Shown here piece after piece: positions 1-64,000 of a DNA stretch of 64,000 nt (the first letter of the stretch is position 1; each line of letters begins with the position of its first letter). The translations under genes and the position numbers were made by a program. This stretch comes from Fibrobacter sp. UWR3 (GTDB taxonomy: Bacteria > Fibrobacterota > Fibrobacteria > Fibrobacterales > Fibrobacteraceae). The notes under the pieces were generated by a model. That model worked only from the letters and a program-made list of their open reading frames with translations. It had not been told where the DNA came from and searched no databases. Location of the stretch: positions 186,001-250,000 of the forward strand of contig NZ_FRCW01000005.1 in the NCBI RefSeq assembly GCF_900143055.1. Direction: 5' to 3'.

Positions 1-1
1 C

Positions 2-958
2 ATGAAAACCTACATCGAAGACGATGGCAGGTTTATTCTTGTTGAGGGCACAGCCGCCGATAGCGTTGTGCTCGAAAAACAGGAAACCGTAAAGAACAAG
101 GCGGTAGAAAAAGGCTGCAGCAAATACCTCATCGCGGAATTTACCCGCCTGGGCGACAACGTGATTCTATCCTTCAAGCTCTACGGCACGGATAGCGACA
201 CCCCCGTATGGCAGGACCGCCTCAAGGCAGCAAACCCCGATGACTTTGACCCGATTATCCAGCGAGTGGCCCGCACCATCGGCACAGACGAAAAGGCGAC
301 CAACGACCAGGATATATACAACATAACAGAAAACGAGGTCAAGGCCCCCAAGCGCAAGAAAGTGAATTCCTACTTCGGTATCGGCATCGGCGGAATGGTC
401 CCGCTTGCCCCCGAAATCGAATTGGCCCCAGGCCTGAACCTGTTCGGCATTTACGATACGCAGAGTATCCTCTTCGGGATTGACTGCAACCTGTGGGGTA
501 TGAGCAGCGACTCCCGCTATTCCTATGCAGATTTTGGCATTTCGGCCTACTACGCATTCGGCCGTAAGTTCATTGCCCCCTATATCGGTGGCGGACTCAG
601 CTTCTCTGCCGTCGATTACGAGACTGAAGTGTCCTATGTCGCCGAACGCGAATATTACGACTATGATATTCAAGGATACAGGACCACGAAAGAGACGGAA
701 TACAATACCTATGTCGATGACAAGAGCGGCATCGGAGCATTTATTGGTGGCGGCGTGATGCTCAACCGCGCAAGCAGTATCATACTCCTGGCCGAAGTCA
801 AGTACTTTGTCAACTTCTTCAAGCTGGCAGAACCGAAAGGCACTGTTACCTACGAGCAGTGGAAAGACTACGACTGGTACGACAACGATCTACCCACCAA
901 GTCCGATAAACTCTTCCAGGGCTTCATGTTCAACCTCAAGTTAGGCTACGGTTTCTAG
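2..958 (+). CDS. Exported/outer-membrane barrel-like protein, 5' end outside window
   Basis: The frame is open from the window edge. The first Met has no signal peptide behind it, so the true start is probably upstream and this is a 3' fragment. Residues about 1-95 form a soluble domain with a conserved-looking stretch ending VWQDRLKAANPDDFDPIIQ. A Lys-rich linker (KAPKRKKV, about 115) follows. From about 120 to the end, alternating Gly/aromatic strands (YFGIGIGGM, ISAYYAFGR, PYIGGGLSF, LKLGYGF) and a terminal Phe look like an outer-membrane beta-barrel. Its stop overlaps the GTG start of the next lipoprotein gene by one base, so the two are probably translated together. Function is not recognised; the barrel is inferred from strand pattern only. 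Confidence 0.7.
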   Translation: MKTYIEDDGRFILVEGTAADSVVLEKQETVKNKAVEKGCSKYLIAEFTRLGDNVILSFKLYGTDSDTPVWQDRLKAANPDDFDPIIQRVARTIGTDEKATNDQDIYNITENEVKAPKRKKVNSYFGIGIGGMVPLAPEIELAPGLNLFGIYDTQSILFGIDCNLWGMSSDSRYSYADFGISAYYAFGRKFIAPYIGGGLSFSAVDYETEVSYVAEREYYDYDIQGYRTTKETEYNTYVDDKSGIGAFIGGGVMLNRASSIILLAEVKYFVNFFKLAEPKGTVTYEQWKDYDWYDNDLPTKSDKLFQGFMFNLKLGYGF

Positions 959-1452
959 TGAACACAAAACGCAACATAGTCCTCCTGGGCTTGCTCGCGT
1001 TCGCACTCATGCTGAGCGGGTGTTACTTTAGCCGCACGACGATTAGGACGACCGACGGCAAAGACTACAAGATTTATGGCGACGACGAACTCATCTGCGA
1101 AAGTAGCCAGGACTGCAAGATTGGCCAGCGCGGAGCACCGCACACCATGGAACTGAAGGCGGTCAAGGGCAATACGGTCGTCGGGCGCACCACGATAAAG
1201 CGCGAGATAACCACGGCGTCTGTCATGTGGGGGTTTGTTTCGTACTTTACCACGCTGTTCGTTTACCAGGCATACCCCGACAACGTGTATATCCCTATCG
1301 ACTACAGCAGCGAGATGGTGAGCCGGACGGTGCGCGAGACGGGTGGCAACGACTGGAACACTTCGCCCTACAAGTCGCAAGGCAGCGCATGGGACAGACC
1401 CGGTTACGAGCCGAGCGCCGAGGAATACAACGCACCCGCCGAGGAATACTGA
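958..1452 (+). CDS. Putative lipoprotein
   Basis: 164 residues from a GTG start that shares one base with the preceding stop (TAGTG). The N-terminus has a typical lipoprotein signal: MNTKRN, then a hydrophobic run ending in the lipobox LSGC (Cys about 22). The mature part is short. It carries a basic/Thr stretch, a possible second hydrophobic segment near residues 83-100 (VMWGFVSYFTTLFVYQA) and a Glu/Tyr-rich tail. Co-translation with the upstream barrel-like protein suggests a shared envelope role. No family is recognised. A strong terminator hairpin follows directly. Confidence 0.75.
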   Translation: MNTKRNIVLLGLLAFALMLSGCYFSRTTIRTTDGKDYKIYGDDELICESSQDCKIGQRGAPHTMELKAVKGNTVVGRTTIKREITTASVMWGFVSYFTTLFVYQAYPDNVYIPIDYSSEMVSRTVRETGGNDWNTSPYKSQGSAWDRPGYEPSAEEYNAPAEEY

Positions 1453-1456
1453 GACT

Positions 1457-1482
1457 AGGGAGGGTTCGGCCCTCCCTTTTTT
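1457..1482 (+). terminator. Rho-independent terminator
   Basis: GGGAGGG (1458-1464) pairs with CCCTCCC (1470-1476) over a five-base loop, followed by six T. It sits five bases after the lipoprotein stop. Confidence 0.9.
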
Positions 1483-1503
1483 GCTAAAAAAAGGCGTTTT
1501 TGG

Positions 1504-1531
1504 TTGACAAGATGCGAGATATTTTTATATT
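1504..1531 (+). promoter_or_regulatory. Sigma70-type promoter for the 1559 gene
   Basis: A consensus TTGACA (1504-1509) lies 16 bases before TATATT (1526-1531). It is just downstream of the terminator and about 28 bases before the ATG of the small membrane protein. TATATT recurs as the -10 of several other promoters in this window. Confidence 0.75.
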
Positions 1532-1558
1532 TGGCACGTAACCTAAGGAACGTAGTAA

Positions 1559-1756
1559 ATGTTGAACAAAAAGAATCTCATTCTTATCGCAATCGGCGTT
1601 TTACTGCTCGCAATCGGATTCCTTTGCCTCGCCACCGGCCCGGCAGATAATCCGGTAAGCCTCACGGTTGCACCCCTTATCCTGGTGTTTGCCTACCTGG
1701 TCGTGATTCCCGTGGGGATCCTCTTCGGCGGCAAGAAGCAGGACAAGCAGGATTAA
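1559..1756 (+). CDS. Small two-helix membrane protein, DUF3098-like
   Basis: 65 residues, almost all membrane: helix 1 at about 7-27 (LILIAIGVLLLAIGFLCLAT), a short polar loop (GPADNPVS), helix 2 at about 35-57, then a charged Lys/Asp tail. Length and pattern resemble the DUF3098 family, known mostly from Bacteroidota, but this is judged by eye. It has its own promoter and an AAGGA ribosome site. The tRNA-Val gene follows within seven bases of the stop, so the transcript may run through the tRNAs. Role unknown. Confidence 0.7.
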   Translation: MLNKKNLILIAIGVLLLAIGFLCLATGPADNPVSLTVAPLILVFAYLVVIPVGILFGGKKQDKQD

Positions 1757-1762
1757 ATTTTC

Positions 1763-1837
1763 GGGCGATTAGCTCAGTTGGTTCAGAGCGTCTGCCTTAC
1801 AAGCAGAATGTCAGCGGTTCGAATCCGTTATCGCCCA
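1763..1837 (+). tRNA. tRNA-Val (TAC)
   Basis: Full cloverleaf: acceptor GGGCGAT/ATCGCCC, D-arm GCTC/GAGC, anticodon arm TCTGC-CTTACAA-GCAGA with anticodon TAC, T-arm AGCGG-TTCGAAT-CCGTT, discriminator A. The 3' CCA is not encoded. Confidence 0.96.
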
Positions 1838-1860
1838 CTACCGAGAATCGGAAACGATTT

Positions 1861-1936
1861 GGGGTGGTAGCTCAATTTTGGTTAGAGCACCGGCCTGTCA
1901 CGCCGGAGGTTGCGAGTTCAAGCCTCGTCTATCCCG
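1861..1936 (+). tRNA. tRNA-Asp (GTC)
   Basis: Acceptor GGGGTGG/CTATCCC with two G-U pairs, D-arm GCTC/GAGC, anticodon arm CCGGC-CTGTCAC-GCCGG with anticodon GTC, T-loop TTCAAGC, discriminator G. It lies 23 bases after tRNA-Val and is probably co-transcribed with it. Confidence 0.95.
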
Positions 1937-1939
1937 CGA

Positions 1940-1967
1940 AAAAGCCCTCTCACTTGAGAGGGCTTTT
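1940..1967. terminator. Bidirectional terminator between tRNA-Asp and a convergent gene
   Basis: A near-perfect stem, AAAAGCCCTCTC (1940-1951) with GAGAGGGCTTTT (1956-1967) over a four-base loop. It is A-rich on one side and T-rich on the other, so it can act on both strands. Confidence 0.9.
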
Positions 1968-1989
1968 CGTTTGCAATTTTTACGCGCAG

Positions 1990-3282
1990 TTACCAGAGGT
2001 ACAGGCCGAGCGAAAGCGAGAACTGGTGGCTCATGAAGCTCGCATCTATATCTATGGAAGTATCGACGTATTCTCCCAGGTCGTAATCGTAATAGCCCGA
2101 GCTCGACGATTCGGTAAAGTAGCCGAACTGCATCATGTACTTGAATCGCGCGATGAGGGCGAACGATATCCCGCCAAGGCGCTTGGGCTTGGTCGCAAAC
2201 AGGCGCACATCCGCATTGACACCCAGCATCAACACCGTCGAAATATCGGCATCCGACCACATAAAATTGTAATTGCCCACACCCACAAAAGGTTCCGCCT
2301 TCAGCCACCTGGAATCAAAGACGGTATACCCGAGCGTAAGGCCCACAGTCTCGTCCTCGCCGCCACCCGCAACATAAACATGCGATTCGCCCACAGGCTT
2401 ATTTATAAGTCCATAACTGAGTAACCCGTTCAGGGATATACGGCCAAACTGGAGACTAATTTCACCGATAAAGCTAGAACCCATCTCAGAGTGGAAATAA
2501 TCCGTGGCATCGCCCGTCATGAACCCGAGCCACTGGCCCACAAACACGCCCAGGCCGCCCGTATAGTACTTGTGCTTGAACGGATCCCTGTAGAAATCGC
2601 GGTAAGGCTGCATAATCTTTTCAACAAACGGGATTGTCTGTTCCTTAAGGATTCTGGAGTACGTGGACTGCGGATACTTGCCCACAAAGTCACGGGCACA
2701 CGTCAGGAAATGTTCCACGTTCGTGGTATCGTACAGCGTTGTAACCGTAAACGCCACGCCGTAAACCGTGACCGGAACCTTATTGATTATAAGCTCCGAG
2801 TAAAGCAGGGTGCGGTACAGGTCCTTGTATTCATCGGAAAGGCTTTCCGAGGGAACGACGCGCGCATGGAGCGAATCCGCCTTGGAGGAATCGAACGGAG
2901 AGAGGTTCCTGTACAGGTAGCGCGACAGCGGGTCATCCTCGCTAGCCCGGCTCTGCCAGTTTGGCTTGAAAGCCGAATCAAGAATGGTGCGCCTCATATC
3001 CGCATAGAGTTCAATACCCTGTTCGTACCTGCCCGTCTCCATGTCGGCAAGGTACTCCTCGAAACGCGTCAGTGGCGCGCCTTCTTCCACATTCGTCTTG
3101 AGGTAGTCCAGCGCCTGCCCCGCTCGGGCCGTATCGCCCGATTCCAGCGAAGTCTTGAGCACGTCGCGCGCACGCAGGAAAAGTTCCTTCTTGGAAGGCT
3201 TCGGCGAGGAATCCTGTGCCATAGGCACAGAAAAACCGAGCAACAGGAACGCAGCGAAAAGAAATGTTGCAATCCTTACCAT
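1990..3282 (-). CDS. Exported helical/beta-barrel paralog A
   Basis: 430 residues. A signal peptide (MVRIATFLFAAFLLLGFSVPMAQ) is followed by an alpha-helical region to about residue 225 that looks like TPR-type repeats (RARDVLKTSLESGDTARAG). The C-terminal part is rich in Gly/aromatic strands (YYTGGLGVFVGQWLG, TLGYTVFDSRWLKAEPF) and ends in LGLYLW, an outer-membrane-type terminal strand. It closely resembles the 6005 protein, e.g. the shared LSRYLYRNLSPFDSSKADSL-type block, and more loosely the 3276 protein. It starts inside the 3' end of the 3276 gene (ATGGTAA overlap), so the two are translationally coupled. Function unknown; no database family is recognised. Confidence 0.75.
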   Translation of the reverse strand: MVRIATFLFAAFLLLGFSVPMAQDSSPKPSKKELFLRARDVLKTSLESGDTARAGQALDYLKTNVEEGAPLTRFEEYLADMETGRYEQGIELYADMRRTILDSAFKPNWQSRASEDDPLSRYLYRNLSPFDSSKADSLHARVVPSESLSDEYKDLYRTLLYSELIINKVPVTVYGVAFTVTTLYDTTNVEHFLTCARDFVGKYPQSTYSRILKEQTIPFVEKIMQPYRDFYRDPFKHKYYTGGLGVFVGQWLGFMTGDATDYFHSEMGSSFIGEISLQFGRISLNGLLSYGLINKPVGESHVYVAGGGEDETVGLTLGYTVFDSRWLKAEPFVGVGNYNFMWSDADISTVLMLGVNADVRLFATKPKRLGGISFALIARFKYMMQFGYFTESSSSGYYDYDLGEYVDTSIDIDASFMSHQFSLSLGLYLW

Positions 3283-4622
3283 AAGAGTATCCCGAGGCCT
3301 AGTGCAAAGAAGGGCGTTACACCGGAGCCATTGACGAGCGTGTCATCGAATTCCATATACGTAATACCGAACTTGCCCGTCAGCGTCATGCTGAAGAATT
3401 TCGAGTTAGAGGAGAACAGATAAGTCGTGAGGAACTTGAAATCGACATTCGCGGCCAAGGTAAATCCGAAACTTTCGGCATACATATCGTTGTTGCCCTC
3501 ATTAAAATACTCCCTTTCCCCATCCGGCCTTGCAAGATACCCATCTTGCTTCGCTTCAAGAATCATTGCGGGCATTCCCAGACCGATGTAGGGGCGAACC
3601 TTCAAGAAACGGCTGTCATAAGCTACAAAGCCCAAGCCAAGCGAGTACGACGCCACCCCTTCCATGCCGGAAGGCAGAAGCTCGAAGGAAATCGCGAAAC
3701 GCTTGATTTGCAGGTAGAGTTCGAGGTATATTCCCGGAGGTTCCGGCTCGAACAGGTCGGAACGGTACAGTTCGTCCATCCCGAAGGCAAGACCACCCGA
3801 AATGAAGAACACGTTGAAACCGAGCCCGCCGGTATAGAAGTTCCTCGCGATGTTTTCTTCGCGGTGTTCCTGCCTGTCCTTGTCCCAGAGGATACCGAAA
3901 TCATTACGGAAATAGGGGCCGGCAACGCTATTCTCAATCCATTTCGCATCGGGATGGTCCGGATATTTTTCGAGGAACATTTGCGAGAGCCTAGCAATCC
4001 GTTCGTTTACCTTGTTATCGCGGTAGGCATCGTTCAAGAGCAGGAGAATCTTGAGTTCGAACTTATCGCTTTCGGAAAGGGAACTGGAATTGTCTATGTC
4101 TTTTTCCACCTGCGCTAGCAGCGATGTCGTAGAATCGAACTTGGAGATTTCCTTCTTGATATACAGCATCAAGCCGTCATTTTCGGCATAGCGCGCATTT
4201 TCATTTACCAGGTCATTGTAGAAGTTCTTGTACCTCTTCACTTCGTACTGGAGCAACTGCGGCCACATCTTTTGGCGAATAAGCAAGACTATCACCTCGA
4301 CATCGACCAACGGGACCATGTCCTCGGTTTTCTGGGCATCCAGTTCCGCGATACCGCTTGAAACCTGCGCCGTATCGCGCTGTTTAGCGGCCTCGAGAAG
4401 CGATTCGCGCAACTGGTAGATTTTCTCCATTTCCGTGCCGGGTTCTGCAACCAGCGACTGCTCGAAAGCATCCGTCGAGGACACAGAAGAAGCGGAATCT
4501 GTAGAACCGGAAGGCTCGGAATTCTGCATCAGCGATTTTTCAAAGTCATCGAATTCACCCGAGAAGGCGAAGGGAGCCGTCAAAAGCGCAACAACAAATA
4601 GAAACTTAAACTTACGCATCAT
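3276..4622 (-). CDS. Exported helical/beta-barrel paralog C
   Basis: 448 residues from the ATG at 4622. That ATG shares one base with the stop of the upstream lipoprotein gene (TGATG) and opens a clean signal peptide (MMRKFKFLFVVALLTAPFAFSG); the longer frame has only a charged, unlikely N-terminus. An acidic Ser-rich segment and a helical region to about residue 240 precede Gly/aromatic strands (NFYTGGLGFNVFFISGGL, GLGFVAYDSRFLKVRPYIGL) and a final GLGILLW. The xDSRFLKxxPFIGxG block and terminal LW tie it to the 1990 and 6005 proteins, though the N-terminal half is divergent. Probably an outer-membrane-associated protein of unknown role. Confidence 0.72.
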   Translation of the reverse strand: MMRKFKFLFVVALLTAPFAFSGEFDDFEKSLMQNSEPSGSTDSASSVSSTDAFEQSLVAEPGTEMEKIYQLRESLLEAAKQRDTAQVSSGIAELDAQKTEDMVPLVDVEVIVLLIRQKMWPQLLQYEVKRYKNFYNDLVNENARYAENDGLMLYIKKEISKFDSTTSLLAQVEKDIDNSSSLSESDKFELKILLLLNDAYRDNKVNERIARLSQMFLEKYPDHPDAKWIENSVAGPYFRNDFGILWDKDRQEHREENIARNFYTGGLGFNVFFISGGLAFGMDELYRSDLFEPEPPGIYLELYLQIKRFAISFELLPSGMEGVASYSLGLGFVAYDSRFLKVRPYIGLGMPAMILEAKQDGYLARPDGEREYFNEGNNDMYAESFGFTLAANVDFKFLTTYLFSSNSKFFSMTLTGKFGITYMEFDDTLVNGSGVTPFFALGLGILLW

Positions 4623-5071
4623 CACTTCCGCTCCTTCTTTTCCTTTTCCTCGGCCGCCTTGATCTGCTCCTGCCACCTGGTAATCAGCGGAGCCTCGGCG
4701 TACAACAAGTCAACATGCAGAGTCAAGCAGTGATAAGTCGTGGTCATGTACTGCGTGTAAAGGAAGGCAGTATTCGTCTGCGCATTCTTGACGTAGACGA
4801 TGTTTGCGCCTACGCGCCTCGCCTCTTCGCGAAGGAATCCGACGGTTCCCGCATCAGAGCAGCCCACATCCGCCTCCGTCTGAACAGTCCCAAGATACTT
4901 GAATTCGGGAGGCAACAGCGGAACAATGGCTGCATTCACAAAGACAACCTGCGCGAGTGAATCGAGCGGGGTCGGGTTTTCGGGCATGCCAACAGAGCGG
5001 TGCGGAGGCGCGAAACATCCCGAAACGAACAGCACTGCAAACGTGAGGAGAACTAATCCCAAATACTTCAT
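4622..5071 (-). CDS. Putative lipoprotein
   Basis: 149 residues from the ATG at 5071, one base after the stop of the FISUMP gene. This start gives a proper lipoprotein signal (MKYLGLVLLTFAVLFVSGC). The mature domain contains VGCSDAGTVGFLREEARRVG followed by ANIVYVKNA, resembling small Gram-negative lipoproteins in which a Cys-containing strand is followed by a helix listing Ala/Arg/Gly (DUF4156-like); this is a weak match by eye. The tail is a highly charged helix (QIKAAEEKEKKERK). It lies between a FISUMP lipoprotein and a barrel-like protein in one tightly packed operon. Confidence 0.72.
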   Translation of the reverse strand: MKYLGLVLLTFAVLFVSGCFAPPHRSVGMPENPTPLDSLAQVVFVNAAIVPLLPPEFKYLGTVQTEADVGCSDAGTVGFLREEARRVGANIVYVKNAQTNTAFLYTQYMTTTYHCLTLHVDLLYAEAPLITRWQEQIKAAEEKEKKERK

Positions 5072-5072
5072 G

Positions 5073-5954
5073 CTATAAATCCCCCACACAACGCACGTTC
5101 ATGTAGTTGTCCCAGTTCGGCCCCCAATTAGTCCCGAGAATCGAATTATGGGAATACAGCGACAAGGTTAGCGAACTGTGGTAACCATTGCTGATATCAG
5201 TCCAGAAGACTGTTTCAGTACCAAAATACTCGAAATAGTTACGGCTGCTACTCTTGTAGCCTGCAGGGTATGCATTGAACCCGAGTTCATCGGTCCCCAG
5301 CGGAGCATCTTCCGACTCTTCCCAGTACGATTTCGACTTCAGTACGTACCCGTTGGAAACACCCCCGATAAACTCCACAAGCTTATCGACATCTTCTTCC
5401 GTAGGCAGGCGCATACCGGGAAGGCATACGCTAGAATAATCGTCGTTACCGTATGCGGCATCGTCCCACATGTAATAGCGCCCGCACTTGATTCCCAAAT
5501 CATCGCACTGAGGATTGGTACGGCTATACCGCGTTTCATAATCCAGGTTTTCGGCCATCCAGACCAGGTCGCCCAGGACAATCGCCTTGTACACCTTGTT
5601 GTCGCGCGTGTCGAGAATCTGCACGGACTCGACATTCTTGAACTTTTCATGAAGCGCTACGGCATCATCCGAGGTCTCGTGGACATCAGGCAACTTCTTG
5701 TCGGTAGTGGACTGTCCAAGAGCCACCCAATACCCCTCACTGCAGGCATAGTCATGGCTCGGATAGTAGTTGACATGTACCACCAGGCCTTCGTGCTTGC
5801 TATCGCAGTCCGGAAGGTCTCCTAGTTCATCGGCATTGTACGAGGGAGATGTGCCGGAGTAATCCTTATCGGGGGCGTAACCCACGTCTGCCGAGCACGC
5901 CAGCAAAAAGGACAACGCCACAGGGAACAGTAAGTATGTGTTTTTCTTCATCAC
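5073..5954 (-). CDS. FISUMP-domain lipoprotein
   Basis: 293 residues. Lipobox LLAC lies at about residue 20. A linker carries a short Y-x-C-x4-W motif (DYACSEGYWVAL). The FISUMP domain runs from about 105 to the end with its hallmarks: DxRDNKVYKAIVLGDLVWMA, then ENLDY, CGRYYMWDDA, CLPGMRLPTEEDVDKL, FNAYPAGY, FWTD and a final VRCVGDL. FISUMP domains are numerous on Fibrobacter lipoproteins; their function is not established. The gene begins the packed string 5954 to 1990, and 50 bases separate it from the barrel-like gene at 6005. Confidence 0.9.
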   Translation of the reverse strand: MMKKNTYLLFPVALSFLLACSADVGYAPDKDYSGTSPSYNADELGDLPDCDSKHEGLVVHVNYYPSHDYACSEGYWVALGQSTTDKKLPDVHETSDDAVALHEKFKNVESVQILDTRDNKVYKAIVLGDLVWMAENLDYETRYSRTNPQCDDLGIKCGRYYMWDDAAYGNDDYSSVCLPGMRLPTEEDVDKLVEFIGGVSNGYVLKSKSYWEESEDAPLGTDELGFNAYPAGYKSSSRNYFEYFGTETVFWTDISNGYHSSLTLSLYSHNSILGTNWGPNWDNYMNVRCVGDL

Positions 5955-6004
5955 GGATAAATATACATCTTTATGAATTTATCCGCAAGGAAAAAAGAAA
6001 AACT

Positions 6005-7291
6005 CTACCAAATCATAGCACCAAGGCTTACCGAGAACACGTGGTTTATGTAGGAGTCATCCACCTTGAAATAGTTATCGGTCCAGTAATCATCGGTAAA
6101 TTTTCCAAATGTCGCAATGTACTTGAAGCGTAGCACCAGCGCATACGAAACGTCATACAACCCCTGGGGCCTTGTGGAAAACAGGCGGATATCAGCATTC
6201 GCACCCATGACATACGTAGGGGAACTTATATCGTCCCAACCGTTATCAAAATAATCCTGACCAAAGCCAATAAAGGGCTGCAACTTAAGGAACCGCGAAT
6301 CAAACACGGTGAAGCCGACCGTAAGCCCGAGGAAGGGATCTTCCACTTCTTCGTCATGGCTCTCCTCGGTAAAGTATCCTGCCTGCTCGTAGAGGTATGT
6401 AAATCTATGGATCAGGCCCCAACCGTAGAAGAAACCCAATGAAATACGACCAAACTGCATTTCCAGGTCAAGCAAGAACGACGACCCCATCCTCACGTCA
6501 AGATAATCGTTCACGTCGCCCGTCGTTGTACCAAACCACTTGCCCAGGAATACGGAGACATCGCCCCTATAGTACTTGTGCTTGAAGGGATTCTTGTGAA
6601 AATCGCGGAAGGGTTTCATGACATCTTCTACATAGGGAATCAGCTGATTCTTGAAAATGTTCGCATAGGTCGTATTGGGGTTCTTTTCCACATAGTCTTT
6701 CGCATACGTGAGGAAAGACTGCACATTTGTCGTATCGTAAATAGCAAGCCTTGACCCGCCATAATAGCGGTTCCCCGCGCGGTTGAAAACAAGTTCAGAA
6801 CAAAGTAATACTCGGTACAGACCCTTAGATTCATCGCTTATTTCCGGGGAATCCTGGATACGGGCATAGAGCGAATCGGCCTTCGCGGAATCGAACGGGG
6901 ATAGGTTCCTGTACAGGTAATGCGACAGCGGGTCTTCGGTGGCAGCGCGCGGATCCCAGTTAGGATTGTACGTAGAATCGAGAACGGTCCGTCGCATATC
7001 GGCATACTGGTCAAGGCCCCGCTGGGTGCGCCCCGCCTCCATGTTCGCGAGGTATTCCTCAAAACGCGTAAGCGGCGCTCCCTGCGCCACGTTAGCGGCA
7101 AGGTAATCCAGGGCCTCGCGTGCACGCGTCGTATCGCCCGATTCCAGGGATGTCTTGAGCGCATCACGGGCACGCAAAAAAAGTTCCCTCTTGGAAACTT
7201 TTTCGGGAGCATCAGTCGTTTCTGCCGCCCACAAGCAAGCAGACGCTACCAGAAGAAAGAAAAATAGCCATTTGAGTTTGTTCTGAATCAT
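6005..7291 (-). CDS. Exported helical/beta-barrel paralog B
   Basis: 428 residues from the ATG at 7291, chosen because it opens a signal peptide (MIQNKLKWLFFFLLVASACL); the longer frame would run through the glyQS terminator. It is a close paralog of the 1990 protein over its whole length: KRELFLRARDALKTSLESGD, APLTRFEEYLANMEAG, LYRNLSPFDSAKADSL and GFTVFDSRFLKLQPFIGFGQ all have counterparts there. Helical N-terminal half, barrel-like C-terminal half, final strand LGAMIW. The pair suggests duplication within this cluster. Function unknown. Confidence 0.75.
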   Translation of the reverse strand: MIQNKLKWLFFFLLVASACLWAAETTDAPEKVSKRELFLRARDALKTSLESGDTTRAREALDYLAANVAQGAPLTRFEEYLANMEAGRTQRGLDQYADMRRTVLDSTYNPNWDPRAATEDPLSHYLYRNLSPFDSAKADSLYARIQDSPEISDESKGLYRVLLCSELVFNRAGNRYYGGSRLAIYDTTNVQSFLTYAKDYVEKNPNTTYANIFKNQLIPYVEDVMKPFRDFHKNPFKHKYYRGDVSVFLGKWFGTTTGDVNDYLDVRMGSSFLLDLEMQFGRISLGFFYGWGLIHRFTYLYEQAGYFTEESHDEEVEDPFLGLTVGFTVFDSRFLKLQPFIGFGQDYFDNGWDDISSPTYVMGANADIRLFSTRPQGLYDVSYALVLRFKYIATFGKFTDDYWTDNYFKVDDSYINHVFSVSLGAMIW

Positions 7292-7309
7292 CTGGAAAAA
7301 ATATAAAAA

Positions 7310-7333
7310 AAGAACCCGTTTCCGGGCCCTTTT
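7310..7333 (-). terminator. Terminator downstream of glyQS
   Basis: On the minus strand GGGCCCG-GAAA-CGGGTTC forms a stem with two G-U pairs, followed by seven T. It separates glyQS from the 7291 gene. Confidence 0.75.
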
Positions 7334-7354
7334 ACCTACTTCTAGGAAGGATTC

Positions 7355-7380
7355 CAAAGGGAACCATGAGGTTCCCTTTG
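7355..7380. terminator. Perfect hairpin at the 3' end of glyQS
   Basis: CAAAGGGAACC (7355-7365) pairs perfectly with GGTTCCCTTTG (7370-7380) over ATGA, nine bases after the glyQS stop. There is no T run, so it may stabilise the 3' end while the next hairpin terminates. Confidence 0.6.
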
Positions 7381-7388
7381 CATCTCAA

Positions 7389-8801
7389 CTAGCAGCCGAG
7401 TTTGGCGGACAGGTAAGCCTCGAGTTCATCGATCTTCACCAGTTCCTGCTTCATGGAGTCACGTTCGCGAACCGTCACGTAGCCCAGCTTTGCCGGATCG
7501 GATTCACCGTCGCCCACCGTGTCGAAGTCCACGGTCACGCAGAACGGCGTGCCGAGTTCGTCCTGACGGCGGTAGCGCTTACCGATGGACTGCGTTTCGT
7601 CGTATTCCACGTTCCAGCGGTTCAGGAGCTTCTGGTAGAGTTCTTCGGCCTTGGCCTTCACCTGGCCCTTCTTCACGAGCGGGAGAACGGCAACCTTCAC
7701 CGGAGCAATCTTCGGGTCGAAGTGGAGCACGGTACGTTCGTCATTTTCGAGCTTTTCAACGTCGTAGGCGTCGCAAAGGAGCACCAACAGCAGGCGTTCC
7801 ACACCGAGGGACGGTTCCACCACGTACGGGATGTAGCGCTTGTTCTGCACCGGGTCGATGTATTCCTGCTTGACCTTGGATTCGTTCTGGTGCTGCGTCA
7901 AGTCGTAGTTCGTGCGGCTTGCGATACCCCAGAGTTCGCCCCAGCCGAACGGGAATTCGTATTCGATGTCGGTGGTACCGTTACTGTAGTGAGAAAGTTC
8001 TTCCTTGGCATGTTCGCGGAGGCGGAGCTTTTCCTTGTTCACGCCGAGGTCGTTCACGAGCCAGTCGAAGCAGTACTTGCGCCAGAAGTTGTACCATTCC
8101 AGTTCGGTGCCCGGTTCGCAGAAGAATTCGAGTTCCATCTGTTCGAATTCGCGGGTACGGAAGATAAAGTTACCCGGAGTGATTTCGTTACGGAAGCTCT
8201 TACCGATCTGGCCCACACCGAACGGGATGCGCGGGCGGACGTTGTCGACAATGTTCTTGAAGTCCACGAAGATACCCTGGGCGGTTTCCGGACGCAGGTA
8301 AACCTTGTTGCCTTCGCCTTCGATGACGCCGATTTCGGTCTGGAACATCAGGTTGAATGCGCGGGGCTTGGTCCAGTCGGTCTTGCCGCAGGTCGGGCAT
8401 TCAATCTTGTTGTCCATCATCATCTGGTGGACTTCGTCAAAGTTCTTGCCGGCGCAGCAGCCTTCGCCGAGTTTGTCTTCCAAAAGTTGGTCGGCACGGA
8501 AACGTTCGTGGCAAGCGAGGCAGTCGACCAGCGGGTCAGAGAAGTTGCCCACGTGGCCAGAGGCCTTCCAGACGCGGGGGTTCAAGAGAATAGAGCTGTC
8601 GAGACCGAGCACATCCTGGCGGCTGGTCACGAACTTCTTCCACCAGAGGTTCTTGATGTTGCGCTTCAGTTCCACGCCATACGGACCGTAGTCCCAAGTG
8701 TTGGCGAGGCCGTCGTAAATTTCGGAGCCGGGGAAAATGAAACCGCGGCGCTTGCAGAGGGAGATGATGTCCTTGAGGGCATCCTGAACTTTCTTTGCCA
8801 T
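7389..8801 (-). CDS. glyQS: Glycyl-tRNA synthetase, single-chain type
   Basis: 470 residues, the length of the homodimeric (archaeal/eukaryotic-like) glycyl-tRNA synthetase rather than the two-subunit bacterial form. It charges tRNA-Gly in the cytoplasm. Class II signatures are visible: motif 1 region (GPYGVELKRNIKNLWW), motif 2 (FRNEITPGNFIFRTREFEQM), and motif 3 near the end of the catalytic core (PSLGVERLLLVLL). The Cys-rich insert has CLAC and later CPTCGKTDW. An anticodon-binding domain occupies about 375-470 (VAVLPLVKKGQVKAKAEELY). A heptanucleotide repeat sits against its -10 box. It appears to be a single-gene unit. Confidence 0.96.
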   Translation of the reverse strand: MAKKVQDALKDIISLCKRRGFIFPGSEIYDGLANTWDYGPYGVELKRNIKNLWWKKFVTSRQDVLGLDSSILLNPRVWKASGHVGNFSDPLVDCLACHERFRADQLLEDKLGEGCCAGKNFDEVHQMMMDNKIECPTCGKTDWTKPRAFNLMFQTEIGVIEGEGNKVYLRPETAQGIFVDFKNIVDNVRPRIPFGVGQIGKSFRNEITPGNFIFRTREFEQMELEFFCEPGTELEWYNFWRKYCFDWLVNDLGVNKEKLRLREHAKEELSHYSNGTTDIEYEFPFGWGELWGIASRTNYDLTQHQNESKVKQEYIDPVQNKRYIPYVVEPSLGVERLLLVLLCDAYDVEKLENDERTVLHFDPKIAPVKVAVLPLVKKGQVKAKAEELYQKLLNRWNVEYDETQSIGKRYRRQDELGTPFCVTVDFDTVGDGESDPAKLGYVTVRERDSMKQELVKIDELEAYLSAKLGC

Positions 8802-8832
8802 TTTAGAGTCCTTTTTTGTCTTAACGCAGCCA

Positions 8833-8838
8833 AATATA
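8833..8838 (-). promoter_or_regulatory. Probable glyQS -10 box
   Basis: TATATT on the minus strand, about 32 bases from the ATG and directly abutting the heptamer repeats, which occupy the position of spacer and -35. No consensus -35 is visible. Confidence 0.45.
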
Positions 8839-8873
8839 GAAAGACGAAAGACGAAAGACGAAAGACGAAAGAT
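8839..8873. repeat. Heptanucleotide tandem repeat (GAAAGAC)x5
   Basis: Four exact GAAAGAC units and a fifth ending in T, in the glyQS upstream region. An inverted copy (TTTCGTC) occurs about 40 bases further upstream near 8912. Confidence 0.9.
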
Positions 8874-8929
8874 TTTCTAGTAAAAAAAATGTTTGTTTTT
8901 GCGTTTTTCTTTCGTCTGTAACCCGCCGG

Positions 8930-10666
8930 CTAAGCATTGCGGCTTACGAGGGTCTCGTAGGCGCGGAATATGGCGGAATGCGAGAGCGTACCCACCAGGT
9001 TCCCTTGCCTATCCTTCACGCAGAGTTCGTCAATCTCTATCCGGGTAAAGACCTTCAGGGCCGCGTGCAGGTCCATCGTTTCGGCAAGCATCGGGGCGCG
9101 CACGGTGCAGTCCGAGACAAGCAGGTGACGCGCCAGTTCCGGCGACGAGAGGAAGGTGGATTTCACCGCCTGCATGTCGAGCAGGCCCGCGTATTCCCCG
9201 CGGTCATAAACCGGATAGATGCAGTTGAGGTCAATCAACTTGAGTGCATCGCTCAGCGGGCTACCCGCATCGAGACGCTTGATTTCGCGGGGCTCCATCA
9301 CCTCGCCCACGCTCGTTACCTGCAGCACGTCCACATCCATGTCGCAGCGGTGCGCGGGGCTTGCAAACTTGTTCAAAACCTGGCTCTTGTAGATTGTCCA
9401 CGGGCGCGAGAATGCGATATGCATGACGGCTGCAATCATGAGCCCTGGCAACAAGCTGTAGCTGCCCGTCATCTCGCAGACCATCACGACGCCCGCGATG
9501 GGCGCCTTCGCTGCACCCGCAAAAAACGCGGCCATACCGACGAGGATAAACATCTCGGGCATGCGAACCGCCCCAGGGAACAACAACTCGCATATCCCTG
9601 CAAACATCGCCCCGAGCACGCCCCCGATGAAGAGCGAAGGCCCGAACACACCGCCCGAACCGCCCGAGCCCACCGTAAACGCGGTCGCAACGATCTTTGC
9701 GACTGCTATGGCCAGCAGGAACAATATGCCAAAAAGCCCGTGCGGTACAAGGCCGCGCATGATTTCGCCGATGAACCCGAAGCCGCCGCCCGCGACCTGC
9801 GGGAATACGAGAATGATGGCGCCCACGAACGCGCCACCCACCGCGGGCTTGAGCCAGTCGGGAACCTTCCAGCGGGCAAACCGCGTTTCGCACAGGTCGT
9901 AGCAACGCACGTACAGGAACGAGAACGGGAAGCAGAGCACGCCCAGAACCGCACACGCGAGCAGTTCTATGCCGTTCGTGAACGGGATGGCGGGGACACC
10001 CGCAATCGCAGGTTCCGTGCCCACGAGGGCGATATACACGGTGAACGCGACCACCGACGACACGATGCTCGTCGCGAAGGCGTTCGACTCGAAATCCTCC
10101 CGGTAGAGCACCTCGACCGACGTGAGTGCGCCCGCAAGAGGCGCCTTGAAGATTGCGCCGAGCCCGGCCGCCGTACCCGCGAGCATGAACTGCCCGCGCA
10201 TCGCCTTGGGGAGCCTGAAGAGGCGGCTTATGCCGGAGCCGATGCCCGAACCGATTTGCGAGATGGGGCCCTCGTACCCCGCGCTACCGCCACTTGCAAG
10301 CGTGACGATGCTCGTGAAGAACTTGACCGGCGCCACGCGGGCACGCACCACACCGCCCTCGCGATGGAACGAGCGTATCATGTTGTCGGTTCCCTGGCCT
10401 GCGGCCTCGGGCGTGCGCGTGAACTTGTAGATGACAAGCCCCACGACAAGCCCGCCAATCATAGGTACGAACGCGAAGCTCCACTTCGGCAGTGCACCGG
10501 CACCCTCCCACGGCAACCGAACCACATAAGTAGCCCATCCCAGAGAAAAATGGAAAGCGACCGCCACCAGGCCCGTAACGAACCCGATTACAGATGCAAG
10601 CAAAATGCGCGGCAGGTATCCACCTACCGCGAAAAGCTTGCCCAATCGTTTACCGTAGCGAAACAT
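8930..10666 (-). CDS. ClC-type chloride channel/antiporter with CBS domains
   Basis: 578 residues. An integral membrane protein that moves chloride, either as a channel or as a Cl-/H+ exchanger. The ClC selectivity motifs are present: GGSAGYEGP (gating Glu at about 122), GSGGSGGVFGPS, and the helix-N region GMAAFFAGAAKAPIAGVVMV. The cytoplasmic C-terminus (about 445-575) holds two CBS-like halves (VMEPREIKRLDAGSPLSDAL; LVGTLSHSAIFRAYE), which in other ClC proteins bind nucleotides. It starts 21 bases after the 10688 gene and is probably the last gene of a three-gene unit with it and the cyclophilin. Confidence 0.93.
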   Translation of the reverse strand: MFRYGKRLGKLFAVGGYLPRILLASVIGFVTGLVAVAFHFSLGWATYVVRLPWEGAGALPKWSFAFVPMIGGLVVGLVIYKFTRTPEAAGQGTDNMIRSFHREGGVVRARVAPVKFFTSIVTLASGGSAGYEGPISQIGSGIGSGISRLFRLPKAMRGQFMLAGTAAGLGAIFKAPLAGALTSVEVLYREDFESNAFATSIVSSVVAFTVYIALVGTEPAIAGVPAIPFTNGIELLACAVLGVLCFPFSFLYVRCYDLCETRFARWKVPDWLKPAVGGAFVGAIILVFPQVAGGGFGFIGEIMRGLVPHGLFGILFLLAIAVAKIVATAFTVGSGGSGGVFGPSLFIGGVLGAMFAGICELLFPGAVRMPEMFILVGMAAFFAGAAKAPIAGVVMVCEMTGSYSLLPGLMIAAVMHIAFSRPWTIYKSQVLNKFASPAHRCDMDVDVLQVTSVGEVMEPREIKRLDAGSPLSDALKLIDLNCIYPVYDRGEYAGLLDMQAVKSTFLSSPELARHLLVSDCTVRAPMLAETMDLHAALKVFTRIEIDELCVKDRQGNLVGTLSHSAIFRAYETLVSRNA

Positions 10667-10687
10667 TCAGGCAACAACGCCGTTGTA

Positions 10688-11953
10688 TTACGATTCGTCG
10701 AAATCGGCGAGATCTTCTTCCGCTTCCTTGAGATCTGCGGCGTCCGGACCTTCAAAGTCCTCGTCATCCGCCTCGTCAAGGGAGTCGCCACCCATGGAAC
10801 CGAGCGTGTATTCCACCTTGCGCGCTTCCTTGGACTGGCCAAGCTTGAGGATCGTCGCACATTCTTCGCAGTATCCGAGGTGCTTGTCGACCCAGAATTC
10901 CGGAGAAACAAGATTGCGGTTGCAGCGCGTGCACATCTGCGTGGCAGCCTCGCGCGTGAATGCGGCATTCTGTTCCTCGAGTTCCTTGAGGATGCGTTCC
11001 GTCAGTTCTTCCTGAGTCTCTTCAGCAAGGGAAATCTTGCGGCGGATAGCCATGGTGGGCTTCTTTTCAGCCTTGCTCACATCCGAAGTCACCTTCTTCT
11101 GGTTCGCGTGATCAGATTCGTCCTTCGCTTCCGTGAAGAGGAGCGTCTTCGAAAGCTTCTTGCCGCCCTGGAGCAAAAGAGCAAATGCAACAACCTTCTT
11201 GCCCGGTGCAGGCGCAGGTGCGGGTGCGGGAGCCGGAGCGGGAGTATCGTCAACCACAGCTACCGACGGTTCAACCGGCAGAGGTTCAGGCTTCACCCCG
11301 TCCTTGTCCTTTCCACCCTTGCCCGGCTTCACAGGCTTTGTTACCGGAGCGTCATTGACAACAGGTTCAGGCTTCGCCCCGCCCTTCTTGCCACCCTTCG
11401 GCGGTTCAGGCTTCTTGTTATTATTCTTGCCGGAATCAACCTTTTTCTGGTCGTTATCGGCCTTTACGTTAGACTTCGTGACCTTAGAATTCTTTGTCGT
11501 CTGAATCTTCTTGTCATTGCCCTTCGTGGCAGCAGTCGTAGCAGACTTTCCCGTCTTGGAAGTCTTCACATCCTTCTTGCCAGTGGACTTGGGCTTTGTT
11601 TCGTTCTTTGCAGTGCCCTTCGCGGGCTTTGCAGCAGCGGGCTTCACCGTAGACTTTACGGCGGACTTCGCGGGCTGGACCTTGGATGCCGGAGCCTTCT
11701 TCTCGACCTTCGCGGGCTTCTTCGCAGGAGCCTTTGCAGGCTTCGCCGCAGGTTTCTTCGCAGCGGGCTTCTTCACCTCGGCAGGTTTCTTTGCCGGAGC
11801 CGCCTTCTTCGCCGGAGCGGCCTTCTTGGCAGGTGCAGACTTTACGGCAGACTTTTTGGTTGCTGAGCTTGCCGAAGCATTCGCGGGCGTCTTTGCCGCG
11901 GGCTTCTTTGCCGGAGTCTTGGTTGCCTTGGACACTACTTTCTTAGAACTCAT
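10688..11953 (-). CDS. Histone H1-like Lys/Ala/Pro-rich protein with a DksA-type zinc finger
   Basis: 421 residues. About 1-235 is low-complexity and strongly basic, built of AKK/PAKK repeats like bacterial histone H1-like proteins. A Pro/Ala run (APAPAPAPAPAP) links it to a helical segment (about 300-335, EETQEELTERILKELEEQ). Four cysteines follow with the exact DksA/TraR spacing C-x2-C-x17-C-x2-C (C341, C344, C362, C365), and the protein ends in an acidic tail. DksA-family proteins act on RNA polymerase, and basic tails bind nucleic acid, so a DNA- or polymerase-associated role is inferred. It starts three bases after the cyclophilin stop. Confidence 0.75.
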   Translation of the reverse strand: MSSKKVVSKATKTPAKKPAAKTPANASASSATKKSAVKSAPAKKAAPAKKAAPAKKPAEVKKPAAKKPAAKPAKAPAKKPAKVEKKAPASKVQPAKSAVKSTVKPAAAKPAKGTAKNETKPKSTGKKDVKTSKTGKSATTAATKGNDKKIQTTKNSKVTKSNVKADNDQKKVDSGKNNNKKPEPPKGGKKGGAKPEPVVNDAPVTKPVKPGKGGKDKDGVKPEPLPVEPSVAVVDDTPAPAPAPAPAPAPGKKVVAFALLLQGGKKLSKTLLFTEAKDESDHANQKKVTSDVSKAEKKPTMAIRRKISLAEETQEELTERILKELEEQNAAFTREAATQMCTRCNRNLVSPEFWVDKHLGYCEECATILKLGQSKEARKVEYTLGSMGGDSLDEADDEDFEGPDAADLKEAEEDLADFDES

Positions 11954-11956
11954 AGA

Positions 11957-12517
11957 TTACTTCTTTTCCACGATTTTGATGTTAATAATGGGGTCGAAAG
12001 GTTCGATGCGGCAGACGACATCTTCGCCGCTGATAACCTTTCCAAAGACGGTATGCTTGCCATCCAGGTGCGGCTGGGGCATCTGCGTGATGAAGAACTG
12101 TGAACCGCCCGTGTTCGGGCCGCGGTTCGCCATGGAAATGACGGCCTTCTCGTGCTTCAGGTCGTTCGGTTCGTCGTCGATGGTATAACCCGGGCCACCC
12201 TGGCCGTTGCCTTCGGGGTCGCCACCCTGGATCATGAAACCGTTGATGACGCGGTGAAAGGTAAGGCCATCGTAAAAGCCCTTCTGTGCAAGGTCAACAA
12301 AATTCGCAACCGTATTCGGTGCGGCCTTGAAATCGAGGTCGACAACAATCACGCCCTCGTGTGTGGTAATGGTAGCCTCGATAGCGGTAATGCCCGTGTA
12401 GTCCTTGTTGAATACCTTGCCCTGGGCAAAGGCACCCGTAAAAGCAAATAACATAAGTGCAGCCGAAGCAAGCACCTTGGATGCAGAGAATCTAGGAAAC
12501 ATTTTCATAACGACCAT
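11957..12517 (-). CDS. Exported cyclophilin-type peptidyl-prolyl isomerase
   Basis: 186 residues with a signal peptide (about 1-32, ending GAFAQ), so it acts in the periplasm on proline isomerisation of exported proteins. Cyclophilin hallmarks: [20 protein letters not shown] (catalytic Arg in FHRV), [20 protein letters not shown], and [14 protein letters not shown]. Translation could begin at the first or fourth codon (both Met); no clear ribosome site decides. It heads a tight unit with the H1-like/zinc-finger gene and the ClC gene. Confidence 0.94.
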
Positions 12518-12641
12518 GGATTTAATGGCTCATTTCTGTTTTAGTATCGTGAATATAGATAATTTTGTAAAGCACCATTTGCGCATTTTCTATATTTTAC
12601 CCCCGAAAATAGAACAACTTCACGATAATTTTATCGCCTAT

Positions 12642-14462
12642 ATGCCGCAAAACGACAATATCAGAAATTTTAGCATCATCGCGCACATTGACCACGGCAA
12701 GTCTACCCTCGCCGACCGCATGATTGAACTCACGAAGACCGTCGCGAAGAACGAGATGACCAACCAGCTCCTGGACGACATGGACCTCGAACGCGAACGC
12801 GGCATCACCATCAAGGCGCACGCCATCCGAATGGTGTACGAGAAGGACGGCAAGGAATACATCCTGAACATGATCGACACGCCGGGGCACGTGGACTTCA
12901 CGTACGAAGTGAGCCGCTCGCTTGCCGCCTGCGAAGGTGCTATTCTCGTGGTGGATGCAAGCCAGGGAATCGAGGCGCAGACGCTTAGCAACCTCTACCT
13001 CGCCATCGAAAACGACCTCACGATTATCCCAGTTTTGAACAAGGTGGACCTGCCGGGCGCACAGCCCGACCACGTGGCAGAACTCGTGGGCGACCTCCTG
13101 GGCTACGACCCCGACAAGATTCCGCGCATCTCCGCGAAAACGGGCCTGAACGTGGAACAGGTGCTCGACAAGATTGTAGACGAAATTCCGGCCCCCACGG
13201 GCGACAGCGGAAAACCGCTCAAGGCCCTGATTTTCGACTCCGTCTACGATTCCTACCGCGGTGTCATCAACTACATACGCATCGTGGAGGGTTCGCTCAG
13301 GGCGGGCATGAAAATCCGCATGATGAAGACCGGCGGCGAATACATGGTGACCGAAGTCGGCACGTTCAGTATGCACCGCGACCCGCGCGAAGAACTTTCG
13401 GAAGGCATGGTGGGCTACGTGCTCGCGAACGTGAAGACGATTAGCGACGTAAAAATCGGCGACACGCTCACCGATGCGGCTAACCCCGCAACAGAGCCGC
13501 TCCCGGGCTACAAGGACATTCTGCCGATGATCTATTCCGGCATCTACCCCATCAACCCGGAAGACTACAAGGATTTGCGCGAGGCGCTCGAGAAGTTACG
13601 CCTGAACGATTCCGCCATCAGCTGGGAACCGGAAACCTCCGAAGCATTGGGCTTCGGCTTCCGTACAGGCTTCCTCGGACTGTTGCACATGGAAATCGTG
13701 CAGGAACGCCTCGACCGCGAATTCAACGTCGACATCATCACGACCGTGCCGAACGTGGAATACCACGTGTACATGAGCGACGGCACGATGGTGAAAATCG
13801 AGAGCCCCTCCAAGCTCCCCGACGCAAGCCGCTACGACCACATCGAGGAACCCTACGTGAAGGCGCAGATATTTACGCCCAAGGAATACGTGGGTGCGCT
13901 CATGACGCTCTGCGACGAGAAGCGCGGCGAATTCGAGACGATGGAATACATCGACGAGGCAAAGGTGATTCTCAAGTACGATTTGCCGCTCGCCGAAATC
14001 ATGTTTGACTTCTATGACCGACTGAAGTCCGTGAGCCGCGGCTATGCGGGCCTCGACTATGCGCCGAGCGAATACCGCAGGAACAACCTGGTGAAGCTTG
14101 ACATTCTCCTGAACGGCGACCCGGTGGACGCGTTCTCCGTGATTATCCACCGCGACAAGGCACATACCTACGCGAACGCAATATGCGTGAAGCTCAAGGA
14201 CCTGATTCCGCGCCAGCAGTTCGACGTGGCTATCCAGGGTGCGATTGGCGGGAAGATTATCAGCCGTTCTACCGTGAAGGCGGTTAGGAAGGACGTGCTC
14301 GCCAAGTGTTACGGCGGCGACATTACCCGCAAGCGCAAGCTCCTCGAAAAGCAGAAGGAAGGCAAGAAGCGCATGAAGAGCATCGGCTCGGTGGAAGTGC
14401 CGCAGAAGGCGTTCCTCGCCGTACTTTCGCTCAGCGACGATTCCAGTAGCAGCGGAGAATAG
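12642..14462 (+). CDS. lepA: Elongation factor 4 (LepA), ribosomal back-translocase GTPase
   Basis: 606 residues, matching the family length. The start at 12642 ([20 protein letters not shown]) puts the G1 motif AHIDHGKST at the usual distance; the frame is open further upstream but that part is non-coding. Switch and G motifs: [29 protein letters not shown]. The LepA-specific C-terminal domain ends [20 protein letters not shown]. It is followed 24 bases later by lepB, the classic lepA-lepB arrangement. The ribosome site is weak; the start lies in a small hairpin (CGATAATTTTATCG). Confidence 0.97.
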
Positions 14463-14486
14463 TTTGTTTTAAATTTGTTAATCTGT

Positions 14487-15464
14487 ATGTCGAGCCTGAA
14501 GTTTAAAGTCAAGAGACTGCAATGGAAGAATTCGAAAGCATGCCTGGCCGTGCTTGTCGTCATCCTTGCAATTGTCTTTATCTTCGCGATGGCTTTGCGT
14601 ATCCGCGTGCTGGAGCCGCTACAGATTACGGATTCCTCGATGTACCCGAGGCACAAGGAAAAAGAGATTCTGTGGATGTGCAAGTTACCGCAGTGTACCG
14701 ACAAGATTGCCTACAACGAGACCGTTTGGGCAACACTGCGCAACGGGGAAAGTATTATCCGCAAGGTGATTGGACTCCCCGGCGACAAGATTGACTTTTC
14801 GGACCGCGGGCGCGTAAAGACCCCGCACGGGAACTTCAGGTGGAAAGACGAGACGGCATTTATCCAGAGGCGCCACCTTCACATACCCCGCAAGGGCGAC
14901 ACGCTCCGTTTTGCCCAACTGAACGACATCGAAGAAGACTACATGATAAACCTGCTGATTGAATCCGGCAGGAAGTTCTACGTGAAGACGACCCTCTGGC
15001 AAGGCGACCGCGAAATCGGGATTGAACGGCTCGGTTCCACAAAACTCGGGAACCGCCAGGTTAGCCTGCAAGAAATCGACTTTCTCCCCTGGCAGGACCG
15101 CTACCTGCTCGAAGAACAGATTTTCCATACCGAACCGGGCGACTCCCCCATCCAGATTCGCCGAGAGTTTTACAACGAGGAAGATTCCACGCAAATTACC
15201 GAACTTGTGGTACCGGAAGACTGCTATTTTCTCGCCTGCACCAAGGGGGCGTTCTGCCTCGACAGCCGCGAGGTGGGCTACTTTACCAGGAGTCACCTGC
15301 GTGGGCGCTACGTGAAGGAACCGCGAATCGCGATAAACACCGTGAGAGGCTTTGTGAGAAAGGCTCTCGCAGCAGTAATGATTAACAAGAAGAAAACAAA
15401 AAAAGAGGCCGCGCAGCCCGAAAGCGATGCGCAGCCCCAAAAGGCAGATTCTACCAAGAACTAG
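14487..15464 (+). CDS. lepB: Signal peptidase I, divergent
   Basis: 325 residues from the ATG at 14487; the in-frame TTG at 14475 is less likely. One N-terminal membrane helix (about 18-38) is followed by the catalytic Ser motif DSSMYPR (S51). The lysine box reads ESIIRKVIGLPGDKI: where family members have Lys-Arg before the two residues preceding GLPGD, here it is Arg92-Lys93. The usual GDNRxxSxDSR box is changed to ACTKGAFCLDSRE. A large beta insert separates the two. It cleaves signal peptides at the outer face of the inner membrane if active. The position after lepA supports the assignment. Confidence 0.85.
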   Translation: MSSLKFKVKRLQWKNSKACLAVLVVILAIVFIFAMALRIRVLEPLQITDSSMYPRHKEKEILWMCKLPQCTDKIAYNETVWATLRNGESIIRKVIGLPGDKIDFSDRGRVKTPHGNFRWKDETAFIQRRHLHIPRKGDTLRFAQLNDIEEDYMINLLIESGRKFYVKTTLWQGDREIGIERLGSTKLGNRQVSLQEIDFLPWQDRYLLEEQIFHTEPGDSPIQIRREFYNEEDSTQITELVVPEDCYFLACTKGAFCLDSREVGYFTRSHLRGRYVKEPRIAINTVRGFVRKALAAVMINKKKTKKEAAQPESDAQPQKADSTKN

Positions 15465-15658
15465 ATGCCCTTGCGCTCCAGGTCGAGAAGCAGGGCCTGC
15501 AGGGAGTCTTCTACAGAATCACGGAAGTTTGCAGCACCGAGGCTACAGCTTGCGACGACTTCACCGTCCTTGGAAATACGAATGACGGCATAGCCATTCT
15601 CGTTAGAAAAAGTGACGACAAGACCTTTCTTCAAGGCTTTCTCGAGCAGGTCGCGCAT
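15461..15658 (-). CDS. Small conserved-looking hypothetical protein
   Basis: 65 residues, convergent with lepB and sharing a CTAG at the two stops. A strong AAAGGAG ribosome site lies six bases before the ATG, which supports it being real. It begins with an amphipathic helix (MRDLLEKALKKGLVVTF), then a short sheet-like part (GYAVIRISKDGEVVASCSLG) and a C-terminal helix (VEDSLQALLLDLERKGI). Soluble, no signal, function unknown. Confidence 0.65.
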   Translation of the reverse strand: MRDLLEKALKKGLVVTFSNENGYAVIRISKDGEVVASCSLGAANFRDSVEDSLQALLLDLERKGI

Positions 15659-15785
15659 AGGGACTCCTTTAGTTTAAATACAAAAAATGAAATATCGGGG
15701 CTAATTCGGCCCACGAACCTTAAACTAGACTTTTAAAGGCGAAAAAACAAGCACTTTTTTCAAAATTTCGTATTTTATTGGGAAA

Positions 15786-16604
15786 ATGGCGATTTTTGAC
15801 TCACATTTGCACCTCGCAAGACTACCGCAACCCCTTGAACTGGCACGGGAACTGCATGAACGCGATTACCGGTACAGGGCTGTGGCATGCGAACCGTGGG
15901 AATGGAAGGCGGTTGACGGGATATGGACAGGAGCCTCCGAAACCGGCTGGTTCGAGGGATGCGGACGCAGTTACGGACTGCACCCGATGATTGCAGCACA
16001 AGTTGCGGAAGGAGCGATCAACGGGGGTCCAGAGGACTTATGGACAGAACTGCGCCGGCTGCTGGAGAGCGACCCGAACACACAAGTCGGAGAAGCGGGA
16101 CTGGACCGACGGTATGCGGGCTATGAACCAGGCGGAGTGCAAGAGAAGGTTTTTCGCAAGCAGGCGGAAATGGCTCTCGAACTCGGGCGAGACCTGCAAA
16201 TCCATTGCGTGGGCGACTACGGGCGCATAATCAGGGTGTTGCGCGAAGCCGGGTTCGCCGCGGGCTTAAAATGCGCACGCCCCGATTCAAGCATTAAACG
16301 GCCGCGCCCCGTATTCCACAGGTTCGGCGGCGACGCGGGCATCGTAAAGGCGGGCCTTTCGCTGGGCGCATTATTCTCCATTCATGCGGATACACTCCGC
16401 AAGAAGGCGACGCGGGAAGCCCTCGCGCTAATCCCGCGGGAGCATCTCCTTTTCGAGACGGACGCCGACGAATCGTTTATCGAAACGCTTGTCGCCACGC
16501 GCGGATCAGGAGATGCCATCACGCCACAAGATGTCGCCGTGATGCTCGAAGATACGCTCAGAGACGTTGTTGCAAGATTCTCGCCGTCTCCCCAAAGAGG
16601 ATAA
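15786..16604 (+). CDS. TatD-family metal-dependent hydrolase
   Basis: 272 residues, the usual TatD length. The TIM-barrel metal sites are visible: DSHLHL at residues 5-10, GEAGLD at about 100, the IHCV histidine at about 139, FHRFGG at about 177 and ETDADES at about 219. TatD proteins are DNases or related metal hydrolases of the cytoplasm. The sequence is diverged from housekeeping TatD (first motif FDSHLHL, shortened loops), so substrate is not assigned. It stands alone, followed by a tandem repeat array. Confidence 0.88.
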   Translation: MAIFDSHLHLARLPQPLELARELHERDYRYRAVACEPWEWKAVDGIWTGASETGWFEGCGRSYGLHPMIAAQVAEGAINGGPEDLWTELRRLLESDPNTQVGEAGLDRRYAGYEPGGVQEKVFRKQAEMALELGRDLQIHCVGDYGRIIRVLREAGFAAGLKCARPDSSIKRPRPVFHRFGGDAGIVKAGLSLGALFSIHADTLRKKATREALALIPREHLLFETDADESFIETLVATRGSGDAITPQDVAVMLEDTLRDVVARFSPSPQRG

Positions 16605-16668
16605 CTCTACTATGGCAACAAGTTGCCAAGTATCGTATAGCGAGAATGACGTGACGCAGTTTATTTAA

Positions 16669-16880
16669 GATTCTCGCCTGCGCGAGAATGACGAGATGCG
16701 TTTCCCTAGATTCTCGCCTGCGCGAGAATGACGAGATGCGTTTCCCTAGATTCTCGCCTGCGCGAGAATGACGATGCGGGCAACTTCGCGAGAATGACGA
16801 TGCGGGCAACTTCGCGAGAATGACGATGCGGGCAACTTCGCGAGAATGACGATGCGGGCAACTTCGCGAGAATGACGAGA
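16669..16880. repeat. Two-stage tandem repeat array built on a short palindrome
   Basis: Two complete 40-bp units (16670-16709, 16710-16749) and the start of a third, each beginning with ATTCTCGCCTGCGCGAGAAT. The array then switches to a 26-bp unit, CGCGAGAATGACGATGCGGG plus CAACTT, at 16761, 16787, 16813 and 16839, with a partial copy at 16865. It fills the gap between the convergent tatD-like and mfd genes. Confidence 0.93.
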
Positions 16881-16887
16881 TGCAGGC

Positions 16888-19800
16888 CTAGTTCAGGATA
16901 TTCGTGTCCCTAAAGAGCGGGTTTGCGGGTTCCGCCTTCGCAGGCGTCGGCGTGATGTCGGCGAACTGCCGGAACAGTTCTGCAATGCGCTCAGCGAGCG
17001 TTTCTGCGGGGGCCGTACCGAGTTCGAATACCGCCTGCAGGGGCGACGTGCCCACATAGCGCATGGGGCAAGTGCTCTTGCCGGCAATCTCCCCCAGTAC
17101 ACGAGTTTCTATAGGCGGGAACTCCACGAACGTCGCCACCAGGATTCCCTTGCGCTGCTGCAGGCCCTGCATGCGGAGCCTGCCGGCGTGTAGCCCGATT
17201 TCGGTTACGAGAAGGAGCATATTCGCGGGTACCGGAAGTTCACCGAAGCGGTCCACAAGTTCCTGGCGAACGCTTTCCACCTCCGCAGAACTCGAGATGC
17301 GGGCAATCCGCTGGTACATCCCGATGCGGGTAAGTCCATCCTGGATGTAGTCCTCGGGCAGGTAGGCATCCACGCCGATTTCCACACGCGGCTGCACCGG
17401 CTTTTCGGTTGTGCCCCCGCGGAGCATTTCCACCGCCTCGCGAACCAGGCGCACATACGTCTCGAAACCCACCTCGGCGATAAACCCGTGCTGTTCCTGG
17501 CCCAGCAGGTTACCCGCACCGCGGATTTCCAAATCGCGCATGGCCAACTGGTAGCCGCTCCCCAGGTCGCTGAACTGTTCCAGCGCCTTTAAACGGCGCA
17601 TGGATTCCTGAGAAATCTCGCCCCTTGCGGGTGTAACCAGGTAAGCCTTCGCGAGCACGTCGCTACGGCCCACACGCCCGCGCATCTGGTAAAGCTGGCT
17701 TATGCCAAAATGGTGCGCATTCATAATGATGATGGTGTTCGCGTTCGGCACGTCCAGGCCCGACTCGATGATGCTCGTACTCACGAGGATATCGAATTCG
17801 CGAGAGAGGAAGCTTTCCATCACGCGTTCCAGGTCGCGGTCGTTCATCTGCCCGTGGGCCACGGCCACGCGGGCTTCCGGCACCCACGATTCCACTTCTT
17901 CGGCAAGCGTATTGATATTCTGCACGCGGTCGTTCACCACAAAGACCTGCCCGCCCCGCGCCAGTTCGTCACGGATGGCACCGGCCAAAACCATGTCGTC
18001 GCGTTTCAGGAGTTTCGTCTCTACCGGCAGGCGGTTCATGGGCGGCGTATTGATAAGCGAGATATCGCGCACGCCTGTCATGCTCAGGTGCAGCGTACGC
18101 GGAATCGGGGTTGCGCTCATGCTGAGCGTATCCACCGTCATGCGGAGTTCGCGCAACTTTTCCTTCTGCTTCACGCCGAACTTCTGTTCCTCGTCAATGA
18201 TGAGGAGCCCGATATCCTTGAACTGATTCTTCTCGCTCAAAAGCGCGTGCGTCCCTACCACGATATCGATTTTCCCTTCGGAGAGCTGCTGGAAAATTTC
18301 CTTCTTTTCCTTCGCGGTCTTGTAGCGGTTCACGAGCGCGATATTCACCGGGAATGCGGCAAAACGGTCGCGGAAGTTCTCGTAATGCTGGGCGGCAAGG
18401 ATTGTCGTAGGCACGAGAATCGCCACCTGCTTCTTGGCGGTAATGCACTTGAACGCAGCCCGCATGGCAACTTCCGTCTTGCCGAATCCAACATCTCCAC
18501 AAACAAGGCGGTCCATGGGCTTGCGGCATTCCATATCGCGTTTGATTTCCGCAGTAGCCTTCACCTGGTCAGGCGTAGGCTCGTACTCGAAGGCATCCTC
18601 GAATTCCTGTTGCATCCTGCCGTCGGGCGGGAAGGCAAAACCTTCGACAAGTTCGCGTTTCGCATAGAGTTCCACAAGGTCGCGGGCAATCTTTACGACC
18701 TTCTCCTTCACGCGCTTCTTGAGGTTTTCCCAGCTCTTGCCACCCAGGCGGTCGAGCTTCGGGATTTTTTCCTCGGAAACCTCCAGGCGTTCTATCTTCT
18801 GCAGGTCAGAAACCGGGAACTTGAGGCGGTCCCCGCCCTCGTATTCCAGCAGGGCGCAATCCACAAGACCGCCGTTCACCTCAACGCGCACAAGCCCGAG
18901 GTAGCGGCCCACGCCGTGATCCTCGTGAGCGACAAAATCCCCGCGGTTGAGCGATTCCACCATCAGGGCGCTCGTCACCGAGCCTGCAATTTGGCGTTTC
19001 CTGGACTTGGTCGCATGGCGGTTGAATATGCGGGTCTCGGTAAGGAAGGCAATCTTTTCATTATCGAGCCAGAAGCCTTCGCTCAAGTTACCGACAAAGT
19101 AATCTGCAACAGGCAATCCCTCGAACACGTGCTTCAGGCGGGCAAGAGCACCCGGAGTAGGCGCGACTACATATACCTCGCCACCGCCTGCACTGAAATC
19201 CTCGATTTTCTTCGCCACCTCGGCAGTCCCTGCGCTCGCAAAATCCTGCGGGCGCGATTCCACCTTGTACCAATTCGAGGCTTCCGTCTCCACGTGAGTA
19301 ATATCAAGCGAGGCATGCCCCGGGAACATCATCGCAAGTTCATTGAACTTGAACCAAATTTCGCTTGCGGGTACCACATCGGGCACGGTCGCACGGATTT
19401 CATTGTACGTAGATTCGTAGGCGGCATTCATCCGGGACGCCGCCTCCGAAATGGCGGAAAGTTCCTCGAACACGAGGCTTGCCCCCGGCAGGTAATCCAG
19501 CAGACTGCAGTTCAGTTTCTCGTACCGGGCGCGCTTCCACCATAACCCCGTCAGGTCGCCACCGTATTTTGCCAGTTCCGCGTCGGGCAGCGTCCATTCG
19601 CCCATCGGGTAGAGCGTCACGCGGTCCATCCGTTCCACGGAACGCTGCGTGAAGATATCGAAACTGCGGATGGATTCAATCTCGTCGCCAAAGAACTCAA
19701 TGCGTATCGGGTGCGGGTACAAGAAACAGTTCACGTCCACGATGCAACCGCGTACCGAGAACTCGCCAACCGAACTCACTACGGGCTGTTCCACGAATCC

Positions 19801-20277
19801 ATGATCCAGGAACCACGGGCGAAGTGTTGCAGGTTCCAGCACATCGCCCACCTTGAGCGTGCGCATTTCGCGTTTAAATCCGCCGGGAGCAGGCAACTTC
19901 GCGAGCAGGGCATCTACAGCACAAACGGCAACAATCGGTTTCTGCACATCGCCCACATCACGGAAAAACTTGAGGCGCTCCTCGACAACGCCCTCGAACG
20001 GAACCTTCTGCTCGTAGGGCTTGAGCCCTATCGAAGGGAAAAAACGAACAAAGTCCTCGCCCACGAGGCTCTGGAGATTTTCCATCCAGACTTCGGCACT
20101 CTTGAAATCCTTCGCGACAACAAGCATGTTGCCGGGCCGGTCGAAAAAGCGCTTCGCCACCATCATGGACGCAAGCGGGATGGAGGCCCCGTTTACGTGT
20201 ATCGCCTCGTTACCCGCGTCCGCAAAGAGCGAAAGCGAGCCGGCCGGGATTTCCTGGATAAATTCCTGCAGCGTCAT
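16888..20277 (-). CDS. mfd: Transcription-repair coupling factor
   Basis: 1129 residues, full family length. It releases RNA polymerase stalled at DNA lesions and recruits UvrA. Order: UvrB-like N-terminal region, RNA-polymerase-interacting domain (about 470-560, GDFVAHEDHGVGRYLGL), then the RecG-like translocase: Walker A CGDVGFGKTEVAMRAAF, DEEQ box, SATPIPRTLHLSM, QLYQMRGRVGRS, and the C-terminal TRCF domain. The ATG shares a base with the rnhA stop (TAATG), so it is translationally coupled to rnhA. Confidence 0.98.
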   Translation of the reverse strand: MTLQEFIQEIPAGSLSLFADAGNEAIHVNGASIPLASMMVAKRFFDRPGNMLVVAKDFKSAEVWMENLQSLVGEDFVRFFPSIGLKPYEQKVPFEGVVEERLKFFRDVGDVQKPIVAVCAVDALLAKLPAPGGFKREMRTLKVGDVLEPATLRPWFLDHGFVEQPVVSSVGEFSVRGCIVDVNCFLYPHPIRIEFFGDEIESIRSFDIFTQRSVERMDRVTLYPMGEWTLPDAELAKYGGDLTGLWWKRARYEKLNCSLLDYLPGASLVFEELSAISEAASRMNAAYESTYNEIRATVPDVVPASEIWFKFNELAMMFPGHASLDITHVETEASNWYKVESRPQDFASAGTAEVAKKIEDFSAGGGEVYVVAPTPGALARLKHVFEGLPVADYFVGNLSEGFWLDNEKIAFLTETRIFNRHATKSRKRQIAGSVTSALMVESLNRGDFVAHEDHGVGRYLGLVRVEVNGGLVDCALLEYEGGDRLKFPVSDLQKIERLEVSEEKIPKLDRLGGKSWENLKKRVKEKVVKIARDLVELYAKRELVEGFAFPPDGRMQQEFEDAFEYEPTPDQVKATAEIKRDMECRKPMDRLVCGDVGFGKTEVAMRAAFKCITAKKQVAILVPTTILAAQHYENFRDRFAAFPVNIALVNRYKTAKEKKEIFQQLSEGKIDIVVGTHALLSEKNQFKDIGLLIIDEEQKFGVKQKEKLRELRMTVDTLSMSATPIPRTLHLSMTGVRDISLINTPPMNRLPVETKLLKRDDMVLAGAIRDELARGGQVFVVNDRVQNINTLAEEVESWVPEARVAVAHGQMNDRDLERVMESFLSREFDILVSTSIIESGLDVPNANTIIIMNAHHFGISQLYQMRGRVGRSDVLAKAYLVTPARGEISQESMRRLKALEQFSDLGSGYQLAMRDLEIRGAGNLLGQEQHGFIAEVGFETYVRLVREAVEMLRGGTTEKPVQPRVEIGVDAYLPEDYIQDGLTRIGMYQRIARISSSAEVESVRQELVDRFGELPVPANMLLLVTEIGLHAGRLRMQGLQQRKGILVATFVEFPPIETRVLGEIAGKSTCPMRYVGTSPLQAVFELGTAPAETLAERIAELFRQFADITPTPAKAEPANPLFRDTNILN

Positions 20278-20876
20278 TATGCGTTAGCCTTGCCCTCGGC
20301 CTTCAGCTTCTCGATGGCTGCCTTCGCAAGCCCATCCACGCGCTCGTTCCACTTGACACCCGTATGGGCGGCAACCTTCTCGAACTTCACGCGGAAAAGG
20401 AACGGCTTTACCGCAGCCACGTACTGCTGCGCGATATGGCTCTTGGCCTTCCATTCCCCGCGCGCCCAGCGGGCAATACCCTCGTAGTCGTGGCAAATCG
20501 TCGCATACTTGTCGTTCAGGTCGAGCCAGCGCATCGCCTGGTAGCTTGCCATGCATTCGCCGTCTATGTTCCTGCTTTCTGCCGGGAAAACCGTGTAACC
20601 CGAACCCGTGGCAACTTCCTTGCCGTCCTCGACCACGACGAACGCCCAACCCGCCTTGTCGCAGCCGGGCATAAAAGATCCATCGACATACACACGTACA
20701 CCTGCAGGCTCGGCAACTTCTTCACCCGAAAGCCAGGCCTGCGCTTCGGGCATGGTCGAAAAAGACTTGTACTTGAGTCCCTTCGTTCCTCGGACAATCG
20801 TCTCGCATTCTTCCCAGGAATTTACGATTTTTCCCCATTCAGGACTCTTGATTGCATAAAACTTCTGCTTCGGCAT
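20277..20876 (-). CDS. rnhA: Ribonuclease HI with N-terminal hybrid-binding domain
   Basis: 199 residues from the ATG at 20876. That start opens directly on the eukaryote-type RNase H1 N-terminal (viroplasmin-like) domain, MPKQKFYAIKSPEWGKIVNS, which in relatives binds RNA/DNA hybrids. The catalytic domain (about 60-195) has the four acidic residues in YVDGSF, IDGECMA, CHDYEG and ERVDGLAK. It removes RNA from RNA/DNA hybrids. It overlaps mfd by one base, and the shared operon fits a joint role in clearing R-loops and stalled polymerase. The longer frame would run into the divergent gene's leader. Confidence 0.94.
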   Translation of the reverse strand: MPKQKFYAIKSPEWGKIVNSWEECETIVRGTKGLKYKSFSTMPEAQAWLSGEEVAEPAGVRVYVDGSFMPGCDKAGWAFVVVEDGKEVATGSGYTVFPAESRNIDGECMASYQAMRWLDLNDKYATICHDYEGIARWARGEWKAKSHIAQQYVAAVKPFLFRVKFEKVAAHTGVKWNERVDGLAKAAIEKLKAEGKANA

Positions 20877-20917
20877 ATGTACAAATTTATATATTTCTCC
20901 CAAACATTGGAGTTCTC

Positions 20918-21469
20918 TTGAAACCGTCGCCATACTTTGCTGACCAGTTCCGCTTTTTCTTCAAACGATTCTCGGGTAACGAGGCGTTGTTCAAGTGGTT
21001 TCTGAAAAAGGCGGGCGAAGACTCCCAGGCATTCGATTTCCCCGGTGCGCTCAAGAACAACCCGAAAACGCTCGTGTTCCTCCCGCGCGATATGGAAAGT
21101 GCCGCAGGGTTTCTGCACAAGATGCCGAACACGTGGTTTGCAAACGTGCTCTGCGTCGCGCACGAATCGCTCCATGCACTGATTTCGGCCAAGCGCGCCC
21201 ACGCCATATACTTCAGCGACTCGGAATGCCGCTACGGCGAACGTGTTTTCGACGAACTGGAACAGAAAATCCACGAATTTTCCCCCACGGTCTGCATCTA
21301 CCTCGGGCAACCGTTCCTTCCCAGGCTCTACCTCGCCAAAAGCAGCGGGGCCGGACTGCGTATCGGTTTCAACTGCGAAGCCTATTACCCCTTCCTGAAC
21401 ATGAGCCTCACACCCGACCAACTTAGCGAGGCGGAGCTCATCAGCGGCTACTACGGGGTAGGCAAGTGA
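20918..21469 (+). CDS. Hypothetical protein, possibly half of a GT9-like fold
   Basis: 183 residues using the TTG at 20918, which has GGAG five bases upstream and clears the divergent rnhA start; no ATG gives a comparable start. The protein is soluble. The segment LYLAKSSGAGLRIGFNCEAY recalls the end of the N-terminal half of heptosyltransferase-type (GT9) enzymes, but the C-terminal donor-binding half is absent and the match is weak. Its stop overlaps the next gene (GTGA), so it is coupled to the PHP phosphoesterase. Function not assigned. Confidence 0.6.
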   Translation: MKPSPYFADQFRFFFKRFSGNEALFKWFLKKAGEDSQAFDFPGALKNNPKTLVFLPRDMESAAGFLHKMPNTWFANVLCVAHESLHALISAKRAHAIYFSDSECRYGERVFDELEQKIHEFSPTVCIYLGQPFLPRLYLAKSSGAGLRIGFNCEAYYPFLNMSLTPDQLSEAELISGYYGVGK

Positions 21470-22332
21470 TCCGAGGGACAATCATAACAGAGAACGGCGG
21501 CTATGCGGACCTGCACCTGCACACGCGACTTTCCGACGGCACGCTTTCCGTCGAGGAACTGCTCGCGCTCACCAAGCGCAAGGGCCTCCGGTGCATCTCC
21601 ATCACCGACCACGACAACCTGGACAGCTACAAGATTGCCGAGGGGCCTGCCCGCGACATCGGGATAGAACTCATCCCGGGCATCGAAATTTCTGCCGTGT
21701 GGCAGGGCAAGGACATCCACATACTCGGGTACTTCTGCGACCCCACGAACCTCGCGCTCAACATGGAACTTGAGGATTTCGCGAAGCAGCGAATCGCCCG
21801 CGTGAAGGCGATTATCAAGAAGTTGAACGCCCTCGGGATAGATATCACCTACGAGAAGGTGCATTCCTACTGCAAGGGAAAGGTCATCGGGCGCCCGCAT
21901 ATCGCCATGTCGCTCGTAGACGAGGAATACATCGGGAACTTTGCGGAAGCCTTCACCAAGTACCTGGGTGACGGCTGCGTCGCCTTCGTCGAAAAGAAGG
22001 GACTCAACCCGCAGCAGACCATCCGCCTCATCGAGAACGCGGGCGGAATTGCGGTCCTCGCCCACCCCTACAAGTCGGGCCTTTCCGACGAATTCATCGA
22101 GGACATGGTGGAATGGGGAATCAAGGGTATCGAGGTCTACAGCCCCGCACAGAAGGGCGCCGTGGGCCGCAAGTACAAGGAGATGGCCCAGCGTTTCGGG
22201 CTCGTGGGTACCGGCGGCTCGGACTTCCACACCGAAGGGGGCGCCTACCCTCCCGGCTGCATGAAGATGCCCTACACCGTGGTTCAAGCCCTCAAGGAAT
22301 GTCGCGAGAAATCCCGTGCGGAATGGTTCTAG
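21466..22332 (+). CDS. PHP-domain phosphoesterase (YciV/RNase AM type)
   Basis: 288 residues from a GTG overlapping the previous stop by four bases. PHP metal-binding motifs: ADLHLHTRLSDGT (about 14-26), ITDHDNLDS (about 45), IPGIEIS, and later AHPYKSG and GGSDFHTE. Architecture and length match the YciV/TrpH group, whose E. coli member trims 5' ends of RNA; 3',5'-nucleotide phosphatase activity is also known in relatives. Cytoplasmic. One base separates its stop from the outer-membrane protein gene downstream. Confidence 0.9.
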   Translation: MIRGTIITENGGYADLHLHTRLSDGTLSVEELLALTKRKGLRCISITDHDNLDSYKIAEGPARDIGIELIPGIEISAVWQGKDIHILGYFCDPTNLALNMELEDFAKQRIARVKAIIKKLNALGIDITYEKVHSYCKGKVIGRPHIAMSLVDEEYIGNFAEAFTKYLGDGCVAFVEKKGLNPQQTIRLIENAGGIAVLAHPYKSGLSDEFIEDMVEWGIKGIEVYSPAQKGAVGRKYKEMAQRFGLVGTGGSDFHTEGGAYPPGCMKMPYTVVQALKECREKSRAEWF

Positions 22333-22333
22333 C

Positions 22334-24343
22334 ATGAAGTTCGGCCAGATTCTCGCATACATGCTTTCGGCCCTCGCGCTAATTGCAACGGCAGCAGGCG
22401 CGCAGGTCATGAACCCCACGCCCTACGAAAAACCGAAGCCGCAGGATTCCGTGTGGTACGCGCCCGACCGCCCGAGCCCATCCGTGCGCGAGAACGACGC
22501 CGGCCGCTGGGGACTCGCCCATACCGAAGTCATGGAACGCCTCTACGACGTCTCAGGCCAAAAGTCGGAATGGCTGCTCGGCACCTCCATCCTCGGGAAT
22601 CCGGAACTCGACCCGTTCTCGATGGGACTTTCAAACGTAAGCCAGCGCTACCCCTCCATGCTCTCGGGCATCTACACCACCCGCCTCGGGTTCGACCCCT
22701 CGCGCCTATCGCTCAACGGCGAGAACGGCATTCTGTTCGAGGAACGGCACGGCATTCCCGTAGATACCCCCATTACCGATGTCGCCTGGGAACGCGGGGC
22801 CTTCGACGGCAACGCCCTGCACCTTGATTTCCGCAGGCTCGTTACCGACTCGGTGACGCTCGACTTCGGCGTGCAGAGCCGCTCCAACAAGAATTCCAAG
22901 GAATACGAGTACCAGAACGTCACCAGCTCGCCGTACTTTGCCCTCGGGCGCGACTCCACGAGCATTCCCTTTTCCGGCAGGAACATCGCCGTAAACACGA
23001 TGCACGTGCAGCCCATGCTTACCTGGCGATTCGGGCTCGGAAAGGCGCACTTCAAGATGAACTACCTCTCGCTCGAGAACGCAGACCAGACTAGCTACAA
23101 GGTGCTGCTCGATACGCTCGACCTTTCCAAGCGCACGTTCCAAAAACCGCACTACACCATGGACGAGAAGGCAATCACGTATGGTGGCGGCGTGGAGTTC
23201 TACCCCCTCAAGCGGCTCACCCTCGGGGCAAGTTTCCATTACGGCACGCACGAGATAGAATACGATTCACTCGCAGCTATCGCCTACGATTCCAAAACCT
23301 GGACCGACACGCTCGGGGTTGAGCACACCGACAGCATGTACTACGACACCACGTGGAAATTCACCTACAACACGATGCTCGGCGACGCCTTCGTGCGTTA
23401 TGGAATGTTCCTGAACCCGACCATCCGCTTTATGTACGAATTCGTGAACACCGACGAGGAACGCCCCGAATTCAACAAGACTTACTACCAGGACAGGGAA
23501 ATCGGCTACGGCGAAGTTTCTGACACCATCGGGTTTACGATGTTCCGCGTGCAGGGCGGCATACAGCGCAACAGTTCCCTCAGGGACCAGGTAGATTTTG
23601 CCCCCGCATTCTCGGCCGACATGAGCATGTTCCTGCCCTTTGACCTGCGGCTCAACGCCATGTTCCGGCACGACAACAAGTTCCCCGAGGTAAGGCAGCT
23701 CAAGTTCAACGAGACCGGAAGGCTATCGTTTGCGAACAAGGAACTCGAATTCGAAAAAAGGAACCGTGCGGCAGCCACCCTCGGCTGGTACTCGAAGGAA
23801 GTCTACTACGGGCTTGGCATGCGTTACGAAAGCGCAGAAAACCTCATGAAACAACGTTGGGTCTTGGGCGAAGGCATGGAGTCCGTGCCTACGGCATTCC
23901 AGTGGACCAACCTCGACGAGGCATCGACCATTGACTGGATTATGAAGATCGGGTTCCGGCTCGGGAACTGGAAATTCTACCTGGAACGCGGACAGGTCCT
24001 TGACCGCGACGAGCGCATCCTCGACGTGCAGGAGCTCTACTACAAGGGTTCCATCCACTGGCAGAACCGCTTTGTGCGCGACAGGCTCGGCGTGAGCGTC
24101 CGCGTGGACTGGCAGTGGTTCGGCACGCACTACGACTGCACCGTGAACGAGGAAGGCCTGCCCGAAATCGAGGAGATGAAGAAGTACCTCGCGCTTGATT
24201 TCGAGGCGCGCATGCAGATTCTCACCTTCGAGCTCTACAGCCGCATCGAGAACTTCAACCACAGCATCTACATGCCTGGTTCCGGATACACGCCCGAAGG
24301 ACTCCGCTTCGCCTACGGCATCGTCTGGACCTTTGGGAACTAA
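22334..24343 (+). CDS. Outer-membrane beta-barrel protein, putative porin-like
   Basis: 669 residues from the ATG at 22334, which opens a signal peptide (MKFGQILAYMLSALALIATA). After a plug-like or periplasmic N-terminal stretch, most of the protein is alternating polar/aromatic strands typical of a large barrel (LHLDFRRLVTDSVTLDFGVQ, YGGGVEFYPLKRLTLGASF), ending FAYGIVWTFGN. No TonB box or secretin motif is obvious. It follows the PHP gene after one base, probably as the end of that operon. Cargo unknown. Confidence 0.75.
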   Translation: MKFGQILAYMLSALALIATAAGAQVMNPTPYEKPKPQDSVWYAPDRPSPSVRENDAGRWGLAHTEVMERLYDVSGQKSEWLLGTSILGNPELDPFSMGLSNVSQRYPSMLSGIYTTRLGFDPSRLSLNGENGILFEERHGIPVDTPITDVAWERGAFDGNALHLDFRRLVTDSVTLDFGVQSRSNKNSKEYEYQNVTSSPYFALGRDSTSIPFSGRNIAVNTMHVQPMLTWRFGLGKAHFKMNYLSLENADQTSYKVLLDTLDLSKRTFQKPHYTMDEKAITYGGGVEFYPLKRLTLGASFHYGTHEIEYDSLAAIAYDSKTWTDTLGVEHTDSMYYDTTWKFTYNTMLGDAFVRYGMFLNPTIRFMYEFVNTDEERPEFNKTYYQDREIGYGEVSDTIGFTMFRVQGGIQRNSSLRDQVDFAPAFSADMSMFLPFDLRLNAMFRHDNKFPEVRQLKFNETGRLSFANKELEFEKRNRAAATLGWYSKEVYYGLGMRYESAENLMKQRWVLGEGMESVPTAFQWTNLDEASTIDWIMKIGFRLGNWKFYLERGQVLDRDERILDVQELYYKGSIHWQNRFVRDRLGVSVRVDWQWFGTHYDCTVNEEGLPEIEEMKKYLALDFEARMQILTFELYSRIENFNHSIYMPGSGYTPEGLRFAYGIVWTFGN

Positions 24344-24362
24344 ATTTTATATATTCATCAAT

Positions 24363-24557
24363 ATGAAAGAACGCATCAAAAAGATTCCCGGACTTGTTAT
24401 CGATTACCTCAAGTCACTCAACTGGGTCGTGTTGCTCGGCATCGCCCTCTTCTGCATCATTCTCGCCATCGTGAACAACATCCGCGTGGGTGAAGGCAAA
24501 TCCGTCGAATGGATTGGCACCCAGGACGTGATGGAAAAACCGGCGGACATCCTGTAG
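24363..24557 (+). CDS. Small single-helix membrane protein
   Basis: 64 residues from the ATG at 24363. A basic start (MKERIKKIPG) is followed by one membrane helix at about 22-40 (VVLLGIALFCIILAIVNNI) and a short polar tail ending MEKPADIL. The open frame extends far upstream inside the previous gene, but that portion is a shadow. It is nine bases ahead of the MauE/DoxX-like gene and probably works with it. The tail resembles the opening of an exported domain that stops early, so truncation is possible. Confidence 0.65.
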   Translation: MKERIKKIPGLVIDYLKSLNWVVLLGIALFCIILAIVNNIRVGEGKSVEWIGTQDVMEKPADIL

Positions 24558-24565
24558 GGGGCAAC

Positions 24566-25270
24566 ATGGTCGAATGCTTTGAAAAGAACAACATCAAGCG
24601 TACGATTGCCTCTGCGGTCGTCCTCCTTATTGCAACCTTCTTTGTCGCCTTCGGTGTGGCCGAAATCAGTTTCCCCGAAAGCATCCTCACGTTCACCGAC
24701 CACGATTGGCTTTTGGACATCTGGCCCAAGGCCTACCGCTACAACATCCACCTGGGTGTTGCCGCCTGCGTCATTTGTGGCCTGCTCGTAATTCCGGCCA
24801 TCAAGCTGCAAAAGGATTTCGCCATCCGCGCCCTTGAAGTGCTCTGCAGGTTCGGCATCGGCGGCATGTTCATATTCGCCTCCATCTTCAAGATTCAGGA
24901 CCCGCACCAGTTCGCGACTCTCGTAGCGCAGTACCAGTTCTTCTCAGCACTGCACGTGGATTTCGTGAACAACTTCTTCGCGCTAGTTTATCCGCAATTT
25001 GAACTCTGGTTCGGGCTTGCAATGATTTTCACGCCCTTCGTGAAAGAATCCGCGTTCGCCATCTTCTGGATGTTCGTGAGTTTCATCATCGCGCTCGCCT
25101 GGGCGCTCTGGAACGACCTAGGCATCACTTGCGGGTGCTTCGAACTCGAAGGCGCGCAGGACAAGGCCGAAGCCTGGACTAGCCTCATCCGCGACCTGAT
25201 TCTCATCTGGCCCACGCTGTGGCTTGCAATGCGCAAGAACCGTAGCCTCATCGGCGTTTGGCGCCGATAA
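24566..25270 (+). CDS. DoxX/MauE-like four-helix membrane protein
   Basis: 234 residues from the ATG at 24566, with a G-rich ribosome site just before it. Predicted helices lie at about 14-32, 58-76, 88-106 and 140-175, and a C-terminal helix near 205-220. The GITCGCFELEG motif matches the conserved CGCFG-type signature of MauE/DoxX proteins, which in other systems support maturation of disulphide-containing or redox proteins in the periplasm. A redox or disulphide role is inferred, not shown. Confidence 0.75.
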   Translation: MVECFEKNNIKRTIASAVVLLIATFFVAFGVAEISFPESILTFTDHDWLLDIWPKAYRYNIHLGVAACVICGLLVIPAIKLQKDFAIRALEVLCRFGIGGMFIFASIFKIQDPHQFATLVAQYQFFSALHVDFVNNFFALVYPQFELWFGLAMIFTPFVKESAFAIFWMFVSFIIALAWALWNDLGITCGCFELEGAQDKAEAWTSLIRDLILIWPTLWLAMRKNRSLIGVWRR

Positions 25271-25315
25271 GACCGCGGCATCTGGAAAAAGTAGCGCGCA
25301 GAAACCCAATTGAAA

Positions 25316-25340
25316 AACCCCAGCTCAACCGGGGCATTTT
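25316..25340. terminator. Possible terminator between convergent genes
   Basis: A short CCCC/GGGG stem (AAAAACCCCAGCTC then CCGGGGCATTTTTC) with A-rich and T-rich flanks lies between the MauE-like gene and prfB. Confidence 0.5.
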
Positions 25341-25348
25341 TCTTAATA

Positions 25349-25372
25349 GATGCCCGCCTTCGCGGGCATGAC
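25349..25372 (+). repeat. Short palindromic element, GAT-CCC/GGG-ATGAC family
   Basis: GATGCCCGCCTTCGCGGGCA plus TGAC: stem TGCCCGC/GCGGGCA. It shares its outer GAT...ATGAC frame with elements at 16669, 30352 and 30463, but with different arm bases. Confidence 0.8.
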
Positions 25373-25406
25373 GAAGTATCCGCACCCGAGACGTCGAACG
25401 AGCGGT

Positions 25407-26514
25407 CTATTTATTCTCTTCGCTGGTGCTCAGCAAGTACGCGTCAATAAACGGCCTAATCTTGCCATCGAGCACGCCAGCGGTATCGGAGGTCTCGACA
25501 CCTGTACGCAGGTCCTTCACCATCTGGTAGGGCTGCAGCACGTAACTACGGATCTGGCTCCCCCACTCGACCTTCTTCTTCTCGGCCATACGGGCATCGC
25601 GCTTCGCCTCTTCTTCCAGGCGGTAGTGCTCGGCCACCATGGTCTTGAGCATCTTGTAGCAGGTCTCGCGGTTCTGAATCTGGCTGCGTTCCGTCTGGCA
25701 GCTCGCCATGATACCCGTGGGCAAGTGCGTCATGCGTACCGCAGAGTCCGTCTTGTTGATGTACTGACCACCTGCGCCCGAAGAACGGTAGGTATCCACA
25801 CGCACGTCAGCCATGTCCAGGTCGAATTCCACGTCCTCGTGCTCGGGGTACAGGTACACGGCGGTAAAGCTCGTGTGGCGGCGGGCATTCGCGTCGAACG
25901 GGCTGATGCGCACCAGGCGGTGCACGCCAATCTCCGAACGCAACAGGCCGTACGCGTTCTCGCAGGTCACCTCGATGGTGGCGCTCTTGAGGCCCGCGTC
26001 TTCCGCCTCCTGGAAGTCCACCACCTTGAATTCCATGTTCTCGCGCTCGAAGAAGTGCGTGTACATGCGGAACAGCATCAGCGCCCAGTCCTGCGACTCG
26101 GTGCCGCCCGCGCCCGGGTGAATCGACATCAGGCAACTGCAGGCGTCGTCCGGGCCGTTCAACATCTTCTTGAATTCCATCTTCTCGACACGCGCGCGCA
26201 AGTCGGCGACATCGTTCTCGATGGTCTTGGTCAGGTCGGCAGATTCCTCGTCCTTGCTCATCTCGTAGAGTTCGGCAAGGTCATCGCAAGTCTGGGAGAC
26301 CTCCTTCCAGGAATCGAGGAGGCCACGCAGGTTGCCAATTTTCTTCATCATGGACAGCGCCTTCTCCTGGTCGTTCCACAGGTTCGGGTCGGCAGAGTCC
26401 TTTTCGAGGACGTAGAGCTCTTCGGTCTTCGCCTCTAAGTCAAAGATACCCCCAGAGCTTGTCGATACGCGCACGCAGTTCGATAAGCCCGGTATGAGTA
26501 GTCTGGAAGGCCAT
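25407..26514 (-). CDS. prfB: Peptide chain release factor 2 with programmed +1 frameshift
   Basis: 368 residues after the frameshift. The ATG at 26514 opens 24 codons ending TAT CTT, then in-frame TGA (26442-26440). The slippery CTT TGA C and the upstream Shine-Dalgarno-like GGGGGT match the E. coli prfB site. Slipping by +1 joins the main frame (25407-26441). The product releases peptides at UGA and UAA: SPF anticodon-reading motif (VRISPFDANARR) and GGQ catalytic loop (SSGAGGQYINKTDS). The ATG overlaps the SurA-like gene's stop (TAATG). Low RF2 raises frameshifting, so the gene autoregulates. Confidence 0.97.
26440..26453 (-). promoter_or_regulatory. prfB recoding site
   Basis: On the minus strand GGGGGTATCTTTGA: the G-run acts as an internal Shine-Dalgarno and CTT-TGA is the slip site. 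Confidence 0.95.
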
Positions 26515-27518
26515 TACTTGCCCCCGATGGCCTGCGGCGGGGTGTACTTCTTGTCGAGGTACTGAACCTTGTAGACCTTCGCAAGTTCGTCCAGGTAGCC
26601 CTTGAGCTTCATCTGGCGTTCCTGTTCGGCCTGGAGTCGCAGGTAGTATTCAATCTGGGCCTTGTAGCTTTCATACTTGCCGTCATTACGTTCGGCAAGC
26701 ATAAAGATATACACGCCGTCCTTATCGGTAATCACGTCGGTAATCTCGCCCACCTTGATCTTGTTCACGGCCTTCACGAAAGCATCGCCCTTGGACTTCG
26801 CGACAAACTTCGGCATCACGCCGCCGGTCTTCTTCGCATCCTTGTCCTCGCTGTAGATGGCGGCAAGCTGGGCAAACGGAGCCTTCTTGGTACGCACCTG
26901 GGCGGCAAGGCCCTTCAGCATGTCCTTCGCGTCGTTGATTTCCTGAGCCTTCTTGCCCTTCGTAGAAATCCAGATTCGGGCACCGCTGATAGAGTCGTTA
27001 ATGACAGCCTTTTCCTTGTTGAGTTCCCAGAAAGCCTTCTTCTTCTCTTCGGTCGGGTCCTTCGGGAACGGGACCTTCTTCGCAAGGAGTTCCTCGCTCT
27101 TGAGCTGGTCCTCGATCTTCTCGCGGAACTGGGCCATGGTCTGGCCGCTCTGCTTCAGCTGCTTCTGGAAGGCATCTTCGCTCGGGAACTGCTTCTTGAA
27201 GAGCGTCGCAAGGCTATCCACGCGGTTAGCGGGCACCTTGATGCCGAGCTTCTTGCATTCGAGCTTCACGAGTTCCTGGCCCACGAGGTTGTCAATAACC
27301 GCATAGCGGACCTGAGTCATGGTCTCGTCGTTCACCTTCTTGCCATGGAACTGCTGCAAGGCAAGCGCCTGGGTCAGACTATCAATACGACCCGCAGAAA
27401 AACCGACCTTTTCCACACGAATGACGTCGATGCTCTTGCTGTTGAGGAGTTGCGCCGAAGCAATGCCCGCGGCAAGCGCCACGGTAAGGACACCACGAGA
27501 AATAAGTTTAAGAGACAT
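26514..27518 (-). CDS. Periplasmic SurA/PpiC-type peptidyl-prolyl isomerase chaperone
   Basis: 334 residues with signal peptide (about 1-22, ending GIASA). A SurA-like helical N-terminal domain (about 45-165) is followed by a parvulin (rotamase) domain at about 175-275 with KDMLKGLAAQVRTKKAPF, AAIYSEDKDAKKTGGVMP and VGEITDVITDKDGVYIF. It probably helps fold outer-membrane proteins, plausible given how many barrel-like proteins this window encodes. It is coupled to prfB by a one-base overlap. Confidence 0.9.
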   Translation of the reverse strand: MSLKLISRGVLTVALAAGIASAQLLNSKSIDVIRVEKVGFSAGRIDSLTQALALQQFHGKKVNDETMTQVRYAVIDNLVGQELVKLECKKLGIKVPANRVDSLATLFKKQFPSEDAFQKQLKQSGQTMAQFREKIEDQLKSEELLAKKVPFPKDPTEEKKKAFWELNKEKAVINDSISGARIWISTKGKKAQEINDAKDMLKGLAAQVRTKKAPFAQLAAIYSEDKDAKKTGGVMPKFVAKSKGDAFVKAVNKIKVGEITDVITDKDGVYIFMLAERNDGKYESYKAQIEYYLRLQAEQERQMKLKGYLDELAKVYKVQYLDKKYTPPQAIGGK

Positions 27519-27813
27519 TATCTATCCTTGTTAAAAATTTCCGCGCTATAATATAGCAAAATGGCGAGAGTCGCGCCAAAGCCCGAAGGGTTTTGGCATG
27601 ACCGAGCCTAGCTATATGCACTCCGAAGGAGTGCCATATAGCAAAAGTGTGCAAGGCGAGTGAAGCAGGACTGCTTGCAGGCCTATTTCCGAGCCGCAGC
27701 CACGGACGCCAAAGGCGTCAAAAAGCGCCCCCAAAAACCGGGACGCCGTATAAAATCAGCTTCGTAGGTTTATTTTGCAGTTAAACAGGCGCTTGCACCC
27801 CTCGCACAAGCCC
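27519..27813. other. Gene-free region rich in small palindromes
   Basis: No credible gene. A strong hairpin (27611-27642) has arms GCTATATG-CACTCC and GGAGTGCCATATAGC with one bulge. Smaller inverted repeats are GACGCCAAAGGCGTC near 27706 and GCTTG...CAAGC near 27790; the latter may terminate the Cys-rich lipoprotein gene. CTATATTATAG (27545-27555) contains a TATATT -10 for the SurA-like gene. The text resembles the repeat at about 30510-30597 (shared AGCCTAGC, CTATATGC, GACCGA). Confidence 0.6.
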
Positions 27814-29028
27814 CTAGCAGCCCGCGACGTCGCCGTCGCGGTCACCGCTGCAAGTATTGCAAGAGGAAGTGTTTCCGCAGGGCAGCAGTTCCTCGGCTTC
27901 GTAAACCGGCTTGGTCTTCGTTTCGCCCGAATACTTGATGTACTTCACATCGGCAAACGACACGCCGAGAGTGAACGTGATGACGCCCATGGAGCCGCCG
28001 GTCGTCGTGCATTCCGGATACAGGACGGAGGCAATCAGGGTATCGCCCCTGAGTTCGGCGTTGAGCCCGTTGAAAGTGCAACGGTCGTCCACAAGCACGC
28101 CATCGTCACGGAAGGTAACGGACCCGCTAGCGCTTTCCACTTTCACGACGCGCGGAGCAACCGCCGGACCGCCGCGAAGCATGGCCGAGACGTCGGTCGC
28201 CTTTTCATTAATGTACGTGGTCGGAGGCGGCAGGTACACCCACTTGTTGTTTACGCACTGGTAAGCGCGGCCATAGAATTCCAGCAGGGTGTCCGTGTCG
28301 CAGGGCTCCAGGTCAGGCCTCCGGATTCCGTCGGGAATGCCGTCGCCATCGCAATCGCTACCCGGAGGGCAGGCATTTGCGCGTGTCCAATAATTCGCGA
28401 CACATCTGTAATCTTCACCGGTTGCGCAGTCGATAGCGACCTCACCGTTTCTTCCGACGCAGTTTCCTTCTGCGCTCATCCCGTCGTAATCGGTAATGTG
28501 TTCGCAGGTAGGCTTTATCTGCGTCCAGAGGCGATTGCTGCAGGCGTAGTCAGGGCCTCCCTTGCAGTCAGGAACCACAGCGCCTTCTACATCGCAATGG
28601 TTGCAGGCCTCGTTCGTCACCGGGCATAGGTCACCTTCACAAGGCGGGCACATCTGATCCATGTCGATGCATTTTCCGGCAACACAATATTGCGTATAGC
28701 CCATCTTGCAGAGCTCCTCCTCGGTGTATCCGCATTCGGGCATGAATGCTTCACACTGCTTTTGCAGCAAGGAGCTGGAACTGGAGTTTTCCGCAATGTC
28801 AGAGCTACTTTCGGGAACAGTCTCGCTGGAGGCAGGCTCGCCGTTGCTAGATTCGGGCGGAACGTCCCCGTTGCTCGAGGAACTTGCATCCGTGCTCTCG
28901 ATGGCAGAGGACTTCTCGTCGCCGCCGGTCGGGGCGCTCGGGCTGTCGCTATCGCAGGCGGCAAAGATGAATGCGGCAAGCGCCACGGAGGCAATCCCGC
29001 AAGCAGGCTTAAGCATTTTCGTTTTCAT
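27814..29028 (-). CDS. Cysteine-rich lipoprotein with repeated Y-x-C-x4-W motifs
   Basis: 404 residues. Lipobox FAAC at about residue 25, then a Ser/Glu/Pro-rich spacer (about 30-85). The rest holds 26 cysteines. Three copies of a short motif are visible: DYACSNRLWTQI, DYRCVANYWTRA and AYQCVNNKWVYL. A DxDGDG-type loop (GSDCDGDGIPDG) could bind calcium. The C-terminal part looks like a beta domain (VTFRDDGVLVDDRC, GVITFTLGVSFADVKYI). Surface-exposed binding is inferred from the motif pattern. It has a good AAAGGAG site and its own promoter. Confidence 0.8.
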   Translation of the reverse strand: MKTKMLKPACGIASVALAAFIFAACDSDSPSAPTGGDEKSSAIESTDASSSSNGDVPPESSNGEPASSETVPESSSDIAENSSSSSLLQKQCEAFMPECGYTEEELCKMGYTQYCVAGKCIDMDQMCPPCEGDLCPVTNEACNHCDVEGAVVPDCKGGPDYACSNRLWTQIKPTCEHITDYDGMSAEGNCVGRNGEVAIDCATGEDYRCVANYWTRANACPPGSDCDGDGIPDGIRRPDLEPCDTDTLLEFYGRAYQCVNNKWVYLPPPTTYINEKATDVSAMLRGGPAVAPRVVKVESASGSVTFRDDGVLVDDRCTFNGLNAELRGDTLIASVLYPECTTTGGSMGVITFTLGVSFADVKYIKYSGETKTKPVYEAEELLPCGNTSSCNTCSGDRDGDVAGC

Positions 29029-29087
29029 ACGTTTCTCCTTTTATCAAATCTAGTTTGTCCATTCGACAATCGTTTTCAACACTCTCA

Positions 29088-29115
29088 AATATATAACTTT
29101 TTTCGCAAAAGTCAA
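29088..29115 (-). promoter_or_regulatory. Promoter of the Cys-rich lipoprotein gene
   Basis: Minus strand: TTGACT (29115-29110), 16-base spacer, TATATT (29093-29088), about 60 bases before the ATG. Confidence 0.75.
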
Positions 29116-29274
29116 TAGATTCATAAAACAAAATTTAGATAATTTCATCAAAATTGCTACATTTTTTATTATTTCATATCATTTTATTCTATATGCAACA
29201 AATATCGCATGCATATAGAACAATCCCCCTCACGAAGGTCGCCCAAATGTCTCACAAGTCAGAATACACAAAAA

Positions 29275-29301
29275 AGCAAAAATCCGCCCCAACGGAGCGG
29301 A
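29275..29301 (-). terminator. Terminator of the DUF2314 gene
   Basis: Minus strand TCCGCTCC-GTT-GGGGCGGA stem (one mismatch) followed by TTTTTGC and a further T run. The same AAAAATCCGCCCC text recurs at 30310. Between 29116 and 29274 I see nothing but AT-rich sequence. Confidence 0.8.
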
Positions 29302-29329
29302 CTTCAAATTTCCTGCTTTCCTTAAAACG

Positions 29330-30031
29330 TCAGGGTTTGACCTCACCGGTTCGGAAATCATAAATTCCGTAAGTATAGAAAACCTCCCCTTCCTCGAACT
29401 TCTGCCCTTCGCGTCGTTTCTTTTCGTACGAAGCCTTCAAGCGCTTTGCTATTTCCGCAATGGTTTCCTGCGATACAATCCCGTCTATGCTGTTCTGGTA
29501 TTTCGCCGATTGGGCATCCTGGTACTTGAACTCGAACTTGCCCTTCTTGAACACCCCCTCGAAAAAAACGCCGACAATCCCCGAATCGAACGCCTCGATG
29601 GCCTTCCCCACGAAATTGCCTTCCTCGTTGCCCAAGGAATCCACGACGACCCAGTTCTTCACCTGGTCCTGCGTGAACGAGACTTCATCGCCCTTCTTGT
29701 ATTCCTTAAGGAGCTGAATATCGTTAGTCACAATTCCCTGAAACCGATTTCCCAAGCACTGGGTAACATGAACGAAAACCATCTCCTTCGTCCCGTCCTT
29801 GTCGACAAGATTAATCTGTACATCCAGCACACGCTTTTCGCGCACGTAGTCGCCCGCGATGTACTTCTTCTTGACCGCAGGGAACGTCTCCCTAGCCTTT
29901 TCGATATACGGGGCAATGAGTTTTTCAATATCGGCGTTCATGTTGAACAACTTGTCCTCGGCTGCATGGCCGCACACGCAAAGCACTGCAAGCAGGGAAA
30001 TCACGCGAAAAAGTCTAGAAAACATATTCAT
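29330..30031 (-). CDS. Exported DUF2314-domain protein
   Basis: 233 residues with a signal peptide (about 1-23, ending CGHA). The central region (about 43-140) matches the DUF2314 pattern: ARETFPAVKKKY, a strand VQINLVDKDG, MVFVHVTQCLGNRFQGIVTN, and KKGDEVSFTQDQVKNWVVVD. DUF2314 domains occur in small exported or immunity-like proteins of unknown function. The C-terminal part is charged and helical. Upstream lies an unusual array of palindromes, the nearest of which looks like a terminator/attenuator on this gene's strand. Confidence 0.8.
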   Translation of the reverse strand: MNMFSRLFRVISLLAVLCVCGHAAEDKLFNMNADIEKLIAPYIEKARETFPAVKKKYIAGDYVREKRVLDVQINLVDKDGTKEMVFVHVTQCLGNRFQGIVTNDIQLLKEYKKGDEVSFTQDQVKNWVVVDSLGNEEGNFVGKAIEAFDSGIVGVFFEGVFKKGKFEFKYQDAQSAKYQNSIDGIVSQETIAEIAKRLKASYEKKRREGQKFEEGEVFYTYGIYDFRTGEVKP

Positions 30032-30064
30032 ACCTCACTAAAAATAACACAAAAAACAAAAAAA

Positions 30065-30294
30065 GGGTACCAAACGACTTATTTTGACGCACTTTGGTAC
30101 CCATTTTCACACACAAACTAACAGGAAATAACGCATTTCTAACGTTCAAACACTGATATTGCAAAAAAAATGGGGATTAAAGCGACATTTTTTGAGTATT
30201 TCATCCCCACTAAAAGCAAAATTTGACTTTTTAGTACAAACAAGCTAACAAATTGGGTACCAAACAGGCGTTTTTTCAGCAGTTTAGTCCCCAA
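30065..30294. repeat. Array of three imperfect palindromes in an AT-rich gap
   Basis: Copy 1 (30065-30102): perfect 10-bp arms GGGTACCAAA/TTTGGTACCC. Copy 2 (30171-30209): TGGGGATTAAA/TTTCATCCCCA with one mismatch. Copy 3 (30253-30294): 13-base arms TTGGGTACCAAAC/GTTTAGTCCCCAA with two mismatches. Loops of about 16-18 bases share a T-rich core with GCG-like and GAG/CAG-like edges. Centre spacings are about 106 and 83 bases. The short frame at 30139-30324 does not look like a gene. Confidence 0.8.
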
Positions 30295-30309
30295 TTTCCA
30301 CAAAAAAGC

Positions 30310-30521
30310 AAAAATCCGCCCCAAAAGGAGCGGATATTTTAATTTCAGGAAGATCCCCGCCTATGCGGGGATGACAAACCTCTTTCGAAAAACGCAGAGA
30401 GCCAAGCGAGAGCAAACAAAAATCCGCCCCGTGAGAGGCGGACATAAATGTTTCTAAGAGGAGATCCCCGCCTACGCGGGGATGACACTATCATCCAAGA
30501 AACGCAGAGAGCCTAGCGAGA
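30310..30521 (+). repeat. Tandem duplication (about 110 bp) of terminator, palindrome and tail
   Basis: Each copy has an AAAAATCCGCC terminator-like hairpin (30315, 30423), a GATCCCCGCCTA(T/C)GCGG plus GGATGAC palindrome (30352-30375, 30463-30486), and AACGCAGAGAGCC-AGCGAGAGC (30391-30413, 30501-30523). After the second copy come further small inverted repeats up to the GH94 stop at 30601. Confidence 0.85.
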
Positions 30522-30600
30522 GCAGGCGCCTTGACCGAAGGCGTACAAACGTACGACGAGAGTCAAGGCAACGCACTATCGCGACGGCTATATGCGTTTC

Positions 30601-33114
30601 TTAGCCCATGGTCACTTCGACCTTGTGTACACCCTTCGTAAAGATCGGGGCAATGTTCGAGTCGATTTCCTTGCCGTCAACCACCATCTTGGCGACACCC
30701 TTGCACACGTGCTTCGGGTTCTTCACCGTAATCTGGTAGGTTGCACCACGGAACTTACGGGTTGCTTCGAAGCCATCCCACTTGGACGGGATGCAAGGAT
30801 CAACCACGAGGCCCTTGTAGTTGGCACGGATACCGATGATGAACTGCGTGGCAGCCTGGTACGTCCAGGTGGAAGTACCGGAGAGCCATGCGTTACGGCC
30901 CATACCGAACTGCTTGTGTTCGTCACCGAGGATGTTCTGCGGATAGCAGTACGGTTCGGACTCGAACACGTCGAGGATGTCGTTCTTGGAAGCCGGGTTA
31001 ATTTGGTTGTAGTACTGGAAGGCATTGTCGCCACGGCCGAGGATGGTTTCGGCAATCATCACCCACGGGTTGGTGTGGAGGAAGATACCGCCGTTTTCCT
31101 TGGCTCCGGGAGGATAGGTGGAGATGCCACCCACGGCCGGTTCAAAACCGCGGTAACCCGGAGTGGAGCTCTTCACGCCGTACTTGGTGTTGAGGAGCTT
31201 GTTCAGGCTGTCCATGCCCTGCTTGGCGCGGTCGCCGTAAGCGATGCCGGCGATAACCGGCCAGGACTGGCCGTTGCAGTAGATCTTGCCGTACTTGGCC
31301 TTGGCGACACCGTAGCCGTTGCCGTCCTTGTCGAACCAGCGGGTCCACCACTTGCCGTCCCAGGCGCTCTTGTTGAAGGCGGCCTTAACGTCTTCGTACC
31401 AGCCCTTGTACATTTCGACGGCCTTCTTGTCGCCGAGGGCTTCTTCGATGTCCATCATTTCGAGCAGGGCCTTGGCGTACAAGGCGGTGTTGAACGTGGA
31501 TTCTGCACCGAGGGGCAAGTTCATGCAGTCGTTCCAGTCAGCAAAGCCGAGGAGCGGGAGGTTGTGCTTGCCGAGGTGTTCACGGGTGAACTTCAGGGCG
31601 CGCTTCAAGTGTTCGAGAACAGTGCCCTTCGGACGGTCCTTGCGCTTCTTGCCGGCGACGTAGAACGGAATCTCTTCCTTGAGGAAATCCATCTTGCCGG
31701 TTTCCTTGAGGTAAGAAGCCACAGTGAGGATGATCCAGAGGTGGTCGTCGCCGTACCAGTCGGCATACATCGGATTGCCCTTGGCATCCTTGACGCCGGC
31801 CTTTTCGCGGGAGTCACCGGCGTTCGCTTCGTTGCCGTTGTCTTCGGCGAGGGCGAGCGGGGCGTACTGGTGCATGGCGTTACCTTCGGGGCGCTGCACG
31901 GAGATGAGGTTCTTGGTGAGGACCAGGGCTTCTTCCGGCATGTGGCTCATCACGCCCATCAAGTCCTGCGTGGAGTCACGGTAACCGATACCGCGGCTGG
32001 TGCCGTAGCCCAGCTGGTACAGAGAGAGGTAGCGGCTCCAGTTCTTGGTGGTGTGGCACTGGCGCGGGTTGTGGACGTTCACCATCGTGTTGAACGATGC
32101 GTCCGGAGTCTTCACCTGGATCGTGGAGAGGTAGTTCTCCCAGAACTTGGCAAGTTCGTCGAAAGCCTTGTCGACGTTCTTCAGGTCGCGGTACTTGGCG
32201 ATGGCCTTGGCAGCAACCTTGAGGCTCTGTTCCTGACCGAGCTGGGTGCAGCAACGGAAAGTCTTCTTGGCGGCAATCTTGCCACCGTGAATCATGAGGG
32301 CGGCGATGTTGTCGCCACGGTCGCATTCGCTGTTGGAAAGTTCCTTGTTGCCCAAGGAAAGCGGAGCGGCCCAGGAGCCCATTTCGTTCGCGCCGAGGAA
32401 CACGCGGCGGTCACCGTCGAAGCTACCGACCTTGCAGTTAGCGGTCACGTAGTTCACGGCGTAGTCGCGCTTCATGTAGGCATACTGTTCGAGAACGACG
32501 TGGCCGTCCTTTTCCCAGTGGCCCTTGAGGGTCATGGTCTGCGGAACCCAGTCGGCGTTCGTGAGCTGCTTTTCAGCTTCGAAGTGGCTGAATTCATAGA
32601 CCGGGATAATGTCCACTTCCTTGGCGGCACCACCGAGGTTCGTCACCTGGATGTCCTGGAGGAGAGTGTTGGAGCCCGTCGGCACGAAAATCGTGACCTG
32701 GGTGCGGAGTCCGCAGCATTCGGCAATCCAGCGCATGTAAGAAAGGCCCACGTGGCATTCCCACTTGTCCATCTTGGTGAGGGTGGGAACAACAAACGGA
32801 GAGAACACCGTGTAGCCCTTGGCTTCCTTGATACGGATGTAGATGGTGCTGGCCTTGAAGTCAGAGCACGGCATCTGGGCGATGTACTTGGTGATACGGT
32901 TCAGGGCCGGGTCGCCCTTGCAAACCAGGGTACCGCCGGTAGTATCCACGATACCGCCGAAATTCAAGGTACCGACGTAGTTGCACCACTTGATCGGGGT
33001 TGCCGGCGTGGTGAGCACGTATTCTTTTGCAGCGTCATCGAAGTAGCCGTACTGGGCGGCCGGAGCCTTCTTGGAGGCGACCTTCTTGACACTCTTCTTC
33101 TGTTTTGTAGCCAT
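30601..33114 (-). CDS. Cellobiose phosphorylase-like GH94 enzyme
   Basis: 837 residues, cytoplasmic (no signal). GH94 enzymes split cellobiose (or a close beta-glucoside) with phosphate into glucose-1-phosphate and glucose. The N-terminal beta-sandwich begins near 22 (YGYFDDAAKEYVLTTPATP); the (alpha/alpha)6 catalytic domain carries the general-acid motif GFADWNDC (525-530) and later PGYRGFEPAVGG and FWSGTSTWTY-like LSGTSTWTYQAA. Cellodextrin phosphorylase is the main alternative. An unusual Lys-rich leader (about 1-18, KQKKSVKKVASKK) precedes the domain. A padR gene lies directly upstream on the same strand. Confidence 0.93.
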   Translation of the reverse strand: MATKQKKSVKKVASKKAPAAQYGYFDDAAKEYVLTTPATPIKWCNYVGTLNFGGIVDTTGGTLVCKGDPALNRITKYIAQMPCSDFKASTIYIRIKEAKGYTVFSPFVVPTLTKMDKWECHVGLSYMRWIAECCGLRTQVTIFVPTGSNTLLQDIQVTNLGGAAKEVDIIPVYEFSHFEAEKQLTNADWVPQTMTLKGHWEKDGHVVLEQYAYMKRDYAVNYVTANCKVGSFDGDRRVFLGANEMGSWAAPLSLGNKELSNSECDRGDNIAALMIHGGKIAAKKTFRCCTQLGQEQSLKVAAKAIAKYRDLKNVDKAFDELAKFWENYLSTIQVKTPDASFNTMVNVHNPRQCHTTKNWSRYLSLYQLGYGTSRGIGYRDSTQDLMGVMSHMPEEALVLTKNLISVQRPEGNAMHQYAPLALAEDNGNEANAGDSREKAGVKDAKGNPMYADWYGDDHLWIILTVASYLKETGKMDFLKEEIPFYVAGKKRKDRPKGTVLEHLKRALKFTREHLGKHNLPLLGFADWNDCMNLPLGAESTFNTALYAKALLEMMDIEEALGDKKAVEMYKGWYEDVKAAFNKSAWDGKWWTRWFDKDGNGYGVAKAKYGKIYCNGQSWPVIAGIAYGDRAKQGMDSLNKLLNTKYGVKSSTPGYRGFEPAVGGISTYPPGAKENGGIFLHTNPWVMIAETILGRGDNAFQYYNQINPASKNDILDVFESEPYCYPQNILGDEHKQFGMGRNAWLSGTSTWTYQAATQFIIGIRANYKGLVVDPCIPSKWDGFEATRKFRGATYQITVKNPKHVCKGVAKMVVDGKEIDSNIAPIFTKGVHKVEVTMG

Positions 33115-33136
33115 TGTATCTCCGTAAGAGGGGGTT

Positions 33137-33148
33137 GTTAAATTTAAC
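33137..33148. promoter_or_regulatory. Perfect palindrome in the GH94 leader
   Basis: GTTAAATTTAAC lies between the TATATT -10 (33161-33156, minus strand) and the ribosome site of the GH94 gene, a good position for an operator. Confidence 0.4.
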
Positions 33149-33164
33149 GCGGTAAATATAAAAA

Positions 33165-33231
33165 AATGTGAGGTGTGAAATGTGAGATGTGCAATTATTC
33201 ATTACACATTACACATTTCACACTACACATT
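33165..33231 (-). terminator. Very long stem-loop terminating padR
   Basis: Arms 33165-33191 and 33205-33231, 27 bases each with four mismatches, built of GTG/CAC runs over a 13-base loop. On the minus strand it follows the padR stop by one base and is trailed by seven T, which run into the GH94 -10 box. Confidence 0.75.
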
Positions 33232-33232
33232 G

Positions 33233-33841
33233 TTATTGGTCTTTCTTCTGGTTAAAGTTCTCGAAGTCGCGGTTACCGAAGTTGATGTAGAAGTAGCCGT
33301 CGAGCTTCTTGTTGCGGATGGGGTCGCGCAGGATGCCGATGGCGGCTCGCACGTACTTGAGCTCCACAAGAATGTGGTCGCGGCTCATGCAGTTGAGGAA
33401 CGGGCCTTCGGGGTAAAGCGTCGGGCGCGGTTCTTCGGCAATCATCTTCTCCAGGCGCTCGATTTCCTGCACCAGACGGCGTTCGTGCGCCTCGAGGGTG
33501 CGGATGAGTTCCTTGTTCTCGGCACCGTAAAGGAAGGCGAAGCCCAAGGTGCGCGGGTCGTCGTTGAACCCGGTCAGGTGCTTCAGGACCTCCTTGCGGA
33601 GCACGTCCTTACCCTTCTCGGTGATGCTGTACATCATGCGTTCGGGGCGGTTCCCTTCGCGTTCTGTACGGCCCAGAATGCACTCGTTCTTCTCGAGCGT
33701 CGTCAGGCGGTTGTAAACGGTAGATGTGCTCAGGTTGGCCCAGCGGTCAAGTTCACGGGAACTGATTTCCGTGATAATGTCGTAGCCGCTACGCTCCTTC
33801 TCCAGGATCAGGCCCAGGAGGACCAGGTCGTATCGATTCAT
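33233..33841 (-). CDS. PadR-family transcriptional regulator
   Basis: 202 residues. A winged-helix N-terminal domain (about 1-90): LVLLGLILEKERSGYDI, STSTVYNRLTTLEKNE, and the wing ERMMYSITEKGKDVL. The C-terminal PadR helical dimerisation region is about 100-175 (LIRTLEAHERRLVQEIERLE). It binds DNA as a dimer. A perfect palindrome overlaps its putative -10 region, pointing to autoregulation. The cellobiose phosphorylase gene lies 118 bases downstream on the same strand, a plausible target. Ligand unknown. Confidence 0.9.
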   Translation of the reverse strand: MNRYDLVLLGLILEKERSGYDIITEISSRELDRWANLSTSTVYNRLTTLEKNECILGRTEREGNRPERMMYSITEKGKDVLRKEVLKHLTGFNDDPRTLGFAFLYGAENKELIRTLEAHERRLVQEIERLEKMIAEEPRPTLYPEGPFLNCMSRDHILVELKYVRAAIGILRDPIRNKKLDGYFYINFGNRDFENFNQKKDQ

Positions 33842-33884
33842 TTTATACCTTCTATTCCAAATTTCAGAATGCCAAAGGCACCCC

Positions 33885-33901
33885 TATTCCAACTTGGAAT
33901 A
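33885..33901. promoter_or_regulatory. Candidate PadR operator
   Basis: TATTCCAA-C-TTGGAATA, perfect 8-base arms, 44 bases upstream of the padR ATG and overlapping a TATATT box. A half-site TATTCCAA recurs at 33853-33860. Confidence 0.6.
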
Positions 33902-34003
33902 TATTATCATTTTTGCGAAAAAGTGTACTCGTTACAAAAAAATTTGCAATTTTTACATTATGTTTATAAAAGTTTACTTACAGACAACAGGGAAGGGGCG
34001 GCA

Positions 34004-34096
34004 AGGGAGGGCTTGGAGCCCGCCCTAATCTCCCCCAGTGCCCGCCCACATCTCATAAACAAAAATCCCCGCGGCCTTGCGGCCACGAGGACTTTT
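34004..34096 (-). terminator. Terminator of pckG and neighbouring hairpin
   Basis: Minus strand: CCTCGTGGCC-GCAA-GGCCGCGGGG followed by ATTTTTG (34061-34096). Further along is AGGGAGGGC/GCCCGCCCT (34004-34026), one mismatch, no T run. The rest of 33902-34125 is AT-rich with no gene seen. Confidence 0.85.
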
Positions 34097-34125
34097 GTTA
34101 GGAGGAGACTTTTCCTAATAAGGCA

Positions 34126-35988
34126 CTATGCCTTATTGAGACGATCCTGGATCATGTCGATGATTTCAGAGAGTTCCTTCGGGAGGTGCTTGCCGAACTT
34201 CGGATAGTGGTTTTCCTTAACGTCAGCGAGTTCCTTCTTCCAGCCTTCCACGTCAACCTTCGTGATCTGCGGGAGAGTTTCCTTATAGTAGTCAGCGAGA
34301 CCATCAGTATTGATGGCGCCTTCCTTCGGCATGTAACCGATCGGAGTTTCGACAGCGTTGTCAACACCGTTGCAGCGGTCGAAGATCCAAGCGAGCACGC
34401 GGCTGTTGTCGCCGTAACCCGGCCACATGAAGCCACCCGGAAGCTTTTCGTTGTTGGCATCCTTACGGAACCAGTTCACGTAGAAGATCTTCGGAAGCTT
34501 GTCTTCAGTGGACTTCTTACCGATTTCGATCCAGTGCTTGAAGTAGTCACCCATGTTGTAGCCGCAGAACGGGAGGATGGCGAACGGGTCGCGACGGATC
34601 TTACCGACCTGAGAGGCGTCAATCGTAGAGGCAGCGGTGATTTCGGAACCCACGATGGAGCCGAGGAACACGCCGTGGTTCCAGCTGAGGGACTGGTGGA
34701 CCAGAGGAATGGTGGACGGACGACGGCCACCGAAGAGGATTGCAGAGATAGGCACGCCTGCCGGATCTTCCCATTCCTTAGCAATGCACGGGCACTGCTT
34801 AGCCGGAGCGGTGAAGCGAGCGTTCGGGTGAGCCATTTCTTCGCCCTTAGGAGCCTTGTCCTTCGGGAGAGCGTCACGGGTCTTGCCCTTCCAGTCAACG
34901 AGCTTGCCCTTGGCCGGGTAGCCGATGCCTTCCCACCACACGTCGCCGTCTTCAGTGAGGGCGCAGTTGGTGTAAATGGTGTTCTTTTCTGCAGAGATAA
35001 GAGCGTTCTTGTTGGATTCTGCAGAAGTACCCGGAGCAACGCCGAAGAAGCCGGCTTCCGGGTTGATAGCGTAGAGACGGCCATCCTTACCAAACTTCAT
35101 CCATGCAATGTCGTCACCGATGGTTTCGACCTTCCAGCCCGGGATAGTCGGGATGAGCATAGCGAGGTTCGTCTTACCGCAAGCAGACGGGAATGCGCCA
35201 GTCACGTACTTGACTTCGCCCTTCGGGTTGGTGAGCTTGAGGATGAGCATGTGTTCAGCGAGCCAGCCTTCGTCGCGAGCGAGAACGGTAGCGATACGGA
35301 GAGCGAAGCACTTCTTACCGAGAAGAGCGTTTCCACCGTAGCCCGAACCGTACGACCAGATGAGGCGTTCTTCGGGGAACTGAGTGATGTACTTGTATTC
35401 AACGTCAGCGCAGGGCCAGATGCCGTTGTCGCTTTCGCATTCGCGGAGCGGCTTACCAACGGAGTGGAGGCACGGAACGAAGTCAGCGTTCACGTCTGCA
35501 TTGAAGATGTCGAGAACCTTCTTACCGGCGCGAGTCATGATGTCCATGTTGAGAACAACGTATTCGGAGTCCGTGACTTCGATACCGTTCTTGGAAATCG
35601 GGGAGCCGAGCGGGCCCATGCAGAACGGAATCACGTACATGGTACGGCCGTGCATACAACCCTTATAGAGCTTACGCATCGTCTGCTTGAGTTCAGACGG
35701 GTCGATCCAGTGGTTGGTCGGACCTGCATCTTCTTCCTTCACAGAGGAAATAAAGGTACGGGATTCGACGCGGGCCACATCAGACGGGAGAGAACGGAAC
35801 AGGTAGCAGTTTTCCTTCTTGGCGAGCTTCGTGGCGAGGCCAGCCTTGACGCACTTCTGCATAAGGGCATCGTATTCTTCCTTGGAGCCGTCAACGACAA
35901 CGACGTTGTCCGGTTCGCACATGGCAATCATTTCATTCACCCAAGTACTGATCTTCGGGTGCTTGATATCGTTAAGGGTAAGACTCAT
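34126..35988 (-). CDS. pckG: Phosphoenolpyruvate carboxykinase (GTP)
   Basis: 620 residues, GTP-type length. It interconverts oxaloacetate and PEP with GTP/GDP. In succinate-forming rumen bacteria it commonly runs in the carboxylating direction to feed fumarate reduction; that direction is inferred. Motifs: kinase-1a loop [12 protein letters not shown] (about 283-294), [21 protein letters not shown], the hyperreactive-Cys region within that P-loop, and [12 protein letters not shown]. The AT-rich leader contains TTAACGTTAA. It appears monocistronic, ending at a strong terminator. Confidence 0.97.
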
Positions 35989-36267
35989 TATGAGCTCCTG
36001 TTTGGTTTAACGTTAAGTTTCGATAATTTCGAACGCGATAAAATTTACAAAAAACAATGTCCAAATTGCAGGGGCGTTGGCAATTTTTTGAACTAAATCA
36101 CCCCATCCATCCGCCACACGCAGTCCGCCCCAAATACGGCGCTTGAAAAAATTTCACTTTTTTTGTTTTTTTTTGCTAAAAAGTTTACATTTCGGCCTGA
36201 AATTACATAAATTAGGCTTGTATACACGAAAAAGGGTTAATACCCCTCATTATAAGGTTATTGCTAT
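35989..36267. other. Divergent promoter region of pckG and glgC
   Basis: No gene seen. TTAACGTTAA (36007-36016) and the near-palindrome TTCGATAATTTCGAA lie on the pckG side. On the glgC side TTTACA (36184-36189) with ATAAAT 17 bases later is a weak promoter candidate, and a run of A/T tracts lies at 36150-36185. Confidence 0.45.
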
Positions 36268-37518
36268 ATGAGTTGGTCTTATTCTAGAGAACACCAGAAA
36301 AACATCCTTTGCATGATCATGGCCGGCGGTCAAGGCAGCCGTTTACAGCCCCTCACCCGCGACCGCGCGAAGCCTGCCGTCCATTTTGGCGGAACTTACC
36401 GCATTATCGACTTTGTGCTGAACAACTTCATCAACTCCGGCATCTTTAAAATCAAGGTCTTGACCCAGTTCAAGAGCGATTCCTTGAACAAGCACATTTC
36501 TGCCGCCTGGAATTTGAACGCCAGTTTGGACCAATATGTGGACTTGGTGCCTGCACAGATGCGCACTGGCGACGACTGGTACAAGGGAACGGCCGACGCC
36601 ATTTTCCAGAACATCAACCTGATTACCGACGAACGTCCGGACCTCGTGGCTATTTTCGGTGGCGACCACATCTACAAGATGGACATCAACCAGATGATTG
36701 ATTTCCACCTCTCCCGCGCCGCCCTTTTGACCATTGCCGCTATTCCGGTGCCGGTTTCCGAAGCGTCTGAATTCGGCATTATCGAAGTGGATGCCGACAA
36801 CCGCATGATCGGTTTCGAAGAAAAGCCCAAGAACCCCAAAGAAATGCCTGGCAACCCCGGCTACTGCCTCGCGAGCATGGGCAACTACATCTTCACGAGC
36901 AAGTTCCTGGTGCGCGAACTTTTGAAGGGAGCAGAGAACGGCGCGACCGACTTCGGCAAGCACATCATTCCTAGTTTGTACAAAGAATACCCGGTGTACG
37001 TCTACGACTTCAACACGAACATCGTGCGCGGCGAGCAGGCATCTACCAAGGGTTACTGGCGCGACGTGGGAACGCTCGACGCCTTCTTCGAGGCGAACAT
37101 GGACCTGTGTTCCGAAAACCCGCCGTTCGATTTGTACAACAACTACTGGCCTATCCGCACATTCAACTGGAACCAGCCGCCCGCCCGCTTCTTTGCCGGT
37201 GACGGCAACGCCCACCAGGGAGCGGCCATCGATTCCATCGTTTCTTCGGGTTGCATTATCGGCGGGGGCACCGTGGTAAAGAGCATTCTCTCCCCCGGCG
37301 TCACCATCCAGAAGGACGCCCTCGTGGAGGAATCCATCCTCTTCCCGAACGTGACCATCGGGCCGGGCGCGAAGGTGCGCCGCGCCATCGTCGAGAAGGG
37401 CCTGCACATTCCGGCCGGATTCCAGATTGGCTACGACCTGGAACGCGACAAGAAGCTCTTCCACGTGACAGAATCTGGCATCGTCGTCCTCGCGAAGGAC
37501 ACGATTATAAAGGCATAA
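36268..37518 (+). CDS. glgC: Glucose-1-phosphate adenylyltransferase
   Basis: 416 residues. It makes ADP-glucose, the committed precursor of glycogen, from glucose-1-phosphate and ATP. N-terminal nucleotidyltransferase domain: MIMAGGQGSRLQPLTRDRAK (pyrophosphorylase signature), FGGDHIYKMD, EFGIIEVD, FEEKPKNP (substrate-binding Lys), GYWRDVGT. The C-terminal left-handed beta-helix runs from about 325. Its substrate is the product of the GH94 enzyme encoded 3 kb away, linking cellobiose uptake to storage. Confidence 0.96.
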   Translation: MSWSYSREHQKNILCMIMAGGQGSRLQPLTRDRAKPAVHFGGTYRIIDFVLNNFINSGIFKIKVLTQFKSDSLNKHISAAWNLNASLDQYVDLVPAQMRTGDDWYKGTADAIFQNINLITDERPDLVAIFGGDHIYKMDINQMIDFHLSRAALLTIAAIPVPVSEASEFGIIEVDADNRMIGFEEKPKNPKEMPGNPGYCLASMGNYIFTSKFLVRELLKGAENGATDFGKHIIPSLYKEYPVYVYDFNTNIVRGEQASTKGYWRDVGTLDAFFEANMDLCSENPPFDLYNNYWPIRTFNWNQPPARFFAGDGNAHQGAAIDSIVSSGCIIGGGTVVKSILSPGVTIQKDALVEESILFPNVTIGPGAKVRRAIVEKGLHIPAGFQIGYDLERDKKLFHVTESGIVVLAKDTIIKA

Positions 37519-37576
37519 AAACATCACACCGAAGTCGCGGAAGCGACAAGCGTGTCCATGAATGTCGCAAGCAAGT

Positions 37577-37606
37577 AAAAACCCGCATCGGTTGATGCGG
37601 GTTTTC
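37577..37606 (+). terminator. glgC terminator
   Basis: AAAACCCGCATC-GGTT-GATGCGGGTTTT, perfect stem, T-rich tail. Confidence 0.9.
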
Positions 37607-37661
37607 TTCAACACATAGGAGAATATGCAAACACCCCGCACGGGGCATTTTATCCCAAAAA

Positions 37662-37686
37662 GAAAGCCCCGCACAAGGCGGAGCGA
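37662..37686 (-). terminator. Terminator of the 37707 nucleotidyltransferase gene
   Basis: Minus strand GCTCCGC-CTTGT-GCGGGGC followed by TTTCTTTTT. Confidence 0.75.
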
Positions 37687-37706
37687 AAACACGAATTTGC
37701 ACAAGG

Positions 37707-38630
37707 CTACTTGTGAACCACGGCGTTCTTTACGATGCCGCTAGAAATCTTCACGCCGTTCCAGACAATCGCGTCGCGAATCTCGACACCGGAAAGTTCG
37801 CAATCGTCACCGATGGCGACAAACGGGCCAATCTTGCAACCGTGAATCTTCGCGTTCTTGCCGATGTAGCACGGCGGAATGATTTCCACGCCCGGAACAT
37901 TCACGTCCTTGGAGTTGTCGTTGCGCTTCAGGATATGCGCGTTCGTATCGAGCAGCGTTTCCACGAGCCCGCAATCGAGCCAGCGGGAAACCGGAGCCGT
38001 CTTGAACTTGCACCCCTGCTCAATCATCATCTCGAGCACATCGGTGAGCTGGAACTCACCCTTGGTGCGAATATCGTTATCCATCAGGTACTTGAGGGCA
38101 GCCTTCAGCGCCTTCACGTCCTTGATGTAGTAAATGCCCACGATGGCCTCGTCACTCACGAACTCCTGCGGCTTTTCCACAAGGCGGTCAATAAGGCCTT
38201 CCTTGCCCACCACGGCAACGCCAAAGCGCTTCGGGTCCTCGACCTTATAGGTGTAGAGGATGTTTTCCTGCGCATCGTTCAGGATATTCAGGTCCGCCTC
38301 GAAAAGCGTATCGCCCAAGATAATCAGGAGAGGCTCGTCGTCGTTCACGTACGGGAGAGCAAGGCTTACCGCCTCGCCCAGCCCCTGCGGGTTGGACTGC
38401 ACCACGGTACGCACGGCGCCCCATTCGGGCTTCGACTTGAGGTACTCGTCCATCTTTTCGGCCTTGTAGCCGGTAATGAAAATCGTCTCAGAAGGCTTGA
38501 GGCACGAAGCGTCCTCGACAATCCAGTCGATAATTGTCTTGCCGGCAAGAGGCAGCAGGCACTTAGGACGATCCTCGGTGTACGGACGGAGTCTCAGACC
38601 ATTTCCGGCGACAGGCAATACAATTTTCAT
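37707..38630 (-). CDS. Sugar-phosphate nucleotidylyltransferase
   Basis: 307 residues. The N-terminal signature is LPVAGNGLRLRPYTEDRPKC with LLPLAGKTIIDW, then QGLGEAVSLALP, LGDTLFEAD and EKPQEFVSDEAIVGIYY, as in UTP/dTTP-glucose-1-phosphate transferases. The C-terminal part (about 240-305) has hexapeptide-type repeats (IPPCYIGKNAKIHGCKIGPF, VAIGDDCELSGVEIRD). It probably makes a nucleotide sugar for cell-surface polysaccharide; the exact sugar and nucleotide cannot be read. Convergent with glgC, each with its own terminator. Confidence 0.9.
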   Translation of the reverse strand: MKIVLPVAGNGLRLRPYTEDRPKCLLPLAGKTIIDWIVEDASCLKPSETIFITGYKAEKMDEYLKSKPEWGAVRTVVQSNPQGLGEAVSLALPYVNDDEPLLIILGDTLFEADLNILNDAQENILYTYKVEDPKRFGVAVVGKEGLIDRLVEKPQEFVSDEAIVGIYYIKDVKALKAALKYLMDNDIRTKGEFQLTDVLEMMIEQGCKFKTAPVSRWLDCGLVETLLDTNAHILKRNDNSKDVNVPGVEIIPPCYIGKNAKIHGCKIGPFVAIGDDCELSGVEIRDAIVWNGVKISSGIVKNAVVHK

Positions 38631-38763
38631 TCAGAGTTTCCTTCTATTCCTATTTATGCCCGAAGGCAAAAAATATGTACAAAGGTAAAAGATAATAAAA
38701 AAATACTAATTTGTCAATCAGCATTTTTGCTAAAAAAAGCAAAAAAACGGCACAATCAAAAAA

Positions 38764-38792
38764 AACACCCCATATTTGTACCATCGGGGTGT
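38764..38792 (-). terminator. Terminator of the thioesterase gene
   Basis: Minus strand ACACCCC ... GGGGTGT with an imperfect inner part and eight T following. The stretch 38631-38763 is AT-rich and appears to hold the upstream region of the 38630 gene. Confidence 0.75.
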
Positions 38793-38800
38793 AGCCCGGT

Positions 38801-39235
38801 CTACGCCCCTTCGACGTACAACTTCTTCATCTCGTCGGTCAGGGCCATAGGGCGGCCGCGGTTCAGGTCCACGAGCACCCACTGCGTCTCGGATTCGAAA
38901 ATCACCTTGCCGTCGGACACACGCTCGAACCTGCACTTGCGCAAGCTCGCCACGCGGCCATACGCCGCCACCCAAGTAGTCCCGCGGATTTCATCGCCCA
39001 GAAAAGCCTGGTTCTTGTACTCCACGTGCTGCACATGGATCATCCAGCCGGCGCCAAGGTTCTTCATGAGGGCCGTGCCGCCGACGGAATCGGAATGGGC
39101 AATCGCAATATCCTGAATCCACTTGACCGACCACACGTTGTTAAAATGGTGATTGTCGTCAATCATCTCGGGTGTCACCTTGAACACCTGCGTGAACTGC
39201 ATCGGGTTCACCGTATCTTCCATTGCAATAGCCAT
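38801..39235 (-). CDS. Hotdog-fold acyl thioesterase (4HBT-like)
   Basis: 144 residues with GGAGG six bases before the ATG. The hotdog-fold pattern is clear: VTPEMIDDNHHFNNVWSVKW (the active-site helix region, where relatives have D-x-x-G-H-x-N-N), MIHVQHVEYKNQAFLGDEIR, and RVSDGKVIFESETQWVLVD. Such enzymes hydrolyse acyl-CoA or acyl-ACP in the cytoplasm. HH replaces the usual GH. No tight partner gene; glgB starts divergently. Confidence 0.85.
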   Translation of the reverse strand: MAIAMEDTVNPMQFTQVFKVTPEMIDDNHHFNNVWSVKWIQDIAIAHSDSVGGTALMKNLGAGWMIHVQHVEYKNQAFLGDEIRGTTWVAAYGRVASLRKCRFERVSDGKVIFESETQWVLVDLNRGRPMALTDEMKKLYVEGA

Positions 39236-39344
39236 AAAAACCTCCGTTTGGGGGAAAGATAAAAAACATGACCTTCAGCGAACAAAGAAACTTTAACAAC
39301 TTGCGACTAATAACCAAGAACCAATGACTAATGACTAAAAACTA

Positions 39345-39374
39345 TTGACCAAAAACCTTTCTTTATGTTATATT
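39345..39374 (+). promoter_or_regulatory. glgB promoter
   Basis: TTGACC (39345-39350), 18-base spacer, TATATT (39369-39374), 55 bases before the ATG. It is preceded by near-repeats ATGACTA/ATGACTA. Confidence 0.7.
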
Positions 39375-39428
39375 TACAACGAAAAGTGCCACAGCCCGTT
39401 TTTTCACGGGTTGTCTAAAGGAGTATTT

Positions 39429-41645
39429 ATGGATTGGAACGATTTCACGAGCCTTTCTGCAGAAGACATGCAGGCTATCTGGGACTTCAAGACGAAGGAC
39501 CCGTTCTCTATCTTGGGTATCCACCCGCTCGAGACGGACAAGGGTATCAAGACGGTCATCCGCACGTACCAACCGCAGGCCGCCTACATCCGCGGTGAAT
39601 CCTGCGACGGCGAAGTGGAATTCGACTTCATGAAGCTCGGCGACACCGGGTTCTTCGAGGCCATCCTCGACATGGACTACGAGCCGTTCTTCTACAACCT
39701 GATTATCAAGCAGGGCGACGGCATCGAGTACACGCTCACCGACCCGTACGCCTTCCAGCCCGTACTTACCGAATTCGACCGCCACCTGATTTCGACCGGC
39801 ACGCACTACGAACTCTACCGCAAGCTGGGCGCGAACCTCGTGGAGCACCAGGGATTCAAGGGCGTGCAGTTCGCCGTGTGGGCCCCGAACGCACGCGCTG
39901 TCGCCGTCGTCGGCAACTTCAACAGCTGGGATGGCCGCCGCCACCAGATGCGCATGCTCGGCAGTTCCGGCATTTGGGAAATATTCATCCCGAACCTCGG
40001 CGAAAACGAACTGTACCGCTTCGAAATCCACGGCGCGGACGGAAACCTTCACGTAAAGATTGACCCGCTCGCAAAACTTGCGGAAGTCCGCCCGGCAACA
40101 GCCTCCATCACGACCCACCTCGACGGCTACGAATGGGGCGACGAACTCTACATGAAAACTCACTGGGCCACCAAGGTTTTCGGAAGCCCCATGAACATCT
40201 ACGAGGTGCACGCCGGTTCCTGGAGGCGCGACCCCGCGAACCCCGACCGCTTCCTCAACTGGGACGAACTTTCCGAACGCCTCATCCCCTACCTGAAGGA
40301 GATGGGCTACACGCACGTGGAATTCCTGCCGCTCGCGGAACACCCGCTCGATGAATCTTGGGGCTACCAGGTGACCGGGTACTACTCCCCCACGAGCCGC
40401 TACGGTACGCCCGACCAGTTCCGCCACTTTGTGGACCTTTGCCACCAGAACGAAATCGGCGTGATTCTCGACTGGGTGCCGGCGCACTTCCCGAAGGATG
40501 CACACGCGCTCGGCCGCTTCGACGGCACCGCCTGCTACGAGCACGCCGATCCGCGCCAGGGCGAACATCCGCACTGGGGCACCTACATCTTCAACCTGGG
40601 CCGCAACGAAGTCAAGAACTTCCTTATCGCAAATGCGATGTACTGGCTCAAGGAATTCCACTGCGACGGCCTGCGCGTAGACGCCGTAGCATCGATGCTC
40701 TACCTCGACTACGGCAAGGGCCCGGGCGAATGGGTGCCGAACAAGGACGGCGGCAACATCAACTACGATACCATCGAGTTCCTGAAGCACCTGAACAGCA
40801 TCATGGGCCGCTTGACCCCGCACGCCATCCTGATTGCCGAAGAATCCACGAGCTTCCCGAGTATCACGCGCCCGCCGGAGCAGGGCGGCCTCGGATTCCA
40901 CTACAAGTGGAACATGGGCTGGATGAATGACTTCCTGAGTTACATCGAGCACGAACCTATCCACCGCAAGTACCACCACAACCAGCTGACCTTCAGCATG
41001 ATGTACGCCTACAGCGAGAACTTCATCCAGGTGTTCAGCCACGACGAGGTGGTGCACGGCAAGGGCTCCATGCTCCGCAAGATGCCGGGCGACAACTGGC
41101 AGCAGTTCGCGAACCTCCGCCTCACCTATGCCTTCCAGTACGCGCACCCGGGCAAAAAACTCAACTTCATGGGCAACGAGTTCGGGCAGTGGCGCGAATG
41201 GAACGAGAAGCAGTCGCTTGACTGGCACCTCGTAAGCTGGGACAGCCACGGAAAGCTGCTGCAGATGATGAAGACGCTCAACCACCTGTACAAGGAAAAC
41301 GCCCCCTTCTGGGAAATCGACCACTACCACACCGGTTTCGAGTGGATCTGGTGCGACGATGCCGACAATTCCATCGTGAGTTTCGTGCGCAAGGACGACC
41401 ACGGGAACCAGATTCTGTGCGTGTTCAACTTCACGCCGGTCGTGCGCCGCGACTACCGTCTGGGTGCCCCCTCGCGCGGTGCATGGAAGGAAATCTTCAA
41501 CACAGACGCGAGCATGTTCGGCGGCAGTAACGTCGGAAACTTCGGTGAAGTCTGGACGGACGATATCCCGTGGCAGAACCGCCAGTGGAGCCTGAACATT
41601 CAGCTCCCGCCGCTCGGCGCGCTGTACTTCAGGCTGGAGCGCTAA
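39429..41645 (+). CDS. glgB: 1,4-alpha-glucan branching enzyme
   Basis: 738 residues from the ATG at 39429, which has AAAGGAG seven bases upstream; the longer frame is leader. It creates alpha-1,6 branches in glycogen. CBM48 domain about 130-215 (QFAVWAPNARAVAVVGNFNS), then the GH13 barrel: nucleophile in DGLRVDAVASM (D418), acid/base in LIAEESTSFP (E471), FSHDEVVHGKGSM, and a C-terminal beta domain ending GALYFRLER. Two damaged copies of this 3' end lie downstream at 44566 and 46741. The stop abuts the convergent 41646 gene with no gap. Confidence 0.97.
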   Translation: MDWNDFTSLSAEDMQAIWDFKTKDPFSILGIHPLETDKGIKTVIRTYQPQAAYIRGESCDGEVEFDFMKLGDTGFFEAILDMDYEPFFYNLIIKQGDGIEYTLTDPYAFQPVLTEFDRHLISTGTHYELYRKLGANLVEHQGFKGVQFAVWAPNARAVAVVGNFNSWDGRRHQMRMLGSSGIWEIFIPNLGENELYRFEIHGADGNLHVKIDPLAKLAEVRPATASITTHLDGYEWGDELYMKTHWATKVFGSPMNIYEVHAGSWRRDPANPDRFLNWDELSERLIPYLKEMGYTHVEFLPLAEHPLDESWGYQVTGYYSPTSRYGTPDQFRHFVDLCHQNEIGVILDWVPAHFPKDAHALGRFDGTACYEHADPRQGEHPHWGTYIFNLGRNEVKNFLIANAMYWLKEFHCDGLRVDAVASMLYLDYGKGPGEWVPNKDGGNINYDTIEFLKHLNSIMGRLTPHAILIAEESTSFPSITRPPEQGGLGFHYKWNMGWMNDFLSYIEHEPIHRKYHHNQLTFSMMYAYSENFIQVFSHDEVVHGKGSMLRKMPGDNWQQFANLRLTYAFQYAHPGKKLNFMGNEFGQWREWNEKQSLDWHLVSWDSHGKLLQMMKTLNHLYKENAPFWEIDHYHTGFEWIWCDDADNSIVSFVRKDDHGNQILCVFNFTPVVRRDYRLGAPSRGAWKEIFNTDASMFGGSNVGNFGEVWTDDIPWQNRQWSLNIQLPPLGALYFRLER

Positions 41646-43274
41646 CTACCACCAGCATTCTAAATTCATATACCGTAGTTGCCTCTTTCTCGGTTTCTCG
41701 CTCTTTACCTGTCCCGGATTCATCGAGACAAGACGCCACGTTAATCCAAGGGAAACGTAGGGCGAGTAACCGTCAGCTTGAGCAATATCGGATACATCCA
41801 TATTGTTAAGCCCGAATTTGAGCCGCAAGCCAAAGCGGCTATGTATGCGTGAACCTTCAACGGGCTTGCCTATGTAATTGGGGAACAGCAGGTCGAAGTA
41901 CATTCCCACTCCGTAGCGGAAGTACGGTTCGTGCGAATAATCGTCAGCGTCTCCATAGTTATACTCAAACGTGGACACCCCGATAGATGCGAATGCAGCA
42001 GACTCCACGTACCCAGTTTTCAGCCACAAGAATCCGAACTGTACATTTGCAGAAAAATCGTTAGCCGAGCAGGAATCGCATTCGGTATCAAGCACGACAA
42101 TTGACGAATTCATGCCAAATATCCACCGATTCATGAGAACGTTCGTCTCGAAATTCATATACAGTGAAGGGCTTACCCCAGAAAAATCTCCCCACAGGAA
42201 GGGACGTCCGAAATTTGTTGCAAAATCGAAAGCGAATTTATCTTCGGAAACGTACAAGCGTTCTGGAGGCTTATTTGCGGCAATTCGCTTAACCGTCTCG
42301 CAGACGCGCTCACGATTTTTTCCCGACAGGCCCTTCACCGATGCACAATACGAACCGTCTTCCACGAAATACTTTAACAAGGCGTTCAGGCGCGGGTCCA
42401 GCCCTTCCCCGTACTGAATGTTGTTGTAGCCGTCACGATAATACATTACGGAATCTTCATTTAGAATAAATTCATAATCCCGGTTCAAGACCTTAAGCAG
42501 AACGCGGGATCGGAGCGATAGGTCCGCCGAATCGGCCAAGGCGAGCGCGGCAGAATATTCACCCGCATTCACTAAGTCAAGCAGGCGTTTGCGCACGTCT
42601 ATCGCATAATGCGGTTTAATATCGTACTTCACGCGGAATGGAAAGTACCGGACATTTTCAAGAGACGAATCCAGCGACGGCACCGGATCGGAGAATCCGT
42701 CCAAAAAGAAGATGTATTTATTCTGCGAATTAGTTTGTAGCGAATGCTCCGGGAAAGGAATAAGCGCGAGCCGCTGGACAAGCGACCAGCCCGTAGAATC
42801 CCCGGAAATATCCGTCCCTACATACGCAAAAGTGAATATGGACTTTTTCGCTTCCCCGCTCGGAGCGACCCACGCACCGGTAGCCCTGTCATAAACCTTC
42901 TCGACAAGCAAGGTGTAATTCACCAGGTAAAAGCCTGTATCCCATCCCGTCAGGTTACGCAGTTCAAACGTTTTGCGGAATATTTCGGGAGCGCGGGAAA
43001 GGTCCTTTTCCTGTCGGTTCCTTTTCGTTTCTGCCCATCCGTGAAAGAAATTGAACAGGCGGGCGCTATCGCCTTCAAGCGTATATTTTCCGAGTTCTTC
43101 TTCAGGAACGATACGCATTCCCGTAATCGTCCCGTAAAATGCGGCAGGAGCTGTTTCAAGTTTCTTGACAACAGATTCCTGCTTGACAATGTCCCGGATA
43201 ATCACGAAGTCGGCATTGGCAAAGGCAAGCGAAACTACAGCAAGCAAGAATAAGAAAAGGCGCTTCAGAATCAT
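41646..43274 (-). CDS. Exported barrel-like protein D
   Basis: 542 residues with a signal peptide (about 1-19, ending SLAFA). The N-terminal 200 residues look like mixed soluble domains (LRNLTGWDTGFYLVNYTLLV); about 225-345 is helical; about 350-510 has barrel-like strands (VSPSLYMNFETNVLMNRWIF, FGFLWLKTGYVESAAFASIG, RFGLRLKFGLNNM) and the tail is charged. General architecture matches the cluster at 2-7.3 kb. It overlaps the next upstream gene by four bases. Low GC and plain codon use relative to flanking glgB fit acquired DNA. Function unknown. Confidence 0.7.
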   Translation of the reverse strand: MILKRLFLFLLAVVSLAFANADFVIIRDIVKQESVVKKLETAPAAFYGTITGMRIVPEEELGKYTLEGDSARLFNFFHGWAETKRNRQEKDLSRAPEIFRKTFELRNLTGWDTGFYLVNYTLLVEKVYDRATGAWVAPSGEAKKSIFTFAYVGTDISGDSTGWSLVQRLALIPFPEHSLQTNSQNKYIFFLDGFSDPVPSLDSSLENVRYFPFRVKYDIKPHYAIDVRKRLLDLVNAGEYSAALALADSADLSLRSRVLLKVLNRDYEFILNEDSVMYYRDGYNNIQYGEGLDPRLNALLKYFVEDGSYCASVKGLSGKNRERVCETVKRIAANKPPERLYVSEDKFAFDFATNFGRPFLWGDFSGVSPSLYMNFETNVLMNRWIFGMNSSIVVLDTECDSCSANDFSANVQFGFLWLKTGYVESAAFASIGVSTFEYNYGDADDYSHEPYFRYGVGMYFDLLFPNYIGKPVEGSRIHSRFGLRLKFGLNNMDVSDIAQADGYSPYVSLGLTWRLVSMNPGQVKSEKPRKRQLRYMNLECWW

Positions 43275-44518
43275 TTCGCACCCTCCCTATCGCTATAATC
43301 GAATTCAAAGTTTTTTTGCTTGTATTCAAACAGAGCCAATTCCAGCGAGGCGTACAGAGTGTAGCCCGAAGCATCGACGACATCGTCTGCCCACATGTTC
43401 TTGATACCACCCCTGATTCTCAGTCCCACGCGGACCTTCTTGTAATCCATAAAGAAAACATCCACCATCGCACCAGCGCCAAAAGCCGGGAAAACCTGCG
43501 AGGAAAGGCTATTGTCATTATTGTCCGAATCGACATACTTCAAAGAACTGTAGCCCACTCCGCCCGAAACAAACGCCCTCAAGTTTACGTATTTCAAATC
43601 GAGGAAAGTATAGCCCAGATTGAAGTCCGCCGCAAGTGTTTGAAGTTCCAGGCTATCCTGTTCCCTGCATTCTCCCGTCTGAATGCCCAAATAAAAACCA
43701 TAGGCAAGGCGGTTTCTGAACAAATCTAATTCCATACCGCCACCAAAGTTTATCCGGACCTTATCTGAAATATCCCCGAGCGGCACAGCAACCGGCGCCA
43801 CGAAAGTCGCTCCAAAATAGTTTTTCAAGTCATAGCCAAACTTAGTCCAGAACCGCTCGACAAGATATTCCAGCTGTTCGCTCTTCTTTAACTGCGGCTT
43901 GTATTTTTCGATAAGTGCGGACACCTGTTCTCGACTCTCGAAAAGTGAAAGCAGCAATATGCGGACAAAGGCGCGGTCAGCTTCATCTGCGATTCGCCCG
44001 AGTTTTTTCTCGAGTTCGCCCGAAGTCCTCTGCGTCGCGATTTTTTCTAGGGCGGTTGCCCCGAATACTCCATCAACATACTTAGACGGATTGTACTTCT
44101 TCACGGAATCCAGATTGCACAGGAACTCGTAATCCCCGAGAAAATATTTTACGAGAAACCTGTCCCGAAATACAATCTTCTTATACGTCGCCGTACTTTC
44201 GAACTCCCGGACTGTATCCCAAATCGCCTTGAAGTCATCCATGCGGTCTTCGGCCAAGACAGAAGTAAGCGCCTTCTGCAAATATTCCGCAGAATCGTTT
44301 TCCCGCTGGATTTTCCTTTGCAATTCTGCGATGGCAGAATCCGAGTACGTTGCGCCAGGAGAACCGTGCCCGCGGGAATACGTCAGCTCCACGTTGTCTT
44401 GCACGAACAGGAACATCACCGAGTCGCGCGAGAGACCTTCTGCTGCATGCGAATAGCACAAGAACAGCGCTACAAGAGCACAAAACAAGAAGGCTTTTCT
44501 TTTCTGACAAACGCGCAT
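43271..44518 (-). CDS. Exported helical/barrel-like protein E
   Basis: 415 residues from the ATG at 44518, which opens a signal peptide (MRVCQKRKAFLFCALVALFL). Helical to about 250 (AFVRILLLSLFESREQVSAL), then strands: INFGGGMELDLFRNRLAYGF, LGYTFLDLKYVNLRAFVSGG, GAMVDVFFMDYKKVRVGL. The FLDLKYVNLRAFVSGGVGYS block sits where the 1990/3276/6005 proteins have xDSRFLKxxPFIGxG, so it is probably a remote member of the same family. It overlaps gene 41646 (ATGA). Confidence 0.7.
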   Translation of the reverse strand: MRVCQKRKAFLFCALVALFLCYSHAAEGLSRDSVMFLFVQDNVELTYSRGHGSPGATYSDSAIAELQRKIQRENDSAEYLQKALTSVLAEDRMDDFKAIWDTVREFESTATYKKIVFRDRFLVKYFLGDYEFLCNLDSVKKYNPSKYVDGVFGATALEKIATQRTSGELEKKLGRIADEADRAFVRILLLSLFESREQVSALIEKYKPQLKKSEQLEYLVERFWTKFGYDLKNYFGATFVAPVAVPLGDISDKVRINFGGGMELDLFRNRLAYGFYLGIQTGECREQDSLELQTLAADFNLGYTFLDLKYVNLRAFVSGGVGYSSLKYVDSDNNDNSLSSQVFPAFGAGAMVDVFFMDYKKVRVGLRIRGGIKNMWADDVVDASGYTLYASLELALFEYKQKNFEFDYSDREGAK

Positions 44519-44565
44519 AAGGGAAATATACAAAAACCTCAAGAAGCCACACAAAAAGCCCCGCC

Positions 44566-44640
44566 CGCGGAGCCTGGAAAGAAATCTTCAACACGGACGC
44601 GAGCATGTTCGGCGCACTGTACTTCAGGCTGGAAAGGTAA
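44566..44640 (+). pseudogene. glgB 3'-end remnant 1 with internal deletion
   Basis: Translates as RGAWKEIFNTDASMFG followed directly by ALYFRLER and a stop: the last residues of GlgB with 31 codons missing between. The join falls at a shared GGCG. All differences from the resident glgB in this stretch are synonymous (e.g. GCA/GCC, AAG/AAA, ACA/ACG, GAG CGC/GAA AGG). Confidence 0.9.
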
Positions 44641-44658
44641 CCAAAGCCTAAGACAAAA

Positions 44659-45363
44659 CTACGGCAAGTCGAAATGCTCTAGCGGCAATTCAGAAGCATC
44701 CAACTCCAGGGGCTCATAGCCCTTGAAATCTTTGACATTTCTGTGATACGTGATGGTATAGACCGGCATATCCAGCGGGAATATCATCTCGTTAATAAAA
44801 GTCCCATGCGCAGGCGTACCGACGCACCTTTCCTCGAACTCCGCATGAATTTTCTTCGATTCCTCCGGCGTCAGTTTCCGGTGAACGACAGCTGGGTCCG
44901 GTGTTTCCAAAAGCGAATCGCCGGAATAATAGATGTGCAATTCCTTGCCAATCACCTTCGTGAAAACAGCCCTGAAGAAGGCTTCGTCAACAAGGTAGTC
45001 TATCTTATTGACATCGTGCCAGCCGTCTATTCTCCAGACGCATTTTGCATCGAAAGTTTCCTCCTTCGAGGGTTCAATCGACACGCCGATATCTCCGCAC
45101 AAATTCATTGGCTGAGTACGATTCTTTGCGTTCGTCCCGTCGATAGCGCCGACAAGCAGGTCCTTGTTTCCGTAGCCATCCCGCAGGTACAGGTTCTCGT
45201 TTGTACGTACCACCACGCCGAGTTCCCAGTAGAACTGCAATTTTACGTTTTCCGATGTCAGCAAGCCCCGAGCCGGCGTAAAGCCGTCACGGATATTCGT
45301 GCGCGGCAACAGCACATAGCACGAGGCAAGCGAGAGCGTTATCAACAGCAGGAGGATTCTCAT
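44659..45363 (-). CDS. Putative lipoprotein
   Basis: 234 residues from the second in-frame ATG (45363), which overlaps the previous stop as ATGA; the ATG two codons earlier is equally possible. Lipobox LASC at about residue 15. The mature part is a beta-rich soluble domain with few cysteines (NLCGDIGVSIEPSKEETFDA, KCVWRIDGWHDVNKIDYLVD). No family recognised. Last gene of a three-gene leftward unit between the two glgB remnants. Confidence 0.7.
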   Translation of the reverse strand: MRILLLLITLSLASCYVLLPRTNIRDGFTPARGLLTSENVKLQFYWELGVVVRTNENLYLRDGYGNKDLLVGAIDGTNAKNRTQPMNLCGDIGVSIEPSKEETFDAKCVWRIDGWHDVNKIDYLVDEAFFRAVFTKVIGKELHIYYSGDSLLETPDPAVVHRKLTPEESKKIHAEFEERCVGTPAHGTFINEMIFPLDMPVYTITYHRNVKDFKGYEPLELDASELPLEHFDLP

Positions 45364-46004
45364 TCGCATCTTGCGGCCCTCCTGTTGAAAAGCAATGCAT
45401 CCAGCTTTTTCAGGCCCTGCTCAACAGCATCCAGCGGGTACGTCAACTTTTGCGAGTTGATCCGGAAATCCCTGAAGGCAAAATACTGCACCTGCTCCCC
45501 CTCCTTCTTGTAGCCGAGATAGAGAGACATCTGCAGGGTATTGACCTCATAATGGAAAGCTTTTGCGGAATCCGCCTTCGTGGGGATTATTACCGGGAAT
45601 TCTGCCAGCGGCAAACCCTCAATTTCATTATACGATGCAGAATCAAGCGTAAAGCGCTCCATACATTTTTCAAAATCACTGTAACCCTTCAGGCCTTCGC
45701 GCTCCCGGAGGTACGCCTCGGGGTTACGCCAGCGCGATTCCTTCTGGCTGGGCTTCTGGTACAGCACAGCCTCCCCGCCTTTCGCGACAACAATCAGCCG
45801 GAGAGAATCTCCCCTCTCGCGGAAAATATAAAGCCCGTCAGCATTCCAGTCGATTTTTGCCTGCGAAAAAATTCCGTCTAGGGCGTTCTTCCTGAAGTTC
45901 ACGCTAACCGGGGCATCCTTCTGGCCCTCCGGCGCAAAGAACCACGAAGTCTCGGCGCAGGCAAGCCCTGCCATCAGGAACATTATAGCCACAAGCCTGC
46001 GCAT
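45360..46004 (-). CDS. Exported hypothetical protein
   Basis: 214 residues from the ATG at 46004, one base after the previous stop, opening a signal peptide (MRRLVAIMFLMAGLACA). The Cys near its end could make it a lipoprotein (GLAC). The rest is mixed alpha/beta (DGLYIFRERGDSLRLIVVAK, FHYEVNTLQMSLYLGYKKEG). No family recognised. Middle gene of the three-gene block. Confidence 0.68.
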   Translation of the reverse strand: MRRLVAIMFLMAGLACAETSWFFAPEGQKDAPVSVNFRKNALDGIFSQAKIDWNADGLYIFRERGDSLRLIVVAKGGEAVLYQKPSQKESRWRNPEAYLREREGLKGYSDFEKCMERFTLDSASYNEIEGLPLAEFPVIIPTKADSAKAFHYEVNTLQMSLYLGYKKEGEQVQYFAFRDFRINSQKLTYPLDAVEQGLKKLDALLFNRRAARCE

Positions 46005-46005
46005 A

Positions 46006-46719
46006 TTAAAATCCCTCAAGCGAACATTCGTATCCATTACACACAACCTTGCACACGCCCGAAATTCTTTCCAAGGTTGCCTTTACGCCCTTGTACAGCG
46101 TAAAATAATCCTTGATGAGTTCCTTCGGTTCGAACCACCGTTCAAGATAATACAGGTGCAATACATCCAGGAACGTGCGATTCTGATTTTCGTCTACGCG
46201 TACAATGTGGAGTCCGCCTTCTTCGGTACCGCCCCAGCCATCCACAATAGACATGCTGTTCCTTTCGAAGAACGTTTTCATCAGGGCTACGAGTTCCTCG
46301 GGAAATTCAGTCTTCTTCTTGCAGGCCTTTTGCAGTTGCGGGCGCATCTTTTCAATCGATTTTTCCCTAGCCTGGAGAGTATCCGCCTTCCACTGGTCCA
46401 TATAATATCCCGAAACTAGCGCCTGCATGAAACTCACCTCCGCTTCATTCCCGGACAACGGCAAATACGCAAAGAAGGTTCCGCGCACCTTGTCATCGTA
46501 CATGTAATTTCCGAGGACAATGTAATACCCCGGTTTCGACATGCCTATCGGCTCGCCAAAGTACAATTCATGCTTTCCGGAAGGGACCTTCCCAAACCCG
46601 GTCGAGGGCGCAAACCTGCAAATGCACTTGCCCGTGCCAAAGCAGGAACAGAAACCTTCGGCACAGAGCACAAGGAGCAACAGGCAGAACACCCTTCTGC
46701 AATTTATACAAACTTGCAT
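46006..46719 (-). CDS. Putative lipoprotein
   Basis: 237 residues from the ATG at 46719, chosen for the hydrophobic export signal that follows (MQVCINCRRVFCLLLLVLCA) with a possible lipobox FCSC; the longer frame reads through glgB remnant 2. The mature part contains FGEPIGMSKPGYYIVLGNYM and a helical segment rich in Lys (LQKACKKKTEFPEELVALMK). No family recognised. First gene of the block 46719-44659. Confidence 0.65.
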   Translation of the reverse strand: MQVCINCRRVFCLLLLVLCAEGFCSCFGTGKCICRFAPSTGFGKVPSGKHELYFGEPIGMSKPGYYIVLGNYMYDDKVRGTFFAYLPLSGNEAEVSFMQALVSGYYMDQWKADTLQAREKSIEKMRPQLQKACKKKTEFPEELVALMKTFFERNSMSIVDGWGGTEEGGLHIVRVDENQNRTFLDVLHLYYLERWFEPKELIKDYFTLYKGVKATLERISGVCKVVCNGYECSLEGF

Positions 46720-46740
46720 AGCCCCAATATACAAAAAGCC

Positions 46741-46779
46741 CCGCCGCTCGGCGCCGTTTATTCCAGGCAGGAAAGACAA
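46741..46779 (+). pseudogene. glgB 3'-end remnant 2
   Basis: Translates as PPLGAVYSRQERQ against PPLGALYFRLER-stop in GlgB: the first twelve bases are identical, then scattered changes including loss of the stop. It is preceded by ACAAAAAGCCCCGCC, the same 15 bases that precede remnant 1. Confidence 0.8.
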
Positions 46780-46811
46780 TCTTGCACAAGATTCTCGAAA
46801 AGCATTAGAAA

Positions 46812-46838
46812 CGGCAGGCACAAACGCCTGCCTTCTTT
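46812..46838. terminator. Hairpin at the nhaC 3' end
   Basis: GGCAGGC (46813-46819) with GCCTGCC (46826-46832); T-rich on the plus strand, weaker on the minus strand. Confidence 0.6.
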
Positions 46839-46862
46839 ACTTTTCCAAAAACAATAAACAAC

Positions 46863-48215
46863 TTAAACTTCCAAGTTCTTGTTCTTTCGCGGAGAAATCG
46901 CGATGAACACGAGCACGCTTATAAGCAACAAGAACGGATAGAACATGTAGGGAATCAAGTCGAACGCACTCACGCGAGCATCCGGCAAAGCAGAAGCAAT
47001 CGCAGCAAGAGCCACCAGCATCTGCGCACCGTAAGGCAAAACGCCCTGCACCACGCAACTGAAAATATCCAAAAGCGAAGCCGTCTTCTTGGGAGAGATG
47101 CGGTATTCGTCGCCCATCTGCTTTGCAATCGGGCCCGCCATCACAATCGCCACCGTATTGTTCGCCGTTGCGATATCCAAAGCACTCACCAAAAGACCGA
47201 CACCCACTTGTCCGCTGCGATGCCCCTTGAACACCTTGTGGATAAAGTCGAGCAGAGCCGCAAACCCGCCATGAATGCGGATAAGCCCGCACAAGGCGCT
47301 CACCAGCACCGCCACGAGAATCGTCTCGTACATGCCCGAAATACCTTTCCCGATATTCTGCAACAAGCCAATCATATCGAGCGGTCCGAAAGCAACCATA
47401 ATGATTGAAGCAGCGACAATTCCCACCAAAAGCACAGTGAACACGTTAATCCCCGTGAGAGCCAACGCCAGCACCAAAACGTAGGGAATCAGTTGCACCA
47501 AGCTGTAAGAATTCTCGGCAACCGCACGAGCCTCCGTCGCGAACGAAATCGCCGTGATAATCGCCACCGCAAGAAGTGCCGCCGGTAGCGCAATAATAAA
47601 GTTCACATGGAACTTGTCCTTCATCTTGCAGCCCTGCGTCGAAGTCGCCGCAATCGTCGTATCCGAAATAAAACTCAAATTGTCGCCGAACATAGCGCCG
47701 CCAATCACCGTCGCCACGCAAAACGGAACGCCAAAGCCCGCCATCTGGGCCACCTCTACCGCAATCGGAGAAACCACAGCAATCGTCCCGACCGAAGTTC
47801 CCATCGCCGTAGAGACGAACGCCGCCACCACGAACAGCACCACCACCGCGAACTGCGCCGGGATAAAGTCCAGGAGCAAGTAAGCCGCAGCCGACGCACT
47901 CGAGCGCCCCAAAATCCCCGCGAAAATGCCTGCGCAAAGGAAGATGAGAATCATCAAGAAAATATTGCGGTCGCCCAGCGCCCCCGCCATGATGTTCATC
48001 TTCTTGTCGAAATTCAGCTTGCGGTTCTGCATGCACGCCACAAAAATCGCAATCAAGAACGCCGCCACGATAGGAATGTTGTAGAACCCCATAGAAATAT
48101 GGAGAACGTATTCAAACGTAATGCCAAGCCCCAGATAAAGCACCAGGAACACGGCGACCGGCAAAAGGGCAATCGGGTTACCCTTGATTTTATCTTCAAT
48201 GCGTTCGTTCTGCAT
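46863..48215 (-). CDS. NhaC-type Na+/H+ antiporter
   Basis: 450 residues from the ATG at 48215 (MQNERIEDKIKGNPIALLPV); the longer frame adds a charged, unlikely leader. About 11-12 membrane helices. The family signature GDNLSFISDTTIAATSTQGC (about 190-210) and ALDIATANNTVAIVMAGPIA near 360 identify the NhaC/ArsB-type ion-transporter family. It probably exports Na+ in exchange for protons, useful in the rumen; NhaC relatives can also exchange malate/lactate, so cargo is not certain. Its stop is 84 bases from glgB remnant 2. Confidence 0.9.
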   Translation of the reverse strand: MQNERIEDKIKGNPIALLPVAVFLVLYLGLGITFEYVLHISMGFYNIPIVAAFLIAIFVACMQNRKLNFDKKMNIMAGALGDRNIFLMILIFLCAGIFAGILGRSSASAAAYLLLDFIPAQFAVVVLFVVAAFVSTAMGTSVGTIAVVSPIAVEVAQMAGFGVPFCVATVIGGAMFGDNLSFISDTTIAATSTQGCKMKDKFHVNFIIALPAALLAVAIITAISFATEARAVAENSYSLVQLIPYVLVLALALTGINVFTVLLVGIVAASIIMVAFGPLDMIGLLQNIGKGISGMYETILVAVLVSALCGLIRIHGGFAALLDFIHKVFKGHRSGQVGVGLLVSALDIATANNTVAIVMAGPIAKQMGDEYRISPKKTASLLDIFSCVVQGVLPYGAQMLVALAAIASALPDARVSAFDLIPYMFYPFLLLISVLVFIAISPRKNKNLEV

Positions 48216-48231
48216 GCAAAAAAGATAGAAA

Positions 48232-48801
48232 TTACTTCTTCGGCTTAAACAAAGGCGGGGTCGTATAATGTTTTGGCCTGTATTTTTTCGGGACATCGTA
48301 GCCGAGTTTTAAAAGCATCCGGACATAATCTTCGTTCTTCATGCGCATCCTGGACTTTTTCAGGATGTTCAAGGTTCCGTATTTCTTTTCGTTCCGCAAC
48401 ACATCCAGAAGCCCATAAATAGAGATGCAAGAATAAGATAACGCACATGCAAAGGCATAAGCAAACTTATCTTGGGATGAAGGGAATCGACAAAAGAACA
48501 CATAACTCAACACCATAACAGCCAACAAAACAAGCAAAATAATCACGCGGAATTTCCAATCGCAGCGAGCTATAAACCGTTTATCCAAGGCGGGCTCCAG
48601 CCGGCCGTATATAAGCTGTTCTCCCTTGCAATGCGGGCAAACAATAATGGGGCTCCCGAACATCAATGAATTTTTATCGTATGGATACGGGTGGTCTTCG
48701 CCACAAAGACGACAATGGAACTCGCCCACCTGCTCGTCGACGACACATTTCACTTCAAGTAAATCGCGGTTACTCCACTGGGATTCTTTCTTTTGACGCA
48801 T
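48232..48801 (-). CDS. Zinc-ribbon membrane protein, hypothetical
   Basis: 189 residues. Four cysteines as CRLC (about 30) and CPHC (about 55) form a probable zinc ribbon before two membrane helices (about 84-103 VIILLVLLAVMVLSYVFFC and 112-132). The C-terminus is basic (KKSRMRMKNEDYVRMLLKLG). Topology puts the ribbon in the cytoplasm. It lies 16 bases upstream of the NhaC start and may be co-transcribed with it. Function unknown. Confidence 0.72.
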   Translation of the reverse strand: MRQKKESQWSNRDLLEVKCVVDEQVGEFHCRLCGEDHPYPYDKNSLMFGSPIIVCPHCKGEQLIYGRLEPALDKRFIARCDWKFRVIILLVLLAVMVLSYVFFCRFPSSQDKFAYAFACALSYSCISIYGLLDVLRNEKKYGTLNILKKSRMRMKNEDYVRMLLKLGYDVPKKYRPKHYTTPPLFKPKK

Positions 48802-48857
48802 AAATCACTCAAGTCCTTGCCGCGAAAATAGAAAAAAGAATTACATACAAAAAAAGA

Positions 48858-48882
48858 GCCCCGCCGGGATTTCCGGCGAGGC
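48858..48882 (-). terminator. Terminator of the GH51 gene
   Basis: Minus strand GCCTCGCCGG ... CCGGCGGGGC with one mismatch, followed by TCTTTTTTT. Confidence 0.85.
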
Positions 48883-48905
48883 GATTTTCGTTCGCGCTTT
48901 AGCGA

Positions 48906-51900
48906 TTACTCAATCGTGATGAGCGTGATGGTGCGCTTGCCGACCTTGATCGGCTTGCTCACGTCAACACCCTTCTTGGCCTTCTTGGACGGATCGTTTG
49001 CCCAGCCTTCCTTGAGCTTTTCGGAGCTCTTGTCAAGCGTCTGGACAGTGGCTTTGCCCTTGAAGCCCGGAATGTCGAGCTTGAGTTCGTAGTCGCTGTA
49101 CGGGCTCTTGTTGATCACGAGGAGGCTCTTCTTCTTGCCGTTTTCGGTGTAGTAGGTCGTGATGAGCGATTCCTTGTCACCGGTAATCACGGTCTTGAGG
49201 AGCTTGCCGCGGAGAGCGTCAGAAGCCATCTGGAATGCCCAGTAGCTCGGACGCGGGCAGTTCATGCAGTCTTCTGCAGAACGGGTCAGGTAACCGTAGT
49301 CACCGCCTTCCGGAGTGATGTCGTTGTGGATATCCCAGTACTGTGCGTTGTCCACGTTTTCGGTGGCAAGCATAGCGAGGTAGTCAGCAACGAACAGGCC
49401 GTTTTCGAGAGCGATGGTCTGCGGACCCGGGTTGAAGTCCACGGAGTTCCATTCAGTGAGCCAGAGTTCGAACTTCTTGTCCTTGTTGAAGTGCTTGGTC
49501 CACTTGTCCACGAGCTTGTGCAGGCGGCTGTAGATAGGCACGAGGTCCTGCGGGGCGCTGAGCATGGCGAAGTCGTTTTCTTCACCGAAGTGCTGCGGGT
49601 AGTGGTGAACGATGATACCATCGGCAATGTCGCCGGTTTCCTTGAGCACGTTGTCGTTCCACTGACCGTCGAGAACGCCGAGCACCGCCACCTTGATGGT
49701 CGGGTCAACCTTCTTCATGGCCTCGATGAACTTGCGGGCGCGCTTACCATAGATGGTACCGCCGTCTTTACCGTACTTTTCGTAGTACGGATGCCAGTTA
49801 CCGTAGACTTCGTTACCGATTTCCCAGTACTTGATGCCGGCCTTCTTGTCGATGTTGGTGTGCTTCACCCAGGCAGCGGCTTCCTGTTCGGTGCCGGAAC
49901 CGAAGTTGACAGTGAACATGGCGTTGGAGCCGGTCTTCTTGAGCCATTCGAGGAATTCGTCGGTATCGACCATCCAGTCGTGGTTGTCAAGGATTTCCTT
50001 CCAGTGGTCGTCATCGGCACGGAGACCACCCGGGTAACGGATGATGCCGTGGTTGATGCGCTTCACGAAGTCGCGGGTCTGGACCTTGAACTTCGGATTG
50101 TCAAGCATGTCGCCATCCCAGAGGGCAGCGTTGATACCGAAGAGGCCACCCGAGATGTTCGGGTTGATAACGTCGCCGGTACCCTTCACGTCGACCTTCA
50201 CGACAGCCGGACGAGCGGCAGCCTTGACTTCGCGCTGGTTGGTGAGCTTGATGTTATCGATTTCGAAGCTACCATTAGAGCCTTCTCCACCCGGTTTGAA
50301 GTCGAGAGAAACGACGTTCTTGAGGTCGAACACGCCGTTTTCCTTGGCGTTAGGCGGCTGGTAGTACGGGAACTTGCTGAAGGTGCGGAACGGCACGATC
50401 ACAGTGGTACGGCCACGCGGCACACCGGTGTTGGACACGAAGAGTTCGTTGCCGGCGTCACCAATCTGGACCGTGATGGACTGCCATGCACGTTCAGAGT
50501 AGACATCGAACATAATGCCCCAGTGCTTGGTCCAGTCGCGGAGCTTGGCGTCGTGAGCAGCAGTGTTCTTGGTGAAGTCGAGAACGAAGTCCACCCAGTC
50601 AGACATTTCGAAGTGTTTGATGAAGAGGGAGTTGCCATCGAGCTTGGAGCTCTTGTACGGCATCTCGATTTCGGCCTTGGACTTCGGGCCGAAAGACGGT
50701 TCCCACTTGTCCTTGGCAAACTTGCCTTCGAAGTCAGAGATAACCAGGTCAGCTTCCTTAGACTTCCAGTTGTCCCACTTGATATCCGGGTCAACCCAGT
50801 CGATGGTTTCGGTGAAGGTAATCTGGTCGACGAAGATGGTCACAGGAGCCGGCTTGCCCGGTTCGCCCTGGTTTTCACCCTTGCCCACGGAGAAGCGGAT
50901 TTCCTGAATCTTGTTCCACTGCACGTCCTTGGCGACTTCGGCCTGCTTGTTAGCATCCCAAGCCTTACCCTTGTCGACGAACTTCTTGAGAGGAATCTTC
51001 ACGAGCTTCCAATCGGTGCCGACCTTGGCGCCAGCAATCCAGTCGTTCAGGCTGACCTTGGTCTGGCTCTTGATGTCGTTGCCCTGGTTGTCGAGGATAC
51101 CGACGTACACCTTTTCGCCGCCGAGCTTACCCTTGATCCAGAAGTAGAGACCGCCCTTGTTGCGGACCTTGGAAAGGTCGATGTACTTGCCTTCACCGAG
51201 CGAGTAGGTCACGCCGGACCAGTCGTTGTTATCGATGTAGAGGGCGAGCACGTTCTTGTTGCCAGCAGTCTTGGACTGAGCTTCACGCTGGGCAGAAAGG
51301 CCACCGTAGCTGTAGCTGAAGCCCTTGAGGCCGTCGGAGTAGAACGTACCGTTAGCCACCGGCTTGACCTTGCCGTCAAGCTTTTCGGGGTTCTTCGGGC
51401 CGTCGATGACGTCGTTGTTTTCATCCCAGTAGACAATCTGCTTCTTCGGGGCAGCCTTCTTGTTGCCCTTCACGATTTCGATGTTGTCCACCCAGATTTC
51501 GAAATCCTTCGCGCCGCTCTTGTCGATGGAGAAGCGGATTTCAGCAATCTTGTCCCAGTCGATACGGGCCGGGAATTCGGACTTGCGGGTGTTATCCCAG
51601 TAGAGACCACGGTCCGGGAAGTCCACGAGAGGAATGGAAACCTTCTTCCAGTCCGTCGTAACGGCACCGCCCTCGATGTACTTGTTCATCGGGAGCACGA
51701 CCTGCGTCTTCTTGCCGTCGCTAACTTCTTCGTCAAGGAGGCCGACCTTCACGGCTTCGCCGCCGTTCTTGCCCTTGATCATGAATTCGACCTTGGAATC
51801 AAGCATGTACTTGTTCAGGTCGAAGAACTCGTTGTACAAGCAGATGGATGCACCGGAGTATTCCTTCGGGTCCAGCTTGATGTTCAGGGCGGCCTTGGAC

Positions 51901-52091
51901 TTGTAACCGCCGTCCTTCGTAATGGTCACACCCTTGCTAGTGCCACCGTAGGAGTAGTCGAAACCACCCGGACGATACTGCTCGTCGAAGAACTTGTAGA
52001 CGACCGTCTTCGGCTTCTTCGGCTGAGCCATTGCAGCCACGCTGACACCCAGGAGGATGACGGACGCGACTTTCAATGTTTGCTTAATCAT
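48906..52091 (-). CDS. Secreted GH51 glycosidase with three CBM-like modules (Cel51A type)
   Basis: 1061 residues, signal peptide about 1-22. Two related beta-sandwich modules (about 30-212 and 240-440) share FDYSYGG/FSYSYGG and DWKxVxIPLxxF blocks; a third (about 460-655) carries ISDFEGKFAKDKWEPSFG. They look like CBM11/CBM30-type cellulose binders. The GH51 domain starts near 690; acid/base E759 in YWEIGNEVYG, nucleophile E880 in LWLTEWNS. Size and layout match the roughly 118-kDa cellulose-binding endoglucanase Cel51A described in F. succinogenes; arabinofuranosidase is the alternative for GH51. Extracellular, plant cell-wall breakdown. Confidence 0.9.
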   Translation of the reverse strand: MIKQTLKVASVILLGVSVAAMAQPKKPKTVVYKFFDEQYRPGGFDYSYGGTSKGVTITKDGGYKSKAALNIKLDPKEYSGASICLYNEFFDLNKYMLDSKVEFMIKGKNGGEAVKVGLLDEEVSDGKKTQVVLPMNKYIEGGAVTTDWKKVSIPLVDFPDRGLYWDNTRKSEFPARIDWDKIAEIRFSIDKSGAKDFEIWVDNIEIVKGNKKAAPKKQIVYWDENNDVIDGPKNPEKLDGKVKPVANGTFYSDGLKGFSYSYGGLSAQREAQSKTAGNKNVLALYIDNNDWSGVTYSLGEGKYIDLSKVRNKGGLYFWIKGKLGGEKVYVGILDNQGNDIKSQTKVSLNDWIAGAKVGTDWKLVKIPLKKFVDKGKAWDANKQAEVAKDVQWNKIQEIRFSVGKGENQGEPGKPAPVTIFVDQITFTETIDWVDPDIKWDNWKSKEADLVISDFEGKFAKDKWEPSFGPKSKAEIEMPYKSSKLDGNSLFIKHFEMSDWVDFVLDFTKNTAAHDAKLRDWTKHWGIMFDVYSERAWQSITVQIGDAGNELFVSNTGVPRGRTTVIVPFRTFSKFPYYQPPNAKENGVFDLKNVVSLDFKPGGEGSNGSFEIDNIKLTNQREVKAAARPAVVKVDVKGTGDVINPNISGGLFGINAALWDGDMLDNPKFKVQTRDFVKRINHGIIRYPGGLRADDDHWKEILDNHDWMVDTDEFLEWLKKTGSNAMFTVNFGSGTEQEAAAWVKHTNIDKKAGIKYWEIGNEVYGNWHPYYEKYGKDGGTIYGKRARKFIEAMKKVDPTIKVAVLGVLDGQWNDNVLKETGDIADGIIVHHYPQHFGEENDFAMLSAPQDLVPIYSRLHKLVDKWTKHFNKDKKFELWLTEWNSVDFNPGPQTIALENGLFVADYLAMLATENVDNAQYWDIHNDITPEGGDYGYLTRSAEDCMNCPRPSYWAFQMASDALRGKLLKTVITGDKESLITTYYTENGKKKSLLVINKSPYSDYELKLDIPGFKGKATVQTLDKSSEKLKEGWANDPSKKAKKGVDVSKPIKVGKRTITLITIE

Positions 52092-52120
52092 ATGTCGTTC
52101 CTTGTTGTTGTTTGTTTTGC

Positions 52121-52132
52121 TTTAAATTTAAA
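52121..52132. promoter_or_regulatory. Palindrome in the GH51 leader
   Basis: TTTAAATTTAAA about 30 bases upstream of the ATG, similar in core to GTTAAATTTAAC in the GH94 leader. AT-rich, so chance is possible. Confidence 0.3.
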
Positions 52133-52148
52133 CTTTTAGCGTAAAAAT

Positions 52149-52181
52149 GGGTACACGCCTAGACGTTTAAGCGTGTACACC
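52149..52181 (-). terminator. Terminator of the DsbA-like gene
   Basis: Minus strand GGTGTACACGC/GCGTGTACCC imperfect stem followed by ATTTTT. Confidence 0.7.
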
Positions 52182-52189
52182 TGAAAACA

Positions 52190-52927
52190 CTACTTGGCTT
52201 CCTTGAGCATCTTCTCCACGAGGTCCGGGCTGAAGCGGTCCTGGCGCTTGCCGTTGATGTAGAAGTTCGGGGTGCCCTGCACGCCGACCTTCACGCCCAA
52301 CTGGAAGTCCTTGTCAATGCGGGCTTCCATGGCAGAATCGAGAACCATGTCCTTCTTGAACTTTTCGATGTCGAGGCCGATTTCGGTAGCGACAGCGATA
52401 TAGATGGAATCGGAGAGTTCGCGGCTATGCGGAGCGAGGGCGTAGCGGTATTCCCAGAACTTGCCCTGCTTCTGGGCAGCGATGGAGGACGCGGCAGCGG
52501 CCTTGGCATTGCTGTGGAAGCTGAGCGGGAAATGCTTGTAGATGAACTGGATCTTGTCCGGGTACTTCTCGTTGAGTTCCTTCATCACAGGAGCGATGCG
52601 GGAGCAGTACGGGCACTGGAATTCGGTGAATTCAACAATCGTGAGCTTCGGATCCTTGGTGTTGCCGAAAACCGGGCTGTCGTCAACGGGGATATCCCAG
52701 ACCTTGTTGGCCTCTTCCATTTCCTTCTTGGCATCTTCGAGAGACATGCCTGCACGCTTTTCGAGAATGTAGGCAACAGCTTCCATGTTTGCCTCCATTT
52801 CGGTCACCTTCTTTTCGAGGGAGTCGATGCGGGCCTGCTGGTTGAAAGAACCACCGGCAGAGGCCTGGTTGCAGGCGACGAAACTAGCGGCAAGAACTGC
52901 CATAGCGACGATAGAGATACGTTTCAT
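52190..52927 (-). CDS. DsbA-like thioredoxin-fold lipoprotein
   Basis: 245 residues from the ATG at 52927 (MKRISIVAMAVLAASFVAC), which gives a lipobox FVAC. A helical spacer with coiled-coil character (IDSLEKKVTEMEANMEAV) leads to a DsbA/DsbG-type domain: IVEFTEFQCPYCSRIAPVMK (CPYC active site, about 110), KHFPLSFHSNAKAAAAS, and the cis-Pro loop VGVQGTPNFYINGK. It makes or repairs disulphides at the periplasmic membrane face. Position between two secreted cellulase genes suggests help in their folding, an inference. Confidence 0.9.
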   Translation of the reverse strand: MKRISIVAMAVLAASFVACNQASAGGSFNQQARIDSLEKKVTEMEANMEAVAYILEKRAGMSLEDAKKEMEEANKVWDIPVDDSPVFGNTKDPKLTIVEFTEFQCPYCSRIAPVMKELNEKYPDKIQFIYKHFPLSFHSNAKAAAASSIAAQKQGKFWEYRYALAPHSRELSDSIYIAVATEIGLDIEKFKKDMVLDSAMEARIDKDFQLGVKVGVQGTPNFYINGKRQDRFSPDLVEKMLKEAK

Positions 52928-53068
52928 GTTTTTCCTTTTAGTTGAATAAACCATCCAACGGGCGAAGTCCGCCCGCGTTTTGATTGAAATATATAAAATA
53001 GTTGGCAGAAGGCAGAACTTAGTTGGCTGATCTTAGCAGGTAGAAGGCTGTTTGTATTTACAAAAAAA

Positions 53069-53092
53069 GCGGGGGTAAAAAATACACCCCGC
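53069..53092 (-). terminator. Terminator of the GH9 gene
   Basis: GCGGGGG/ACCCCGC-type stem with a T-rich loop and seven T after it on the minus strand. The stretch 52955-53068 holds nothing else I can identify. Confidence 0.8.
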
Positions 53093-53116
53093 AATCCAAA
53101 AAAACTTACTGAAATT

Positions 53117-54871
53117 TTACAAAGACTTCACCATGAAGGTATGGCGCGATTTTGCAGAAATTACGCGAACCTGGAGCACACCCCTCGCGCGGAGCGAAAG
53201 CGTCGCCGTGCCCTGCAGGCCCTTGAACTGTTCAACCATCTTGCCGGCGAGGTCGAACACTTGCACGTCGAATGCAGAAGCGTCCATACCCGAAAGCGTG
53301 ATGGTAGAGCCGTTCTGGACAAGCGAAAAATCGGGAGCCTTCGCCACCACCGGCACCACGTCTACCGTATCCGGCTTTTCTTCCTCGCCAGGCATAGTGA
53401 CGGGCGCCTTCTTGCTGAGGATGTACCCGAGCGCACCCACGAGAGGCGCGTTCATATCGACGCAGACCTCGTTCACGTTCCAGGCAGAAACAGTCCCGTT
53501 GTGGCTCCCGCTGTTAAAGTCTCCCGCGATAAGGCCACCAAGCAGCTTGTTCTTTTCGGGCGGCTGGAGTCCGGAATCCACCTCGCGGCCCGTATCCTCG
53601 TTGCCATAGTACCCGCGATGGTGCGGGGACTTCGGGGCATTCGCGCCGTTCTTGGTAAACCCGACCACATAGGACTTCTTGTTGCTGTTGTCACCAAGCA
53701 GGTAAGCGACGTTCTTCTCGATAATGTCATCGAACTTGGTTTCGCCGTAGAAATTGGACATGAGCGCATACAGGAAAGCGCCACCCGCCGGAGAACGCAC
53801 GGAGAAAGAGCCGCCACCGCCGGTTTCGCCCATGAAGATATCGTTCTTCGCCTTCTTCTTGTAGATGTTGTCGAGGAACTGCTCCGCATCGTAGAAGGAA
53901 CCCGACGAAGGCGCCCAGTGGAACACGCCCTCACCCATCACCACGGAAAGCGGGACGGCGTTCGAGTAGTTGAGGCGCGTGTAGCTGCCCGAACTAAAAT
54001 CGAGATCAAAAAACCATTCGTCGGCTTCGGTCTTGTACTTCTCATCTTCCGTCGTGCGGTACAGTTCGAGCGCAGCGAGGAACGGACCATCCTTCCAGCG
54101 ACCATCCCACCAGCTGGATTCATAGAATCCGCCGGAGTTCGTGACACCCTTGTGCGACTTGGCGTAGGAATAGGCAGTCTTTGCAGCCTCGAGGTACTTC
54201 TTCTTGTTGGCTTCGTCGGGGTCGACGCGCGCCATCACGGCAAGCATTGCGGCAGCCATGCCCGGAGTAAAGCCGTCGTTGGCATCGCCCTTGACATAGC
54301 GGGGTTCACCGCCCTCGCCCTGGCCAAGCGTGCTCATCTTGCCCGCAGTGACCCACTTGGTGTGGTCGGCATTGCCGTCGCCCTTCACCGTCACAAAGGC
54401 AGAGCTGCTGATAGCGGCCTTCACCCAGAAATCAGCCTCGTAGCGGAGTTCCTCGAGCAGGTCACGGACCTCGTTGGGCTTGCCGCCCTTGCGCGTGTAG
54501 TCCTTGCTTTCCTTGTAGTCGGAATAGTCGCCTGTATAAAGGTCGTAAAAGCCCTTGGTGAATTCGGCATAGCCGAGTGCCAGAATGTAGGAGGCATAGC
54601 CCTGCGACTGGCCATACATCACGTGGTCGCCACAGTCGAACCAGCCACCCGAAACATCCTTGCCGTTGTAGCTGTCCTTGGTAAAGCTCTTGGTGTAGTT
54701 GGTGCCGTCGAGGATCCAGTTCGGGCCCTCACCAGAACGCTGTGCGCCAAAGAAACGTGTAGTCATCCAGGCCGCTTCGATGTAATCGTCTGTGCTGAGA
54801 GCCGCAAGACCGGCAGAGGGTATAAAGGCCATCAGGGAGAGGGCCGAAACAATAACTTTTCTACAATTCAT
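53117..54871 (-). CDS. Secreted GH9 endoglucanase
   Basis: 584 residues from the ATG at 54871 (signal peptide about 1-24; GGAGA ribosome site). GH9 signatures: GGWFDCGDHV (catalytic Asp pair; Cys in place of the common Ala), SPHHRGYYGNE, and WNVNEVCVDMNAPLVGALGY (catalytic Glu). After a Pro/Asp/Val linker (about 490-510), a C-terminal beta domain of about 75 residues (FDVQVFDLAGKMVEQFKGLQ to FMVKSL) resembles a type IX-style secretion/sorting domain, as found on many Fibrobacter cellulases. It hydrolyses cellulose outside the cell. Confidence 0.94.
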   Translation of the reverse strand: MNCRKVIVSALSLMAFIPSAGLAALSTDDYIEAAWMTTRFFGAQRSGEGPNWILDGTNYTKSFTKDSYNGKDVSGGWFDCGDHVMYGQSQGYASYILALGYAEFTKGFYDLYTGDYSDYKESKDYTRKGGKPNEVRDLLEELRYEADFWVKAAISSSAFVTVKGDGNADHTKWVTAGKMSTLGQGEGGEPRYVKGDANDGFTPGMAAAMLAVMARVDPDEANKKKYLEAAKTAYSYAKSHKGVTNSGGFYESSWWDGRWKDGPFLAALELYRTTEDEKYKTEADEWFFDLDFSSGSYTRLNYSNAVPLSVVMGEGVFHWAPSSGSFYDAEQFLDNIYKKKAKNDIFMGETGGGGSFSVRSPAGGAFLYALMSNFYGETKFDDIIEKNVAYLLGDNSNKKSYVVGFTKNGANAPKSPHHRGYYGNEDTGREVDSGLQPPEKNKLLGGLIAGDFNSGSHNGTVSAWNVNEVCVDMNAPLVGALGYILSKKAPVTMPGEEEKPDTVDVVPVVAKAPDFSLVQNGSTITLSGMDASAFDVQVFDLAGKMVEQFKGLQGTATLSLRARGVLQVRVISAKSRHTFMVKSL

Positions 54872-54951
54872 GTGTTCTCCGGTAAGGTACACCCACACCC
54901 ACCGGGCAACAATATAAGATTTTTTAGCGAAAAATCACACGAAAAGATTGT

Positions 54952-55743
54952 TTACACGGCCAAAGTCGTGACCAGCGTCTCATGAAGCAGGCCATTCGTG
55001 AAAATCGCCTGCTCGGCATCCACGAATTCAAGCGGTTTGCCGTCAATGCGGGTAGATTTCCCGCCCGCTTCCTCTACCAGCAGGGCAATCGCCCCGATGT
55101 CCCACGGGTAGCTCATGGTCATCACGAAGCAGTCTATGCGCCCGCAGGCCGTAAAACAGCCCTCGATGACGGCAGAACCCAGGCACTTGACGCGCTCGAA
55201 GGCAACCGCCTCGCGGGCAAAGTTGCGGGAATTCTGCTCGTTAATCTTTTGCGCATCGCCCACGTTAAAATCGCCGTTGCTCACGATAGCGTGAATGGAA
55301 TCGCTCTCGCGACTCACGTGAATCGCCTTCCCGTTCATGAAGGCTCCCCCGCCCTTGCTGGCCGTATAGAGCTCGCCCAGCTTGGGGAGGTTTACCGCCG
55401 CCACCAGAGGCTTGCCCTCAAAATGGAGCGCGATGGAGATACCCCAGAGCGGAATCCCGCGGCTAAAATTCACGGTGCCATCCACCGGGTCGATAATCCA
55501 CAGGTAGCGCGGGTCCGAGCCCTCGATGACGCCCGCCTCTTCCGTGCGAATAGAATGCGTGGGGAAAGCCTTCCGGATTCCCTCGACAATCAGCTTTTCG
55601 CTTGCAATATCGGCGCGGGTAACAACATCTTTCTTGGACTTGTAGTGAATTTCGCCCAGATCCTGCTGGATTTCAAGGCAGAGGTCACCGGCGCGCTTGG
55701 CAAGCGTTTCGGCAACAGAAAGGAAATTTTGGGATTCTTGCAT
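54952..55743 (-). CDS. suhB: Inositol monophosphatase family protein
   Basis: 263 residues from the ATG at 55743. Metal-binding motifs EEAG (about 69), WIIDPVDGTVNFSRG (about 86-100) and SYPWDIGAIALLVEEAGG (about 215) define the family. It dephosphorylates inositol-1-phosphate or related sugar phosphates; in several bacteria SuhB also joins rRNA antitermination. Cytoplasmic. The gene lies between lipoprotein and cellulase genes with no clear operon link. Confidence 0.92.
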   Translation of the reverse strand: MQESQNFLSVAETLAKRAGDLCLEIQQDLGEIHYKSKKDVVTRADIASEKLIVEGIRKAFPTHSIRTEEAGVIEGSDPRYLWIIDPVDGTVNFSRGIPLWGISIALHFEGKPLVAAVNLPKLGELYTASKGGGAFMNGKAIHVSRESDSIHAIVSNGDFNVGDAQKINEQNSRNFAREAVAFERVKCLGSAVIEGCFTACGRIDCFVMTMSYPWDIGAIALLVEEAGGKSTRIDGKPLEFVDAEQAIFTNGLLHETLVTTLAV

Positions 55744-55781
55744 TTTAGTTGGCAAAACTTAGTTGGCTGTCGGCAGGCGCC

Positions 55782-58106
55782 CTACTCCGGGTAGGCGCAG
55801 CAGCGGAAGCCGATGGTCGGGGACTTGTAGAATGCGGCGGCCTCGCGGTAACGCACCTTCTCGCCCGTGAGGAATACCACCTTGACTTCGGAGGGAACGT
55901 ACTTCAGGCCGTTGCCCAGCGTGTCGAGCCACGCGTCGCCACCCTTCTTGTACTCGGAGTACAGCGCGTAGTCCTCGCCGATGGTATTGCCCGAAGAATC
56001 CTGCACGGTAAAGAACTGCAGGCTGTCCGTGAAATCCTTCTGCGAAAGTACCTTGAAGAGCGTGCGCGATGTATCGGCAGCAAACACGGTATCGACCTTC
56101 GAGCCCTCTCGGTACAGGTACACGGAATCGGTCGTGTATGCGGGCCTCGTGAAATACGGGTACGAACGGTTCGTGCACAGCGCAAGCGATTCGCGGTCTA
56201 GCCCGCTATAAATCTTGTAGCTAGAACCCTTCGCTACGGCAACCGTATCTTCGGACCTGCCAATGACCCATTCCTGGTACTGGCCAGGCATGTCGCGCAC
56301 ACCCATCGGGTTCACGCACCGGTAATCGCGCTTCGAGACATCCGCCGCAGAAGCAGAATCGTTCGTGCCCACGTTGCAGTAGCTGAACAGGTATTCGCTC
56401 GCATCTACGTCGAGTTCGTTCAGCACGCCGTACGAAAGCGAACCGCCCGAAAGGCAAACCAGTTCCCAGTCGCGTTCCTTGCACAGGCTGACGGTAAACC
56501 CGCTGGCCGAAACGCCCTCGCACGCGGCAACTGCCTCGGAATGGAGCACGTTGTAGACGAACTCGCCCGAGTCGTTCCTGTGTTCAAACTTCTCCATGCA
56601 GAAACTGGCCGAATCGCCCGTAGAAACAGGCACAAATCCCTCGGGACACTCCATTTCGGACGCAAGTTTGCCGGGAGAAACCGCAATGGTGTCGATAAGC
56701 GCCGTCGAGTAATACCCGGACTTGTCCTTCGCACGGATGCGGAAAATAATCGTATCGCCCGGGGAAACCCAACGGATAGTATCGGTCACAAAAGTTCCCG
56801 TCGCGGACACCGCCATGGTATCGCCATCGACCGCGTAAAGCTTGTTGTAGCGGCCCGAACCGCCCGCATAGCCGTATTCCTTCCACTCCTTCAAGTTCAC
56901 GTCGTAATGTTCCACGACATAGACCGCGACCGTATCGTAACACAGCGTGAACAGGCACGTATCCGGAATCAGCACGACCGTATCGGATTCAATCGGGTGG
57001 TCCACCTTGTAGGGGTCCACTCCCCTGCTCCAGAAAATACGCAGGCGGTTGTTGCTATCGAGCCGTGCCATTCCCGGGAACAGAGAATCTTCCATAAAGT
57101 AGAGGCGCGTAGGCATTACGGGAGCAACGGAATCCGTTGTCAGGAACAGCTGGTTCGTCTCGACCGTAGAAAGGCCTTCCGTTCCCGAGGAATTGCCCAC
57201 GGAATCCCAGGCCGAAATTCCAATCGTGTATTCCGACATGGACTTGAGTCCCTCGATCACCATGCGGAACCGGTTCAGCGAATCGGCATCGAAATCAAAG
57301 CCCTTCCCGTCGGTAATGGAAATGCGCAGGTAGTTCTTCACGTTATCGCCGTGCGAAACGGAATCGAACCACACGGAATCAGAGCTTGCACGAATCCTGG
57401 AATGCCGCGTGTAGTAGGTCGAACCGGTAGAATCCACCCCGTCGGGGCCGGTCAGCGTAATCTTCAGGTCGCGCAGGTCCTCGTCCTTGTCCGAAGACCA
57501 GATAACCACGTTGTAACCGACAATCATCCCCGAAAGGTACATCGGCTTGTAGAAGTTGGTCTGGTCAGTCGGGCGGTACCATTCAAAAAGTGCGCCAGTC
57601 GTCCACACGGAATCGTACACCGTCACCCGCGAAGGCGGAATGTCGTCGCCAAAATGCAGGAACACGCGCTGTACGGAACCCGGATCACCATCGGTGTACT
57701 CGCAGAACAGGGCCACCTGCACGCTATCATACCCCTGGTCCACATAGTCCTTGACCAGCTCAGTCAAGTCAAGCGTATCGTAAACGCGCTCGGTACCCGA
57801 AGAATAGTCTATGGACTTGGTCGCCTTGTCAATCTGCTTCGAAGAAACCGCCTTCGAGGTATCGTCCACGACGGTCGTATCTATCCAAACATGAATGTAG
57901 GCAAAGTCTTCCCTGTCGATGGGCAAACGGTAACGGACGCTAAAACACGCAGAAGTGTCGTTTTCGTCGGCACACCCCTGAATTACGCTCAGTTCCATGA
58001 TTTCGCGGTCAAACAGAAACTCGGTCCCTTCATCCTCGTCGGAACACGACACCGCCAAAATACAGAACGCAAAAAGCAGGAGCAGTCTTGAAAAATACTG
58101 TTTCAT
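55782..58106 (-). CDS. Large lipoprotein with FnIII-like repeats and an FGE/SUMF1-like C-terminus
   Basis: 774 residues from the ATG at 58106, which gives the lipobox LAVSC. Several Fn3-like or immunoglobulin-like beta domains span about 35-500 (IPPSRVTVYDSVWTTGALFE, YTIGISAWDSVGNSSGTEG). The last 250 residues start CPEGFVPVSTGDSASFCMEK and continue with LCKERDWELVCLSG, YRCVNPMGVRDMPGQYQEWV and a final TIGFRCC, a diverged formylglycine-generating-enzyme-like (SUMF1) fold, also the fold class close to C-type lectins. Catalytic cysteines cannot be confirmed by eye. Probably a surface-binding protein. Confidence 0.78.
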   Translation of the reverse strand: MKQYFSRLLLLFAFCILAVSCSDEDEGTEFLFDREIMELSVIQGCADENDTSACFSVRYRLPIDREDFAYIHVWIDTTVVDDTSKAVSSKQIDKATKSIDYSSGTERVYDTLDLTELVKDYVDQGYDSVQVALFCEYTDGDPGSVQRVFLHFGDDIPPSRVTVYDSVWTTGALFEWYRPTDQTNFYKPMYLSGMIVGYNVVIWSSDKDEDLRDLKITLTGPDGVDSTGSTYYTRHSRIRASSDSVWFDSVSHGDNVKNYLRISITDGKGFDFDADSLNRFRMVIEGLKSMSEYTIGISAWDSVGNSSGTEGLSTVETNQLFLTTDSVAPVMPTRLYFMEDSLFPGMARLDSNNRLRIFWSRGVDPYKVDHPIESDTVVLIPDTCLFTLCYDTVAVYVVEHYDVNLKEWKEYGYAGGSGRYNKLYAVDGDTMAVSATGTFVTDTIRWVSPGDTIIFRIRAKDKSGYYSTALIDTIAVSPGKLASEMECPEGFVPVSTGDSASFCMEKFEHRNDSGEFVYNVLHSEAVAACEGVSASGFTVSLCKERDWELVCLSGGSLSYGVLNELDVDASEYLFSYCNVGTNDSASAADVSKRDYRCVNPMGVRDMPGQYQEWVIGRSEDTVAVAKGSSYKIYSGLDRESLALCTNRSYPYFTRPAYTTDSVYLYREGSKVDTVFAADTSRTLFKVLSQKDFTDSLQFFTVQDSSGNTIGEDYALYSEYKKGGDAWLDTLGNGLKYVPSEVKVVFLTGEKVRYREAAAFYKSPTIGFRCCAYPE

Positions 58107-58302
58107 CATATATGAATTTAGCAAAATGCACTTGATGAGCCCCAAAAGCACGCCAAGAAACGCGCCGAAAACCTCCGAAAAAGGGATTTTCACGCATTAT
58201 ATGCAGCCAAAAGAGGTTTTTTGTGGAATAAAGTAAATTTTTTCAGGAAAAATGTACGCTACGTCACAATAAAATGTAAATTAGAGAAAAAAGAGGATGT
58301 TT

Positions 58303-58530
58303 ATGAAGAAACTTATGATACCCGCACTCGCCATCGCAGCGCTCATGCTCGCCGCATGCGGTGACAGCAATTCCGCCAAGGCCTGCCAGAAGCCCGCCTA
58401 CTGCTACAGGACGACAGAAGACACCCAGAGGCATTGCGACCTCGACAAGGAAGTTACCGAAGTCAAGGTGCAGCAGGCGAAGGACGCAGGAATCTTCAAG
58501 GAAGAATTCGAGGACTGCTGGGACATGTAG
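58303..58530 (+). CDS. Small cysteine-containing lipoprotein
   Basis: 75 residues from the ATG at 58303, with AGAGG upstream; the Met two codons earlier is alternative. Lipobox LAAC at about residue 19. The mature peptide is only about 55 residues, with four more cysteines (ACQKPAYCYRTTEDTQRHCD, FEDCWDM) that could form two disulphides, and a charged helix. No family recognised. Followed by a strong terminator, so it is monocistronic. Confidence 0.75.
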   Translation: MKKLMIPALAIAALMLAACGDSNSAKACQKPAYCYRTTEDTQRHCDLDKEVTEVKVQQAKDAGIFKEEFEDCWDM

Positions 58531-58552
58531 CCCCACCTTCTTGTGCATTTGC

Positions 58553-58586
58553 AAAAGGCCCGTCCGAATGGACAGGCCTTTTTTTG
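58553..58586 (+). terminator. Rho-independent terminator
   Basis: AAAGGCC-C-GTCC-GAAT-GGAC-A-GGCCTTT with one internal mismatch and seven or more T. Confidence 0.9.
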
Positions 58587-58606
58587 TTAATCCCGAAGCG
58601 CCCTTT

Positions 58607-59287
58607 TTACCAACTTACAATCGGAGTATTCCAGGCAAGGTTCACAACCATACTGCGCACCGCACCTTCCCAATCACCCTTAGAAACAGCAAACGTATAC
58701 CCCATAGAGCCTTCGGCATGGCCATAGCCCAGAAGCTTCTTCGTCTTGGCATCGTAGAAGGCATACTTACATTTTGACATAAACACGTTGGTGGAATACG
58801 AACCTCCCATTGGATTCATTCCCAAGGGGTCCATCGACCTCGCCTGCACAGTACCCGCCTCGTAGTGGTGTACCTCGGTATCGCGACCAAGCCAGATATC
58901 GGACACGACGATGTACAAATCGACATTGTCCTCCATATTCGCGAACGCAGGCGTATCGAAGTCCTCGTTACCCAATTTTTGCTTTGTGTAAGAGATATCC
59001 CCCGGCTGCACCTGCTTCATGGAGAACTTGATTTGATTTCGTGTTTCCGCATTCAGGTAATCTTTCATCTGCGGGCCGAACCACTTGGCAAAGTTATCCA
59101 CGTATTCGGGCAAATCGTCTTTCAAGTCGTCAGGATTGGCAACCGTAGGCTTTGCAAATACAACCTTTGCCGTAGTGGCTTTCGGCATGCTTTTCCACTC
59201 CGCATCGATGTAATAGCGCGGGGCGGCACACGCCGTAAAGAAAACTCCCGCAAGTATAGACAACATAACAAGTTTCAAAAATTTCAT
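58607..59287 (-). CDS. Putative lipoprotein
   Basis: 226 residues; lipobox FTAC at about residue 20. The mature region has beta strands around VDLYIVVSDIWLGRDTEVHH and a Gly-rich tail (LGYGHAEGSMGYTFAVSKGD) ending MVVNLAWNTPIVSW. AAAGGAG ribosome site and a clear promoter. No family recognised. It stands alone between convergent and downstream genes. Confidence 0.75.
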   Translation of the reverse strand: MKFLKLVMLSILAGVFFTACAAPRYYIDAEWKSMPKATTAKVVFAKPTVANPDDLKDDLPEYVDNFAKWFGPQMKDYLNAETRNQIKFSMKQVQPGDISYTKQKLGNEDFDTPAFANMEDNVDLYIVVSDIWLGRDTEVHHYEAGTVQARSMDPLGMNPMGGSYSTNVFMSKCKYAFYDAKTKKLLGYGHAEGSMGYTFAVSKGDWEGAVRSMVVNLAWNTPIVSW

Positions 59288-59311
59288 ACAAACTCCTTTT
59301 TCTTTATCCTC

Positions 59312-59340
59312 AATATATAATTTCTTTTAAAGTTTGTCTA
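59312..59340 (-). promoter_or_regulatory. Promoter of the 58607 lipoprotein gene
   Basis: Minus strand TAGACA (59340-59335), 17-base spacer, TATATT (59317-59312), about 25 bases before the ATG. Confidence 0.75.
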
Positions 59341-59432
59341 TAAAAAATGCCCCCGTTTTTTTCCGGAGGCAATTTTTAAAGGAGATCCATTCACTTCGGC
59401 TTACGCCTCCGTTCAGGATGACACAAGACAAT

Positions 59433-60893
<1,461 letters not shown>

Positions 60894-60977
60894 TTACCTC
60901 TTTTGCGCATAGAATATAGCAAAAATGTCACGGGTCTGGCAAAAAAAGACGCATTTTGTAGCAACAAAACGCCATTG

Positions 60978-61006
60978 GATCCCTCGGCTTTCAGCCTCAG
61001 GATGAC
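60978..61006 (+). repeat. GATCC...GGATGAC palindromic element
   Basis: GATCCCTCGGCTTTCAGCCT then CAGGATGAC, in the pth-guaB gap. A longer relative, GATCCATTCACTTCGGCTTA continuing to TTCAGGATGAC, lies at 59384-59422. Confidence 0.55.
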
Positions 61007-61014
61007 TCTACGAG

Positions 61015-61569
61015 TCATTTCCCATTGTAACGTTCCATGCACTTCTCGATGCCGAGCTTGAAGTAGCATTCCACGAGAGCCGGGACCTTTGCAATCGCCT
61101 CTTCAAAGACCGGACGGTCCTCGGGCGAGAACTTCGCCAAGACCCAGTTGGAGAGGTCAAATTTCGGGGGGCACTTGCCCACGCCAAAGCGGATGCGCGG
61201 GAACTTGTCGCCCACATGCTCGATGATGTTCCTAAGCCCGTTCTGGCCACCGTGACTGCCATCCTTGCGGCAACGGATGCGGCCTACGTCCAAATTAATG
61301 TCGTCGCTAAAGACCAGCAGATGGTCGACCTTCACCTTGTACCAGGTCATCAGGGCCTGAACAGCCTCGCCCGAAAGGTTCATGTAGGTCTGCGGCTTTG
61401 CGAGCAGGCATTCCTCGCCCGCTATAGTCACCTTCATGGTGAGCGCCTTGTGTTCGCTCTTCCAGTCCTTGTTCGGGTCGGCAAGCTTTTCAACCGCCAT
61501 AAAACCCGCGTTGTGATGCGTGTTAGAATACTGAGTACCAGGATTTCCAAGACCTACGATAATGTACAT
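61015..61569 (-). CDS. pth: Peptidyl-tRNA hydrolase
   Basis: 184 residues, family length. It frees tRNA from stalled peptidyl-tRNA. Active-site residues: GLGNPGTQYSNTHHNAG (catalytic His in the THHNAG segment), KPQTYMNLSGEAV, and DDINLDVGRIRCRKDGSHGG with Asp and the basic patch. Probably upstream partner of guaB on the same strand. Confidence 0.97.
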   Translation of the reverse strand: MYIIVGLGNPGTQYSNTHHNAGFMAVEKLADPNKDWKSEHKALTMKVTIAGEECLLAKPQTYMNLSGEAVQALMTWYKVKVDHLLVFSDDINLDVGRIRCRKDGSHGGQNGLRNIIEHVGDKFPRIRFGVGKCPPKFDLSNWVLAKFSPEDRPVFEEAIAKVPALVECYFKLGIEKCMERYNGK

Positions 61570-61615
61570 GCGACAAATTTAGAAAATTACGACAAGAATG
61601 CTTTTTGCGCAATTT

Positions 61616-62851
61616 TTACTTGTACCTTATGCAGCGGACGGGCAGATAATAGTTTGCTAAATCGTCTTCCGATATCTCGGGTTCATCTTTCGAGATATCG
61701 ACATAATAAATCCAGTCGCGCGACGACCCCTGCGTAGATGTCCAGAATACGGCAAGTTCATTTTCGCCAAAGAACAGTGCAGGCTGGTAGTATGGGCCAT
61801 AACCCGCAATACGGGCCCCGTCGAAATACACCGGAATATAGGGGTCGCTCTTGAAGGCTTCTACAGTGTTACCATAGAAGTCCACTTCCCACTGTTCCAA
61901 TTCGTTTCCCGTAAAATAGGGTGCCTGCGAGAGGTCAATCCCGTCAAAAGACACAAAGGCGTCGTTCCCCGTGTGGGCAGCAAGTGACCATGCATCTGTA
62001 CCAAAGTTGGCGTATGTCATCGTTAGCCACTTGAGCTGGAATACGATCCACCCGCCCGAAGGAATTTCGTTCGCAATCTTTATGGGCAAGTAGTATTGCC
62101 CGTTTTCATCCGGAACATACGAATCGAAACTGACCTGAGATATACCAACCGTATTTCCTTCACCACCGAACAACTGGCTGATGTAACTGACCGGCGTTTC
62201 AATAAACTCATTCCCTAGATAAAAACGAAGGTCCATACCAGAGATAGCGTTCGACTCATTGTTGTGTACTTCTATAAAGAAATCCGCGCAATTAAGCCAG
62301 TCGTAGCCAGGTGCGCAATTATCGGTATTCTGGTAGGCACTCGGCTTGACTTTCACGTCTATCTTGGCATCGTTGCTTTCCGACATGTACGTCGGTATGT
62401 CGACCACCTCGCCTGCACCCACATATTTCACAGAAAAACCTATTGCATCCGTACCTCCGGCATTTTTAGACCTGAGTGCCGAGGGAGTCGCGAAAGAAAA
62501 AAGATCCCTCCATTCCCCTTCATCGGGAACGTGCCAGCCATCCGGGCAGACATCCGAAAGCGGCCATCCGTAGAGGCGACCGTACTTATCGCAGAGTTTC
62601 GGGGAATTGAAGAAACACAGGCTACCCGACTTTGCGTAGCTCAGGTTTTCTGCCATCCACTCCACCTTCCCTACCGATACAGTCTTGTAGGTACGACCAT
62701 CGCGGTAGTCGGTCATTTCACCAGAAACGCCATCTTTTCCGCTGGAATCCTCCGGGCCATACTCGTCCTGAATTTTTTGCGCATAGTCGGTGCAGGCGCA
62801 TAGGGATGCGACTACGAAAACAGAAACTATGACGCCGAAGAGTCTTCTCAT
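61616..62851 (-). CDS. FISUMP lipoprotein split by a CBM3-like insert
   Basis: 411 residues, lipobox LCAC (C20). FISUMP N-terminal part at about 48-144 (DYRDGRTYKTVSVGKVEWMA, YGRLYGWPLSDVCPDGWHVP, DAIGFSVKY). Where the domain normally continues through a Gly-rich loop, about 200 residues intervene (160-354) with features of a family-3 carbohydrate-binding module: FFIEVHNNESNAISGMDLRF, a PSGGWIVFQLKW strand, WSLAAHTG, and PVYFDGARIAGYGP. FISUMP then resumes (ALFFGENELAVFWTSTQGSS) and ends LPVRCIRYK. It starts 16 bases after the next FISUMP gene. Confidence 0.85.
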   Translation of the reverse strand: MRRLFGVIVSVFVVASLCACTDYAQKIQDEYGPEDSSGKDGVSGEMTDYRDGRTYKTVSVGKVEWMAENLSYAKSGSLCFFNSPKLCDKYGRLYGWPLSDVCPDGWHVPDEGEWRDLFSFATPSALRSKNAGGTDAIGFSVKYVGAGEVVDIPTYMSESNDAKIDVKVKPSAYQNTDNCAPGYDWLNCADFFIEVHNNESNAISGMDLRFYLGNEFIETPVSYISQLFGGEGNTVGISQVSFDSYVPDENGQYYLPIKIANEIPSGGWIVFQLKWLTMTYANFGTDAWSLAAHTGNDAFVSFDGIDLSQAPYFTGNELEQWEVDFYGNTVEAFKSDPYIPVYFDGARIAGYGPYYQPALFFGENELAVFWTSTQGSSRDWIYYVDISKDEPEISEDDLANYYLPVRCIRYK

Positions 62852-62867
62852 ATAAAACTTCTATAAT

Positions 62868-64000
62868 CTATTTAGGAATGTATACTTCCTTGACACAACG
62901 GACGCTGTTTCCATCATATGCATCGGCGATGTCACGCACCACAGCGCTGTCGGTGTCAAAGCGAAGATCCATATTATACGCAGCAGAACTGTTCTGCACT
63001 CTGGAGTTACTCCAGAAATATGCTCCCAAGGTTTTATCGGTAAAATCTTGATAATATCCACGGCGACCGGCAGGGAGTGCAGTAAAGCCATAGTCATCAG
63101 TACTGACTGCACCTGCTTCCCAACCCTCCACAGCCTTAAGGCGTGCTCCAGCAACGGCATTCCCACCCGCAAAATCAATCAGCGAATTGAATTCTTCCGG
63201 TGACGGCAAACGCCATTCATCGGGACAAGCCTGTTGTGCCCATGACCACGGATAAAGACGTCCATACCTTTCACAATTTTCATCTTCATAGTCAAAGCAG
63301 AAACTGCCTTCCTGATCGTAATTCAGATTCTCCGCCATCCAGATCAGGGTATCGATGGTTATAGTCCTGTAGGTCTGTCCGTCGCGATCGTCAAAGAGGT
63401 CTTCGCCCGGGTAAAAGACAACAGACGAAGACGAGGATCCCGCGCTACTGGACGAGCTAAAGCCCTCGCCATTCATAATGCAACGGACACTATTTCCATC
63501 GGCAGAATCATAGTTGTCTCGTATCGATACATAGCCAGAGCCATCCATTACTAGATTATATCCAGAAACACCATTTGGCGCTATGGAATTGCTCCAGAAG
63601 AACGCCATTGTACCTTCATGAGCGTAATTACCATCATTGCCCCTAAATCCGCCAAAGAGTGCAGAAAAACCAGAGGAATTTTCGTCGGGAATGAAATAGC
63701 CCCAGTCGGTTTCCTTCCTCAACACAATACCAGCATCATCTCCCACCGTCGCAAGCAGAGTATCAAACTCTTCTGGCGAAGGCAGATGCCAACCATCCGG
63801 ACAAGCTTCCTGTGCAGCAGTCCAAACATAGAGGCGACCGTAATCGACGCAGTAGCGACCTTCGTCGTTATAGCAATAACTGTCCTCCATTTCAAATCTG
63901 AGATTTTCAGCCATCCATGTCTGCGAGCCGATTTCTATAGTCTTATAGGTCCGGCTATCGCGATCGTCAAAGAATTCCCCAAACGAGTATTCAAACGAAC
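62868..64000 (-). CDS. Tandem FISUMP protein, 5' end outside window
   Basis: The frame stays open to the window edge (upstream codons read FFDDRDSRTYKTIEIGSQTW into MAEN), so the start lies beyond 64000. Two complete FISUMP domains, one about 64000-63480 and one about 63390-62870, are joined by a Ser-rich linker (GFSSSSSAGSSSSSVV). Both show WMAENL, YGRLYxW, CPDxWxLPSPEEF, GFxAL and NSVRC. Two-domain FISUMP proteins joined by Ser runs are typical of the lineage. Operon with the 61616 gene. Confidence 0.92.
   Translation of the reverse strand, partial: SFEYSFGEFFDDRDSRTYKTIEIGSQTWMAENLRFEMEDSYCYNDEGRYCVDYGRLYVWTAAQEACPDGWHLPSPEEFDTLLATVGDDAGIVLRKETDWGYFIPDENSSGFSALFGGFRGNDGNYAHEGTMAFFWSNSIAPNGVSGYNLVMDGSGYVSIRDNYDSADGNSVRCIMNGEGFSSSSSAGSSSSSVVFYPGEDLFDDRDGQTYRTITIDTLIWMAENLNYDQEGSFCFDYEDENCERYGRLYPWSWAQQACPDEWRLPSPEEFNSLIDFAGGNAVAGARLKAVEGWEAGAVSTDDYGFTALPAGRRGYYQDFTDKTLGAYFWSNSRVQNSSAAYNMDLRFDTDSAVVRDIADAYDGNSVRCVKEVYIPK

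Follow-up and report, generated by a model that had tools for sequence, protein, structure and literature searches.

Minimal mobile elements were defined in Neisseria by Saunders and Snyder (2002). In the excerpt of PMC3082526 that gives the definition, such an element comprises two conserved genes with lineage-specific whole-gene cassettes between them, needs no mobility genes, and is accompanied by signs of recombination in the flanking genes. For the effector-immunity arrays of the Vibrio cholerae T6SS, homology-facilitated illegitimate recombination has been proposed in a sequential displacement model, in which one end of the new DNA is anchored by homology and the other is joined illegitimately, so that older genes are displaced downstream and an old effector 3' end may stay behind (PMC5361080). 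Integrase-free hotspots of horizontal transfer, with no mobile-element genes and with recombination in a flanking conserved gene, have been reported statistically (Oliveira et al. 2017, PMC5635113). Finally, integrase-dependent genomic islands at gene 3' ends leave a displaced copy of the 3' end beyond the insert. How does the region downstream of glgB in Fibrobacter compare with these? It shares the features just named with each of them, and among known kinds it comes nearest to minimal mobile elements and homology-facilitated illegitimate recombination. Yet its alleles are stacked as well as exchanged, and seams between a terminator arm and a gene tail remain. Unlike in the Vibrio arrays, the anchor is a metabolic gene unrelated to the cargo, there is no effector-immunity logic, and the illegitimate end can be pinned down to a word of 7 bp inside a transcription terminator. 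Whereas the hotspots of Oliveira et al. are statistical, the seams here are individually resolved to the base, and in contrast to the islands there is neither a linked integrase nor a constant attachment site. What is new here is the seam resolved at a terminator, together with the record of displaced tails.

The window, that is the whole stretch of DNA analysed, covers 64,000 nucleotides of Fibrobacter sp. UWR3. Its interval downstream of glgB consists of three head-to-tail gene sets, AB, CDE and nhaC-DUF. Blocks 1 and 2 end in the outer arm of the predicted terminator of an arabinofuranosidase-like gene (arab), and blocks 2 and 3 start with a tail of glgB (R1 and R2). The features are as follows, in window coordinates.

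39429-41645, plus strand: glgB, intact, left flank of the hotspot; 87-99% amino acid identity in relatives
41429-41645, plus strand: 3' end of glgB, apparently of foreign lineage (mosaic); 32/217 differences to G075, closest to G076 and G061
41646-43274, minus strand: gene A, block 1; signal peptide by inspection; A/B family present at the locus in several species
43271-44518, minus strand: gene B, block 1; homologous to A
44551-44565, minus strand: outer arm of the predicted arab terminator, right end of block 1; overlaps the start of R1
44559-44640, plus strand: R1, displaced glgB tail with a 96-nt internal deletion; from blastn, tail profile and alignment
44659-45369, minus strand: gene C, block 2; lipoprotein-like start by inspection; 93-98% amino acid identity in G019, G045 and G049
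45360-46004, minus strand: gene D, block 2; 93-95% amino acid identity in the same three genomes
46006-46722, minus strand: gene E, block 2; 93-95% amino acid identity in the same three genomes
46731-46745, minus strand: outer arm of the predicted arab terminator, at the right-hand edge of block 2; in G045 and G019 the stretch runs on into the complete arab terminator
46740-46779, plus strand: R2, decayed glgB tail; from tail profile and alignment; common to G049, same joint in G045
46813-46832, no strand assigned: hairpin after R2, resembling an intrinsic terminator; fold z -5.4
46863-48215, minus strand: nhaC-type antiporter, block 3; start likely the ATG at 48215; E-R2-nhaC contiguous in G049
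48232-48801, minus strand: zinc-ribbon-like membrane protein (DUF), block 3; behind glgB in G049 too, homologue in G071
48858-48882, minus strand: predicted arab intrinsic terminator, intact; fold z -3.2
48906-52091, minus strand: arab, with CBM11/CBM30, right flank of the hotspot; from domains and comparison with relatives

The preliminary description of this DNA took nhaC as the far flank. This is not so: nhaC is cargo in the third block, and the far flank is arab. Pfam and NCBIfam gave no credible match for genes A-D and nothing near threshold for E. No relative of B was found among solved structures, nor of A or C in the viral contigs searched, and structure predictions were poor (mean pLDDT 38 for B and 39 for E).

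Is this arrangement fixed in the genus? glgB was recovered in 40 of 41 genomes in a first search and in 35 of 36 in a second one, and the region downstream of it was read in 54 Fibrobacter genomes, most of them draft genomes or bins, which gives 55 loci with the window. In 30 of these loci, the window included, arab faces glgB on the stretch examined. Twelve of the 30 intervals are empty, with 142-322 bp and no gene, while the other 18 are filled with 16 different gene sets and reach up to 12.4 kb. This is the layout of minimal mobile elements, compared here between species and not between strains. The closest relative, G075 (glgB 98.6% identical in amino acids), has a single 147-aa gene and lacks A-E and nhaC. 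An AB-type pair stands directly between glgB and arab in G012 and G015. G045 has the order B', glgB tail copy, C-D-E, arab. On contigs without glgB, the order is A-B-C-D-E-arab in G019 and B-like gene, C-D-E, R2, nhaC, arab in G049. Because the content differs in nearly every species, the five genes and both remnants are not a fixed arrangement of all relatives; block content varies while tails persist (in G045, G049 and G019), the point that an alignment of the glgB-nhaC interval was meant to test. The idea of a hotspot for surface-protein cassettes stands as far as the hotspot is concerned, but the interval is the convergent one between glgB and arab, and the cargo goes beyond the envelope: in relatives it includes A/B-family proteins, Fibrobacter-type lipoproteins, a type IIG restriction enzyme, a cytosine methylase and a transporter. 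Some species carry a core XerC/D-type gene within the interval.

Three single loci are worth recording. The 12.4-kb interval of G014 (L033) holds six A/B-family genes, a XerC/D-type gene and a lipoprotein-like gene. In G045 (L104, oriented 8282-8350), the promoter and the signal-peptide start of gene E also head B', so that this leader is present twice, once fused to a different protein. On the glgB contig of G049 (L124:3910-3990), the glgB block is followed by 27 codons left over from the arab 3' end, a mirror image of the glgB tails, with full arab and glgB on different contigs. A profile of the arab tail gave weak matches only against the other intervals.

Are the displaced tails real? Copies of the glgB tail had been claimed at 44566-44640 and 46741-46779; both are borne out, with slightly extended limits. 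The 5' part of R1 (44559-44614) is identical to glgB 41468-41523 at 50 of 56 aligned positions and its 3' part (44615-44640) to 41620-41645 at 22 of 26. The deletion between the two parts is edged by two TCGGCG repeats, as in the pattern left by slipped-strand deletion. With blastn R1 matches glgB at E = 4e-12. A glgB-tail profile built from relatives finds R1 at E = 2.4e-10, R2 at 0.009, the copy in G045 at 4e-6 and a weak one in G019 at 0.13, and the best E of its reversed-sequence controls is 1.8. R2 is short and decayed, 75% identical to the window's own glgB (30 of 40 positions against the last 40 nt, 41606-41645), and the best score among 20,000 random window positions was 22 of 40. It is confirmed despite its shortness because R2 also occurs in G049, and in G045 an intact tail stands at the same joint. 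Sequence comparison thus confirms R1 and R2 as genuine copies of the glgB 3' end. A chance resemblance or an assembly artefact might be suspected, as R2 alone is short and several relatives are metagenome bins, but the blastn, profile and random-position statistics argue against chance and separate assemblies agree on the E-R2-nhaC seam (G049) and on the joint (G045), which makes this explanation hardly credible. A further glgB tail remnant occurs in G019 (L042, oriented 3144-3180), 494-530 nt past glgB and behind a c19-type gene; its joint is a different one and is not at the arab terminator.

There is a further question of concern, what are the 15 bases that both remnants follow? The observation itself holds at both seams, and its reading as an insertion site does not. 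The 15-mer ACAAAAAGCCCCGCC occurs exactly twice in the 3.55-Mb genome, both times at the seams, even when one mismatch is allowed, and it was therefore rejected as a genome-wide motif. In G045 an identical stretch precedes gene E and continues as AAAAAGCCCCGCCGGGGATTCCGGCGAGGCGATTTT, the complete arab intrinsic terminator; the stretch at the end of block 2 continues in the same way in G019. Close variants precede arab in G075, G008, G063 and G023, and the intact terminator folds with z -3.5 in G045 and -3.2 in the window. Judged by these contexts, the 15-mer is the outer arm of the predicted arab intrinsic terminator and not an insertion signal. Each block therefore represents a whole glgB-to-arab allele, one stacked on the other.

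The joints can be placed more exactly. The terminator arm shares exactly two 7-bp words with the last 220 nt of glgB in G061, G075 and G042, CCCCGCC about 178 nt and CCCGCCG 40 nt before the glgB end, and the starts of R1 and R2 coincide exactly with these two words. Of the joints that the terminator arm and the glgB tail region could form, only 0.07% share at least 7 bp. We infer the terminator side of R1, because no donor of the AB block was found among the relatives' genomes searched. The seams themselves are well supported, and the molecular route is what we infer from them. In the literature searched we found no paper on microhomology at the terminators of convergent genes.

Could an integrase have done the same? 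Site-specific integration at the glgB 3' end, as in islands at tRNA genes, would leave just this order of gene, block and displaced tail. However, the joints vary (one lies 178 nt and another 40 nt before the end of glgB, and G019 has a third kind), the common motif belongs to the arab terminator, and a search of the window blocks turned up no dedicated integrase or transposase. The search for a recombinase that had been suggested for these blocks likewise found no dedicated one. Integrase-driven insertion is therefore very improbable. A XerC/D-type recombinase was considered as the dedicated agent and rejected; it is a core gene, located at C8 in the window's genome.

If DNA entered by homology on the other side, is there any trace of this in glgB? 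Compared with G075, the window's glgB has 79 differences in the first 2000 nt and 32 in the last 217 (Fisher 4e-9), so that the divergence rises from 3.9% to 14.7%, by a factor of nearly four. The closest matches to this end are in G076 and G061. The first part of R1 is identical to the glgB of G061, a near relative, at 56 of 56 positions, against 50 of 56 for the window's own gene. The intact glgB end thus looks foreign to its lineage, whereas R1 matches a close relative and is apparently the older tail, displaced. Similarly, the tail copy of G045 agrees with G061 and G012 at 37 of 40 positions and with its own glgB at 31. The mosaic signal is weakened and not pure, since in most genome pairs glgB varies more towards its end than elsewhere anyway, about 1.2- to 2.3-fold. 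On the other flank, the arab protein is 99% identical to that of G045 and G049 and 91% to that of G075; the gene stays about 97% identical to G045 and G049, with some patchiness, until about 52.1 kb, beyond which the sequence is closer to G075. This points to a lineage switch at about 52.1 kb. The mosaic glgB end and the arab switch fit the flank recombination of minimal mobile elements, with the general variability of the glgB end kept in mind, and 7-bp words at both joints with a mosaic glgB opposite are the junction features of homology-facilitated illegitimate recombination, in which one junction lies in homologous sequence and the other at a few bases shared by otherwise unrelated sequences. 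In the glgB of G076 (L122), the differences to G016, G022 and G074 are 2-3% in the first 1800 nt and 12-14% in the last 417 nt, which is strong indication of a recombinant 3' end and of a swap even stronger than in the window.

These results favour a scenario in which the convergent interval between glgB and arab is a gene-cassette hotspot without an integrase of its own, filled by homology-facilitated illegitimate recombination, probably after natural transformation. We regard this hotspot together with its full explanation as probable, with moderate confidence. The incoming DNA would consist of a glgB 3' end, a cassette and an arab terminator. Its left end would recombine homologously inside glgB, and at its right end microhomology would link the incoming arab terminator with the glgB tail already in place, so that the resident tail and cassette would be pushed downstream rather than replaced. 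Stacking would have happened at least twice, because R1 and R2 are different joints, and the leftover tails would decay afterwards. In the proposed order, CDE would first have adjoined glgB, R2 would mark its joining to the nhaC block, and AB would have come last with a new glgB end, because decay has gone less far in R1 than in R2 and AB is the block next to the intact glgB end. The successive insertions at the glgB 3' end that had been suggested are in line with the stacked alleles, the seams and the variable content. The uptake of DNA and the direction and order of events would follow from this reading. Homology-facilitated illegitimate recombination starts from incoming foreign DNA and depends on RecA. 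ComEC and DprA are present in 10 of 10 genomes tested, so DNA uptake is possible in these species.

Two other routes would lead to the same seams. In one of them, a copied or excised interval is closed to a circle at the shared words, arm joined to tail, and enters another genome by a single crossover in the glgB tail. It would give identical seams (glgB-X-arm, then tail-Y-arab), and in an E. coli test of illegitimate joining the products were mostly partial duplications from a circle and a single crossover (PMC3240628). But for R2 the tail on the circle would be only 40 nt, which is short for homologous recombination, and we judge this route unlikely, if a real competitor. In the other, one allele is duplicated in tandem through the shared words and one copy is then replaced by homologous recombination. 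The G045 locus, in which the leader of gene E stands before both B' and E, as expected of a copy that was overwritten after duplication, fits this, and the duplicated leader at this seam counts against the stacking of incoming alleles; it may reflect duplication or later recombination. However, the leader of B' resembles that of the window's E more than that of the E in G045 itself, and no genome with two copies of one block was seen in the window's group. Tandem duplication thus seems rather improbable to us.

Is the signature of stacked alleles limited to glgB? In a scan of about 1.25 Mb and 933 genes of the window's own genome, a 172-nt copy of the valS tail (90%) was found behind a PIN-domain-like gene and two lipoprotein-like genes. 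A second valS tail is present in 4 of 22 genomes (G000, G012, G016 and G042), as read from short loci, with N runs in G012 and the two pieces of G042 on separate contigs. The loci are as follows.

G000, C2:22297-27381: valS tail locus (L261, L286, L310)
G012, C44: valS tail locus (L306, L309)
G016, C29: valS tail locus (L307)
G042, C53 and C56: valS tail loci (L288, L308)

Such tail copies behind inserted blocks appear to be the same signature as at glgB. In a control for intergenic copies in the own genome, gene heads gave 5 matches from 2 genes and gene tails 12 matches from 10 genes; no statistical genome-wide excess is claimed, because many copies of heads and tails are weak or lie in paralogue contexts. 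Two other copies of gene ends were seen on G000:C2. On the reverse strand, a 29-nt copy of the end of a clpB-like gene (28/29) lies 60 bp downstream of the gene and surrounds a small palindromic repeat of a kind scattered in these genomes. At about 400466-408830 (L280), small secreted protein and lipoprotein genes stand in tandem, partly identical and with the common start (M)RRTLPIFCVALFLVACGDGG, and one gene end recurs there as an exact 79-nt copy.

It is possible, and we say so tentatively, that the genus gains genes in a general mode in which cassettes accompanied by a housekeeping gene's 3' end stack behind that gene, joined at one side through homology and at the other through microhomology of the facing gene's terminator with the resident 3' end. 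If this is true, terminators would be natural joining points. Why does this matter? The locus shows base by base how genes may accumulate at a fixed place without an integrase. The displaced tails would be scars from which the order of arrival could be read, with hints of the donor lineage, and therefore the workings of integrase-free hotspots would become testable in natural genomes. The valS cases make it seem worthwhile to look for the signature in other bacteria as well. The cargo itself, secreted proteins, lipoproteins, a restriction enzyme and a transporter, is of the kind that a fibre-degrading gut bacterium may swap.

Follow-up and report, generated by a model that had tools for sequence, protein, structure and literature searches.

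A FISUMP lipoprotein gene at 61616-62851 (minus strand) of the window, a 64,000-nucleotide stretch of Fibrobacter sp. UWR3, raises the question of why the FISUMP domain it encodes is interrupted by a large insert and what that insert does. It has long been asked how Fibrobacter grips and breaks down crystalline cellulose in the absence of cellulosomes. The FISUMP family is huge and its role has not gone beyond guesses, these being cellulose binding or cohesin replacement in the accessible text of PMC4704652; that paper and PMC5541161 describe FISUMP (TIGR02145) as putatively cellulose-binding and as possibly analogous to cohesin.

The 411-aa product of the gene carries the FISUMP motifs above curated cut-offs. 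TIGR02145 scored 125.7 bits (cut-off 41.65) in two stretches, the best of which paired aa 45-150 with positions 1-123 of the 176-position profile, and PF09603 scored 57.6 against a cut-off of 33.9. The original prediction held that the FISUMP hallmarks stop after GFSVKY and resume about 215 residues later, and this agrees with our count: GFSVKY occupies aa 138-143 and ALFF begins at aa 358, leaving 214 residues between. The same prediction gave about 35 residues for the sister domains of the next gene. Their spacing is indeed shorter, but in both FISUMP domains of the neighbour the motifs stand 17 residues apart (24 when counted from GF to FW) rather than 35, which makes the contrast larger than proposed. 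The insert itself consists of about 197 extra residues, aa 161-357 (61781-62371, minus strand, with evidence from HMM envelope, predicted structure, PDB profile and a GH9 cellulase homolog), placed between the GFSA and FWSS motifs of FISUMP. It separates an N-terminal part of the domain (about aa 45-157, 62381-62719, minus strand, from profile and alignment) from a C-terminal part (aa 358-411, 61616-61780, minus strand, from alignment and HMM).

An alignment and an HMM for comparison with the protein were built from 43 plain FISUMP domains, taken from the window, from loci around the module in named genomes and from viral contigs. In the MAFFT alignment the insert fell in a gap, about 10 residues excepted, and the plain domains covered about aa 45-150 and 359-411. 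The HMM matched the whole protein in two pieces, at positions 2-123 and 122-179 of 180, and upon excision of aa 161-357 in silico these were replaced by a single match over positions 2-179 with 109.8 bits. Excision likewise gave a continuous FISUMP match in the other two nested proteins described below, at positions 2-180 (150.3 bits) in that of genome G029 and at 1-180 (103.2 bits) in the second FISUMP domain of that of G006, so that all three nested proteins behaved alike. The insertion point of the G006 protein lies somewhat earlier than that of the window protein, and no GFSA segment can be recognised there. The module is nested within a FISUMP domain, as had been proposed.

The nesting is not a general property of FISUMP loops. 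The 3.55-Mb genome of the strain contains 141 FISUMP matches, the full-length ones of at most about 696 bp, and among these 141 a module this large was seen only inside the 61616-62851 protein. No insert of comparable size was found in the ten regions that hold most of the FISUMP matches ending short of the profile end; these regions contain mostly divergent FISUMP domains with modest loops. The proposal that inserts are common among FISUMPs was rejected on these grounds. One divergent FISUMP domain (G000:C1:293000-296500) has perhaps 60 extra residues before GVCP, at a different insertion point. A further FISUMP domain lies in the window far from the main locus, at 5076-5633 (minus strand) in a 301-aa frame, and FISUMP-type domains are also encoded by 37 viral contigs (L106-L142). 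A profile search of PDB sequences gave no solved structure related to FISUMP, and phmmer with the whole 411-aa protein against the PDB gave no match. The C-terminal FISUMP part has a weak likeness to the lectin-like Lcl_C/DUF1566 domains (Lcl_C E value of 0.048, and 4.9e-9 in the neighbour gene), and the accessible part of PMC4159848 describes Fib_succ_major and DUF1566 as related, both being targets of DGRs.

The fold of the insert was approached by structure prediction and by profiles. The AlphaFold2 model, which covers the module alone and was built from 61 aligned rows, had a mean pLDDT of 91.9 and a pTM of 0.89, whereas a single-sequence AlphaFold run of the whole protein reached a pLDDT of only 38.4 and was set aside. 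When the module model was compared with the PDB by VIA-align, ranks 1-30 were all CBM3-bearing entries (Z 13.2-10.2, rmsd 2.6-4.8, 131-149 residues aligned), the best being 4jo5 (Z 13.2, 2.8 A, 149 residues), after which the score dropped to Z 7.8. For those entries that are whole GH9 enzymes the matched part is CBM3c according to the titles of some, and we take this to hold for the rest. CBM2-type and integrin-type sandwiches were discarded as the nearest fold because they gave Z values of 7.8 or less, compared with 10.2-13.2. Foldseek placed CBM3 entries in its first seven rows (best 1nbc, E 4.6e-5). A profile of 41 module homologs run against all PDB chain sequences gave six matches at E up to 1, all of them CBM3 chains (1g43 with E 4e-4, 4b9c, 6sl4, 8u49, 2xfg and 2xbt). 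Comparison of the module profile with ten CBM3 sequences by hhalign gave Prob 80 and E about 1e-5; by subset, Prob was 57-71 for the CBM3 a/b set and 14-18 for CBM3c. The insert thus has, in its predicted structure, the CBM3 beta-sandwich fold, in line with the original proposal of a CBM3-like insert, and the GARIAGYGP ending on which that proposal drew is present.

The beta-sandwich of the CBM3 family, as in the CipA CBM3a (1nbc, 4jo5) and the GH9-linked CBM3c (2xfg, 1tf4, 5gxx), is shared over nearly the whole module, and both the WS(L/F/Y) strand and the VYxxGxxIxGxxP ending can also be read in the module sequences. The differences are that the module exceeds a classical CBM3 by about 45 residues (197 compared with about 150) and is nested in another domain rather than joined by a linker. 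It has a stretch of its own before the last hairpin, a conserved FxGxDLxxGP that lies between the WSL strand and that hairpin. Moreover, the contact residues of CBM3a are not clearly kept. The planar aromatic strip through which the CipA CBM3a touches cellulose is made up of W118, R112, D56, H57 and Y67; hhalign placed the W118 region ambiguously in the module, and by motif reading Y280 may sit at W118, a position that is F or Y in 31 of 31 GH9 rows of the genus. At E values up to 10 Pfam did not match the module, nor did PF00942 (CBM_3) match anything in the strain's own genome, although four distant module homologs were seen below its cut-off (E of 0.005 in G047, 0.006 in G044, 0.015 in G049 and 0.8 in G048). 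As no Pfam CBM_3 match rises above the cut-off, we call the module CBM3-type or CBM3-like rather than a member of CBM3; it is a divergent CBM3-type clade.

The closest relatives of the module are parts of GH9 cellulases of about 1,950 aa that are found across Fibrobacter. The strain's own genome encodes one further copy (C9:52608-53207), which shares 52% identity with the insert (E 2e-65). It belongs to a protein of 1,945 aa that has CelD_N ahead of GH9 (171-666), then fn3-type domains (691-867) and the module (about 876-1073). In these giant enzymes the module follows the catalytic and fn3 domains in the chain, whereas here the same module is nested in a non-catalytic lipoprotein. A single-protein query found relatives in 38 of 60 related genomes at E up to 0.001, a profile query in 42 of the 60 at E up to 0.01 and, across the phylum, in 107 of 167 genomes; no relative was found in the viral contigs. 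Matches above 120 bits in the phylum numbered 88. The frames that hold them measure 901-2483 aa in 84 cases and 406-690 aa in the other four, the window protein (a 414-aa frame) being among the short ones. Pfam detected GH9 in all five of the long module proteins examined; three belong to the main kind, the other two to an upstream kind. The module being common to GH9 cellulases genus-wide, the link from FISUMP to carbohydrate is strengthened.

The upstream kind belongs to a second, more divergent CBM3-like module, which in several Fibrobacter genomes lies in a GH9 protein of about 2,150 aa encoded just upstream of the main one (L062:3826-4479 plus 16 similar places in loci L064-L102, giving 17 partial matches, with the CBM3-like motifs GDWSW and NPYITVYRKGEFIWGYSP). 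The adjacent GH9 genes form a tandem pair of giants, each with a CBM3-like module. A stand-alone divergent CBM3-like module is also carried, at the C-terminal end, by short lipoproteins with Ser-rich linkers in G005, G010 and G151, and similarly in G008 (starting at L154:1530, L155:1881, L156:1723 and L157:1849, plus strand), none annotated by Pfam CBM_3 above the cut-off. Since these lipoproteins carry such a module alone, its lipoprotein display is a repeated theme.

The window protein itself has a lipoprotein-type start. Read by eye, a signal peptide with a lipobox-like L-C-A-C (aa 1-22, Cys20; 62786-62851, minus strand) runs MRRLFGVIVSVFVVASLCAC followed by TDY, the Cys at -2 being atypical. 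The CTDY after the lipobox is common to the window protein and those of G029, G006 and G144, and the lipobox endings in G006 and G144 read LLTAC and FAAC. We infer that the lipoprotein is displayed on the outer surface. Sixteen bp upstream lies a multi-FISUMP gene (62868-63998, minus strand) that runs off the window and has a 656-aa frame in the genome; the two genes keep their order in G029 and are probably cotranscribed. Downstream are genes named by sequence reading as peptidyl-tRNA hydrolase-like (pth, 61015-61569, minus strand), a conserved neighbour in G029, and IMP dehydrogenase-like (guaB, 59433-60890, minus strand), a neighbour also in G006. The lipoprotein start and the multi-FISUMP neighbour are features shared with other FISUMP lipoproteins (TIGR02145, PF09603) of Fibrobacter.

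Among 80 genomes of the genus (the strain's own and 79 others) four contain a FISUMP-linked copy, three nested and one in tandem. The G029 protein (G029:C5) is a syntenic ortholog, 55% identical, beside pth and with the same FISUMP neighbour gene. That of G006 (G006:C42) has 687 aa and two FISUMP domains with the module in the second, and guaB is near. In the 428-aa protein of G144 (G144:C35; L153:5052-6335, plus strand) the FISUMP domain is followed by the module in tandem. The G144 tandem gene and the nested gene of G006 have in common an upstream gene of the AKFVAVLET family. A maximum-likelihood tree built from 42 modules placed the four FISUMP-linked copies in a single clade (100/98) within the GH9 modules of Fibrobacter, with starred clades (12, 15 and 27 rows) surrounding it or lying further out. 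The G144 copy was sister to the three nested copies (nested group 95/74); the FISUMP-linked copies had long branches, that of G006 being very long. FISUMP-linked and GH9 modules are of common descent. Because the four copies form one clade inside the GH9 modules, a FISUMP lipoprotein took over the module from a GH9 gene, probably just once, a single capture being the simplest history.

Conservation was scored on the 28 columns that are conserved to 90% or more among 38 GH9 modules. Of these, 17 are shared by all four FISUMP-linked copies (K169, P170, F191, N197, Y211, Y254, G267, W288, S289, F302, G304, D306, L307, Y338, G345, G350 and P353), indicating that the fold has been kept. The last hairpin differs. 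In all 31 GH9 rows of the genus the H344 position holds H, the H347 position H or Y and the Y349 position Y or F, whereas in the FISUMP-linked copies H344 has become D/N/M/R, H347 R/R/L/R and Y349 A/A/A/S. With these three residues changed, the ligand face may have altered, or a contact with the enzyme may have been given up.

We think it reasonably probable that the FISUMP lipoprotein took its CBM3-type module from the genus's own giant GH9 cellulase and works at the surface as a non-catalytic adhesin for the plant wall. The module would have moved from the giant cellulase into the FISUMP loop between GFSA and FWSS, where the FISUMP domain would provide a compact platform. There it would bind a plant cell-wall polysaccharide, cellulose most likely, and the lipoprotein would help to hold the cell to the fibre. 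Such an adhesin would suggest a plant-fibre-gripping role for the FISUMP family. Counting against this are the changes at H344, H347 and Y349, the missing Pfam CBM_3 match and the rarity of the arrangement (three nested and one tandem copy in 80 genomes of the genus). Some CBM3s, namely CBM3c, are known not to bind cellulose by themselves. A module that retains the CBM3 fold and GH9 descent yet has lost polysaccharide binding, and now acts as a spacer or in protein-protein contact, for example in an outer-membrane complex, is a distinctly less probable account that we nevertheless take seriously: it would explain the loss of the three hairpin residues and the long FISUMP-linked branches, and it would suit the cohesin analogy put forward for FISUMP in the available sections of PMC4704652. 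However, the columns kept in all four copies, W288, F302, G304, D306 and L307 among them, argue against such a loss, as do the frames that remain intact in independent genomes.

The altered hairpin could instead set a different specificity, the module binding a carbohydrate other than cellulose such as hemicellulose, pectin or a surface glycan of the cell itself or of other bacteria. The module family's own FxGxDLxxGP stretch would fit this as well, but the close kinship to modules of GH9 enzymes, a cellulase family, makes it rather improbable. That the insert is an ordinary FISUMP loop that resembles CBM3 by chance, or the product of a mis-joined contig, we regard as very improbable. Although the Pfam matches are confined to FISUMP pieces and a weak one to Lcl_C, three genomes show this nesting, the G029 gene also sharing the neighbours on either side, the CBM3 fold is confidently predicted and the FISUMP match becomes continuous once the module is cut out. 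The adhesin of GH9 origin remains the reading we prefer.

The result bears on more than the 61616-62851 gene in that a divergent CBM3 clade occurs in a genus whose species F. succinogenes is reported to lack cellulases with CBM1, 2 or 3: according to the accessible part of PMC3079729, none of the 31 cellulases in the S85 genome has one. The same part lists Fisuc_0393 and 0394, with consecutive numbers, as GH9 genes. Fisuc_0393 appears in the available sections of PMC4619616 as a 233-kDa protein that one proteome detected solely in cellulose treatments and labelled CBM1, GH9, and in those of PMC4668043 as an outer-membrane protein that binds carbohydrate and had been found before. From gene order and the 233-kDa size, Fisuc_0393/0394 are probably the S85 counterparts of the tandem giant GH9 pair. 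The accessible portions of PMC6851124, PMC6204037 and PMC6291624 make no mention of CBM3 in these giant GH9 enzymes, and in the limited open-access literature searched we came across no account of a Fibrobacter cellulase with CBM3 or of a FISUMP protein with any CBM. The nested arrangement of this divergent CBM3-type clade is new insofar as that literature contained no earlier description.

As for expression, one FISUMP protein was present in the S85 membrane proteome on cellulose only (accessible part of PMC4619616), which favours the adhesin. Of 49 putative lipoproteins, 40 had lower levels on cellulose (accessible part of PMC6851124), which speaks against a simple rule of lipoprotein induction for adhesion. 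More tentatively, an unrecognised CBM3 clade of the Fibrobacterota, spread over giant GH9 cellulases, Ser-linker lipoproteins (in a paralogous form) and the FISUMP lipoprotein, might be the missing grip on crystalline cellulose, with FISUMP as a surface display fold for such modules. The presence of a CBM3-type module in both the GH9 giants and a FISUMP lipoprotein offers a concrete and cheap binding test for the enzymes and the FISUMP family alike. Elsewhere in the window, 55782-58193 (minus strand) encodes an 803-aa lipoprotein-like protein that has fn3-like repeats and whose C-terminal stretch looks, by eye, like domains of the sulfatase-modifying-factor type.
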